Source: a virus. From it: a stretch of DNA of 38,417 nucleotides. The number at the start of each line of letters is the position of its first letter. The stretch's first letter is position 1. The stretch is from positions 1 through 38,417 of the IMG/VR virus record IMGVR_UViG_3300035703_000204; one strand, written 5' to 3'. Of this stretch, positions 1-38,417 are shown piece by piece. Made by a program: the position numbers and the translations under genes. The notes below the pieces were generated by a model. The model saw only the letters and a list, made by a program, of their open reading frames with translations, was not told the DNA's origin and searched no databases.

Positions 1-127
1 TCAGGTTGCCGCTGCTTGTGATTGCTCCAGCAGTAAGCGTGTTTGTCCCAAGGCTCAACGCTCCTGTCAGCGTTCCACCAGTCAACGCAAGCCGACCGGC
101 AATCAGCGTATCCACTTGAGCCGAGGA
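1..127. repeat. Terminal direct repeat, left copy (circular contig overlap)
   Basis: Bases 1-127 are identical to bases 38291-38417. The overlap length of exactly 127 and the gene that continues in frame across it indicate a closed circle of 38,290 bp written out linearly with a k-mer sized overlap. It is more likely an assembly overlap than a biological terminal repeat. Confidence 0.93.
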
Positions 128-256
128 ATAGGATTCAGCCGCCGCCCTGATTTCCGCTGCCGTAAGGATCTTTGACCGACCCTTGCCAGCCGCAGCACGC
201 CCCAGCACGCCGGGAGCCGACATTTGGATGCTGGATTGTGTCGCGTGACTGGTCAT
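1..256 (-). CDS. Tail fibre protein, N-terminal part (continues at 38290-37764)
   Basis: This is the start of a 260-residue protein whose remainder lies at the right end of the window. The ATG at 256-254 follows a GAGG ribosome-binding site eight bases upstream. The 256 bases here plus 527 bases at 38290-37764 add up to 261 codons with a single stop, so the frame is continuous over the circle join. The N-terminus is Ala/Gly/Ser rich, followed by a predicted helix ending in VDTLIAGRL. Next comes the GGTLTGALSLGTNTLTAG region, a pattern common in phage tail-fibre shafts, where TLTG-type repeats precede a beta-structured tip. It lies at the end of the tail gene run, after the large beta-rich protein at 313-2208. 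Tail-fibre assignment rests on composition and position. Confidence 0.72.
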   Translation of the reverse strand, partial: MTSHATQSSIQMSAPGVLGRAAAGKGRSKILTAAEIRAAAESYSSAQVDTLIAGRLALTGGTLTGALSLGTNTLTAGAITSSGNL

Positions 257-312
257 GGATTACCTCAAAAACCCTGTAAATCTGGAAGCAGCGGAATCGA
301 AGCCCGCTGCCC

Positions 313-2208
313 TTACAATTCCAACGGTTGACCGCCGAGCGTGGATTCGTGCGCGGAGATCGATTGACCTGGGGAGTATAACTGATCGATTGCCGTATGG
401 TCGACACGCAAAGTTCCGCCGTACTGTTCGATGAGTGCGACCACGGCCGACTGATCAGACCAGACTGCGATGCCCAGATCGCCGTTCATCAGTTTGACCG
501 TGTTGCTTGCGTGGCTGCCGTACCAGAGGATGGTCGGGACGCCGGCTTCCGAGGATCCGCCCGAGTTGCGAATCTCCAAAGCCGTCTGAGTGTCCAGCGT
601 GTTCAGTTGGATCTTGCTGGAGCTGCTTCCGTTGCCGTGGCCGATCAGAATGCTGGGCGTGCGGATCGTGAGATCCCGCGTTCTGTATTCGACGTAGCCT
701 GAATTGGTTCGGCGAGGCAGTCCGATGGAACCTGTGAAGCTGCTGGCGATCTCCAGAGCATCCAGTGTGACCGCCGATTGATCGAGCCCGTAAAGACAAG
801 ACACATCTCCAAACTCGAAGCGTACATCGTCACCACTCACCGGAACGCCGGCGGGAAGCCAGTTGCTCGGTGTGTCCCAGTGATTCGGCCCTGCGCTGCC
901 GGTCACGGTCTGGAGGATGAAGTTCGCGACGACTCCGCCCGTGAGTGCAGCTCCGTTGCCGACGATCTGTTCACGGTCCGCCGCTGCGAGCGCCGAAACG
1001 AACGTCACAGTCCACGGTCCGCCCGCGGATCCGCTCACGTTCACGTTGCTTCCGCCGATCGTCGACAGAGCGCGCAGAGCCGTCTGAACGGCCGTCGCGC
1101 TCGAATCATAGGCCAGGGGAGGTGTGACCGCTCCGCGAAACGACAGCGTAAACGTGCCGCCGGTCGGAGTGTTGGTCAGAGTGATCACCTGCACTTCGTT
1201 GACGTTGCTGGCCGCTTCCACGGCCGCCGTGCTTGTGACTGGAATCGTGAGCCGTCGATCTTGCTGAGCCCACGCGCCACTGTAGTTTGAGGCGACCAAT
1301 TGCGATTGATTCCCGCCGCCTTCACGGTACACGAATTCGACCGTCAGGACGTTGGCGTTTGAGGTCACCAGAACGTCCTTGTAATAGTTGTTGTTTTGAA
1401 GCATATTCTGGAGCAAGCCTTGCACCACCAAGGGACTGGCGTTGCGATCGATCGGGCTTGAAGTCACGCCGTCCAGTGTCAAGGTGTAGGGATCGCTGAT
1501 CGAAGCACCGTCAAAGTCCGTAAAGTTGTCGACGGTGATTGTCTGAATCTCGTTCAGGATCGTGGCAGTGTTGTCGCCCTGCTGAATCGTCCGGACGATC
1601 GGCTTTGTCATTTCCAGCTCGACGATCATGGTCGTGACCTGCGTTGCCGCAAGACTGCCCTGGAACGTCACAGTGTAGATATCATCACTGCTGTCTGATG
1701 TCTTCGCGACAGCCGCGTTGCCACTTCCGACGGTCGACAAAGCCGTGATGGCTGTTTGCACCGTGGCTGCAGAAGCACCGACCGCGATCGCCGCAGACTT
1801 CCGGCCGCCCAGCCAGATATAGAAATCGCCGCCGGCCGTCAGCGGGATCTTGAAGGTCTGAGTCATGTTCACGGCGGTGGCCGCAGTCACGCCGTCCGTT
1901 TCCGAAACCGAAACGCCGTTGGTGATCGCTGACACGACGAACGGAACGCCGGCCGTGCGTGCGGAGATTAGGAAGCTGGTTCCCGATGACGTTGCGAGCA
2001 CCTCGCCCCATTCCGGAATTCGACTGCCGTTGATCGCTGTCACGAACAGACTGACCACGTTCGCGGCCGTGGCGGACGCCGCAGTCACTTCAATGATCTT
2101 GCCATTGATTGCCAGTGCGAACTTGTCGCCGGCAGTGACGGCCGAAGGAGTCACGCGAACGATTTGTGCGACCGGAACAGCATCGCCTCGCCAGAGTTTC
2201 AGAGTCAT
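313..2208 (-). CDS. Large beta-repeat tail/adhesin-like protein
   Basis: 631 residues. The ATG at 2208 follows a GAAGG ribosome-binding site; an upstream in-frame extension would run through the inverted repeat at 2225-2323 and is rejected. The protein is rich in Thr, Ser, Val and Ala. It contains at least two copies of a repeat with the pattern 'F-x-L/W-x-F/G ... SAATVQTAI-x-ALST ... YTVTFQGSLA', near residues 128-200 and again near residues 375-445. This repeat style is familiar from surface and adhesin-like proteins. The C-terminal part from about residue 465 (NHWDTPSNWLPAGVPVSGDD) resembles beta-helix style domains in tail proteins. Position between the glycosyltransferase and the tail fibre supports a receptor-binding or tail-tip role. 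No enzymatic motif was seen. Confidence 0.7.
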   Translation of the reverse strand: MTLKLWRGDAVPVAQIVRVTPSAVTAGDKFALAINGKIIEVTAASATAANVVSLFVTAINGSRIPEWGEVLATSSGTSFLISARTAGVPFVVSAITNGVSVSETDGVTAATAVNMTQTFKIPLTAGGDFYIWLGGRKSAAIAVGASAATVQTAITALSTVGSGNAAVAKTSDSSDDIYTVTFQGSLAATQVTTMIVELEMTKPIVRTIQQGDNTATILNEIQTITVDNFTDFDGASISDPYTLTLDGVTSSPIDRNASPLVVQGLLQNMLQNNNYYKDVLVTSNANVLTVEFVYREGGGNQSQLVASNYSGAWAQQDRRLTIPVTSTAAVEAASNVNEVQVITLTNTPTGGTFTLSFRGAVTPPLAYDSSATAVQTALRALSTIGGSNVNVSGSAGGPWTVTFVSALAAADREQIVGNGAALTGGVVANFILQTVTGSAGPNHWDTPSNWLPAGVPVSGDDVRFEFGDVSCLYGLDQSAVTLDALEIASSFTGSIGLPRRTNSGYVEYRTRDLTIRTPSILIGHGNGSSSSKIQLNTLDTQTALEIRNSGGSSEAGVPTILWYGSHASNTVKLMNGDLGIAVWSDQSAVVALIEQYGGTLRVDHTAIDQLYSPGQSISAHESTLGGQPLEL

Positions 2209-2224
2209 GGGATTGCCTTCAAAG

Positions 2225-2323
2225 TCGTTGTTCGCTCCGCGAACAGAACGGGTGATTGAGTGATGTCTGTTTGTGGTGGAGATTTCGCTCCACAATCCGT
2301 TTTGTTCGCGGAGCGAACAACGA
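2225..2323. repeat. REPIN-like paired inverted repeat (27-bp arms)
   Basis: Arms at 2225-2251 and 2297-2323 are inverted copies with one mismatch over 27 bases. Each arm contains its own smaller palindrome, GTTCGC-TCC-GCGAAC. The pair fills the gap between the glycosyltransferase stop (2332) and the next gene start (2208). A second short inverted repeat, GTGGAG/CTCCAC, lies between the arms. Two palindromic units in inverted orientation are the layout of bacterial REP doublets; a transcript could also fold it as a long hairpin. Confidence 0.8.
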
Positions 2324-2331
2324 CAAAACGG

Positions 2332-3393
2332 CTACCAGTTGTCGAGTGACTTACGAAATTCGCCGCTGCTGTTGGACAGGTCCACACCGTACTGATCACG
2401 AACCGCCATACAGCCGCGAAGCCATTCATCGCTTGACCAGTAAACCGTGTGAGACACATGAAAAAAGAACGGTGATTTGATCCAATGGAAGTGAACGCCC
2501 AGATTCTTGAAATGAAATGGAAGCCAGTAATCCCAGAACGGTTTCCCGATGCCGAATGGCATAGGTGGAATAGTTCTGGCCAGATCCGGAGTCATCAAAA
2601 AACAGTCTAGGCCATCCGGTTCGCGGGTAGGTTCTCGCCCGCCTTCGCAGTTGTACCGAACTCCGATCGTCAGATTGTCGCAGTGCTGCAGCGCTTCGTT
2701 CAGGACATCCGTGTGTCCGGAAATTTCAATGTCTGAGTTCAGCAGCATGAAAGGCAGACCTGTTTCAATTCCGACGTTGATCATCGCGGAAATTCGTTGC
2801 GTCTGCCGATCGTAGATCGTCGCCAGATCCGAGCTGGGACACGCGACGACTCCGCGAGGCAAATACATTCCGGCGAGTTCGTCCGGAGTGTTCAACGTGA
2901 TGACCGGTAAGCCGTAATCGATCCACGATTGCAGGCAATGCAACTGACGAACCAGCCGTTGCGGGTTCGGACTGAGTGACGTGATCACAGAACATCGACC
3001 GGCGAATGCGTTCGTCCGGACTGGCCAGATTGACGGCGAAGCCAAAGACACAGGTGAGGGCTCCGACGTCGGAGCGTCAGGCAGATGCTTCAGGTAGTCG
3101 GGGTGCAAAACCTTGTCCGCGTTCAGGAACAGCACCTGCCTGGTGCGGACCAGAGTCAACGCGAAACGACGAACCTGGTAGATGTTGCGGAACTCGGTTC
3201 GATGGAACTCGATCGACTCCCCGAACATCTGCAGACGCTGCACCACGGTCCGGGGATCATCATCGCTCGCGTCATCAATCACGATGATGGCCGCTTCACG
3301 ATGCTGCTGCCGAATGGATGCCAGAGCCATCCCCAAAAACTTCGCGTAGTTGTGGACGCTGATGACAATCGTCAGGTCGTTTGTTGCCGTCAT
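2332..3393 (-). CDS. Glycosyltransferase, GT2-like, two-domain
   Basis: 353 residues. The N-terminal domain (about 1-110) shows the GT-A nucleotide-binding pattern of family 2: LTIVISVHNYAKFLGMALAS at 7-26, IIVIDDASDDDP with D40/D41, and VLFLNADKVLHPDY at 87-100, where NAD stands where a DxD-type metal motif is usual. The C-terminal half (from about 145) has a second set of strand-acid motifs (LLNSDIEISG, then a GLDCFLMTPDLA stretch and a Trp/His/Phe-rich segment). This looks like a second transferase-like domain with its own putative acceptor site. The gene overlaps its upstream neighbour by ATGA and lies among tail genes. It may glycosylate a tail protein or host surface sugar; the substrate cannot be told. 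Confidence 0.75.
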   Translation of the reverse strand: MTATNDLTIVISVHNYAKFLGMALASIRQQHREAAIIVIDDASDDDPRTVVQRLQMFGESIEFHRTEFRNIYQVRRFALTLVRTRQVLFLNADKVLHPDYLKHLPDAPTSEPSPVSLASPSIWPVRTNAFAGRCSVITSLSPNPQRLVRQLHCLQSWIDYGLPVITLNTPDELAGMYLPRGVVACPSSDLATIYDRQTQRISAMINVGIETGLPFMLLNSDIEISGHTDVLNEALQHCDNLTIGVRYNCEGGREPTREPDGLDCFLMTPDLARTIPPMPFGIGKPFWDYWLPFHFKNLGVHFHWIKSPFFFHVSHTVYWSSDEWLRGCMAVRDQYGVDLSNSSGEFRKSLDNW

Positions 3394-4079
3394 GCGAGCA
3401 CCGTATCCCGTGGGATGCGCGTGACATCCACAAAAGCCGGGAACGCGTTCCCGTTGTATTCGGGCTGACTCGCGTACGCCAAATCATTTCGGACGAAATG
3501 ACTTGTCCCCCGGCAGTTGAAACCGCCGACCAGGTCGTACACCGCCCGTTGACCGTTCGGAACAAACCAGTAACCCGGATCGTAGCCATACGCCCAGCTC
3601 GAAGCGCCCCAGCCGCCCCAGCCGAAACGGCCGAAACCCCAGCCGAAGTACTCACAGTTGTTTTCGTGGCCAGGACCTTCGTCAGGATTCCAGTTCCAGC
3701 CGTTCGCCGTCGTGAAGCCCAGACCGTTCCAGTAGGTCCAATCCCATGAGTACCGGCTGATTGAATACTGCCAGCGATAGCCGCCCTGCAGACGCACGCT
3801 TTCCAGCCGGCTGATACTCGCGATCGGGAAGAACAGCGTGTCGTCGTGATATGAACCTGTGATGTCTCGACCCCAATCACCGCGATAATGTGCCCACGCG
3901 CAGGGACAGTTCCCCGGATAGGTCATGGCCGTCGAAACAGCATCGAAGCGACGTTCGACGGTTGACCAGATCAGAGACTGAGCCGCCGCCGGATGGTCTG
4001 CGCGGAACGTGAACGAGCCCCAGTCTGTTTCCGGACAGGCATGGCATCGGCGGACTTTGCAAGGATCGTCACAGCACAT
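3390..4079 (-). CDS. Cys-rich and aromatic-rich tail-region protein, unknown
   Basis: 229 residues, family not recognised. The ATG at 4079 follows the previous stop by one base and a GGGAGG ribosome-binding site; an upstream start inside the previous gene is less likely. The N-terminus MCCDDPCKVRRCHACP holds five Cys in 15 residues, which could form a metal knuckle or disulfides. Residues about 125-195 are extremely rich in Trp, Tyr, Gly and Phe, including FGWGFGRFGWGGWGASSW. Such Gly/aromatic loops occur in tail tips and sugar-binding proteins. It is translationally coupled to the glycosyltransferase downstream (ATGA), so the two may act together. A ParB-site-like palindrome lies inside it at 3486-3499. 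Confidence 0.6.
   Translation of the reverse strand: MCCDDPCKVRRCHACPETDWGSFTFRADHPAAAQSLIWSTVERRFDAVSTAMTYPGNCPCAWAHYRGDWGRDITGSYHDDTLFFPIASISRLESVRLQGGYRWQYSISRYSWDWTYWNGLGFTTANGWNWNPDEGPGHENNCEYFGWGFGRFGWGGWGASSWAYGYDPGYWFVPNGQRAVYDLVGGFNCRGTSHFVRNDLAYASQPEYNGNAFPAFVDVTRIPRDTVLA
3486..3499. promoter_or_regulatory. Dispersed palindrome, ParB-site-like (copy 1)
   Basis: ATTTCGGACGAAAT inside a coding region; the palindrome extends to TCATTTCG-GA-CGAAATGA at 3484-3501. It is one of five ATTTC-N4-GAAAT sites in the genome. Confidence 0.5.
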
Positions 4080-4080
4080 T

Positions 4081-4887
4081 TTACGGCCCTCCCGGATCGC
4101 CAGGGTCACCGGGATCACCGGGATCTGGATTTTCAACGGGTTCAGGTTCAGTCGGATCCGGATCGATCACAGTCACGGACTCACCGCTGTTCTGGAACGC
4201 CGTGCTGAACGCCCAGTCCGCGCGGAAGCTGAACGGCCGGCACTGCCACGGACCGACCAGCCATCCGTCATCGCGAGACCACTGAGCAATCGCACGGGCT
4301 CCGCGTCGGACTTCGCCTTCAAGGAACGGCATCGCGTCGGTTGCGTCGATCATCACCACGCCGCCGCGGCCGTTGTCTTCGCTCACCCATGCTTCGTCGA
4401 TGATCAGCAGCCCGCCCAGATAGCCGAACGAACCGGTCGACGATATCGTTCCCGCGCGAACGGCCATCGGTGGTGCTGTGCCCGACCATGCGAATTCCCA
4501 CATGCCAGGGAACGCCGTGATCCGACAGAACGGCACCCAGTCTGCGAAGATCGCCCGCAACATGGACGTGTTGGAACGACACTCCGCGATGTACTCCAGA
4601 CCGTTGATCGTGACGATCAGCGGTCCGTTCAGGTTCTGCCCGGTCATTTCAATCGTGCGAGTCTCAGCGAAACGGTTCAGGTGGAAGACAGCCACCTTCC
4701 GAGGTACTCGAGGATTGTAAATGGCATAGCCGTCATCCACGTACATGACTCGCATGCCGCCGTTCGTTCGGTTGCGTGGCTTCGAGGCCACGCCCGGAGC
4801 TGGACGCGATCCGTTGCGAGCGTTAATGATCAGCGCACTCATTTCCTTGTGCTGCTGAAGTGTCAGGCCGTAGATTTCTTCGGTCAT
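4081..4887 (-). CDS. Minor tail protein (putative)
   Basis: 268 residues. It starts with ATGA overlapping the stop of the preceding gene (4884-4887). No enzymatic motif is visible. The body has a beta-rich character with several GG and aromatic turns (TAPPMAVRAGTISSTGSFGY). The C-terminus ends in an acidic Pro tail made of DPGD repeats, a flexible linker typical of surface or tail-tip proteins. Position two genes after the tape measure suggests a distal tail or tail-tip component. The family is not recognised and the call rests on gene order. Confidence 0.5.
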   Translation of the reverse strand: MTEEIYGLTLQQHKEMSALIINARNGSRPAPGVASKPRNRTNGGMRVMYVDDGYAIYNPRVPRKVAVFHLNRFAETRTIEMTGQNLNGPLIVTINGLEYIAECRSNTSMLRAIFADWVPFCRITAFPGMWEFAWSGTAPPMAVRAGTISSTGSFGYLGGLLIIDEAWVSEDNGRGGVVMIDATDAMPFLEGEVRRGARAIAQWSRDDGWLVGPWQCRPFSFRADWAFSTAFQNSGESVTVIDPDPTEPEPVENPDPGDPGDPGDPGGP

Positions 4888-5804
4888 GTCAGTGGTAGCA
4901 CTCCCCGAAACGGCAGCGCTAGCTGAGTCTCGAAATTCAGGGAGATAAGTGCCGACGGACGAATCGGCCGCGTGCGGTCCTGCTGCAGGAAGTCCAGAAT
5001 CGCCTGGCCGTAGATATCCAAAGGAACCGGATCGCTCACGGGCTCCGGAGGATCGCCCGTTTCGATCGGCACCTGTTGCCAGATCCGCTTGATAATCGGC
5101 TTGTCATCGCCGTTGCGGATCTCACGTTCCACCAGTCGCAGTTCTACGGTTCCGCGGTTCCACACTTCCTGAGTCCAGCCGCGAGCGTCAGCCATCAGCT
5201 TGATTGTCGTCGGCGTGTACCGTGTACGGTGTTCGGTAATGAACGCACCGCCTGACGCGCTGGCCAGCAGAACGGTTTTCGGCTTCCATGTCAAACCACG
5301 CAATGTGATCGGATCGGCATTCACGGCGCCCAGATGAGTCTGCAGCCAGGCCGGATCGGCTGCGAGATTCTTCACGATGCTGTATTCGACAATCGGGATT
5401 TGCTGAACGACGCCCGTGATGAATTCGCCGGCCGTCGTGACGATCGGCCGTTTGTTGATGTCCTGCAGGACCGCCTGTTCGACCAGCGACGTCGAGTAAT
5501 CGATTTCCGCCGGTCGTGCCGTTGGGCTGGGATCCTGCTGACCGCCCGGGAACGGCGTGTAGAAGCACTCCAGTTCCCAAATGAACTGCGACTTATGAAT
5601 CGGATTGATGTAATCCAAATAGAAGCCAGGCTCGTTTGGATGACTGTCATTCCATGCCGGCACGGGACGCATGAATTGAAGTTCGGTCCACGTGACGCGA
5701 TCACTGGTCTTTACCGTGACCTTGTTGATCACCTCGTTTTCCGCGATCGTGCGGGTAGCCGTCACGTCCGTTTCATGCCAGATGAACTCTAAAATCCTAG
5801 CCAC
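4884..5804 (-). CDS. Minor/distal tail protein (putative)
   Basis: 306 residues. It begins with GTG at 5804, eight bases inside the end of the tape measure gene. The sequence has mixed alpha/beta composition with a pronounced Pro/Asp linker (ETGDPPEPVSDPVPLDIYGQ) before the C-terminal segment, and no membrane segment. The C-terminal motif ending in NFETQLALPF could be a short assembly tail. The place immediately after the tape measure is normally taken by a distal tail or tail-tip protein that closes the tube, and that is the working assignment. The family is not recognised from sequence alone. Confidence 0.55.
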   Translation of the reverse strand: MARILEFIWHETDVTATRTIAENEVINKVTVKTSDRVTWTELQFMRPVPAWNDSHPNEPGFYLDYINPIHKSQFIWELECFYTPFPGGQQDPSPTARPAEIDYSTSLVEQAVLQDINKRPIVTTAGEFITGVVQQIPIVEYSIVKNLAADPAWLQTHLGAVNADPITLRGLTWKPKTVLLASASGGAFITEHRTRYTPTTIKLMADARGWTQEVWNRGTVELRLVEREIRNGDDKPIIKRIWQQVPIETGDPPEPVSDPVPLDIYGQAILDFLQQDRTRPIRPSALISLNFETQLALPFRGVLPLT

Positions 5805-8800
5805 TTGTCGGCCTCGCTTTCAGGCCGTTGCCTTCACGTTTGGCTTTGCGTGCCAGGTCCTCCAGATGCTTCTCAGAGTTAATCTGAGCCTGCAGAGCCT
5901 TGTTCTGCTTGTCGTTGTTGAAGGCCTTCGCAAACTGAGCCACAACGCTCTGACCTTCCGAGCTGCGAACCAGAGCCGCCTTGTTCTCCGTGGCCGCTTT
6001 GCTGGTTGAAGAAGCCGCTGCGTCGGCAGCTCCGGCTGAAGCCGCCGCCGCTTTGTCGGACAGCTCGGTCTGAGTCTGAGTGCCGATCGCTGCCGTCGCC
6101 GCCGCCATAGAATCAGCGAGTCCAGTACCGATCTCAGTGCCCAGTGCTCCCAGTTCGGCCGTCAGTTGTTGCTCCATCTGCGTCAGTGCTCGTTCCGGCA
6201 CGTTCGGCAGTTCTGCCAGTGTCGACTTGAAGCCATCCAGCAGAGGCACAAACGCGAATTGCAGTTTGGCCGTGCCTCCGGATGCGATGAAGTCCCAGAT
6301 CGCCGTCATCGCGGATCCGATGTTTTTCGCGATGTTCGTGAAGACCGTAGCCACCACCATTCCCGCGTCGACGAACACATTCGCCCAGTTGTCGGCAAAC
6401 CAACTGAGATAAGCGGGGATCGTGTCCGTGAAGAAGTACACAAAATCGTTGAAGGCCATCATGGCCCCGAGCTGCATGAACTTCCACGCATAGCTCGCGA
6501 TCGTGCCCATGTTGCCGAAGATGTAAGTGGCCGCTCCCATCATGCTGGCCAGGAACGTCGTGATCGAGCTGAACGTGAAGTCGCCTTCGCCGAAGATGAA
6601 CTGCAGGGCACTGGATGCCGCGTTTGTAATGAGCGTCCACGCCCCAGTTGCGTACATATAGAGAGCCGTGAACATGGCACTGAACACGGGCTGCAACGCG
6701 ATGACGGTCGTTTTCAATCCTTCAGTGAACCGAACACCTGCAGCCAGAATCGGCTTGAACGCCGCAAGGCCTGCACCCATCAGAGCACCCAAAGCCTGCT
6801 GAGTGTTGTTCTTCATCTGCGACATCATGCCGCCGGCCGTGCCCGCCACGTTCTGAAGTGCCCCCGCGTAAATGCCGTTGCCCTCCGTGAGATGCGCCAG
6901 GGCAGCATCCATTTCCGTCAGGCCGATCTGGCCTTCGGAGATCATCTTCTGCAGCGCACTGCCGCTCACTCCGGTTGCGGCTTCCAACCCGTGATAGATA
7001 TCGATGCCGCGTTCTGCAAGCTGATTGATTTTGTCCTGTCCGAACGAACCGGCGTTCGCTCCCTGTTGGTAGATCCGCGACAGATCATTCAACTCGGTCG
7101 AAGTCGCCGTCGCAATCGTGGCCAGTTGGTTCGTCTTCGCGCCCAGATCCGCCGCCGACACACCGGCCTTGAAGATCAGTCGACCGCTGTTCAAGAGTTC
7201 TTCGTTGTCGAACAGCTTTGCCGCGTCCGTCGCCTGCAGGCTATCGACAACGGCCTTGCCCTGGTCCATGTTCTTTAACATGGTACCGAACACAACGTCG
7301 TTCTTTTCGCCAGCAACGGCCGTTGAGGCTCCCCAGACCACCGCACCGGCCGCAAGTCCCAGCAGTGCGGTCTTGACCATCGCCGCCTGAGAGATCATTC
7401 CGCTGAAAAGCGAATTGTTGGTTTGCTTGATCGCCGTGAAACGTGAGTTGATTATGTTGGTCGTGTTGTTCGTGGTGTTTCCGAATCCTCCGAAAGCCTT
7501 CGACGCAATGCCGATCGCGAAGCCCAGCCCGGTAACCCTGGCGATCGTCGAACTGACAGAAGACGCGAACCGACCAACAGCACCGACAGCCGCCTGAGTC
7601 ACCGCGACGAACGGCCGAAGACCGATCGATGTGACCTGATAGAGCCCGCGTCCAACCATCACCGAAACGCGAGTCAGACCAACCGCTGCAGCAATCAACG
7701 GCCGGACGGCCGTGCTGCTGAAGTAGGTTGCATGCGAGAAGATGCGCACCGCCCGCGTGCCGAGCTGCAGGCCTCCGGTGAGTGGCGGAAGCGATGCTCG
7801 AAAGTTCTGCATCGCCGCCCGGCCCTGTCCCATCGCTAACGCGAGCTTGTGAACGGGTGCCGTCATGAAATTGTAAACGTGAGTTGCCGCGCGAACGACG
7901 CGAGTCGCTCCGTCGATTTCGCGTTTGAACAGCCGCAGGGGCAGCATCGCGTGAAACTGTGCCCGCGCGAACAGGTCGGCACTGCCGCCCATGTTTTCGA
8001 AAGATCCGGTCATGATGAACGCCGCATTGCGTGCGGTGTTCGCACCGGCCGCGACTTTCGCGTTGCCCTTGTCCAGGGCATCCGCCATCTTTTCAGCCTT
8101 CGCCGTGGCGACGTCCAGCGGTGCCTTGATCTTATCAATCGCCCCGGCCGCAAACGGGAAGACTCTGGAAAGCAACCCGAGGCCTTTGGACGTGCTTTGC
8201 ATCTTGCTGACGTGCTTCGACATCGTGGCCGAGGTTTTGTCGAGTTCGACGTTCAGGTTCCCCGCCTGCTTCGCGGTCTCTTTCAGCGTGTCCGGAATCC
8301 CGGTGATTGTGGCATCCGCCATGCCTCGCAGCTTGTTCACGGCACCGGATGCCGCTTCGCCGACTTTGGTGACGACGTTTTTCGCGACGTTCAGCGATGG
8401 ATCCACTTTTGGCGCAGCCAGTCCCATGCGGAATCGATCGATCGGCCTGGCCGCTACGGTGGCAGCTTGTGTGACGCCTCCGATCGTCGCCTGCATGTTC
8501 CGGAGCGTCGTGTTTGCTTTCTGGAGCAAAGTCATCTGCCCAACGGCCGAAGCCACTCGCACGAAGTTCACACCGCCGCCTGCGGTTGGATTCTGCTGAG
8601 CGATTCGCGGAGCCTGCACACTGGCACTGGTCAGATTCTGCGAAGACTCGTTCAGCCGAATCATCTCATACCGTGCTTCCCGCGTGCCTCGTGCCAGCAT
8701 CTGCATTTTTTGCGCATGAGCCGCCAGAGCGTTCTGAATCAGCTTTCGCGTGAAGGCTTCTTCGAGGACTTGAGCCTGATCGGTGTTTTCCTCCAGCGCT

Positions 8801-9069
8801 TTGCCCACGTGCCTGATCATCGCACGTGCCAGTGCTTCGACTTTGCCGTTCGCAATCGTCAAAGTGTTGGCAATGGCGGGCATTCGTGTTGCCAGCAGAT
8901 CCGCCTGAACCGCGCTCAAATGGGCAGAGTCGCCCATGGATCGGAAGTTCGCGTCGATCTGGTCTGTCGTTTTCATGACGTCGTTCAGCTGCGCGGCGAG
9001 TTTCTTGATGTTCGCCATCGCATCCTGAACGGGTGCGTTGATTTTCAAGTTGAGGTCTTCGAGTGCCAT
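5797..9069 (-). CDS. Tail tape measure protein
   Basis: 1090 residues. It sets tail length and is packed inside the tail tube. Evidence is its size (the longest gene), its position after the G/GT chaperone pair, and its Ala/Gly/Thr-rich helical composition with hydrophobic segments. A recognisable tape-measure core lies at roughly residues 565-785, with the patterns EELLNSGRLIFKAGVSAADL, DKINQLAERGIDIYHGL and SEGQIGLTEMDAAL. N-terminal heptad-like regions and repeated VR-rich segments precede it, and the C-terminus is Ala/Gly/Ser rich and charged. Using the usual 0.15 nm per residue, a tail near 160 nm is expected, so a siphovirus. The start ATG at 9069 lies 20 bases after the end of the frameshifted chaperone frame. 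Confidence 0.93.
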   Translation of the reverse strand: MALEDLNLKINAPVQDAMANIKKLAAQLNDVMKTTDQIDANFRSMGDSAHLSAVQADLLATRMPAIANTLTIANGKVEALARAMIRHVGKALEENTDQAQVLEEAFTRKLIQNALAAHAQKMQMLARGTREARYEMIRLNESSQNLTSASVQAPRIAQQNPTAGGGVNFVRVASAVGQMTLLQKANTTLRNMQATIGGVTQAATVAARPIDRFRMGLAAPKVDPSLNVAKNVVTKVGEAASGAVNKLRGMADATITGIPDTLKETAKQAGNLNVELDKTSATMSKHVSKMQSTSKGLGLLSRVFPFAAGAIDKIKAPLDVATAKAEKMADALDKGNAKVAAGANTARNAAFIMTGSFENMGGSADLFARAQFHAMLPLRLFKREIDGATRVVRAATHVYNFMTAPVHKLALAMGQGRAAMQNFRASLPPLTGGLQLGTRAVRIFSHATYFSSTAVRPLIAAAVGLTRVSVMVGRGLYQVTSIGLRPFVAVTQAAVGAVGRFASSVSSTIARVTGLGFAIGIASKAFGGFGNTTNNTTNIINSRFTAIKQTNNSLFSGMISQAAMVKTALLGLAAGAVVWGASTAVAGEKNDVVFGTMLKNMDQGKAVVDSLQATDAAKLFDNEELLNSGRLIFKAGVSAADLGAKTNQLATIATATSTELNDLSRIYQQGANAGSFGQDKINQLAERGIDIYHGLEAATGVSGSALQKMISEGQIGLTEMDAALAHLTEGNGIYAGALQNVAGTAGGMMSQMKNNTQQALGALMGAGLAAFKPILAAGVRFTEGLKTTVIALQPVFSAMFTALYMYATGAWTLITNAASSALQFIFGEGDFTFSSITTFLASMMGAATYIFGNMGTIASYAWKFMQLGAMMAFNDFVYFFTDTIPAYLSWFADNWANVFVDAGMVVATVFTNIAKNIGSAMTAIWDFIASGGTAKLQFAFVPLLDGFKSTLAELPNVPERALTQMEQQLTAELGALGTEIGTGLADSMAAATAAIGTQTQTELSDKAAAASAGAADAAASSTSKAATENKAALVRSSEGQSVVAQFAKAFNNDKQNKALQAQINSEKHLEDLARKAKREGNGLKARPTSG

Positions 9070-9088
9070 CGTCTCAACTCACGATCTA

Positions 9089-9397
9089 TCAACTCACGAT
9101 TGAAACCAAATCATCCAGTGCCTGTTCGGCTTCGTTCTGCGTTTGCGGTTCGAACTGCGGTGCGAGGTCCTTCGGAGTTCGCTTGTCCTTGTAGTCCGAC
9201 CACTGCTGAATCATGTGGTAGGTCTGATGCGAAATGTCGATCGAAGTCCGAGTCGCTCCGATTCCATACATGGCAGCATAGATCGCCCATTCGCGGAGCT
9301 GCCGGACGTTCAGGTGTTCAGTCAGAACGTCCGGGTGAATGCACTTATCGCCGCCGATCGCCAGACACAGCTCAAACTCTAAACGTCGCTGTCTGAC
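9089..9397 (-). CDS. Tail assembly chaperone, frameshift extension (GT part)
   Basis: This is the -1 frame entered from the gene at 9379-9756. The frame is open without stops from 9397 to the TGA at 9091-9089. A -1 slip at 9403-9397 would fuse 120 residues of the short form to about 102 residues here (about 222 in total). The extension contains the pattern HLNVRQLREWAIYAA, which resembles the RQLxEWxAY motif common in T/GT-type chaperone parts. It has no good start of its own: the first ATG (9271) lies well inside and lacks a ribosome-binding site. In lambda and many tailed phages this fusion loads the tape measure protein with tail tube subunits. Confidence 0.85.
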   Translation of the reverse strand, partial: VRQRRLEFELCLAIGGDKCIHPDVLTEHLNVRQLREWAIYAAMYGIGATRTSIDISHQTYHMIQQWSDYKDKRTPKDLAPQFEPQTQNEAEQALDDLVSIVS

Positions 9398-9756
9398 TTT
9401 TTTTCGTCAGTGTCTTCCGCGACCTTGTCTTCGCCGCCGTTGTGCTGGCTGATGATCTTGATCAGCCCAGTCAGCCGGCGAGAACGAACCTTGCTCATCA
9501 GGTTGTAAACGTCATCGACGGACTTGAAGACAGGCTTGCCGTGTTCGTCAATCACAGAGTCCACAATCAGAGCCGCCTGGGCTCTGCGTTCGATCGCCTG
9601 GCTCTTTCCAGCCGATTCGCCGTACTGACGCATCCGAGCCACGGAAACAGACTTGATTCGCACAATCACTTCCGGATCGTCTGGCAGAGGATATTCGCGA
9701 ACATCCTCGACCAAAGCTTCTTCCAGATGTTGAGCACCGAAAAACGTTTTCGACAT
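9379..9756 (-). CDS. Tail assembly chaperone, short form (G-like)
   Basis: 125 residues, with an acidic/lysine-rich end (EDTDEKKSDSDV). It lies directly before the tape measure gene, the fixed place of the G protein in long-tailed phages. The N-terminal part (EEALVEDVREYPLPDDPEV, then IVRIKSVSVARMRQY) has the shape of tail chaperones that recognise the tape measure. Near its end the sequence GAA AAA AAG creates an A-AAA-AAG slippery heptamer, allowing a fraction of ribosomes to make the extended form. The start ATG at 9756 is followed by SKTFFG. It is separated from its upstream gene by the REPIN-like repeat at 9777-9841. Confidence 0.85.
   Translation of the reverse strand: MSKTFFGAQHLEEALVEDVREYPLPDDPEVIVRIKSVSVARMRQYGESAGKSQAIERRAQAALIVDSVIDEHGKPVFKSVDDVYNLMSKVRSRRLTGLIKIISQHNGGEDKVAEDTDEKKSDSDV
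9397..9403 (-). promoter_or_regulatory. Programmed -1 ribosomal frameshift site (A-AAA-AAG)
   Basis: On the minus strand the heptamer A AAA AAG sits in the zero frame (GAA-AAA-AAG) 18 bases before the stop of the short chaperone. It is a known efficient slippery heptamer in bacteria. The -1 frame after the slip is open for 102 codons and carries the expected downstream domain. Confidence 0.85.
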
Positions 9757-9776
9757 GACTGCGATGGCCTTTGAAA

Positions 9777-9841
9777 TGTAGCCCGACCAGTCTCAGGTCG
9801 GGAGTGTGCAGGAATGCCGATCTGAGACAGATCGGCCTACA
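9777..9841. repeat. REPIN-like paired inverted repeat (27-bp arms)
   Basis: Two inverted units, TGTAGCCCGACCAGTCTCAG-type at the left and its imperfect inverted copy at the right, match at 22 of 27 positions. Each unit is itself palindromic (CCGATCT-GAGAC-AGATCGG on the right). The pair fills the 88-base gap between the chaperone start and the upstream gene stop. It resembles an extragenic repeat of REP-doublet type and may also act as a transcript hairpin. Confidence 0.8.
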
Positions 9842-9844
9842 GAA

Positions 9845-10273
9845 TCAGACTTCGTCGGGTTCGTCGGTCTCATCATCCGCGAACGGGTTCGCAGGCTTGT
9901 CGACCAGCTCGTTCAGGTCTGACTGGTACGCTTCCAGCATTGCGCGGATGTACTTCTGGCCTTCCTTGCCGAGCTGTTCGACCAGTTGCGGGTTCTGATG
10001 AAAGCGAAGCAAGCCGGCGACAAACTTTTTGCGACGTGGCGAGTTCTTGAACTTCGCGACCTTTGCCCGGCATTCGTCATCTTCCGGCACTGCAACAGGC
10101 TTGTCGCCCATGCACAGAATCCACGCCCGACGATCATCGACGATTTCGCCTGCCTTGTAGGTCAGGTATTCCGGTTCGTCGTATTTCTCGCCGCGTTTCC
10201 TCGCCAGACGTGCCGCCTGCTTATCGTGCAGAGGATTCACGCCTTCCGCGTCAACCAGTCGCCGTGCTTTCAT
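9845..10273 (-). CDS. Unknown protein between tail tube and chaperone genes
   Basis: 142 residues. It is strongly charged, with a basic first half (KARRLVDAEG, then RLARKRGEKYDEPEY) and an acidic C-terminal end (FADDETDEPDEV). No membrane segment or motif is recognised. It lies between the tail tube gene and the G-like chaperone, where accessory tail or assembly genes occur. The ATG at 10273 is in frame with the ORF start and no better start is apparent. Its closeness to the chaperone genes suggests an assembly role, but this is inferred from position only. Confidence 0.6.
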   Translation of the reverse strand: MKARRLVDAEGVNPLHDKQAARLARKRGEKYDEPEYLTYKAGEIVDDRRAWILCMGDKPVAVPEDDECRAKVAKFKNSPRRKKFVAGLLRFHQNPQLVEQLGKEGQKYIRAMLEAYQSDLNELVDKPANPFADDETDEPDEV

Positions 10274-10320
10274 TGCTTCGCTCGCTCAAACGTTGAGATT
10301 TAGAATTCAGGATCCGAAAT

Positions 10321-10333
10321 GCAGCGAAGCTGC
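10321..10333 (-). terminator. Small hairpin after the tail tube gene
   Basis: On the minus strand GCAGC-TTC-GCTGC lies immediately after the stop codon of the tail tube gene. It has a five-pair stem and no T-run, so it is at best an attenuating or RNA-stabilising hairpin and not a full intrinsic terminator. Confidence 0.35.
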
Positions 10334-10783
10334 TTACGCTGGGTCTTCTTCGTTCAGCAACAGCGGTTCGGAGAACTTGATTTCGACCGCCGCTTTCTGG
10401 CCCGCGCCTTTCTGCAGGTCGATGTCGAACTTGTTAATCCAGAACTTGCAGGTCTCTTCCACGCCGGTCGTGCCGTACTTGATTTTTCCATCCATGACCG
10501 ATGTGTCATCTTCCGGGTCAGCATCCGGATTGAAGCTGATGTGAAGGTACTGATGGACTGCGTTCAGCGGATCCCAGATCAGGTCAAACGTCGCCGTCTG
10601 CTGAGTGAACGTGCCCGAGGGCACTTCGTTTTCGTGCGTCTGATCCAGATCCTTGCGCGACATGCCTTCCTTTTCGCCCATCATGATCTTCAGGTTTTCG
10701 AGACCCGGAATCTTTGTGAGCGTGGTGGCGATCATTACGAACAGAGCGGAGCCCAGAACCTTGTGAGCGGTTGGAATTGTCAT
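10334..10783 (-). CDS. Major tail tube protein (putative)
   Basis: 149 residues. The beta-rich body has the pattern SGTFTQQTATFDLIWDPLN near the middle and VEETCKFWINKFDIDLQKG near the end, consistent with a tail tube monomer in size and position. It lies upstream of the chaperone pair and downstream of two small connector-type genes, the usual order in siphoviruses. The ATG at 10783 follows an AGGATTAGG stretch. The 60-base gap after its stop contains a short hairpin (GCAGC-TTC-GCTGC, 10321-10333 on the minus strand), as often seen after a highly expressed tube gene. Confidence 0.7.
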   Translation of the reverse strand: MTIPTAHKVLGSALFVMIATTLTKIPGLENLKIMMGEKEGMSRKDLDQTHENEVPSGTFTQQTATFDLIWDPLNAVHQYLHISFNPDADPEDDTSVMDGKIKYGTTGVEETCKFWINKFDIDLQKGAGQKAAVEIKFSEPLLLNEEDPA

Positions 10784-10786
10784 GGC

Positions 10787-11089
10787 CTAATCCTGTAAAA
10801 ACGTGTTGAGTCGATCGATCACGTACTGCCGAGTCAGAGGCCGAATGTTTGCCCACTGCCGCGTTAGTAGTTCCTCTGTTTTGGTTCCTGCGATGCGATA
10901 CTTGCGAGCGAAGTCAAAGCCGATTTCGCCCCGTGTTCCTTGAATCTTGCTGTAGACAGATTCGCGTGTTTTTGTGCGACTGGCTGGAAGTTGTTGCTTA
11001 AGTGCCAGTGCTGCCTTTGCCGTCGCAGTTTTCACGATGCGATGTACTTCCGCCTCGAGTTCGTCAGCCAGATTGAAGATTGTCGTCAT
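10787..11089 (-). CDS. Tail completion / head-tail joining protein (putative)
   Basis: 100 residues from the ATG at 11089, which overlaps the upstream stop as ATGA. It is helical and basic (ADELEAEVHRIVKTATAKAA; later TRQYVIDRLNTFLQD). Small helical proteins in this place, between the connector and the tube gene, commonly act as tail completion or neck factors. The family could not be recognised with certainty. An alternative start four codons upstream (11101) is inside the previous gene and lacks a better ribosome-binding site. Confidence 0.5.
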   Translation of the reverse strand: MTTIFNLADELEAEVHRIVKTATAKAALALKQQLPASRTKTRESVYSKIQGTRGEIGFDFARKYRIAGTKTEELLTRQWANIRPLTRQYVIDRLNTFLQD

Positions 11090-11475
11090 GGTTCGTGCCA
11101 AACTGCCTGATTGCCATCGATGTCGAACAGGTTCGAATGCTTGCCCGAGGCTTCGGCTTCCTGCGTTCGGATCTCAACGCGAAACGTGCCGGCTTTAATT
11201 TCCGACACATGAACGATGTTCCAGGTCCGTGTTTGCACTGTGGCCGTCGTGCTGTCCTTCGCGGTGGCGTGGTAGCTTTCCGGCAAACGCAGAACGCCCG
11301 ACTGATCGGCCGGACCGTTGCCTACGATGCCGGCGTTTGCCGGATCGATGGAAACCACTGCGTCCGGTATTTCGGCCGAAATAGTTCCGTCAGCGTTAAA
11401 CAGTGTGACCGCTTCTCCGCGCAGACTCCGCGTAACGCCGCGGCAGACTGTGCTAATCTGAGAAGTGATCGACAT
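11086..11475 (-). CDS. Head-tail connector protein (putative)
   Basis: 129 residues, starting with ATG at 11475, three bases after the stop of the upstream gene. The body is beta-rich (IPDAVVSIDPANAGIVGNG; later KAGTFRVEIRTQEAEASG), in line with a stopper or connector of the neck. It lies between a capsid cement-like gene and a tail completion-like gene, which is the usual location. The family is not recognised. It contains a perfect 16-bp palindrome (TATTTCGGCCGAAATA) at 11368-11383, one of the ParB-site-like copies. Confidence 0.5.
   Translation of the reverse strand: MSITSQISTVCRGVTRSLRGEAVTLFNADGTISAEIPDAVVSIDPANAGIVGNGPADQSGVLRLPESYHATAKDSTTATVQTRTWNIVHVSEIKAGTFRVEIRTQEAEASGKHSNLFDIDGNQAVWHEP
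11369..11382. promoter_or_regulatory. Dispersed palindrome, ParB-site-like (copy 2)
   Basis: ATTTCGGCCGAAAT, fully symmetric and extended to 16 bp (11368-11383), inside the connector gene. Same arms as the site upstream of parB. Confidence 0.5.
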
Positions 11476-11478
11476 TGT

Positions 11479-11703
11479 TCAATCCTTGTTCTCGAAATGC
11501 CCAACTCGCATCGACAGCTTGCTCACTTCCTGATGAAGCGTTTCCACTCGAGCAAACAGTTCCTTTCGGTCCTTTTTGCAGTCGTTAAGCTCGCCACGGA
11601 ACCATGCCCAAACGGATGTCACAGAAGCGACGATAGCCGTGCCGACCGCGGTGAGAACACCTGGAGCGGCGAGGGCGTCTGTTGTTTGTGCGATGATGTC
11701 CAT
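11479..11703 (-). CDS. Small membrane protein with C-terminal coiled coil
   Basis: 74 residues from the ATG at 11703; an ATG three codons upstream (11712) is an equal alternative. One hydrophobic segment (VLTAVGTAIVASVTSVWAWF) is followed by a charged helical part (CKKDRKELFARVETLHQEVS) with heptad spacing. This one-membrane-span plus coiled-coil layout is shared with some phage holin-like or lysis accessory proteins. It is unusual in the middle of the head-tail genes, so it may be a moron or an ejection-related membrane protein. Function not known. Confidence 0.55.
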   Translation of the reverse strand: MDIIAQTTDALAAPGVLTAVGTAIVASVTSVWAWFRGELNDCKKDRKELFARVETLHQEVSKLSMRVGHFENKD

Positions 11704-11746
11704 GGCGAGCATTTCCAGAAAGGCGTTTGACGATCCGCCTGAAAGA

Positions 11747-12211
11747 TCAGGCGAGCTGCAGAACGGAAACAATCATAGAGGCCGTCGAAGCGTTTGAGGC
11801 ACCGGTTTTGGTAGCTCTGACTCGCACGTACCGCAGAACGTTAGTCGGCAGTCGGAAACGACGGGTTAAAGCGACATCGCCGGCACCTCCGGCACCGGTC
11901 TGGACGCCAATCGATCCGTAAAGGACTGTTGTGGATCCGAACCCGGACGTCGCAGACATCTCAACCGAATAGGTGATCGTTTGCGTGTCTCCAAGTTGCG
12001 TAGTCGTGAGCGCTGGGACAGTGAGCTCAAATTCGATCGGTGCCAGAAAATCACCGGGCGGGGTTGATTCCAGATCGATTACCGTCGAAGTCGTTGCGGC
12101 TGCACCGTTGGGCAGGGCATTGGTAAAGATCAGGGATTTGTCACGCAGACCGACAACAGTGCCGAGACAAAGCATCAGCGCGGACAGAATGAGAAGCAGT
12201 GTAGGGCTCAT
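11747..12211 (-). CDS. Capsid cement/decoration-like protein
   Basis: 154 residues from the ATG at 12211, which follows GGAG by seven bases; upstream in-frame codons are rejected for lack of a ribosome-binding site. The body (TTSTVIDLESTPPGDFLAPI ... YVRVRATKTGASNASTA) is Ser/Thr/Gly rich and beta-like. It matches the pattern of small capsid cement proteins (Bbp16-type) that follow the major capsid gene in many phages. Odd feature: the first 22 residues (SPTLLLILSALMLCLGTVVG) are strongly hydrophobic, like a signal or anchor, which is not expected of a cement protein. A later start is possible. Confidence 0.55.
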   Translation of the reverse strand: MSPTLLLILSALMLCLGTVVGLRDKSLIFTNALPNGAAATTSTVIDLESTPPGDFLAPIEFELTVPALTTTQLGDTQTITYSVEMSATSGFGSTTVLYGSIGVQTGAGGAGDVALTRRFRLPTNVLRYVRVRATKTGASNASTASMIVSVLQLA

Positions 12212-12307
12212 TGGAAAACTCCAGTGTTGAAACGATGGAAAGTGAATAGCAGAGCAGGGCAGAGAAGACGCAGCCCGATTCAATCGACCTGCGTCAGGTG
12301 ACGACAC

Positions 12308-13273
12308 TCAGAGCGTCAGCGGTTCGGTGTCAACGATGCTTTCCGTCACAACAATCGGAATGCCTTCGTAATCGGTCGGAGTCGGAGCTTCGCGGCCCGT
12401 GTCGTTGGTGGCGGTTCGCGAGTCTCGCAGTTGTCGGCGCGAACGCTTTGTCATGAACAACGCATCCGGACGAACGCCAACCGGGAACTTTTCAAGCAGT
12501 GCTGAAAGCCGTGCGTCCGTCAGACGGCAGCCGGAATCTTCAGTGAGCTTGCGGATGCGAGCGATGAACCGAGGGCTTGAAACCTGCAGGCCAGGGTACA
12601 GGAACATTTCCTGAAAGTACGCGGTGTAAGGATTGCCATCAGTGTCGCGCACATCGCGTTCGCTTACTTCGGTCGGAAGCATCGAACCATTGGCCCCGTA
12701 AACCCACTGAACAGCCTTGCTGCCGAACTTGACCGCCCAAACGCTGGAACCAGTGTTTGCAGTTGTACCGCCGGCATCAACCAGGAAGTTGGCGTCCACG
12801 ACGTCCAGCAATCCGTTGAAGCCTTTGGCGTGTCCGCCCAGCGCGATTCCCGCGGCTGATCGGCCGTAATAGAACTGGCGCCCGAGCTGCTGCATACCGG
12901 CTTCCAGATGGCCGGCCGCTTCGTCGGCCATTAGAACCTGCCATCCGTCCTCCGACTTGTCGGCAATAGCCTTGTCCACGTCCCAGCGTGGGTTCATGAT
13001 GAAGGTTTCAACGATACGGTTTTCGTATCGTGACTTCAGGCCTGTGCTGCCCTGATTGCCGTCGCGGAAACCGACAACAGGCAAACTAGTTCGAATCAAC
13101 GTCTTGTAAGACGTTCCGACGATGGTTCGAGATTCGCCGATGCCTGGGATGGCAACGCCGGTTTCTGGATGAACGCCCGACACTTCCGGAACGGCCCTTG
13201 TCGCTTCTTCAATCATCCCAACGGTTGCGTCTGATCCGTTGCGTTTGGCAATGTCAAGGATTGTGAGTCCCAT
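12308..13273 (-). CDS. Major capsid protein
   Basis: 321 residues with a good GAAGG ribosome-binding site before the ATG at 13273. It follows the protease/scaffold gene and precedes the cement-like gene. Its sequence fits a phage major capsid protein of HK97-type fold: an N-terminal helix-rich arm, a central region (GSSVWAVKFGSKAVQWVYG near residue 185) and a C-terminal segment ending in EGIPIVVTESI, a form common in capsid subunits that end in a 'P-I-x-V-T-D/E' strand. No separate scaffold gene is seen, consistent with fusion of scaffold to the protease upstream. Confidence 0.85.
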   Translation of the reverse strand: MGLTILDIAKRNGSDATVGMIEEATRAVPEVSGVHPETGVAIPGIGESRTIVGTSYKTLIRTSLPVVGFRDGNQGSTGLKSRYENRIVETFIMNPRWDVDKAIADKSEDGWQVLMADEAAGHLEAGMQQLGRQFYYGRSAAGIALGGHAKGFNGLLDVVDANFLVDAGGTTANTGSSVWAVKFGSKAVQWVYGANGSMLPTEVSERDVRDTDGNPYTAYFQEMFLYPGLQVSSPRFIARIRKLTEDSGCRLTDARLSALLEKFPVGVRPDALFMTKRSRRQLRDSRTATNDTGREAPTPTDYEGIPIVVTESIVDTEPLTL

Positions 13274-13368
13274 GATTGTTTTCCTTCAAAATGGTTTCGG
13301 TGTGTGAGACGCGAAAGCCCGGAAAACTGTCTGCCGTAATCATGCGAGGGGAAAGCCCCGCGAGCGGT
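13274..13368 (-). promoter_or_regulatory. Leader region of the capsid gene with a small hairpin
   Basis: A 95-base gap without a gene separates the protease/scaffold stop from the capsid start. On the minus strand the segment 13361-13344 can fold into a six-pair GC stem with one bulge (GCGGGG-CTTTC-CCCTCGC). No T-run follows, so it is more likely an attenuator or processing hairpin than a terminator. A capsid-specific promoter could lie here but no convincing -35/-10 pair was seen. Confidence 0.35.
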
Positions 13369-14439
13369 CTATTCTTTGCCGCGGAGTTTCATGGATGCCG
13401 CGAACGCAGCACGTGCGGGAGTCGTCGCCAGTGAAAACTGAGTTGTCTTTTCATCGACAACAGTTTTCTCCGCTGGCTTGCCATCGGTGCCGACGGGTGT
13501 TTCCTGGCCGAGAGCAGTGGTGGCGAACTGCTTTAGCTTAGCTTCGAGGTCTGCGATTGTCGCATCCTTCGCCGCCACGGTAGTCGCAAACTGCTTCAGT
13601 TCCTCACGAGCGGCATCACGTTCGTGAAGTGCAAACTGATACCGAGCGGCATCGAGTGACAGCCCAGCCGTCAAGAACTCGGTTCCCTTCGGTCCGAATT
13701 CCGCGCTGAACTGCTTCAGCGTTTCGATGCTGACGTGATTCGCTGGCACCTGTGCAAACTGCTGAGTCGATTCCGCCGGAGCGGTGGCACCTGCAGCGGG
13801 TGCCGTTCCTGTGGACTTGGTCACTTCGTCGGTCTCCGTCGAAGGTGTCATGATGAAGACCGAAACGGTTTCAGTCTCAGATTGTGATTCAGAAAACTGC
13901 GTTCGTGTGTCACGATCGACACCGTAACGGCAGATTGACGCAGCTCGCAGAGGCCACTTTCGAACGACATAGCCCGGCCCCGCGAACTGCATGTCATTCA
14001 CGGCAGTGGTGACACCGTCCGGAACGTACTCGAGTTCGACGTCTGTTCCGTACCAATCGATTGAAGATTCGTACGGAACTCCGGCCTTGCCCTTCTTGCT
14101 GACTTCGTCCGCTTTGTCGCCTTGTTCCACAACGATCAAAGCCCCGGACAATTCCAGCCCTGCTTCAGTAATTGCGAACTGGTTCGCGTAACCCAGGACT
14201 GCGTCAAAGTCGTGGGTGTAATCGATCGTGATTCCCTGTTCTCGCCACTGCATGCCGGCGAAGTCGTGGACGATCCGCCCCCAGTAGTAGTGATCGACCG
14301 GAGCTTTCGACCTGGCCAGCATGCTAAACGGCCGAACGTCCGTACCTTCGCCAACGTCGGCGAACCGCATTGTCGCCGGCATGGCGAAACGCATGGCTTC
14401 CTTTGGCACTGCTGACGGGTCTACTGTTTTCAGCGTCAT
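13369..14439 (-). CDS. Prohead protease fused to scaffold domain
   Basis: 356 residues, starting at ATGA overlapping the portal stop. The N-terminal half has the features of a phage prohead serine protease: a TIDYTHDFDAVLGYA segment with H76, and YESSIDWYG with S125/S126, separated by a GLELSGALIV strand. The C-terminal half (from about 205) is Ala/Thr/Gln rich, then a charged helical region (DAAREELKQFATTVAAKDAT), which fits a scaffold that the capsid assembles on. The protein therefore probably cleaves capsid and scaffold during head maturation. An internal ATG (MTPSTETDEVTK, near 13850) could yield a scaffold-only product as in lambda-type phages, though its ribosome-binding site is weak. 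Confidence 0.78.
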   Translation of the reverse strand: MTLKTVDPSAVPKEAMRFAMPATMRFADVGEGTDVRPFSMLARSKAPVDHYYWGRIVHDFAGMQWREQGITIDYTHDFDAVLGYANQFAITEAGLELSGALIVVEQGDKADEVSKKGKAGVPYESSIDWYGTDVELEYVPDGVTTAVNDMQFAGPGYVVRKWPLRAASICRYGVDRDTRTQFSESQSETETVSVFIMTPSTETDEVTKSTGTAPAAGATAPAESTQQFAQVPANHVSIETLKQFSAEFGPKGTEFLTAGLSLDAARYQFALHERDAAREELKQFATTVAAKDATIADLEAKLKQFATTALGQETPVGTDGKPAEKTVVDEKTTQFSLATTPARAAFAASMKLRGKE

Positions 14440-16010
14440 GCCACCACCTCCGGAGCCGGTTTTTGTGGCTTTGCTGCCTGTTCAAACGCGAGCGACAACG
14501 GCAACTTTGCCGGCTGGAATGCGAGCGTGAAGCCCAGTTCTTTCGCCGCTGCAAATTCTGCCTGCAGACGTTCGAGATTGTCCGTCCAGATGCCGAGTCC
14601 GCGTTCGTCGCAGATTTGCTGCAGCGTCTTCAGGCCGGCCGCGGCCGCCATCAGATCAACAGTCAGTTCTTCCTGTGGATTCCACCACGGCATACCGCGA
14701 GGCACCCACTTCCAGCGCAGATCGGACTCAGACATTCCGCGAGGCAGGACTAGTTCGCCAGTTCCACCGAAGGAAGTCGGCAGCATCCATCGGCGATTCC
14801 GCCAGATGGTGTATCGTCGATGGAGTTCGAGCTGGTCTTCGCGTTTGTAGACGCAGGCCCGATCATACTGCAGCCAGGCTGCCTTCGATCCAAAGAAGTT
14901 GGTTCGCGATTCGTCGAAGAAGTTGAAGGGCAGGTCGAGTGCCTTGATTGCAATCGCAATCGACAGCATCAGGAATTCCTGCTGATTAGCAGACGGGTTG
15001 CCGGACTGAATCAGCTTCACGTCTTCACCGACGTTCAAATCGAAACCTTTGATGTCCTGGCCGAGATCATACGACGGCGGAGGCCCGGCCTCTTCAGCGG
15101 TTGCCGCTGCCGTTTCATCTTCGTTCTCCGGATCTCCGTCGTAACCGAATTCATCCGCGAGACTTTCAGAGGCCTTGTCGCGAATAAACGCAACGCCGAA
15201 AATCTGTTCGAGCTTTACTTTGGCCTGCATTAAGGCCTTGATTTCATAGACGTCCCGAAAGTCCGACAAAGCGGCCGCAACGGGACTGATGCCGCGAATT
15301 TGATCGAAACGGCCTTCGAACGAGCCCAGCAGAAACATCTGCCCAGCCGGCACGATGCGTTCAGTCTTTACGTTGTACTGATCGCGATCTTCCAGACAGT
15401 ACGCTAACGCTCTACGCCCGGCGCCTTTCTTGATTCCCTGTTCCCAACGCTGCGCATCAGCTCGAGCAACCATTTGAGGATTGCGAACCATGTGCGATTC
15501 AATGCCTTGCAGATGCCCGGAACGAAGCGTCAGCAGTCCGCAGTCTCCGTCAAGAGTCTTGCGAACTTCCGCGAGTCGTCGCAAACGGTTCCAGGAATGC
15601 CGCCCGCCGATGTCGCAGTTTTCCGGCATGCAATCACGGGTCATCAGCTCCGACCATTCGCGGTTCAAGCCTTTGTCTTTGGTGTTTGGCTGGAAGTCGA
15701 AAAGCGTCGTGTAGTCCAGATGCCGGCGAACAGCCCATGCGAACAGAACCGCGTTGCGATGAAGATCGATCGCATTGGCAGAAAGCTTGATTCTCGCAGT
15801 TCGGTCGAGGACCTTGTCTTCAGAACGGATCTGAGCGCCTGCAGAACGGCGATGTTTTGACGGCGTCACCGCGTCATAGGTATCTCCGGAAGTTGCGGAG
15901 GCGAACTGGTAGGGACTCGGTCCAATGTCAGTGGTGAAACAACCTGGCATTGACTGGTTCATGTTGAGCCCTGAAATGAGCAGGCCGAAGAGTGCCAGTA
16001 GAAAAGGCAT
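14436..16010 (-). CDS. Portal protein (lambda type)
   Basis: 524 residues. It follows the gpW-like gene and overlaps the protease gene by ATGA. The region GRFDQIRGISPVAAALSDFR (near residue 235), followed by DVYEIKALMQAKVKLEQIFG, matches the signature of lambda-type portals (RGVSPxAAxL and a long helix before AxI). Portals form the dodecameric ring at the packaging vertex. The ATG at 16010 comes directly after the upstream TGA with a GGGAGG ribosome-binding site. The first 16 residues (PFLLALFGLLISGLN) are hydrophobic, which is odd for a portal; a second ATG at residue 17 would remove them. Confidence 0.85.
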   Translation of the reverse strand: MPFLLALFGLLISGLNMNQSMPGCFTTDIGPSPYQFASATSGDTYDAVTPSKHRRSAGAQIRSEDKVLDRTARIKLSANAIDLHRNAVLFAWAVRRHLDYTTLFDFQPNTKDKGLNREWSELMTRDCMPENCDIGGRHSWNRLRRLAEVRKTLDGDCGLLTLRSGHLQGIESHMVRNPQMVARADAQRWEQGIKKGAGRRALAYCLEDRDQYNVKTERIVPAGQMFLLGSFEGRFDQIRGISPVAAALSDFRDVYEIKALMQAKVKLEQIFGVAFIRDKASESLADEFGYDGDPENEDETAAATAEEAGPPPSYDLGQDIKGFDLNVGEDVKLIQSGNPSANQQEFLMLSIAIAIKALDLPFNFFDESRTNFFGSKAAWLQYDRACVYKREDQLELHRRYTIWRNRRWMLPTSFGGTGELVLPRGMSESDLRWKWVPRGMPWWNPQEELTVDLMAAAAGLKTLQQICDERGLGIWTDNLERLQAEFAAAKELGFTLAFQPAKLPLSLAFEQAAKPQKPAPEVVA

Positions 16011-16214
16011 TCAGCCGCCTCCCATGTTGAAGTTGAAAACTCGATGCCGTTTTGTCTTGCTGCCGAGTCGTTCTTCGAGCCGCTGACGTTCCTGACGCAG
16101 CGTGTCGTGATTGAACGACGTAGATTCGCCGTCTACCGCATTGGAGCTCACTCCCTTCTGCAGGATGGTATCGATGTCCGCGATTCGATCGCGTATTTCT
16201 TGCTGAGTGGCCAT
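16011..16214 (-). CDS. gpW-like head-tail joining protein
   Basis: 67 residues from ATG at 16214; an upstream TTG at 16253 is in frame but lacks a ribosome-binding site. Length and layout match lambda gpW (68 residues): an N-terminal helix (TQQEIRDRIADIDTILQKG), a beta turn (VDGESTSFNHD) and a second helix (LRQERQRLEERLG), ending in a short basic tail and Gly residues. It sits between terminase and portal as in lambda. gpW stabilises packaged DNA and prepares the head for the tail. Confidence 0.72.
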   Translation of the reverse strand: MATQQEIRDRIADIDTILQKGVSSNAVDGESTSFNHDTLRQERQRLEERLGSKTKRHRVFNFNMGGG

Positions 16215-16301
16215 GTGGGCGAGACAGTGCTGTCTAGATTGCAGGCCTTGCAAGATGTCTGGGCGAAGATTTCAAAACAAAACGTGTCGATGACACGTTT
16301 G

Positions 16302-16532
16302 TTACTTGTGAAGCTCGAAGAAAGCATCGAGCCGCTGTTGTCCGCAGTTCGCGCAGCGGGTTCGCTTCATCACCTTGCGGTTGTACTCGCGGCCGTTGTG
16401 AATGCCTGAGATGTCAAGCACGATCGGCGTTCCGAAGTAGGCTTCGCGTTCGGTCGAATCGCACTTTTTGCACCGCGACAACGTGACTTCGGAAACGTCC
16501 TGCGGCTTTTGTTTCTTTGTGGGTTTGCTCAT
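16302..16532 (-). CDS. Zinc-ribbon-like small protein next to terminase
   Basis: 76 residues. The ATG at 16532 overlaps the terminase stop by ATGA. Two CxxC pairs (RCKKCDS and RCANCGQQ) about 40 residues apart make a zinc ribbon. The N-terminus is Lys-rich (SKPTKKQKPQDVSEVT). Coupled translation with the terminase suggests a packaging or DNA-binding helper role. The segment 16215-16301 between this gene and gpW holds no gene and no clear signal. Confidence 0.6.
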   Translation of the reverse strand: MSKPTKKQKPQDVSEVTLSRCKKCDSTEREAYFGTPIVLDISGIHNGREYNRKVMKRTRCANCGQQRLDAFFELHK

Positions 16533-18769
16533 TTCCAAATCGGTCCTTTAGGTTTGGCCTTGCGTTTGGGTCTGCGTCTGCGGATTTGCTGCTGCCCAAC
16601 AGCCGCGGCATCCGGCAACTGACATCCGAGCATTCCGCCCAGCATGCCGTTACCGACAGCACAGTCCAGAAAGTGATTGTCCGGACGTTCCGGACGAAGC
16701 TCCCACGTTTCCATAGTTCGCTGGCTGCTGATGTCGTGAATGAACGAACTGAATTCACTCAGCATGTGATCCGCGTACATGGAATGTTCTCGGCCGGCGA
16801 ACAGGCTGCAGGCTCCTGGCGATTCCATTGGAATCAACAGCCTGTCACGATGGTGAGACTTCCAGTGATCGACATCGTAAATCAGATGTCGGAGCGAATC
16901 CTTTTCGCGTGGAGATCGCAGGCGCCAGAACAGGCCAGGGCGGTCCCCGTCTTTCTTCGGCAGATCGTTGATAGACATTTTCGGAGGGCGAAACGATCGG
17001 CCGTGTGTCGGAATCAATCGCGTCATGAATCCGGAGCTGCGAACCGCGGCCTTGATCGTTTCCGTCCAGTTGTTCGCGTCAACGCCTGCCACGTTCAGCT
17101 TGAGCGTGTGGCCGTCTTCGCGTTTCCAATCCTTGTTGAACAGCAGTGTTGCCAGATCTTTAATTGCAATCGTGATGCGAGCTTCAACCGTTGCGTGTTT
17201 CGGATATTGGCCGTCGAGTGTCAGCTTGATATCACTGAGCGTGTAGTACATTCGCGGCTGTCCTGGCCACGTTCCATAGGCAACAACCCAACTGGTTGAG
17301 TTCTGCGCGTGGGCACGGACTTCGTAGAACAAACATTTCTGCTGAACGTCAATGAACGCCGTCATGAATTCCGCTTCGAGCGGAACCGATTCGGCTTTCA
17401 GGTGATGGCAACGGACCGCGACTTCATCACGGTCGAGTTTCGGCCGGCCTTCAGGTTCAAAGCCTGCCGGGTTGTTCATCAGCTCCGACCAAAAGCCCTG
17501 ACGATCGCGGAAGAACCAGTCCATCGCCTGTTCCAGAGGATCGGTGAATCGGTCCGGATCGTAACCGTCTTTCCAGACGATCGTCGCTCCGTCCTTCATC
17601 GCCTTCTGGTTCTTCTTGTAGAACTTGTGGGCGGGATGAAGTTCTTCATCTCTGCGCAGACAGGATTCGCGAATCTGATTCCATTCGAACCACAGATCCA
17701 TAGCATCAGGCGTTGGCATTGAGTCCAACGCCGCATGCCGAACGCCGTGCCAGTCCGGGTGCTTGTCTCGGTCGAGAACTCGGTCGGCTACGTCGCCCGG
17801 TTCGATCACGGTCATCGTCATCAGGCAGGACCAGGCTTCCCCGGCGCCCGGAAGTCCTGGCAGAGCCGCCTGAATCACTCGCTCGCGTCGATAGCAGCTT
17901 CGTTTGCTGGCTGCACTGGCTTCGGTTTGAGGATCGTCAACCAAACCGAGTGTAGGGCGAATAACCCCGCCGTCAACGACGTGGCGAGCGCCACGAATCT
18001 TAGAGCTGAGGATACCGCCGGACCGAATGATTCCGCCACTCTGTCCAGCGACATCGCCCAAACGGAGCTCGAAGTCAGAAGCAAAGACCTTTGTGCGCTG
18101 ACCACAGCAGAGTTGAGCTTTTCCACGCTGATTGACTCCCTCAAGGTTTGCAATCGGACGGCAGATTTCCGGGAAGTCCTCCTGCAGAAGTGTGTTCGTT
18201 TCCAGTTCCGTGCGAATGTCGAGAATCATCGCCTTTGCGGCTTCGTTACTCGCTCCGATCAGCATCACGAACACGTGGTGCCTGTAAGCAATCGCCCAAA
18301 TCACCGCACGAACGCAGAGCGAGGTTTTTCCCCAGCCGCGGGGAATGCCCATGGCCAGGAGAGCACCAACCAGCACGACGATCTGAATCAGTTCGATGAG
18401 TCGCAAATGCACGGCAGACCAGTCATGACGGAAAGTGCCTGGAAAATACGTCTTCAGAAACTTGCCGAGATCTTCACGGCAGCTTTCCCGCCTGGCCGGA
18501 TCCGCAACAGGCGGAATTGCTCCGATGTCGCGGCCCTTCGCTGAAGCGTCTCGCTGCCGTTCGGCCATGTTCTGCCGATGGGATTCGTAGTTGCTGCCGG
18601 CGTAGTTGTCGGACTGCTTCGCGAGCTTCGCTGTAAGATTCTGCGCCAGATCCGAAACAACTTTGCGGGATGCCGAGCGTTTCGCACGCTTGGCGGATTT
18701 GGTACGCGACGAAGCCTTCGAAGCCGCCGATTTGCCCTGCGCCTTCTTTGTCGGTTTTGGTTTTGTCAT
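16529..18769 (-). CDS. Terminase large subunit (GpA-like)
   Basis: 746 residues. It is the packaging ATPase and nuclease. The ATPase part has a Walker A-like segment GIPRGWGKTSLC (141-152) and Walker B TLGLVDDPQTEA (272-283, D277/D278). The nuclease part has acidic strands EFMTAFIDVQQK and VAGVDANNWTETIKAA and a late DNHFLDCAVGNGMLGGM motif, as in lambda gpA-type terminases. The first 80 residues are Lys/Ser/Ala rich and may bind DNA or the small subunit. It is about 100 residues longer than typical gpA proteins because of this basic N-terminus. No small terminase subunit was recognised nearby. Confidence 0.92.
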   Translation of the reverse strand: MTKPKPTKKAQGKSAASKASSRTKSAKRAKRSASRKVVSDLAQNLTAKLAKQSDNYAGSNYESHRQNMAERQRDASAKGRDIGAIPPVADPARRESCREDLGKFLKTYFPGTFRHDWSAVHLRLIELIQIVVLVGALLAMGIPRGWGKTSLCVRAVIWAIAYRHHVFVMLIGASNEAAKAMILDIRTELETNTLLQEDFPEICRPIANLEGVNQRGKAQLCCGQRTKVFASDFELRLGDVAGQSGGIIRSGGILSSKIRGARHVVDGGVIRPTLGLVDDPQTEASAASKRSCYRRERVIQAALPGLPGAGEAWSCLMTMTVIEPGDVADRVLDRDKHPDWHGVRHAALDSMPTPDAMDLWFEWNQIRESCLRRDEELHPAHKFYKKNQKAMKDGATIVWKDGYDPDRFTDPLEQAMDWFFRDRQGFWSELMNNPAGFEPEGRPKLDRDEVAVRCHHLKAESVPLEAEFMTAFIDVQQKCLFYEVRAHAQNSTSWVVAYGTWPGQPRMYYTLSDIKLTLDGQYPKHATVEARITIAIKDLATLLFNKDWKREDGHTLKLNVAGVDANNWTETIKAAVRSSGFMTRLIPTHGRSFRPPKMSINDLPKKDGDRPGLFWRLRSPREKDSLRHLIYDVDHWKSHHRDRLLIPMESPGACSLFAGREHSMYADHMLSEFSSFIHDISSQRTMETWELRPERPDNHFLDCAVGNGMLGGMLGCQLPDAAAVGQQQIRRRRPKRKAKPKGPIWK

Positions 18770-18772
18770 GCG

Positions 18773-19084
18773 TCATGGTTGTGATTCTGAGGAAACACCG
18801 TGCCAGCGTTCCCAAAGGAAGCGAATGACGGCAATCGCAAACTGGCGAGCTGCCCAGCCGATAAACCAAACGGCAATCGGTGCCAACGCGGAAACGGCTT
18901 CGTCCGCTGATCGAAATGGAGCTTCGCTTTGCATCGCGTCAAAGAACCGGTCACAGTAGCGGCTGACTTTCTTGACCTTCGCACGATCAGTGATCGGCCG
19001 GCCGCCAGCGCCGTTACTCACTGCGAACTGCAGGACAGCTTCGTTGCGGATGTTCCACAAAGCCACCTCGCCGCGGTCTCTCAT
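18773..19084 (-). CDS. Small membrane protein upstream of terminase
   Basis: 103 residues from the ATG at 19084, overlapping the upstream stop by ATGA. The N-terminal half is charged (RDRGEVALWNIRNEAVLQFA; KVKKVSRYCDRFFDAMQ). The C-terminal half has one amphipathic/hydrophobic stretch (ALAPIAVWFIGWAARQFAIA), so it is probably membrane-attached. The place upstream of terminase would suit a small terminase subunit, but a hydrophobic segment argues against that. The product is unknown. Confidence 0.6.
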   Translation of the reverse strand: MRDRGEVALWNIRNEAVLQFAVSNGAGGRPITDRAKVKKVSRYCDRFFDAMQSEAPFRSADEAVSALAPIAVWFIGWAARQFAIAVIRFLWERWHGVSSESQP

Positions 19085-20532
19085 TTCAGTCTCACAGTCA
19101 GGTCCGGAGCGCCCGTCAGTAGCACTGTGATTTCCGACAAATCGGCCGGGTACCGAAAACCGTCGAGGCCTGCGGAATACGTAATAAGCCATTTGCTGAA
19201 CGTCGCTCTGATCGGTGGTTTGATTTCGATCTGATTGGCGGAGACAGCAAAGTTCCGCCGCGATCCTGACCAGTCCAGCCGCAGGCCTGCAGATGCAAAC
19301 TCAAGTTTCTGAGCAGACAGCAGCTTTGCCGCGTAGGCCTTCCAGGATTCCGGGGTATCGACTTCGAAGGCGAACAAAGAACCGTAGGCGATTTCTTCCG
19401 CTGGTGCTGATTCCGGCGCAGGTCCGGCAGACTCCGCGAGGTGAGCCGCAAGAACCGCCGCGATCGTGTTGGGAGTCAGCTCCGCGTTTTCCACAATTGC
19501 GTTGACTGCCGGCGAGCTGTCCAGATCGACATTAGCGAGAAACTTGCGAATCGTGTCGAGTCGAATCGCTCCGACTTCGCGGCCGGATCCAACCGATTGA
19601 ATGCCAGCTATGGATTTGTCCGGAGTCAGCAGAGGAGAACCGGACATGCCAAATTGCGGCGAGCTTATGCCTTCGCCGTCATACGAATCCAGGGCGATGC
19701 CGGCAATCTTAAACGAACTGCCTTTGTTCGGTCTGAGGCGAACCCGTTTCGGTGTTTGGCCGGACAAGTAGCCCGGAACTTCAATTGCTGATTCTGGCAG
19801 CGTCGAAAGAGCGTAGGGCGAGACCTGAACCAGATCCGGCATTGAGTACCGCAGAACACTCAGGTCTGAGGCCTTGTCGATCTTGACCAGTTCGGCGGAT
19901 ATCTTCGCGTATTCTCCGCCGCCGAAGGAACGGGGGAACTCTGCAAAGAAGGCCTCTGTTTGTTCGTGATGTGCGCAGGTCAAAATCAGGCTGTCCGAGA
20001 TTGCTACGCCCGACCAACGTGAACCGTTGGCAGACAGCCGGCAGAGTCCATCGGTCTGGACTGGCTGCAGAAGGCTTTCGGCCTTGTGATACCCTTTGAA
20101 CTTCAACACCGGCTTTCCGTCCGGTTGGCAGAACCAAACTTCTGGAGCTGCCGTGACGGTCGGCTGTGGATCCGTGTCGAGATTCACTTCGGCCACGTTG
20201 TATCCGGCATCTTTTACCGTCTGCGGGACCTTTTCGTTTTTCATGCGTTCGCACGGACCGCAGAACGACTTGAAGAAAAACGCGAAGTATCCCTGCGGTT
20301 GCGAGCTCACTGCCTGATCGAAAGTGATCACCGGCAAAGCACGTTCGGAAATCTTGTCGGGAACCGGCTGCAGGTCTACAGACTGCCGAGCTTCTTCAAT
20401 GGCCTTCAGCCGGCTGCGAGCGGCTTCCACGTCATCGCCGTGAGCGATCGCCGCGGAGGCCAGCACGACACAAGCCGCGAAGAACAGCAGAAGCCTGTCT
20501 GAATGGAATGGCCGCATCTGTAGAGTTTGCAT
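19081..20532 (-). CDS. Exported thioredoxin-trypsin fusion protein
   Basis: 483 residues. The N-terminus DRLLLFFAACVVLASAAIAH is a likely signal peptide. Residues about 60-160 form a thioredoxin-like domain with the redox motif FCGPCERMK (C91, C94). Residues about 170-330 form a trypsin-like serine protease: LTCAHHEQ with H188, SDLSVLRY with D223 and GMSGSPLLT with S297. The C-terminal about 150 residues have no clear match. The ATG at 20532 is chosen over an upstream TTG at 20547. Phage proteins combining both domains are not familiar to me. It would act outside the cytoplasm, possibly on envelope proteins or disulfide-bonded targets during lysis or host modification. The gene is coupled to the downstream small membrane gene (ATGA). 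Confidence 0.8.
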   Translation of the reverse strand: MQTLQMRPFHSDRLLLFFAACVVLASAAIAHGDDVEAARSRLKAIEEARQSVDLQPVPDKISERALPVITFDQAVSSQPQGYFAFFFKSFCGPCERMKNEKVPQTVKDAGYNVAEVNLDTDPQPTVTAAPEVWFCQPDGKPVLKFKGYHKAESLLQPVQTDGLCRLSANGSRWSGVAISDSLILTCAHHEQTEAFFAEFPRSFGGGEYAKISAELVKIDKASDLSVLRYSMPDLVQVSPYALSTLPESAIEVPGYLSGQTPKRVRLRPNKGSSFKIAGIALDSYDGEGISSPQFGMSGSPLLTPDKSIAGIQSVGSGREVGAIRLDTIRKFLANVDLDSSPAVNAIVENAELTPNTIAAVLAAHLAESAGPAPESAPAEEIAYGSLFAFEVDTPESWKAYAAKLLSAQKLEFASAGLRLDWSGSRRNFAVSANQIEIKPPIRATFSKWLITYSAGLDGFRYPADLSEITVLLTGAPDLTVRLK

Positions 20533-20543
20533 TGTGGTTCCAA

Positions 20544-21392
20544 TCAATTGAGTTTGACGAATCGCCGAACTGCCCTTTGTTTCGGCTTATCACCGGGTGC
20601 CAGAGTGATGTCACTCACACCGACGTCCACATAGGCCGGATCCTGATCCTGTGCTTCGATGAACTCGCGCGAGTGGAAGCTGAAACCGTTGCGGCCCCAG
20701 CTTTTGAAATGGCTGTTGGCTTCCACCAAAAACACTTCGCCGCGAATCGTGATCCAATCCACATAAGCGCGAGCGTGATAGGATCCTCTTGCCCGCGTTG
20801 TGCGTTGGAACTTTCTGCAGATGCCTTCTCTGTCAGGCCTCCAATTGCCCCAGGAACCGCCGTTGACGATCGCGCCTTGATTGGCCTGCAGGAAATTCAG
20901 CTTTGCCTGCCATCCGGGAAGCCGAGCGGAATAGCCTATCTTTCGCTGTGCTGCGATCGCCGCGGCTTCGCGTGGATACCTGAATCGATAGTTGTTTCGC
21001 GGATAGGGGTGTTCGAGCTTGCCGTCGTTTTCGATGTCCTGCACAAGCAGACCGAAACGTTTTCCGGCTTCGACAACGCCGCGAATTGAAACGCCGCTGT
21101 CCGTCTTGCGGCCGTCGATCTCCTGGCCTTTGATGTAGGACCAATGCGGATTGAACTCGCGGAAGTCACCGGTCTGAAGCCACCAGGAAACCTGAGTTGC
21201 ATGAACCAGGCCAAACCCACCGCAGGAGTTCATACTGTACTGATCTTCGCGGGTCATCAAATCCATGATGCCGCGAGTTTCAGGAATCTCACCACTGCAG
21301 ACGAACTGCGAAAAGTCGTAGTCGATGCAATGAGCGTAAAGCCGGCCACGGTCTTCGAAGGCCGGATCGTATCCCGTGAAGATCTCACTCAT
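20544..21392 (-). CDS. Papain-like (C1) cysteine peptidase
   Basis: 282 residues from ATG at 21392, which overlaps the upstream stop by eight bases and follows GGAAGG. The catalytic layout is that of C1 peptidases: Q51 and C57 at papain-like spacing in DQYSMNSCGGFGLVHATQV, H206 in SYHARAYVDW, and N226 in the block EANSHFKSWGRNGF, matching the papain pattern N-S-x-W-G-x-G/N-G-Y/F. No signal peptide is seen. It lies between a membrane protein/holin-like pair and the thioredoxin-trypsin gene, a spot that could suit an endolysin, but peptidases of this family cleave proteins rather than peptidoglycan. It might degrade a protein-rich cell envelope, or process virion proteins. Confidence 0.82.
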   Translation of the reverse strand: MSEIFTGYDPAFEDRGRLYAHCIDYDFSQFVCSGEIPETRGIMDLMTREDQYSMNSCGGFGLVHATQVSWWLQTGDFREFNPHWSYIKGQEIDGRKTDSGVSIRGVVEAGKRFGLLVQDIENDGKLEHPYPRNNYRFRYPREAAAIAAQRKIGYSARLPGWQAKLNFLQANQGAIVNGGSWGNWRPDREGICRKFQRTTRARGSYHARAYVDWITIRGEVFLVEANSHFKSWGRNGFSFHSREFIEAQDQDPAYVDVGVSDITLAPGDKPKQRAVRRFVKLN

Positions 21393-21876
21393 TGAGTTCG
21401 CCCTTCCTGAGCTTTGCGGCAAACTCAGACACGCGATTCGCCTTGATGGCATCCGCAAGCAGCTCCGTCACCGGAACGAAACTGGCTTGAATCACGTCCT
21501 GAATCTTGTCGTTAATGGCGTCTTCTTTGGCCTGATCAGAGTCGAACCGCTGCGAAGCAAAAGCCTCGAGTTCATCGGCCAGCAAAGCCCGCCCGGCTGT
21601 TCCACACTGGCTGAACAGGTCCGGTTGCTGCTGAGGAATGTCAGGCAGCACAGGTTTAACCGCGCTGCCGGGAAAGAGCATGGGGCCCAACAGAATCGCG
21701 ATCGCCAGCAAAGGCCAACTGCTGAGAACGGTCGTTTTCCGTTCGACGTCTGGCCAAATCCGAGCATAAGTATTTCGGGCGAAATGTACGGCCGCCGGAC
21801 CGAAGGCCTTTGCAGCCCAGATCAGAGCGACAATCACGGCGCCGACAACTCGCCAGTTGGCTTTCAGAAGGTCCAT
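21385..21876 (-). CDS. Membrane protein with two hydrophobic segments
   Basis: 163 residues from ATG at 21876 (TGAGGA ribosome-binding site); an upstream in-frame start at 21948 is less likely. Two hydrophobic segments, WRVVGAVIVALIWAAKAFG and WPLLAIAILLGPMLFPG, are followed by a soluble acidic/helical tail (AGRALLADELEAFASQRF ... LRKGELNE). Location between the holin-like gene and the papain-like peptidase suggests a lysis accessory or membrane anchor. It contains a ParB-site-like palindrome at 21772-21785. Confidence 0.65.
   Translation of the reverse strand: MDLLKANWRVVGAVIVALIWAAKAFGPAAVHFARNTYARIWPDVERKTTVLSSWPLLAIAILLGPMLFPGSAVKPVLPDIPQQQPDLFSQCGTAGRALLADELEAFASQRFDSDQAKEDAINDKIQDVIQASFVPVTELLADAIKANRVSEFAAKLRKGELNE
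21772..21785. promoter_or_regulatory. Dispersed palindrome, ParB-site-like (copy 3)
   Basis: ATTTCGGGCGAAAT within the membrane protein gene; on the minus strand it reads ACATTTCGCCCGAAAT, identical to copy 4 in its core. Confidence 0.45.
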
Positions 21877-21916
21877 CGCGGATTCCTCAATGATTTGTGA
21901 ACGACAACCAGCACAA

Positions 21917-22090
21917 TCAGGTGGCTGCGTCTCTGGCAAAGATTCCAATTCCCAGCAGCCCGAGAGCTTCGACGATTCGCATCCAGTCGGGCATCGTGTT
22001 CACGTCCGTGTCGAGCAACGTCGCAGCTTGAGCAAGCAGCAGACTCACACCAGTGACAACGCCGAACGCTGTGGTTTTCCAGTTTCGCAT
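21917..22090 (-). CDS. Holin-like small membrane protein
   Basis: 57 residues, starting with ATG at 22090 and ending at the TGA at 21919-21917. The first half (WKTTAFGVVTGVSLLLAQAA) and the last (VEALGLLGIGIFARDA) form two hydrophobic segments separated by a DTDVNTMPDWMRI turn. The pattern, starting 'NWKTT..G' and ending 'G..FARDA', is common among very small phage holin-like proteins. It lies just upstream of the membrane protein and the papain-like peptidase, as a holin would in a lysis cassette. Confidence 0.72.
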   Translation of the reverse strand: MRNWKTTAFGVVTGVSLLLAQAATLLDTDVNTMPDWMRIVEALGLLGIGIFARDAAT

Positions 22091-22100
22091 GATTCGTTTC

Positions 22101-22652
22101 CTAGTTGCCGAGCAATCTTTGAAGCAGGTTCCACCCTTTGCGGACTCGCCAAACTTGCCCGTCGATTCTGAGCTCTGCGATGTGGTCGAGTCTGTAGTCT
22201 CGGAGGATCACTTCGCGATTGAGCTTCTGCCGTTTATTTTTTCGGACTGGTGCCAGATACGGGCTAATCAGATCCGGAGGAATGATTTCGTGTGTGTGGA
22301 TGTCGCGAATCTGCGAGCGTCTGGCCTGCAGTTTGAGTTCGAGATAGAAGTCGTCGCCGTATTCCACGACGGGTGTTTTGTAAATCCGTTCGCCCCACGC
22401 GCGAGGCAGTGATTCGAACGTTGGTTTCTTGTCTTCGCGGACTCGTTGAGCGTTCACCGCCTTCGCGTATCGAAAGCCGACGAACGCCGTTAGCTCACTG
22501 ATCTTGAGAACGTGCCCGTAATACGGGTTGTTCTTCTTTTGCATGTCCGGCACTGTCACCGTCGTCATGCCGACCGGCTGCGATTTGCCAACCTTCAGCA
22601 ATCGATTCTTGAGCTGAGGCAGTGTCAGAGATAGGCAGGTCTTATCACTCAC
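22101..22652 (-). CDS. Unknown protein, first gene of the late run
   Basis: 183 residues from GTG at 22652 with a GGGGCGG segment upstream; a GTG at 22697 would add 15 residues but lies inside a 12-bp inverted repeat and is disfavoured. The protein is basic and mixed alpha/beta, with LSLTLPQLKNRLLKVGKSQP near the N-terminus and RVRKGWNLLQRLLGN at the end. It is the first gene of the leftward late run and the family is not recognised. It starts opposite a plus-strand gene, so the gap at 22653-22785 should hold a divergent control region. Confidence 0.6.
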   Translation of the reverse strand: MSDKTCLSLTLPQLKNRLLKVGKSQPVGMTTVTVPDMQKKNNPYYGHVLKISELTAFVGFRYAKAVNAQRVREDKKPTFESLPRAWGERIYKTPVVEYGDDFYLELKLQARRSQIRDIHTHEIIPPDLISPYLAPVRKNKRQKLNREVILRDYRLDHIAELRIDGQVWRVRKGWNLLQRLLGN

Positions 22653-22677
22653 AGGTCCGCCCCGTAAGATGCCGGGT

Positions 22678-22719
22678 GAACGCAGGCGGCTGCCCACAAA
22701 GACAAATCCGCCTGCGTTC
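22678..22719. promoter_or_regulatory. 12-bp inverted repeat in divergent control region
   Basis: GAACGCAGGCGG at 22678-22689 and its perfect inverse CCGCCTGCGTTC at 22708-22719 are separated by 18 bases. The hairpin lies in the leader of the leftward transcript, between the gene starts at 22652 and 22786. It could be a regulatory RNA hairpin or an operator. Confidence 0.5.
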
Positions 22720-22743
22720 GCCGCGTCTCACGTGAAGGCTTTT

Positions 22744-22757
22744 GCAGTCTAGACTGC
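22744..22757. promoter_or_regulatory. 14-bp perfect palindrome, operator candidate
   Basis: GCAGTCTAGACTGC is fully symmetric and lies in the 133-base gap between divergent genes (22652 leftward, 22786 rightward). Such a palindrome suits a dimeric regulator. Confidence 0.45.
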
Positions 22758-22785
22758 GCACACCGCAAGCCCTGAGGCGCAAAAA

Positions 22786-23052
22786 ATGGTGAACCGATCC
22801 GACCGAGCGACGAACGGAAGCACAGACTTGACTGAGATTTTCCCCAAGGATGAGGGGCGAACGGAAACACTCGGACTGAATGTTCCGCCCAGTGTCGCCG
22901 CCGCCATTCGCCGAACCGGCAATCGACGAAGCTCCATCAGCACAGAGCTTCTGCGGATCATCGACTTAGGAAAACTTCGGGCCCTACTCGCCGAAGACGC
23001 CGCGCACATGGCGAAGTGTGACTCTGCAAACGAGGCAGGCGCAAATAAATAA
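22786..23052 (+). CDS. Small DNA-binding-like protein (RHH type, putative)
   Basis: 88 residues from ATG at 22786, with a GAGGCG segment upstream. The central part (LGLNVPPSVAAAIRRTGNRR then SSISTELLRIIDLGKLRA) has the pattern strand-helix-helix seen in ribbon-helix-helix repressors. A hydrophilic head and tail flank it. Divergent placement from the first gene of the late run makes it a candidate regulator of late gene expression. The assignment is by pattern only. The segment 23053-23126 between this gene and the next one on the minus strand holds nothing recognisable. Confidence 0.5.
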   Translation: MVNRSDRATNGSTDLTEIFPKDEGRTETLGLNVPPSVAAAIRRTGNRRSSISTELLRIIDLGKLRALLAEDAAHMAKCDSANEAGANK

Positions 23053-23126
23053 ACTGTGTCTTCAGGTTTGACTCCTACCGATGGGGACAAGAATCCCAGG
23101 ACGCAGGAAGGACCCAGACAGGGGGC

Positions 23127-23387
23127 CTAGTCACAGAGCACAACGCAGCTCCAGTCGCCGCGGTCTTCAATGCGGATGATTCCTTTGCCCCTCAATGAAC
23201 CAATGGTGTCCATCGTGATCGCTCGCATGTCGAGTGATCGGCCGGCACTCTGATACCAGAGCCATGGTCCCATGCCGAGCACCTGCCCTTCAGATCCACG
23301 CCGCAATGCTGCCTTGAGAACGTTGCCTGCCTTGAGTCTGGCCACCACTACATGCTGGTGTTTGCTGAGCTTGGTTCGTTGGGCCAT
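23127..23387 (-). CDS. Small unknown protein on minus strand
   Basis: 86 residues from ATG at 23387, with a weak GAG site. It has a basic helical start (QRTKLSKHQHVVVARLKAGN) and a compact fold ending in IGSLRGKGIIRIEDRGDW, which could be a small winged-helix or DNA-binding protein. It stands alone between two plus-strand genes and starts 37 bases before the next gene on the other strand, so they share a control region. Function unknown. Confidence 0.5.
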   Translation of the reverse strand: MAQRTKLSKHQHVVVARLKAGNVLKAALRRGSEGQVLGMGPWLWYQSAGRSLDMRAITMDTIGSLRGKGIIRIEDRGDWSCVVLCD

Positions 23388-23423
23388 GGATCTCGTATCC
23401 GCTGCTTGAGGTTGTGACAAGCC

Positions 23424-23606
23424 ATGAGTTCCGAACAGCCTAACGACAAGCAGGCACCAGAGAGCCTGTTCGAGTTCTATGAACGGCAGTACGGATTGCC
23501 AGCCGACGAAATGCGGTCCGGCTGCAGAAACTGGTTAATCATTTTTGCAATCGCCTCGACCGTCTTGGCAGTTGCTTGTTGGTCTATCTGGAAGCAACTG
23601 AGCTGA
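23424..23606 (+). CDS. Small single-span membrane protein
   Basis: 60 residues. The first half is charged and soluble (NDKQAPESLFEFYERQYGL). The C-terminus is one hydrophobic span (WLIIFAIASTVLAVACWSIW). It lies just upstream of the repressor gene, a spot often used by superinfection-exclusion or other moron proteins, but no such function can be shown. Confidence 0.6.
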   Translation: MSSEQPNDKQAPESLFEFYERQYGLPADEMRSGCRNWLIIFAIASTVLAVACWSIWKQLS

Positions 23607-23632
23607 AAGATAGCACGTTGCACTCTTAGTGC

Positions 23633-23644
23633 CAAATTTGTAAC
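23633..23644. promoter_or_regulatory. Operator candidate upstream of repressor
   Basis: CAAATTTGTAAC is the exact inverse of GTTACAAATTTG at 23908-23919. It sits nine bases upstream of the repressor start, suitable for autoregulation. Confidence 0.6.
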
Positions 23645-23652
23645 CTGCGGAG

Positions 23653-23904
23653 ATGAACCAGATGATCGACAAAGATGATTTGAAGATTAGACGTCACCTC
23701 AAGACGTTTATGGCTGAACGCCTTGAATCGCTAGAGATGTCCGAGGCAGATTTGGCACGCGCAACTGGCGACAGCAAAACGCAGATTGGCCGCGTGGCAA
23801 AAGGTCTCAGCACACCATCAGTTGCGTTTGCCTCAAGGATCGCAAAGGCTTTGCAAACTTCTCTTGATGAGTTGTGTGGCATTGCTGAATCTGTGACTTC
23901 CTGA
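23653..23904 (+). CDS. Cro/CI-type helix-turn-helix repressor
   Basis: 83 residues with an HTH_3-type domain: MSEADLARATGDSKTQIGRV is the helix-turn-helix and SVAFASRIAKALQTSLDELC the following helix. No C-terminal dimer or cleavage domain is present, so it is a short Cro- or CI-like protein. The ATG at 23653 directly follows GGAG; a second ATG at 23662 (residue 4) has better spacing. Matching operator-like sites flank the gene on both sides (23633-23644, 23906-23923, 23941-23958). This layout suggests it controls its own expression and that of a rightward transcript, and so could govern lysogeny. Confidence 0.8.
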   Translation: MNQMIDKDDLKIRRHLKTFMAERLESLEMSEADLARATGDSKTQIGRVAKGLSTPSVAFASRIAKALQTSLDELCGIAESVTS

Positions 23905-23905
23905 A

Positions 23906-23923
23906 AAGTTACAAATTTGTTCC
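23906..23923. promoter_or_regulatory. Operator candidate downstream of repressor (O1)
   Basis: AAGTTACAAATTTGTTCC just after the repressor stop; core GTTACAAATTTG is the inverse of the upstream site. Confidence 0.6.
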
Positions 23924-23940
23924 TCAAGCTATTGCAAGAC

Positions 23941-23958
23941 AAGTTACATATTCGTTAC
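23941..23958. promoter_or_regulatory. Operator candidate downstream of repressor (O2)
   Basis: AAGTTACATATTCGTTAC matches the previous site at 15 of 18 positions, 35 bases further on, in direct orientation. Confidence 0.55.
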
Positions 23959-23999
23959 TGTCCCTCCCGTCGCATCTGACGGGACGTTGAACACAACAC

Positions 24000-24039
24000 A
24001 ACAGCCCGCTGATTCGACTTGGATCAGCGGGCTGTTTTT
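24000..24039 (+). terminator. Intrinsic terminator 1 after repressor
   Basis: A perfect stem (CAGCCCGCTGAT / ATCAGCGGGCTG, extended by AA/TT) around a nine-base loop is followed by TTTTTGTTT. It should stop rightward transcripts before the integrase region. Confidence 0.9.
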
Positions 24040-24080
24040 GTTTGGTGGCAAGCGCACACCAAAGACCGAAGCTGATGACG

Positions 24081-24122
24081 GGGTGCCTGTTCCATTGCAG
24101 CGGGAACAGGCACCCGTTTTTT
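24081..24122 (+). terminator. Intrinsic terminator 2
   Basis: A 13-bp perfect stem (GGGTGCCTGTTCC / GGAACAGGCACCC) around a nine-base loop is followed by GTTTTTTC, only 40 bases after terminator 1. Tandem strong terminators insulate the repressor unit from the next genes. Confidence 0.88.
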
Positions 24123-24150
24123 CTCATCAGTCTTTGAGTGAGTAACTTCG

Positions 24151-24513
24151 ATGTCAGGCGGACGTCCAAAGCTAAACCCACCCGCAGAACCGCGAAAGCA
24201 GATCCATCGAATTCCGTCTCCGAGGCCTCTGCCAAAACAAAAGCTGACTCTTGAGCAGCGTTTGGCATTGTGTCACCTGAAGCTGGAGCCCTCGCACATT
24301 GTGCCGCGGGCAACCTATTGGGAATGGGTCTACCGTTACAAAAACTCTGACTTGATGTTGCTGATCTTCATTTCCCGGATTGGCAAGCCGCAAAAACATG
24401 CGTGGGTGTTCGAAGGGAAAAGCACCGAGTTCCAGACGCTTGGCGAAGTTGCCACGGTTCTTATTGCTCGACAGAAGGCCATTGAGAAGAAGAAACAGAT
24501 TACACAATTGTGA
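24151..24513 (+). CDS. Unknown basic protein
   Basis: 120 residues. The N-terminus is Pro/Lys/Arg rich (GRPKLNPPAEPRKQIHRIPS), followed by a compact region with LTLEQRLALCHLKLEPSHIV and a late helix VATVLIARQKAIEKKKQIT. It follows the tandem terminators and precedes the integrase region, so a promoter should lie in 24123-24150. The family is not recognised. Confidence 0.55.
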   Translation: MSGGRPKLNPPAEPRKQIHRIPSPRPLPKQKLTLEQRLALCHLKLEPSHIVPRATYWEWVYRYKNSDLMLLIFISRIGKPQKHAWVFEGKSTEFQTLGEVATVLIARQKAIEKKKQITQL

Positions 24514-24586
24514 GTGTGGTCACGGAGTACGGATTTGCCTGGAGGCGTGGAATGTTGTTTTCGTACATAGAGATATTCAATCGCCG

Positions 24587-24757
24587 ATGCGGGAAAGTCG
24601 GCAGTTGCCGAAGTGCATCAAGGCGTTGCTTTGCATTTGCATCTGTTGGGGCTGCCTGCTTTTTGCGAAATCGGCCCCTGTCGATTTCGCGGTGTTTGCC
24701 TTCAGTACATTCTTGTGGCAATACCTGCGGAGTCGGCGAACCACTCTCAGCAGGTAG
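24587..24757 (+). CDS. Possible small two-span membrane protein
   Basis: 56 residues from ATG at 24587, with no clear ribosome-binding site. Two hydrophobic stretches (IKALLCICICWGCLLFA and FAVFAFSTFLWQYL) suggest a membrane protein. It ends nine bases before the integrase start and contains a 9-bp inverted repeat (24665-24690). It may be real or a chance frame. Confidence 0.3.
   Translation: MRESRQLPKCIKALLCICICWGCLLFAKSAPVDFAVFAFSTFLWQYLRSRRTTLSR
24665..24690. promoter_or_regulatory. 9-bp inverted repeat upstream of integrase
   Basis: GCGAAATCG-GCCCCTGT-CGATTTCGC forms a perfect hairpin 76 bases before the integrase start. The arms hold the same CGAAAT/ATTTCG half-sites as the dispersed palindrome family but in everted order. 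Confidence 0.4.
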
Positions 24758-24765
24758 CAAGAACC

Positions 24766-26139
24766 ATGATTGCAGCAGTCGATCCGAACGGCCGGACTCC
24801 GAAGTCTCGCAAGTCTCAGCGCGTGGAAGTGCATGTTGTTGTCCATCTGCAGATGCCGCAGTGGATGCAACAGCCTCAGCAGATCACTTTGCCACCGATC
24901 CCAATGCCGGAGTTTCGCGGCGCGATGCAAGAGCAGCAGGTTATCCCCGAATTTGTTGTCACCCAGGCCGCGAACACTCAGGCCCAGCCGGTTGTGACAA
25001 CTTCGACGCCGACGGCAGCAGCTCCAGTTGCACGAACAGAACCGTCCGCTTCGCTGGTCGAGTTGTACGAAACCCATATTGCACCGAGGGAACTGGAACG
25101 GAACGAGCCGCGAACCGTTCGTCAGGACCTTTCGCGGATTCAAAAGTTCCAGAATTGGCTGGATTCTTCGGGGCAGCGGAGTGGGTATCCGCTGCCCGAG
25201 TATCTCCAGTGTTTTCAGCAGTCGAAGGATTTGCTGTTCGAATACTCGCAGTTTATCAGGTCAAAGGAATCCGGTTGTTCCTCGCCGACAGTGTCGCAAA
25301 ATCTCAACGCCATCATGAAACTCTGCCGTTGGGCTTTCGAAAACGGCAAGCTGACAAAGCTGCCGAAGTATCCAACGAAGGGCGACATCAACATGATGAA
25401 GCTTGCAACGGACGATTGCGAATTCCAGGGCGAGCCTGTGACGATCGAAGAAGTGAAGCTAATGCTGTCCCCGAAAGTTTTGGACGGTTGCGACTGGCCG
25501 CAGTTGGGAAATGTGCCTCCGGCAAGGTTTTGGGAAACCGTCCTGCTTGCTCACTACTGTTTGGGGTTCCGGTCTCAAGACTGGTTCGCCGTTCGAACGT
25601 CCAACAAACAGGGGTTGATGTGGTCGGACGTGATCACGGAAACCCGCTGCCCGCGTTTGGAAGATCTCCACAACGAACACGGCTGGGTGTGGTACCTGGT
25701 CCACAAGACGAAAAAGAAATCCCAGCGAGCTGCGAAGCCCGTGAAGCTGCTTGTTCCGCTGTCTCGACGTCTTCGCGAGTCAATCGAGTTGTTTCGCGGA
25801 ATCGATCCGGAGCGAGTCTTCCCGCTGCCTTGCAACGGAAAGTATTGGTCGGATCAGGTTTGCGGAATACTGGAACGAGCCGGTTTGGACGATGCGTCCA
25901 GGAAAGCCGCCCGGAAACCTTCGATCGAACTGAGTCTCGGTCAAAAATCCGTGGCTTCATTTCGCAAGGGCTGCGCCGCGATGTGGGCAGACCACGTCAG
26001 CGAGAGTGCAGCCAGTTATCTGCTGAAGCACAGTGTGACCGAGGGCGGAGTCTCCGCGATAACTCGCGAACACTATCTGCAGGCCTATCGGCCTTTGCGG
26101 GAGATTGTCCCCGCGCTGGAAACCTTACCACTCTGGTAA
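24766..26139 (+). CDS. Tyrosine recombinase (integrase)
   Basis: 457 residues from ATG at 24766. The N-terminal 90 residues are unusually Gln/Pro/Thr rich, followed by a core-binding domain (SLVELYETHIAPRELERNEP near 96-115 and SPTVSQNLNAIMKLCRWAFE). The catalytic part has R269 (CLGFRSQDWFAVR), a lysine-rich hairpin VHKTKKKSQRAAKPVKL, R400 (VASFRKGCAAMWADH), H422 (LLKHSVTEGG) and Y437 (TREHYLQAY). The conserved first His of the H-x-x-R box is replaced by Ala (A397), and the distance from His to the catalytic Tyr is longer than usual. It is probably the phage integrase; attachment sites were not located. Activity should be checked because of the missing His. Confidence 0.85.
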   Translation: MIAAVDPNGRTPKSRKSQRVEVHVVVHLQMPQWMQQPQQITLPPIPMPEFRGAMQEQQVIPEFVVTQAANTQAQPVVTTSTPTAAAPVARTEPSASLVELYETHIAPRELERNEPRTVRQDLSRIQKFQNWLDSSGQRSGYPLPEYLQCFQQSKDLLFEYSQFIRSKESGCSSPTVSQNLNAIMKLCRWAFENGKLTKLPKYPTKGDINMMKLATDDCEFQGEPVTIEEVKLMLSPKVLDGCDWPQLGNVPPARFWETVLLAHYCLGFRSQDWFAVRTSNKQGLMWSDVITETRCPRLEDLHNEHGWVWYLVHKTKKKSQRAAKPVKLLVPLSRRLRESIELFRGIDPERVFPLPCNGKYWSDQVCGILERAGLDDASRKAARKPSIELSLGQKSVASFRKGCAAMWADHVSESAASYLLKHSVTEGGVSAITREHYLQAYRPLREIVPALETLPLW

Positions 26140-26141
26140 AG

Positions 26142-26155
26142 ATTTCGCCCGAAAT
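26142..26155. promoter_or_regulatory. Dispersed palindrome, ParB-site-like (copy 4)
   Basis: ATTTCGCCCGAAAT lies between the integrase stop (26139) and the CsrA start, so it is intergenic. Confidence 0.5.
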
Positions 26156-26177
26156 GTTCTCAGGCAGGGAGGCTGGA

Positions 26178-26486
26178 ATGCTACAGCTTACTCTGTTTGC
26201 GATCGGTGCTGCGCTCACCGGTCTTCTGCTGTACTTGTTGTGCTGGTGTCCATCTCAAGGAAGGGAAGTTCGAATGCTGATTCTCGGAAGAACCACAAAG
26301 CCCGGCGACGACACAATCGTGATCCATACGCCCGCCGGCGAAAAGATTCGCGTCAAGCTTATGAAGCTGACTGGAAACTCTGCCCGAATTGGAGTCGAAG
26401 CTGACGCCTCGATTCTCGTTTACCGCGAAGAAGTCCGCAATTTTTTTAGCGAGGTGCCGAATGTCGCAGGTGCATCGAGATCGTGA
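26178..26486 (+). CDS. csrA: CsrA-family RNA-binding protein with membrane-anchored long form
   Basis: The core at 26274-26486 is a 70-residue CsrA homologue: MLILGRTTKPGDD at the start, KLTGNSARIGVEADASI in the centre and VYREEVRNFF near the end. L4 and R6, and the RIGV and REE motifs used for RNA binding, are kept. Its ATG (26274) has a GGAAGGGAAG ribosome-binding site. The same frame is open upstream to an ATG at 26178 with a GGGAGG site five bases before it, which would add 32 residues made of one hydrophobic span (LTLFAIGAALTGLLLYLLCW). A cytoplasmic and a membrane-bound form may therefore both be made. CsrA controls translation by binding GGA in hairpins. A still earlier ATG at 26154 is in frame but weaker. 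Confidence 0.75.
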   Translation: MLQLTLFAIGAALTGLLLYLLCWCPSQGREVRMLILGRTTKPGDDTIVIHTPAGEKIRVKLMKLTGNSARIGVEADASILVYREEVRNFFSEVPNVAGASRS

Positions 26487-26778
26487 GTTGTTTGCTGATG
26501 CTGGCACCTTCCAGAGGTGCCAGTGTTGCCAGGAAAGACTGAGCAGGCAGAAGCACTGCAATGCTCGCACAAAGCTCTTTGGATTGTGCTTCGCCTGCCT
26601 GCAGGACTTCGAGCGTTCGGACAGTTTCACAGTAGACGGATTTTTGAAAAGCGTGAACCGATGTCAGCAGAAGAATCGACGAACGGAGAACCGGAAACGC
26701 CGCCGCCTGGAATGGGACCGTCAGGAGAAGGCAGCGATTCAACGCCGTTTGCTGGCGAAGACTGCCCCCAGGCAATGA
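26461..26778 (+). CDS. Cys-rich zinc-finger-like protein
   Basis: 105 residues from ATG at 26461, with GAGG upstream; it overlaps the end of csrA by 26 bases. The Cys set RCQCCQERL, KHCNARTKLFGLCFACLQDF is a zinc-binding cluster. The C-terminal third is very basic (KNRRTENRKRRRLEWDRQEK), suited to nucleic acid binding. Function unknown; possibly a DNA or RNA binding accessory protein in the replication region. Confidence 0.6.
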   Translation: MSQVHRDRELFADAGTFQRCQCCQERLSRQKHCNARTKLFGLCFACLQDFERSDSFTVDGFLKSVNRCQQKNRRTENRKRRRLEWDRQEKAAIQRRLLAKTAPRQ

Positions 26779-27032
26779 ACGTCATTGGTGGAAACGTCAT
26801 CAGCGTTCGCGTTCTGCCGTGTGAAAAGTGGTACCACACTCGCATGCTGCAGGCTGCAATCACCTGCCGATGCGGCTGCCATGCTGTTTTGATGGTGCCG
26901 GCGAAGCTCGCGGCCGAGCGGATGCCGCAGGTTAATTGCGTGTCCTGCAGCGAAAACATTGTCCTGAGTTCAATGGAAATGCTGGCAAGAGTCATCAGAA
27001 CCAAAGAACGCCGAATCGCGGAGTCATGCTGA
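26775..27032 (+). CDS. Small Cys-rich protein
   Basis: 85 residues from ATG at 26775, which overlaps the upstream stop by ATGA; an in-frame start at 26661 would add 38 Pro/Gly/Glu-rich residues but overlaps the previous gene by 118 bases. It has a Cys cluster TCRCGCHAVLMVP and VNCVSCSEN, a zinc-ribbon-like arrangement, and a helix near the end (SMEMLARVIRTKERR). It is part of a tightly coupled run of small genes leading to the flap endonuclease. Confidence 0.55.
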   Translation: MNVIGGNVISVRVLPCEKWYHTRMLQAAITCRCGCHAVLMVPAKLAAERMPQVNCVSCSENIVLSSMEMLARVIRTKERRIAESC

Positions 27033-27406
27033 TGGTGAGCTTCCGACAGAGCCGCAAATACGATTGCGAAACGCCGAACGCGAAGCCGTTTCGAGCCATT
27101 CCGCCGGCCACGTTTGAAGAACAAATGGCCGACTGGCGAACGTGCTGGTTTTCTCGCGTCAAACCCGATTGGGTTCCTTCTCGAGTTCGTTTGCTGCAGG
27201 ACGTGCATTCGGATCCGTCTAGATTCCATTCTGCGTCGTGTGCAGTGGCGGGTGATTACGATTGCAGGTCCAACGTGTTCGGAGCGATTTCTGTGATTGC
27301 TGACGATGGCAAACCGCTGGGAGTCCGTCCCTTTGAATGCGAAGTCCTCGCGTTCCAGGTGAATCGGAAGAAGCTGATTTCCGAATCGCAGGAGCTGCCA
27401 CAATGA
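27032..27406 (+). CDS. Unknown protein upstream of FEN gene
   Basis: 124 residues from ATG at 27032 (TGATG overlap with the upstream stop; an ATG at 27026 is an equal choice). It is Trp/Arg-rich (FEEQMADWRTCWFSRVKPDW), with Cys near the middle and a last strand region AFQVNRKKLISESQELPQ. No family is recognised. The gene is coupled to the next one by ATGA, so it may act with the flap endonuclease. Confidence 0.55.
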   Translation: MVSFRQSRKYDCETPNAKPFRAIPPATFEEQMADWRTCWFSRVKPDWVPSRVRLLQDVHSDPSRFHSASCAVAGDYDCRSNVFGAISVIADDGKPLGVRPFECEVLAFQVNRKKLISESQELPQ

Positions 27407-29136
27407 TCGCATCAGGCACGGAAGTCTTTTGGACTCAGACAGACTACTCAGGCAACGCCGTTCGAGTGGTCAAAACAAACACCTGCGGAATTCCTTTCAA
27501 GGTCACGCGCAGCGATGGAAGTATTGTCGAACTGGTCACATTGAAGTGTCTGCGAGTCGCTCCAATGACGCAGATCAGTCTGACGGATCCGGGTGTTCTC
27601 CCCATCCAGAACGGAAAGCGAAAGACGGACAGCCGGACTGTTCCGACGGAAATGGAGTCAGGCGAAACGAACAGGCAATCCAGGTCACAGACCGCGAAGC
27701 CTGCGAATGTGGAGCTCGAGCCGAAAGAATCAGCCAGCAAACCGGCTGTCCGTCCTTCGCTTTCTGAAGGCACTTGCAACGTTCTGGCAATCGATTTCCT
27801 GAACGTGCTTGTCAGAGCGTGGCATGCTGGGAAGCCGACGGAAGTGCATGCTGTCCGATCGTTGTTTCAGACCGTCGCAAACTCGATTCGAACGCTGAAA
27901 CCTGCGCACGTCGTGTTCGCCATGGACGGCGGGCACGATCTTCGAAGCTCGATTCTTCCGCAGTACAAAGCCCACCGTCCACCGTCTGAGCCCGGTCTGA
28001 CTGCACAGAAGCAGCTCGCCGAACAGGCCCTGCAGATTGCTGGCTTTCAGACGATCAGAATTCAAGGCTGGGAAGCTGACGACGTTCTAGCCAGTCTGGC
28101 GCAGTCACATTCTGATACTGTCATCGTCAGCAGCGATAAGGATCTGCTGACAATGACAGGTTGTGCCACTCGATGCCGGATCTTCCACCCCTGGAAGGAC
28201 GGAGCGTTTGTCACACCTGAAGAGAAGATCGGTTTGCCGGCCGGACAGATCACCGACTTCCTGGCATTGTGCGGCGATGCTTCCGACGGCATTCCCGGAG
28301 TCAACGGCATCGGCGAGAAAACGGCCGTCAAACTGCTGCAGGAATTTGATTCGCTGGAGGGAATCCTGACTGCCGCCACGTTGGGCCAAATCAAAGGCGC
28401 GATCGGCGTGAAGATTAAAGAGCAACGCGAAACCGCTCTGCTTTGCCGCCGCGTCGTTGAACTCAATCGTCAGTTGCCGCTGCCGGAGCTCGCTGAACGC
28501 AGACCACAACCCGACTGGCAGAAACGTCTGCAGGCTTTGCAGCTTGGCAGTGTGGCCGCGATTGTCGAAAGCCTGTCCGGCCAAAGAGTGAATCGAGACG
28601 CCACAAACGAAGAAAACACCACAACCCGCAGCGAAAGCCCGGAACTGAGTGCACCAATTGGACAAGGTGAACAGTCCGGCCGTGATGAGTCTACGTCTGA
28701 TCAACGTCGACTTCAGCCCGTACAGCCATCGCGTGCAATTCAGCCGGAATCCAAACTGCCGTCTGAGTCTGTGGTACCAGCGGAGCCCGTCAGCCGGAGA
28801 GCGTCTACGCATCCGGCTGACGGATCTGCCGCAATTCGAATCACTCGGTCGATCACAGAACCATTCCGCGAAAATCTGAGCTACGCCCAACGCTGGGATG
28901 GTCCTGATCACGGTCTGATCATGTGCTGGGAAGCCGGCCGCGGATCCGCAGGGCGAAGCTCCGAAAACCCATGGAAGCCGCAAACGCCGAACTGGACGGC
29001 ATGGAAGCAGGGCAGCGAAGGCTTAGACCTGAATGTCCTTTGGGTTCCTCCGCAACCAGAGAAGCCAGTCAGCCAGGACAAGCCACCGCAACACGTCCCA
29101 CCCGTCAAACGTCGCACTGCCGGGAGTTTGTTCTGA
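27403..29136 (+). CDS. Flap endonuclease / 5'-3' exonuclease-like protein with extra N-terminal domain
   Basis: 577 residues from ATG at 27403 (ATGA overlap). Residues about 125-320 are a FEN/Pol I 5'-exonuclease fold: LAIDFLNVLVRAW with D131, VFAMDGGHD with D175, WEADDVLASL (E224, D226, D227), VSSDKDLL (D245, D247), and LCGDASDGIPGVNGIGEKTA (D292, D295) forming the helix-3-turn-helix DNA grip. The first 60 residues (IASGTEVFWTQTDYSG ... SIVELVTLKCLRVAPM) are an added beta domain, joined by a Lys/Glu/Ser-rich linker. The C-terminal 170 residues are Pro/Trp-rich and without recognised domains. FEN-type enzymes remove primers; no DNA polymerase domain is attached or nearby. Confidence 0.85.
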   Translation: MIASGTEVFWTQTDYSGNAVRVVKTNTCGIPFKVTRSDGSIVELVTLKCLRVAPMTQISLTDPGVLPIQNGKRKTDSRTVPTEMESGETNRQSRSQTAKPANVELEPKESASKPAVRPSLSEGTCNVLAIDFLNVLVRAWHAGKPTEVHAVRSLFQTVANSIRTLKPAHVVFAMDGGHDLRSSILPQYKAHRPPSEPGLTAQKQLAEQALQIAGFQTIRIQGWEADDVLASLAQSHSDTVIVSSDKDLLTMTGCATRCRIFHPWKDGAFVTPEEKIGLPAGQITDFLALCGDASDGIPGVNGIGEKTAVKLLQEFDSLEGILTAATLGQIKGAIGVKIKEQRETALLCRRVVELNRQLPLPELAERRPQPDWQKRLQALQLGSVAAIVESLSGQRVNRDATNEENTTTRSESPELSAPIGQGEQSGRDESTSDQRRLQPVQPSRAIQPESKLPSESVVPAEPVSRRASTHPADGSAAIRITRSITEPFRENLSYAQRWDGPDHGLIMCWEAGRGSAGRSSENPWKPQTPNWTAWKQGSEGLDLNVLWVPPQPEKPVSQDKPPQHVPPVKRRTAGSLF

Positions 29137-29396
29137 TGAAGAGTAAGAAGCAGTTCAGTCGCAGCTTGGAACACAACCTCGAACGCCTGAAGAGTCACAT
29201 GCGTTCTCTGGAAAGTTCCATTGAAAGCTGGAACGAAGATCAGACAGACAATTCGGGAGTTATCAACGTGTTGCACGAACTTGCCGATTTCTGCGAAATC
29301 ACTTCTCAGCCGCTGAATGTCGATTCTGTTCGCGCTGCACTCGCTGGCAGATCACTTGCGGGATGTTTGACCTTCTTGGAAAGGGTACCAGTCTGA
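29136..29396 (+). CDS. Small unknown protein (coiled-coil-like)
   Basis: 86 residues from ATG at 29136 (TGATG overlap with the FEN stop). The first half is helical with charged repeats (SRSLEHNLERLKSHMRSLES) and can form a coiled coil. The second half includes VINVLHELADFCEIT and an Ala/Leu-rich helix. It is coupled at its end to the next gene (TGATG). Function not known; position suggests a DNA metabolism accessory. Confidence 0.55.
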   Translation: MKSKKQFSRSLEHNLERLKSHMRSLESSIESWNEDQTDNSGVINVLHELADFCEITSQPLNVDSVRAALAGRSLAGCLTFLERVPV

Positions 29397-29689
29397 TGGT
29401 TACCAAAACCATGGACCAAATTCGAACCGCCGTCGCAACGCTGAACAGCATTCAACACGCAGCAGAGGCTGCGTTACGCAATGGGTCCGGCGTTGTCATT
29501 CTGGTGACGGTTCGAGACTCGGCGCCGCAAGGCGATAAGGTCCTGCTTTGCAAAGGGCAGGGGCCTCGAGGTGAGTTGTTGAGTTGTCAGGTTTCCGACG
29601 AATCAAACAAATGGAAGATCGTTGCACGATATCCGGCAGCCGGAGTTGTGGCGTTCTCCAAGCGAATGATTCGTGAACTGATGAAGTAA
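29396..29689 (+). CDS. Small unknown protein
   Basis: 97 residues from ATG at 29396 (TGATG overlap). It has an N-terminal helix (MDQIRTAVATLNSIQHAAEA) and then a beta-rich part with repeated V/I strands (SGVVILVTVRDSAPQGDKV, KWKIVARYPAAGVVAFSKR), a compact small domain that could be an SSB-like or other OB-type fold, though no clear signature is visible. It lies between FEN and the replication initiator, so a DNA-binding role is plausible. Confidence 0.5.
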   Translation: MVTKTMDQIRTAVATLNSIQHAAEAALRNGSGVVILVTVRDSAPQGDKVLLCKGQGPRGELLSCQVSDESNKWKIVARYPAAGVVAFSKRMIRELMK

Positions 29690-29770
29690 CTGCCACTTGT
29701 CCGGATCGACGGTCGATCAGGCGACAACAGCAGATGAACGGTTTCCCAGTGAAGCCCCGGAGTGTTTGTG

Positions 29771-30694
29771 ATGACGGAGCGTTCGACTGTGCTGGAGGTC
29801 TCCAGATGGTCTGAAGTCTTCGAGACGGCTGCGTCACGAAGATATGGCACTTTGACCTGGGTTGCACTGCCCGTCAGTTTTAACTCGACTGGATTGCAAC
29901 GGTTGCTTGATGAGTTCGAAGGGCACAAGGCGGCCGCTCTGTACGGTTGCTGGAATGCTTTGCTGAAAGTTGCTGCCACAGCTCCAACTCGCGGAGTGCT
30001 GGCAGGACAAAGGGGTGAGCCTTACACCGCTGGGCGGTTGGCAAGACTCAGCGGTTTTCCGCAGGATTTGTTCGAAGAATTGATTGAATGGTGTCTGATT
30101 GTCGGCTGGTTGTCTGTCAAGCAGTCAGAAAGCAGGCTACCGGACAGAACAGAACAGAACAGAACAGAACAAAACCGGACCGGACCGGACCGGACAAGGG
30201 CAAAGCAGGCGGAGCTTTCGGAAAGCACCGGCCCGGCCCGGCCCGAGGAAGATTTGTTTTTCAAAGCACTGAGCGAACGAGCGAAGGACAAACCGCAGGT
30301 CCTGAGCCTGATCGCGAAACCAATTCAGCCGCTTGCGGACAGCATGACACCAACGCAGCCGATGCAATGCTGGACTGGTGCCGGCTGGAATGATGATTTT
30401 ATTTCGATGCACGCGGACGTACATCGAAGGAACGAAGGCAGGGCAGGGGTTTGGACTTGGTACCGTCGCCAGTTGGCTTCTCCGGATCCCGTAGCGGCCG
30501 ACAGGACCGCGGCCGGAGCTGTCTGCGTCCTCGCACTGGCTGAACAGGCTGCACATCGGCCTGGACTGAAGAACCGCCCGGCATGGTTTCGGGCGCAACT
30601 CAGACCGAAGAATGTTATGAACGCTGTCACTGAACTGAATTCGAAATACTTTAACGCCGCTGCAAAGTTCGTTGCGGAGGAACTGGCAAAGTGA
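29771..30694 (+). CDS. Replication initiator-like protein (putative)
   Basis: 307 residues from ATG at 29771; a GTG at 29762 is in frame. The N-terminal part (YGTLTWVALPVSFNSTGLQR, ALYGCWNALLKVAATAP, RLARLSGFPQDLFEELIEW) resembles winged-helix-like N-terminal domains of phage replisome organisers. The middle is a repetitive Thr/Arg/Gln linker (RTEQN repeats) encoded by the tract at 30141-30195. The C-terminal part (VWTWYRRQLASPDPV, RPKNVMNAVTELNSKYF) could bind a host replication protein. Repeats inside an initiator gene recall the lambda origin inside O, so the origin may lie here. Confidence 0.55.
   Translation: MTERSTVLEVSRWSEVFETAASRRYGTLTWVALPVSFNSTGLQRLLDEFEGHKAAALYGCWNALLKVAATAPTRGVLAGQRGEPYTAGRLARLSGFPQDLFEELIEWCLIVGWLSVKQSESRLPDRTEQNRTEQNRTGPDRTRAKQAELSESTGPARPEEDLFFKALSERAKDKPQVLSLIAKPIQPLADSMTPTQPMQCWTGAGWNDDFISMHADVHRRNEGRAGVWTWYRRQLASPDPVAADRTAAGAVCVLALAEQAAHRPGLKNRPAWFRAQLRPKNVMNAVTELNSKYFNAAAKFVAEELAK
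30141..30195. repeat. Pentanucleotide repeat tract, origin candidate
   Basis: Eleven consecutive five-base units ending in AC: one CGGAC, five AGAAC, one AAAAC and four CGGAC. The tract lies inside the initiator gene and encodes the repeated Arg-Thr-Glu-Gln-Asn stretch. A further short run of GCCCG units lies at 30231-30245. It could serve as an iteron-like origin, and unit loss or gain would shift the reading frame. Confidence 0.75.
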
Positions 30695-30831
30695 ATCCCT
30701 ACGACCCGCCATTCGCTGAAAACCCTCAGCCACGCCGATCGCTGACACCAGCGCAGAAGGCGTTGATCATGCTGGGGTGTATCTTCGCCGGCCGACTGAT
30801 TGCGTTCCTTTGGCGAACGCTGTTGAACTGA
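30691..30831 (+). CDS. Very small membrane peptide
   Basis: 46 residues from GTG at 30691, which overlaps the previous stop as GTGA and follows GGAGG. The N-terminus is Pro-rich (NPYDPPFAENPQPRRSL). The rest is one hydrophobic helix (ALIMLGCIFAGRLIAFLW) with a short basic end. The strong ribosome-binding site and coupling make it a likely real gene. Function unknown. Confidence 0.62.
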   Translation: MNPYDPPFAENPQPRRSLTPAQKALIMLGCIFAGRLIAFLWRTLLN

Positions 30832-30842
30832 AAGCACCTTTG

Positions 30843-30862
30843 AACATTTCGCGTGAAATGTT
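30843..30862. promoter_or_regulatory. parS-like palindrome upstream of parB (copy 5)
   Basis: AACATTTC-GCGT-GAAATGTT has perfect eight-base arms and lies 31 bases before the parB start. Its core TTTCGCGTGAAA differs from the TTTCACGTGAAA core of chromosomal parS in one base. Confidence 0.65.
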
Positions 30863-30892
30863 TTGCCGCGTCTCATTGAAAGGACTCTGTCC

Positions 30893-32416
30893 ATGTCCAC
30901 AGTCACCAAATCCCGTCAACCAAAAATGAAACTTCGCAAAGACACTTCTTCGCCGGCTGAAGAATCTGGAGCGTCCGAAACCGCCGGACAATTGCCAGTC
31001 GAACAGATGATCTCCGTCACTTGCGTGGAAGTCAGCCACAACGATCGAACCGAATTTGATGACAACTCTATTGAAACGCTCGCCCGATCGATCGACGAAC
31101 GCGGACTCGATAACGCGATCACCGTGCGTCACAAACATCTTGACGTTGTGAGCGGCGAAGAAACGTTTGAGCTCATCGCCGGCGAACGCCGCCTGCGAGC
31201 TGTCAAAAGTCTGAAATGGCCGATGATCAGGGCACGTATCATTCGAGCCGATGACAAGACTGCCGACCTGTTGAGACTGGAAGAGAATCTGCTTCGAGAA
31301 GATCTAAGCCCAATCGACCGAGCCGCCGGCATCAAACGGTATATCGAACGGCATGGCGAAAGTCAGGCAGTTGTCGGAAAGCGGTTCGGCATGACTCAGG
31401 CACAAGTCAGCAACCTGTTGAGACTTCTGCAGCTCACTCCGGAATGGCAGGGCGAGGTAAAGGCCGGCCGCGTACCGCACACAATCGTTCGTGACTTGCT
31501 TTGCCCGTGGAGTCACCGGCCGCAGTTGCTCGATTATGTGTTTGAGCAAACGAGGTCCATGGCCGACGATGACGAAATTGATCGCGAATGTCTGGTCTAC
31601 ACGATTCACGAAGGCGTGCGGACTTTGTCACGAACGTTGCGAAAGACGGAGTATTTCGTTCATGCTCCAGTGAGTCCAACGCAATGCTATTTCAAGGTCG
31701 ACGACAAGAACCGGCATATTCTGGACGTGGAGGAAATGCCAAACGCCGAGCCGCGGGCATGGAACATTGAGGCCTGGGAGAAGCTGAACGAACCAGCAAT
31801 CAAGTCTTACAAGGACAAGCAAAAGAAGGAACGCGAGTCTGCAGGCTCACCGAAGGGCAAAAAGTCAAAGGGCAGCGACAAAGAAGAAACCGTCGACATG
31901 TTCAAATTGAAACGAGCGTTGTCGAAGCAGCTCCGTGAAACACTTGCGTCCGTCATCAATGCGAAGAAGCACAAAGCCAGCATCGTCCGGCTGTTCATTT
32001 ATTTGGCCGGCCAGGAAGATCTTTCCAAAGCGTTGTATGGCGATGAAGCGTATTCGACGGATGAAATGAAACACGTCGAACGAATTGCTGGCATCGACGA
32101 TGCGGCCTTGCCTGGCCTGATGTGTGACGTGGTCAAGGCAACGCTGATCGACGAATACAAGTACGAACATCCCGCCGCTGTGCAGATGCTGGCTTCCATG
32201 CTGCCGTTCGATTTGGCTCACGACTGGCTGCCAAACGCAGAAGTTCTGCAGTGCTTCCCAGACTCGCAGTTGATTGCCTTCGCTCACGATTGCGAAATCA
32301 ATCACGAACAGCCACGCGCGGAACTAATCGAAAGCCTGTTAAAGTCTGGACTCTGGCAGAAAGGCCATCTGCCCGCCGAAGTCTCCGAGCTGCTTCCCAG
32401 TTCGGCGTTGAATTAG
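30893..32416 (+). CDS. parB: ParB-like protein without ParA
   Basis: 507 residues from ATG at 30893, with AAAGGA upstream. It has the ParB/RepB/Spo0J domain: box I GERRLRA at 97-103, box II ENLLREDLSPIDRA at 131-144, and an HTH near 157-178 (SQAVVGKRFGMTQAQVSNLL). The rest is a long helical C-terminal extension with a Lys-rich linker (KGKKSKGSDKEE) and further alpha domains. No ParA ATPase gene is adjacent. A parS-like palindrome sits just upstream and four related sites are scattered over the genome. It could partition a plasmid-like prophage, organise the genome for packaging, or be a regulator. Confidence 0.85.
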   Translation: MSTVTKSRQPKMKLRKDTSSPAEESGASETAGQLPVEQMISVTCVEVSHNDRTEFDDNSIETLARSIDERGLDNAITVRHKHLDVVSGEETFELIAGERRLRAVKSLKWPMIRARIIRADDKTADLLRLEENLLREDLSPIDRAAGIKRYIERHGESQAVVGKRFGMTQAQVSNLLRLLQLTPEWQGEVKAGRVPHTIVRDLLCPWSHRPQLLDYVFEQTRSMADDDEIDRECLVYTIHEGVRTLSRTLRKTEYFVHAPVSPTQCYFKVDDKNRHILDVEEMPNAEPRAWNIEAWEKLNEPAIKSYKDKQKKERESAGSPKGKKSKGSDKEETVDMFKLKRALSKQLRETLASVINAKKHKASIVRLFIYLAGQEDLSKALYGDEAYSTDEMKHVERIAGIDDAALPGLMCDVVKATLIDEYKYEHPAAVQMLASMLPFDLAHDWLPNAEVLQCFPDSQLIAFAHDCEINHEQPRAELIESLLKSGLWQKGHLPAEVSELLPSSALN

Positions 32417-32438
32417 GTTGCGGGGATTTAGGTTTTAT

Positions 32439-32462
32439 AGCATCGGACGTGGTGTCCGCTGC
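32439..32462. repeat. Array hairpin element E0 (inverted orientation)
   Basis: AGCATCGGAC-GTGGT-GTCCGCTGC lies between parB and the first array gene. It is the reverse complement form of the elements found further right, here with a perfect CGGAC/GTCCG stem. Confidence 0.6.
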
Positions 32463-32495
32463 CCCTGCAATGAGTTAAAAACAAAGGGTTTTACG

Positions 32496-32768
32496 ATGGT
32501 TCAAACTTTGGATGAATGTGTTTCTCGACTACAGCAGATGGCTTCGGAAGATCAACAGACGTGGGATCTGTCGCCCAACGATCAAGAAGCGATCAGGCTT
32601 GCTGTTCGGGTGCTAAGCGTGGTGCAGTATCTCGACGAAATGCCAGCGTTTGTCAATTCGCACCCGTTGGCAGGCGGTGGAATGGCTCTTGTGGCCGGAA
32701 TCCGCGAGGTTGAGGCAGAATCTCATCTGTCAGCATTTTCGATTATGGGTGAATCGTTTTACGAGTGA
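32496..32768 (+). CDS. Array gene 1: unknown small protein
   Basis: 90 residues from ATG at 32496 with AAAGGG upstream. It is helical and hydrophilic, with VQTLDECVSRLQQMASEDQQ at the start, LAVRVLSVVQYLDEMPAF in the middle and a Gly-rich loop (HPLAGGGMALVAG). It is the first of a run of small genes separated by hairpin elements. No family recognised. Confidence 0.6.
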   Translation: MVQTLDECVSRLQQMASEDQQTWDLSPNDQEAIRLAVRVLSVVQYLDEMPAFVNSHPLAGGGMALVAGIREVEAESHLSAFSIMGESFYE

Positions 32769-32816
32769 TAGGCAGAGGACGACGCTTCCTCTGCTTTCAA
32801 AAACATTGGGGAAATC
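32769..32816 (+). repeat. Array hairpin element E1
   Basis: Starts right after the previous stop: TAG-GCAGAGG-ACGACGCTT-CCTCTGC, a perfect seven-base stem, then TTTCAAAAACATTGGGGAAATC before the next ATG. GGGGA doubles as the ribosome-binding site. Confidence 0.75.
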
Positions 32817-33092
32817 ATGAACATGGAACTAAGTGAGTCTGGCACAATTGCGTGGCCAGAGGACGCTGGTGTATGGATGGGGTTCATTGATTCGGTCGGT
32901 TGGTTTCCGATGCGGACGAAAGAACTCACTGACGATCTAGGATCAGGTGGTTGCCTCGCGATCTTGGCTCAGTTCCCGGAGTCGCCTAGCAATTGGCCGT
33001 TTACGTTTCAGGGATGCCATCCAGCCAAGGCGTGGCGTCGGCCGACCGTCGACGAAATGGAACGCGCTAAAGTATTTTATGGGCTAAATTAG
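32817..33092 (+). CDS. Array gene 2: unknown small protein
   Basis: 91 residues from ATG at 32817, with TTGGGGA upstream. It is Trp/Phe-rich and acidic (SGTIAWPEDAGVWMGFIDSV; later SPSNWPFTFQGCHPAKAW). The family is not recognised. Such short proteins with many aromatic residues in phage accessory arrays often block host functions, but nothing here proves it. Confidence 0.6.
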   Translation: MNMELSESGTIAWPEDAGVWMGFIDSVGWFPMRTKELTDDLGSGGCLAILAQFPESPSNWPFTFQGCHPAKAWRRPTVDEMERAKVFYGLN

Positions 33093-33140
33093 GCAGAGGA
33101 TTGGCACTCCGCACATATTGAAAACATTGGAGATACTCGC
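33093..33140 (+). repeat. Array hairpin element E2
   Basis: Follows the previous TAG: GCAGAGGA-TTGGCAC-TCCGC, then CATATTGAAAACATTGGAGATACTCGC before the next gene. The tail ACATTGGAGA corresponds to the ACATTGGGGA of E1. Confidence 0.65.
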
Positions 33141-33410
33141 ATGATGACGGAATTGGACAAGTACAACGAGTCGCTTGATCGTGCCCTCGTGGACTACATG
33201 AGAGGCAAAGAGTCATCTTTCGACGAACACTGCCAGCGGTTCAACCTCGCAGACAAAATTCCGGCCGATCCCTTCGCGAAACGCGGATCAGTCATGAAGA
33301 TGGTTACAGCCAAAACCAATCTACCAATGTGGGCTCGATGCTTGGCGAAGCGATGGCTTGAGAACCATGGTTTTCAGTCGTGGGACGATGGCGATATCGT
33401 TTTGTCATAA
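33141..33410 (+). CDS. Array gene 3: unknown small protein
   Basis: 89 residues from ATG at 33141. It is charged and helical (TELDKYNESLDRALVDYMRG, EHCQRFNLADKIPADPF), with a Lys/Arg-rich and Trp-containing second half (TKTNLPMWARCLAKRWLENH without the leading residues being conserved elsewhere). No motif is recognised. Its leader (E2) has a GGAGA ribosome-binding site. Confidence 0.55.
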   Translation: MMTELDKYNESLDRALVDYMRGKESSFDEHCQRFNLADKIPADPFAKRGSVMKMVTAKTNLPMWARCLAKRWLENHGFQSWDDGDIVLS

Positions 33411-33450
33411 CAGGCAGCGGATGCACAGTCCGGTGCTGGGGAGAGTAGTA
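33411..33450 (+). repeat. Array hairpin element E3
   Basis: CAG-GCAGCGGA-TGCACAG-TCCGGTGC-TGGGGAGAGTAGTA before the next ATG. Seven of eight arm positions pair. GGGGAGAG is the ribosome-binding site. Confidence 0.75.
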
Positions 33451-33702
33451 ATGGACGAACTAAGACAGCGATTTGAAAAATGGATCGCGTCACCGCCATT
33501 TGAAAAGCGAATTGCAAGGTTTGCGGACGATCCAGAAAAAGCAGCCTGGCCCGGATCGTATCGACAGATTGAGGTAGAACTGGCCTGGCAGGCATGGCAA
33601 GAGGCGGCAAGACAATCAGCAGGACCGACTGACGAGGAACGCGGCTTGAAATCGTTCGGCGAGTCGATGGCGAACTATCAGGCGAACAATCTGAGGCAGT
33701 AA
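33451..33702 (+). CDS. Array gene 4: unknown small protein
   Basis: 83 residues from ATG at 33451. It is helical with DELRQRFEKWIASPPFEKRI at the start, VELAWQAWQEAARQSAGP in the middle and an acidic/Gln-rich end. The Trp-x-x-Trp pattern in the central helix recurs in small phage proteins of unknown function. A tail region upstream of the chosen ATG is non-coding element sequence, so earlier starts are rejected. Confidence 0.6.
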   Translation: MDELRQRFEKWIASPPFEKRIARFADDPEKAAWPGSYRQIEVELAWQAWQEAARQSAGPTDEERGLKSFGESMANYQANNLRQ

Positions 33703-33720
33703 CAGGCAGCGGAGCACAGT
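33703..33720 (+). repeat. Array hairpin element E4 (half copy)
   Basis: Only the left half of the element, CAG-GCAGCGGAGCACAGT, is present before the next ATG. Its GCGGAG serves as the ribosome-binding site, showing the element itself can initiate translation. Confidence 0.65.
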
Positions 33721-33906
33721 ATGTGGCTACGGAACAATCAGGGCTATTACATCGCGGAGATTCACGGCGTGAACTACGTGACTTGGGTATCCGAAAGAAA
33801 CAAATCACACGCCGCTATTTTTCCGGAATATCTACTTTCGTGGTGGATTGAAATCATTGGTAAAATGACTGGCGAAACCGTCGAGGCTGTGCAGCCAGTG
33901 GCGTGA
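33721..33906 (+). CDS. Array gene 5: unknown small protein
   Basis: 61 residues from ATG at 33721. It is aromatic-rich (NQGYYIAEIHGVNYVTWVSE; EYLLSWWIEIIGKM), a small beta-hairpin plus helix layout. No family is recognised. Confidence 0.55.
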   Translation: MWLRNNQGYYIAEIHGVNYVTWVSERNKSHAAIFPEYLLSWWIEIIGKMTGETVEAVQPVA

Positions 33907-33944
33907 TAGGTAGCGGAGCACACTTCCGGTGCTTTGGGGGAACG
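33907..33944 (+). repeat. Array hairpin element E5
   Basis: TAG-GTAGCGGAGCACACTTCCGGTGCTTTGGGGGAACG before the next ATG. It has the AGCAC/GTGCT stem, and GGGGGA is the ribosome-binding site. Confidence 0.75.
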
Positions 33945-34136
33945 ATGAAAAGGCCAGATGACAAGAAAGCCAATGCCCGGCGAAAACAGCTTGAAGCCGA
34001 AGTGGAACTGCTGGAAAGTGAGATTGCGGAGGCGATCCATTGGAGCAGGCCTGGCGACATTCGCAGCAGTCTTGCAAGGGTCATTCGTTTTGCTCGGGAT
34101 CTAGGGCGGGAATTTGGGATTGAGGATTTGGAATAG
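33945..34136 (+). CDS. Array gene 6: small charged helical protein
   Basis: 63 residues from ATG at 33945. It is highly charged (RPDDKKANARRKQLEAEVEL, LARVIRFARDLGREFGIED) and looks like one or two long helices, possibly a coiled coil. No other feature is visible. Confidence 0.55.
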   Translation: MKRPDDKKANARRKQLEAEVELLESEIAEAIHWSRPGDIRSSLARVIRFARDLGREFGIEDLE

Positions 34137-34171
34137 GTAGCGGAGTACAGCTTCTCTGCTGGGAGGAAATC
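34137..34171 (+). repeat. Array hairpin element E6
   Basis: GTAGCGGAGTACAGCTTCTCTGCT pairs AGCGGAG with CTCTGCT with one mismatch; GGGAGGAAATC is the ribosome-binding site before the next ATG. Confidence 0.7.
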
Positions 34172-34489
34172 ATGAGTACAACAATGTCGCTTGAGGAAGC
34201 GGATGCGGTCATCAAGTCCCTCACCTCACAGCTTATTGCGGCAAAATCCGATCGGAACAGGCTGAAAGCCCATATCCAGACGGCGTGCGATTTGTTCCGA
34301 GCTGCAGACGAAGCACGACTCGACGGCGTCCATGCAGCCCATGAGGAATCGCAGAAGTGGAAGTCGGAAGACGACTGGTACGGATGGAATTTCCATCAGG
34401 GCAAAGCCAGTGGAATGACAGAATCCAGTATCATTTTTCATAGAGTGCTTCGGGGCCTCAAGTTGGCTTTGAAGGAAGCAGCGGAATAA
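34172..34489 (+). CDS. Array gene 7: helical unknown protein
   Basis: 105 residues from ATG at 34172, with GGAGG upstream. It is mostly helical (SLEEADAVIKSLTSQLIAAK, AHIQTACDLFRAADEARLDG), with a Trp/Tyr-rich part (KWKSEDDWYGWNFHQGKASG) and a helical end. The last codons (GCA GCG GAA TAA) are the start of the next element, so element and gene overlap. No family recognised. Confidence 0.6.
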   Translation: MSTTMSLEEADAVIKSLTSQLIAAKSDRNRLKAHIQTACDLFRAADEARLDGVHAAHEESQKWKSEDDWYGWNFHQGKASGMTESSIIFHRVLRGLKLALKEAAE

Positions 34490-34512
34490 CTGTAGGATAA
34501 AGGAGTCGCGTG
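34478..34512 (+). repeat. Array hairpin element E7 (partial, overlaps gene end)
   Basis: GCAGCGGA overlaps the last codons and stop of the upstream gene, then ATAACTGTAGGATAAAGGAGTCGCGTG leads to the next ATG. AAAGGAG is a strong ribosome-binding site. Confidence 0.55.
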
Positions 34513-34599
34513 ATGAAATACGACGTGCGGCACGTCTGGATTGCTGGAATAATTGGCTATGGTGTCGGTGTGCTGGTGTGCGTGTTGTGCTCGCTGTAG
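34513..34599 (+). CDS. Array gene 8: 28-residue membrane peptide
   Basis: 28 residues, ATG 34513 to TAG 34597-34599. It is a single hydrophobic span (VWIAGIIGYGVGVLVCVLC) after a basic start KYDVRH. The strong AAAGGAG site and the place between two elements make it a plausible real gene despite its size. Confidence 0.55.
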   Translation: MKYDVRHVWIAGIIGYGVGVLVCVLCSL

Positions 34600-34643
34600 A
34601 GCACGCAGCGGAATAACTGTGCTCTGCTTGCAGGAGTGATCAA
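34600..34643 (+). repeat. Array hairpin element E8
   Basis: AGCAC-GCAGCGGAATAACT-GTGCT, followed by CTGCTTGCAGGAGTGATCAA before the next ATG. GCAG/CTGC pairing is also possible. CAGGAG is the ribosome-binding site. Confidence 0.7.
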
Positions 34644-34865
34644 ATGCAATGGTTTCCGCGTGACGCCTCGTGGTGGGGAAAGCCAGACACGAGTCGGCTG
34701 AAAAAAGTGCATCTGATGCATCCGGAGAGACTTGCCAGGCATGGCCAAAATACGGCACTTTGCAGCGGTCAGATTGCATTGGTGGAAGATATGCCGGTCG
34801 ACGATCCATCCGAGTGGAGACAGTGCGATAGGTGCCGAAAAATGATCAAGACAAGTAGCGGATAA
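34644..34865 (+). CDS. Array gene 9: small Cys/His protein
   Basis: 73 residues from ATG at 34644. Basic first half (KKVHLMHPERLARHGQNTAL) and a possible zinc site formed by LCSGQ and QCDRCRKM with nearby His. Its end (AGT AGC GGA TAA) is again the start of an element. No family recognised. Confidence 0.55.
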   Translation: MQWFPRDASWWGKPDTSRLKKVHLMHPERLARHGQNTALCSGQIALVEDMPVDDPSEWRQCDRCRKMIKTSSG

Positions 34866-34890
34866 CCATTCCGATGCCTGCTGTTTTCGG
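34855..34890 (+). repeat. Array hairpin element E9
   Basis: GTAGCGGATAACCATTCCGATGCCTGCTG overlaps the end of the previous gene; GGA...TCC and AGC...GCT pairs remain. No gene follows directly; a promoter-like sequence comes next. Confidence 0.6.
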
Positions 34891-34896
34891 CTGTTT

Positions 34897-34925
34897 TTGT
34901 CAATCTTTGCAATCTCTGTTATTTT
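34897..34925 (+). promoter_or_regulatory. Promoter candidate with operator-like dyad
   Basis: TTGTCA and TATTTT are separated by 17 bases, in a short AT-rich stretch. The -10 overlaps an inverted repeat TTATTTTG-TATTG-CAAAATAA (34919-34939), which could be an operator. Confidence 0.6.
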
Positions 34926-35029
34926 GTATTGCAAAATAAGACGATGGTGTTATTGTACTGATGTCGCGAGTGACAAAGTGTGACTCGGACAGCAAACAAG
35001 TGAGGCCGCAAGCCTCGGGGAGAATTGAC

Positions 35030-35332
35030 ATGAAACGAATCGAAGCACTTGAATGCGTTGTGGCACCAGACGTAAGCGAAACGTTCGGAAAGTGGATTTA
35101 TTGCTGCTGGCCAAAGGGTGTGTTGTCAGTGAAAGATCAACTGTGGCTCAAAGAATCAGGATGGCGTGATTTCAGCCCTTCGTCTGGCGAGAAGACCGGG
35201 CCAGCGGTTGATAAGTTCTTTCACGCAAATGTCCTCACCGGATTGATCTTGCGATTACCAGTAGAAAAGCAAGACGCGGAGTGTGAGCACGAAGCAGAAA
35301 GCCGCGAGCAGTGGAATTCTTGGAGCTTCTGA
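35030..35332 (+). CDS. Array gene 10: unknown protein
   Basis: 100 residues from ATG at 35030, with a GGGGAG site; an ATG at 34961 is in frame but weak. It has a mixed fold (RIEALECVVAPDVSETFGKW, YCCWPKGVLSVKDQLWLKES) and an acidic His/Glu end. It follows the promoter candidate at 34897-34925, so it may start a separate transcript. A terminator follows at 35346. Confidence 0.6.
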   Translation: MKRIEALECVVAPDVSETFGKWIYCCWPKGVLSVKDQLWLKESGWRDFSPSSGEKTGPAVDKFFHANVLTGLILRLPVEKQDAECEHEAESREQWNSWSF

Positions 35333-35345
35333 TTCCCTCGCCAGT

Positions 35346-35381
35346 CCGGTCCCGGCCTAAGCAATCGGGACCGGCTTTTTC
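35346..35381 (+). terminator. Intrinsic terminator with competing outer repeat
   Basis: The stem CCGGTCCCG / CGGGACCGG is followed by CTTTTTCG. An outer 11-bp inverted repeat (35339-35349 with 35393-35403, CGCCAGTCCGG / CCGGACTGGCG) shares bases with the inner stem, so two mutually exclusive folds are possible, as in an attenuator. Confidence 0.85.
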
Positions 35382-35423
35382 GTCGGTACTTGCCGGACTG
35401 GCGACTTTTTTCGGAGATCAATC

Positions 35424-35648
35424 GTGGCAAAGAAAAAAGCAAAGGCAACTCGCAAGCCTGGCGGCGGTCGCAAATCCTCCTACGGTGAGCCGACTGTACC
35501 GTTTGCTGCTCGACTCCCGGAGTCAGTGATTGAAATCGCAAAGTTTGTCGGCGGCGGGAACGCAACTCAGGGGATTGTCGAGATCGTCAAGCAGTCTGTG
35601 CAGTATCGGCTGGAGCATGGGTCCGGTGAGCCAAGATTTTTGGAGTGA
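35424..35648 (+). CDS. Array gene 11: small basic DNA-binding-like protein
   Basis: 74 residues from ATG at 35424, with GGAG-type sequence upstream. The N-terminus is Lys/Arg rich (AKKKAKATRKPGGGRKSSYG), then PFAARLPESVIEIAKFVGGG and a helix (TQGIVEIVKQSVQYRLEHG), a layout like ribbon-helix-helix proteins with a basic arm. It follows the terminator and may be a regulator of the array. Confidence 0.55.
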   Translation: MAKKKAKATRKPGGGRKSSYGEPTVPFAARLPESVIEIAKFVGGGNATQGIVEIVKQSVQYRLEHGSGEPRFLE

Positions 35649-35689
35649 TAGTAGCGGAAACCATCTCCGGTATTTTGGGGAAAATTATC
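35649..35689 (+). repeat. Array hairpin element E10
   Basis: TAGTAGCGGA-AACCATC-TCCGGTATTTTGGGGAAAATTATC. TAGCGGA pairs with TCCGGTA except one position. GGGGA is the ribosome-binding site. Confidence 0.75.
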
Positions 35690-35887
35690 ATGCAATTAGC
35701 CGAAGGTTTTGGCGATACAATCCGAATCAAACTTGACGCCCTCGAACAGCAGCGACCGTTCGCGGAATTGGTGGCCGCAATGCGGCAATATTTGGCGGAT
35801 ACACTCGGTGCAGAACAGGCAGCCGAGTATGAACACGTTACCGTTAACGATCCGGGATTCGCGCATTTCCGCCGAATTGCAAGATAA
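35690..35887 (+). CDS. Array gene 12: unknown small protein
   Basis: 65 residues from ATG at 35690. Starts QLAEGFGDTIRIKLDALEQQ and continues as helices (PFAELVAAMRQYLADTLGA) with an acidic end. An in-frame ATG at 35645 would run through the element and is rejected. Function unknown. Confidence 0.55.
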   Translation: MQLAEGFGDTIRIKLDALEQQRPFAELVAAMRQYLADTLGAEQAAEYEHVTVNDPGFAHFRRIAR

Positions 35888-35919
35888 GCAGCGGACTCGG
35901 AATCCGATAGTGAGGAAAA
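35888..35919 (+). repeat. Array hairpin element E11
   Basis: GCAGCGGA-CTCGGAATCCG, then ATAGTGAGGAAAA before the next ATG. CGGA/TCCG remains paired and GAGGA is the ribosome-binding site. Confidence 0.65.
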
Positions 35920-36117
35920 ATGGACACTGTGAAAATCAAATACAGTAAGCAAATGCGAGATACTGCCGTTGCTGAGGGCCGATCCCTGATCACGGTGGAT
36001 GTCCCCGGAATGACCTATCAGGGCACATGCACCCAAGAGCAACGGCGCGAGATAATCCAACTGTTGACGCGGTGGATTAAGTCCGAATCTGAGAACGAGC
36101 ACGCAGCGGATCAGTAA
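35920..36117 (+). CDS. Array gene 13: unknown small protein
   Basis: 65 residues from ATG at 35920. It has a short beta part (TVKIKYSKQMRDTAVAEGRS, LITVDVPGMTYQG) and a C-terminal helix. The last codons (GCA GCG GAT CAG TAA) hold the start of element E12. It is the last gene of the plus-strand run; the leftward run ends at 36156. Confidence 0.55.
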   Translation: MDTVKIKYSKQMRDTAVAEGRSLITVDVPGMTYQGTCTQEQRREIIQLLTRWIKSESENEHAADQ

Positions 36118-36133
36118 ACCGGTGCTTCACCAG
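36103..36133 (+). repeat. Array hairpin element E12 (end of array)
   Basis: GCAGCGGATCAGTAAACCGGTGCTTCACC overlaps the end of the last array gene. It lies between convergent transcription units and, with the following CCAG-CGGT-CTGGTTTT hairpin, may help termination. Confidence 0.6.
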
Positions 36134-36155
36134 CGGTCTGGTTTTCCGCGAGTTC

Positions 36156-36947
36156 TCAGACTCGCCAGTCCAAAAGCAGAGCGCCTTCCACGAGTGGAGG
36201 GCTCACCAAAGTATCCGTTTCACGCCAGATCTGATATTTCCACGAATCGCCATACGGTCCGTTCGGAATATCGTCGCGATCTATGACAATTGTGACCGAG
36301 GTCACACCAGCAGAGTGAGAAACTGCGGAAATGCTGCCAGTGATTTTCCGTTCCAGCGACGATCGTGATCCGGGCGAAGCTCGGAACACCAACTGACTTA
36401 GAGCACCTGCCGTGAGCTTCGCGTGCAGCACTGCGCCAGCGTCAGTGATTGTGCGGGTCAAACTGGAGTTGATTGCCGACACATAATCAGAACCGACGAT
36501 CAGGCTGATTTCTCCCGCCGGAGTCACCGCGCCAACAACGGAAAGCCTAGCCCCAACAATTTGTGCCGTCCGCTGTCCGATCTGAGTCAGCAACAGAGCC
36601 TGCGCATCCGTCAGCCCGCCGGCCGCAATCTCTTCGATGGCTGCCAGGACAGGATCCAAAGCACCGGAGTCCAGTTCCGCTGCCCCCGTCAACACATCAG
36701 CAACGATCGTTTCACCAACTCCCAGCCATCCTGATTGCGGCACAAGCCCGTCAGCATCAATCACCGCCGCCGACAATCGCTCTGTCCATGTCTCAGCAAC
36801 GTCTGCGATAAACCAACCGGACGTGCTCGTCTCAGTCAGCGCATCACCACCCGCATTGACGAGCGACTGATCGGAAGTTTTTCGCAACCACAGAGCAAGC
36901 CCTGTAGTTCCGGATAGTTGTGGTGCGAATACTTTGACAGTGGGCAT
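36156..36947 (-). CDS. Tail-associated protein (putative)
   Basis: 263 residues; ATG at 36947 overlaps the upstream stop (TAATG). It is Ala/Gly/Ser/Thr rich and beta-like, with VKVFAPQLSGTTGLALWLRK at the start. Helical AGGLTDAQALLLTQIGQRTA in the middle separates two beta regions, and the second ends in YQIWRETDTL. The pattern resembles phage tail or baseplate-upper type proteins. Last gene of the leftward run after crossing the circle join. Confidence 0.55.
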   Translation of the reverse strand: MPTVKVFAPQLSGTTGLALWLRKTSDQSLVNAGGDALTETSTSGWFIADVAETWTERLSAAVIDADGLVPQSGWLGVGETIVADVLTGAAELDSGALDPVLAAIEEIAAGGLTDAQALLLTQIGQRTAQIVGARLSVVGAVTPAGEISLIVGSDYVSAINSSLTRTITDAGAVLHAKLTAGALSQLVFRASPGSRSSLERKITGSISAVSHSAGVTSVTIVIDRDDIPNGPYGDSWKYQIWRETDTLVSPPLVEGALLLDWRV

Positions 36948-37132
36948 TATAATTTCTTCCGAGTCGTTTTCGCTGGTGTGTCGTCTGGCGTCGGCACTGC
37001 GTTTATCTCAGCAATCACCGCTGCTCCAGTCTCATTGATATGCTGGATTTCTTGCCATCCCTTGCCCTGGCAGAGCGTTGCACATCCGATTTTAATGAGT
37101 TCGGTGGCTTGTTTTTTGGCTTCTGGTGTCAT
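36947..37132 (-). CDS. Small unknown protein in tail-fibre region
   Basis: 61 residues from ATG at 37132 (ATGA overlap). Helical, with TPEAKKQATELIKIGCATLC and a Thr/Lys-rich end. The upstream in-frame start at 37180 lies inside the neighbouring gene. Function unknown; coupled with the tail genes. Confidence 0.5.
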   Translation of the reverse strand: MTPEAKKQATELIKIGCATLCQGKGWQEIQHINETGAAVIAEINAVPTPDDTPAKTTRKKL

Positions 37133-37314
37133 CCCTTTTCCTTCATGATTCGCATTGCGACAGACTTGTATCGCTCGCATGGCTCAAGCAGCACGTCATA
37201 CGTCTCACCGCTTGTGCCAGTTGGTGTTGGCTGTGCGATCAATTCGTGCGGATCTAACCCATTGGCTCTGCATTCGGCTATCGCCTGCTCGACGATTTCT
37301 TTGGTCATCTTCAT
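37129..37314 (-). CDS. Small unknown protein in tail-fibre region
   Basis: 61 residues from ATG at 37314 (ATGA overlap with the upstream gene). Helical start (KMTKEIVEQAIAECRANGLD), a Pro/Thr turn and a helical end. Unknown function. The three genes at 36947-37751 look like a coupled set following the tail fibre. Confidence 0.5.
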   Translation of the reverse strand: MKMTKEIVEQAIAECRANGLDPHELIAQPTPTGTSGETYDVLLEPCERYKSVAMRIMKEKG

Positions 37315-37751
37315 GGTGCTGGTGGTCTCCATGCTTCTGCCAGTCCTGTCAACACGATCTGCGGATTTTGGGGCGTGATTTCCTGCATTGTAAACGCTGG
37401 TCGAAGGTATCTATCTGGAAGATACTGCTCACCCAAATGAGCTTCAGCAGCGGTGATCATGTCGCGTTTTTTTCCAGCCAACACAAGCATTGAAAACGCT
37501 GTTGGCTGTGGCATTAGGTCCAGCTTTTCCTGCATCTCAGCAAGCGTGTAGCGGCTACCATTGCTGACGAATCGCGTCACGGTTTCGCCGTCGATTTCCT
37601 CAGTCACGTCTTGGCCAGAGACGCCCCAGACGTACTCGTAATCGAGGATGAATTCCTGCACGTCCGATTCCATCCGCTGATTCAAGCGAATCACGGCGTT
37701 TCGTGATTCTTCACGGATGTTTAGCGATGCTGGTGGTACTTCAAACGGCAT
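37311..37751 (-). CDS. Unknown tail-region protein
   Basis: 146 residues from ATG at 37751, with AAGGA ten bases upstream. It starts PFEVPPASLNIREESRNAVI; the region TRFVSNGSRYTLAEMQEKLD suggests a compact mixed fold; the end is Pro-rich. It follows the tail fibre by 12 bases on the same strand and is probably part of the host-recognition end of the tail. No family recognised. Confidence 0.5.
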   Translation of the reverse strand: MPFEVPPASLNIREESRNAVIRLNQRMESDVQEFILDYEYVWGVSGQDVTEEIDGETVTRFVSNGSRYTLAEMQEKLDLMPQPTAFSMLVLAGKKRDMITAAEAHLGEQYLPDRYLRPAFTMQEITPQNPQIVLTGLAEAWRPPAP

Positions 37752-37763
37752 TGATTTCAATCC

Positions 37764-38417
37764 TTAGACAAACGTGAGAGCCATTCGGCGAGTAACGCCG
37801 TCATCACCGCGAACAACTATGTTGCCAGTGGTGTTAGATGTCCGCTCGAAGGACATTTGGCCGTTGGTAGCAAGCGTGCGTGACGCAGTCGGAATGAACG
37901 TCAGGTCGGAACTGGCGACGATCGCTCTTGTGATACGACATTGATTATCATCTATTAACACAACATCATTCCCGGAAAAACTGCGAATCGTGGTTGCACC
38001 TCCAGATGCGTGCAGAGCACAATTTCCACCACCGATGAAACGATACCCCCAACCAGCATTTCCAATTACCTCGACGACTCCAGTAATCCCAACGCTTAAT
38101 CCGGTCGTAAACGCCCCCGCCGAGTTAAAATGCCCCAACTGCACAGGCCGATTCGTCCCGCCACCAGTGCCAACAGTCGAGCCAATTTGGTGAGCCGTTG
38201 CAGTGGCTTTCAGGCAGAGTGATTCCCATGACGTGCCGGAAATGGTGCCGAAGATTTCGGCCTGCATCGGGGTGAGGCCATTACGCAGAATCAGGTTGCC
38301 GCTGCTTGTGATTGCTCCAGCAGTAAGCGTGTTTGTCCCAAGGCTCAACGCTCCTGTCAGCGTTCCACCAGTCAACGCAAGCCGACCGGCAATCAGCGTA
38401 TCCACTTGAGCCGAGGA
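37764..38417 (-). CDS. Tail fibre protein, main part (begins at 256-1)
   Basis: C-terminal part of the 260-residue fibre protein that starts at 256 on the left side of the join. The frame is open to the window end, so it is not truncated biologically. After the GGTLTG shaft the sequence is Gly/Thr/Ser rich with beta-type strands (LSVGITGVVEVIGNAGWGYR, GNCALHASGGATTIRSF) and ends in GNIVVRGDDGVTRRMALTFV. These Gly/Ser/Thr-rich repeats with short strands suit a trimeric fibre tip. An internal GTG start at 38405 would cut off the N-terminus and is not used. Confidence 0.72.
   Translation of the reverse strand, partial: SSAQVDTLIAGRLALTGGTLTGALSLGTNTLTAGAITSSGNLILRNGLTPMQAEIFGTISGTSWESLCLKATATAHQIGSTVGTGGGTNRPVQLGHFNSAGAFTTGLSVGITGVVEVIGNAGWGYRFIGGGNCALHASGGATTIRSFSGNDVVLIDDNQCRITRAIVASSDLTFIPTASRTLATNGQMSFERTSNTTGNIVVRGDDGVTRRMALTFV
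38291..38417. repeat. Terminal direct repeat, right copy
   Basis: Identical to bases 1-127; see the left copy. Together they show the genome closes on itself. Confidence 0.93.

Follow-up and report, generated by a model that had tools for sequence, protein, structure and literature searches.

What kind of signal is repeated between the small genes to the right of parB in this phage, and is it read in the RNA or on the DNA? The window, that is the whole stretch of 38,417 nucleotides that was analysed, is the complete circular genome of a temperate phage; a direct terminal repeat of 127 bp is present, the minus strand has head genes of the lambda type, and there are a C1-type repressor gene (PF01381, HTH_3) and a tyrosine-recombinase-like ORF that matched nothing in NCBIfam. 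Next to the gene for a ParB/Noc-like protein (the family is described in PMC7383237) lie 13 small plus-strand genes, a cluster that ends head to head with the last tail gene, and those of its genes that were searched gave no confident family match. An initial annotation of this DNA had described about 13 copies of an intergenic element among these genes and had taken its arms as a sign of selection for RNA or DNA structure. Our analysis confirms the copies, and the reading that we favour, with about an even chance of being correct, is that the element is a 25-bp dyad DNA site, putatively bound by a protein, rather than an RNA hairpin.

A 25-nt element at the joints of small genes

The aligned joints gave the consensus RGYAGMGGA-N7-TCCGNTGCY, 25 nt long, for E0 to E12 (Table 1). 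All 13 positions in the array, from 32439 to 36126, were confirmed, with 18-28 bits for the array copies against 15.8 bits for the best Markov shuffle, and in leave-one-out scoring each two-armed copy ranked between 1 and 31 among about 77,000 positions, E2 being the weakest at rank 31. Both arms are present in 11 array copies (E0-E3, E5, E6, and E8-E12), while only the left arm is kept in E4, as had been noticed before, and likewise in E7; the left arm of E4 may serve as a ribosome site. The range of 32.4 to 36.1 kb given earlier does hold a real array, but three additional two-armed copies lie outside it (287-311, 25172-25196, and 36660-36684), and E0 is inverted (26.9 bits on the minus strand, 19.6 on the plus strand). 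The scoring matrix was built without E0 and the three outside copies, and these four score 23-28 bits.

The spacer had been read as 6-9 bases, but it is exactly 7 in each of the genome's 14 two-armed copies, all with 9-base arms, and a half-site scan over spacers of 0-19 revealed no family at any spacing but 7. Identity between copies is 0.844 in the left arm, 0.705 in the right arm, 0.254 in the spacer, which is chance level, and about 30% in the flanks, and conservation ends sharply at the arm boundaries. As the spacer is near chance identity and always 7 long, it is free to change in sequence, not in length. The combination GGCAGCGGA-N7-TCCGGTGCT was found twice in this genome. Flanks are shared between the joints of E1 and E2 and between those of E3 and E4, and a spacer is shared by E7 and E8 only, which indicates that joints have been copied. 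The strong left-right asymmetry and the two left-arm-only copies run contrary to a simple symmetric dimer.

The arrangement of gene plus element that the initial annotation had recognized is upheld, as E1-E12 all abut or overlap the upstream stop codon, starting from 16 nt before to 4 nt after its last base (12 of 12), and most lead into a ribosome site and a start codon. The spacers of E7, E9, and E12 contain the stop codon, and their left arms encode the last residues. Nine joints have a good ribosome site of the GGGGA, GGAG, or GAGG kind and then a start codon within 8-24 nt behind the element end; the inverted repeat stands directly 5' of the RBS-like sequence and start in E1, E2, E3, E5, E6, E8, E10, and E11, and the region behind the element varies (TTGGGGA, GGGAGG, GAGGAA). 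E9 and E12 have no following start: E9 lacks one because a moron-like unit intervenes, and E12 ends the operon, so the element needs no downstream gene. E1-E12 are oriented along transcription and E0 opposite to it; the orientation of the copy at 287-311 (S287), and of its counterpart in the tail-region relative L120, is ambiguous. A promoter scan of 32300-36300 gave two promoter-like sites, neither of them inside any element.

Table 1. Copies of the element and neighbouring features in the window (arms in capitals or as tokens, spacers in lower case)
Feature	Position	Strand	Arms and spacer	Remarks
S287	287-311	-		between two tail genes
Extra copy	25172-25196			perfect 9-bp palindrome inside tyrosine-recombinase-like ORF
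parB	30896-32416	+		ParB/Noc-like protein; not a likely reader of the element
E0	32439-32463	-	GGCAGCGGA caccacg TCCGATGCT (minus strand)	inverted, between parB and first small gene
Small genes g1-g13	32496-36117	+		n = 13, 28-105 aa
E1	32771-32795	+	GGCAGAGGA cgacgct TCCTCTGCT	arms fully paired; 2 nt past g1 stop
E2	33092-33116	+	GGCAGAGGA ttggcac TCCGCACAT	right arm poor
E3	33413-33437	+	GGCAGCGGA tgcacag TCCGGTGCT
E4	33705-33720	+		left arm and spacer only; immediately 5' of g5 ATG
E5	33909-33933	+	GGTAGCGGA gcacact TCCGGTGCT	then TTGGGGGA, ATG
E6	34136-34160	+	GGTAGCGGA gtacagc TTCTCTGCT	then GGGAGGAAATC, ATG
E7	34477-34492	+		left arm and spacer only; g7 stop codon within spacer
E8	34604-34628	+	CGCAGCGGA ataactg TGCTCTGCT	spacer identical to that of E7
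E9	34854-34878	+	AGTAGCGGA taaccat TCCGATGCC	contains g9 stop; no start codon after
Moron-like unit	34879-35408	+		AT-richer leader, promoter-like site at 34897, gene g10, strong hairpin then T run
E10	35650-35674	+	AGTAGCGGA aaccatc TCCGGTATT	then TTGGGGA, ATG
E11	35887-35911	+	AGCAGCGGA ctcggaa TCCGATAGT	then GAGGAAAA, ATG
E12	36102-36126	+	CGCAGCGGA tcagtaa ACCGGTGCT	past last array gene, no plus-strand gene downstream
Extra copy	36660-36684	-		inside last tail ORF; exact consensus

RNA hairpin or DNA dyad

An RNA hairpin with a 7-nt loop between genes, acting on translation of the next gene or on mRNA processing or stability, is a possible but rather unlikely explanation. Most joints have the element between stop codon and ribosome site, as would suit a hairpin; folding is stable in several copies (E1 with −13.6 and S287 with −14.0 kcal/mol), and G-U is more frequent than A-C among the partial mismatches on the sense strand. 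However, the arms of one copy pair no better with each other than with the arms of other copies: Watson-Crick and wobble pairs amount to 71 of 90 within the array copies against 70.7 after arm permutation (p = 0.52), and the permutation of all 14 two-armed copies gave p = 0.34. Compensating arm changes, which had been emphasized before, come down to two single examples, C-G to A-T in E1 and C-G to T-A in E10. The covariation test that had been recommended for the aligned copies gave a shuffle-level result with a pair-counting tool, as the score was matched by 159 of 500 shuffles, the joints fold on average about as stably as their shuffled versions (mean z about −0.5), and the fifth pair is broken in 9 of 16 copies. 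The Rfam search of the element gave no match at the gathering threshold, and the relaxed search only weak matches at chance level; furthermore, some copies lie in coding sequence or at a gene end behind which no further gene follows. Selection for an RNA structure with covariation was therefore rejected, being unsupported by permutation, covariation score, and folding energy. A tRNA-like element, considered because of a resemblance to a tRNA anticodon arm in L127, was also dropped, as no tRNA was found at the site, and the array matched neither a tRNA nor an Rfam family. The near-constant orientation and the tight placement relative to stop codon and ribosome site would fit an RNA role, too.

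Substitutions in one half of the element are found irrespective of the other half: each half may have C or T at position 3 and C or A at position 6, whatever its partner shows, and positions 2, 4, 5, 7, and 8 show zero changes in the left half and 16 in the right half. These independent half-site substitutions, the fixed spacing across a spacer of chance-level identity, the lack of covariation, the copies in coding sequence, the inverted copy, and the position and spacer retained by the two tail-region sites in L120 lead us to favour a dyad read on the DNA. Most copies may descend from few duplications, and they are therefore not independent tests.

As a DNA site, the element would consist of two RGYAGMGGA half-sites in inverted orientation, always 7 bp apart, and would probably be recognized by a dimeric or paired protein, with the left half as the strong one. 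Nearly every array joint consists of a stop codon followed by the element, a strong ribosome site, and a start codon, and with such a layout a bound protein would act between genes inside the operon and not at one promoter, either by a stoperator-like block or modulation of elongation or by DNA organisation. We infer that a protein reads the element and would thereby regulate the small-gene operon.

Recombination, partition, and candidate readers

It is quite unlikely that the element is a boundary linker that has no regulatory reader and persists since homologous recombination there swaps, duplicates, and loses small genes. The same element does stand next to unrelated genes, the joints of E1/E2 and E3/E4 (flanks) and E7/E8 (spacers) are copied, and the moron-like unit lies directly behind E9, yet the fixed spacing, the dyad symmetry, and the copies in coding sequence would be left unexplained, 9-bp arms are short for homologous recombination, and a swap was seen in no relative from IMG/VR or the phage and plasmid collections. 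Modular recombination at element borders is possible, and the moron-like unit at E9 is compatible with such an exchange but does not show it. We consider it improbable that the locus is a phage gene-cassette system distinct from integrons, in which a dedicated recombinase or binding protein would recognize the 25-bp dyad, and the dyad, with stop codon and ribosome site, would also form a ready-made joint for adding or exchanging translation-ready small genes.

More improbable still is that the elements are tyrosine recombinase core sites, with 9-bp arms and a 7-bp overlap, and that the array is an integron-like cassette system. The arm-7-arm geometry is that of lambda-type core sites, the phage encodes the recombinase-like ORF with the perfect dyad 25172-25196 inside, and an L120 ORF matching TIGR02249, an integron-type integrase, adjoins the matching tail gene. 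However, strand exchange normally requires identical overlaps, and the spacers differ in almost every copy (identity 0.254, with only E7 and E8 alike); no attC-like site was seen in the joints, two copies are without an arm, and the L120 integrase may be part of a separate integron. As in integron attC arrays, a repeated element stands behind each of the small genes and keeps one orientation, whereas the element here has only 25 nt; the R-box architecture (GTTRRRY/RYYYAAC pair) was not seen on inspection of the joints by eye, and an integron integrase was not found in this genome with NCBIfam.

Among the ParB proteins in the plasmid collection, the closest informative one is encoded by pPLIM01 of Planctopirus limnophila, a 37-kb phage genome according to its annotation; this protein is 28% identical to the phage ParB over 272 residues, and a planctomycete host is therefore likely. 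Five ATTTC-N4-GAAAT dyads, which we take to resemble Noc/ParB sites, are dispersed in our genome (3486, 11369, 21772, 26142, and 30846), and pPLIM01 has eight of the TGATTTC-N4-GAAATCA type; TTTC-N4-GAAA is absent elsewhere in both, and the element does not belong to this type of 14-18 bp palindrome. The C1-type repressor gene is flanked by dyads of the GTTACAAATTTGTTCC type, its own predicted and different operators. Because each of the two proteins has its own separate dyad set, both were rejected as readers, and most likely neither ParB nor the C1-type repressor reads the element. Least probable of all are dispersed parS-like partition sites that would be read by the adjacent ParB: parB adjoins the array and other phages have ParB-like genes together with dyads (PMC4351075; PMC7302621), but the separate dyads here and in pPLIM01 speak against them. 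The recombinase, the small unknown proteins, and host factors remain as candidate readers. For two small proteins suspected as ribbon-helix-helix regulators, the structure models were of low confidence (pLDDT 66 and 63) and were not used.

Relatives and comparison with known phage elements

The search of related contigs for the element, as proposed in the initial annotation, succeeded in part, as counterparts were detected in the tail region of L120 but no relative of the array in the IMG/VR, phage, and plasmid collections. Protein-seeded IMG/VR searches with ParB and the concatenated array proteins gave no relatives, nor did a search seeded with the recombinase protein, and BLASTN matched the array to no DNA in the phage and plasmid collections. 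The element is absent from terminase relatives and from the tail-gene relatives L131-L137; in genome scans, a pattern also requiring the ribosome site matched nothing, and the terminase gave no relative. Exact-pattern scans of IMG/VR yielded chance matches inside genes, L120 excepted, and a spacer of 7 nt does not occur among the 20 IMG/VR stretches that came back for GGCAGCGGA/TCCGGTGCT arms with a 3-14 nt spacer. In L120, the counterpart of 287-311 lies at 9930-9954 in the corresponding tail intergenic slot, and the two have an identical spacer, CTTCGAT, and right arm. A weaker version of 36660-36684 is present at 12276-12300, in the equivalent part of the last tail gene, and has kept the spacer ACTGGAC; protein-coding homology could be behind part of this match.

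The most similar arrangement that we compared is that of the ESAS and SAS of Cluster K mycobacteriophages (PMC3203893; PMC11373665; PMC12699233). Shared with them are the many imperfect inverted repeats 5' of an RBS-like site and the start of small non-structural genes, and, with ESAS, a left arm that is better conserved than the right, departures that do not support RNA pairing, and the attachment to unrelated genes mostly in one orientation; on the same grounds, the authors of the ESAS study favour DNA-binding proteins (PMC3203893). In contrast to ESAS, the arms have 9 nt here and 17 there, the spacer is fixed at 7 here and variable there, the element is fused to stop codons with copies in tail genes and coding sequence, and the sequence is unrelated. 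In a later study, SigA-like promoters were found within ESAS, whereas no promoter-like site lies inside the element here. The conserved 13-bp SAS of Cluster K, GGGATAGGAGCCC, is not present, the ribosome-site region being variable. As sequence, arm length, and fixed spacing differ, the element is not a member of ESAS/SAS. Cluster O mycobacteriophages with 17-bp dyads (PMC4351075) and Cluster EG Microbacterium phages with 18-bp dyads (PMC7302621) also have fixed-spacing dyads that are intergenic and partly intragenic and predicted to be bound by dimeric proteins, and Cluster O phages encode a ParB-like protein, too (PMC4351075). However, arms are near-invariant and gaps are 2-3 bp in these two clusters, and in Cluster O the sites show no link to start or stop codons.

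Gene-joint dyads have been known from actinobacteriophages and have been unexplained for over a decade. In Cluster A mycobacteriophages, stoperators are asymmetric 13-bp sites for the immunity repressor; they, too, are short repeated sites in gene joints and point along transcription, but the C1-type repressor gene of our phage is flanked by different, predicted operators. With its strict 7-bp spacing and its left-arm-only copies, and with two phage DNA-binding proteins set aside as likely readers, the present element is a tractable case for working out the role of elements of this kind. The same arrangement with an unrelated sequence, in a different and probably planctomycete phage lineage, suggests that such gene-joint dyads have multiple origins or an older age.

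Predicted ParB sites and the plasmid pPLIM01

The ATTTC-N4-GAAAT palindromes are dispersed over the window, four of the five reading ATTTCGNNCGAAAT, and they are probably the binding sites of the Noc/ParB-like protein encoded by the phage. The Planctopirus limnophila plasmid pPLIM01 (NC_014149.1) has eight palindromes of the same class (TGATTTCNNNNGAAATCA), and as terminase, portal, capsid and tail genes are all found there together with a ParB, this plasmid looks like a phage-plasmid.

Repressor region, moron-like unit and integrase

The left-arm-only sequence AGCAGCGGA, which adjoins the repressor region and stops just ahead of a minus-strand ORF start, has an element score not above chance. 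The moron-like unit carries its own promoter-like site and a strong terminator-like hairpin. On the phage contig L120, a relative in the tail region, 65 bp separate the last tail gene and the integrase, and the contig ends about 40 bp upstream of the integrase start at GTTAGGT, which is R-box-like. The integrase may be either phage-borne or derived from a neighbouring host integron.

Coordinates of the features
Feature	Location	Strand	Remarks
ATTTC-N4-GAAAT palindromes	window 3486, 11369, 21772, 26142, 30846
C1-type repressor gene	window 23653-23904
Operator-like dyads, GTTACAAATTTGTTCC type (n=3)	window 23629, 23908, 23943		either side of repressor gene
Left-arm-only element-like sequence	window 23382-23406	-
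Moron-like unit	window 34879-35408		insertion directly behind E9, an array copy of the 25-nt dyad element
Integron-type integrase	L120 13022-14029	-	TIGR02249, 366.8 bits vs cutoff 265

Genome ends and a tRNA prediction

Since positions 1-127 and 38291-38417 form a 127-bp direct terminal repeat, the record represents a complete circular genome. ARAGORN predicted a tRNA-Gly at 9643-9720 (-), overlapping an ORF (9379-9756), and this may be a false call.
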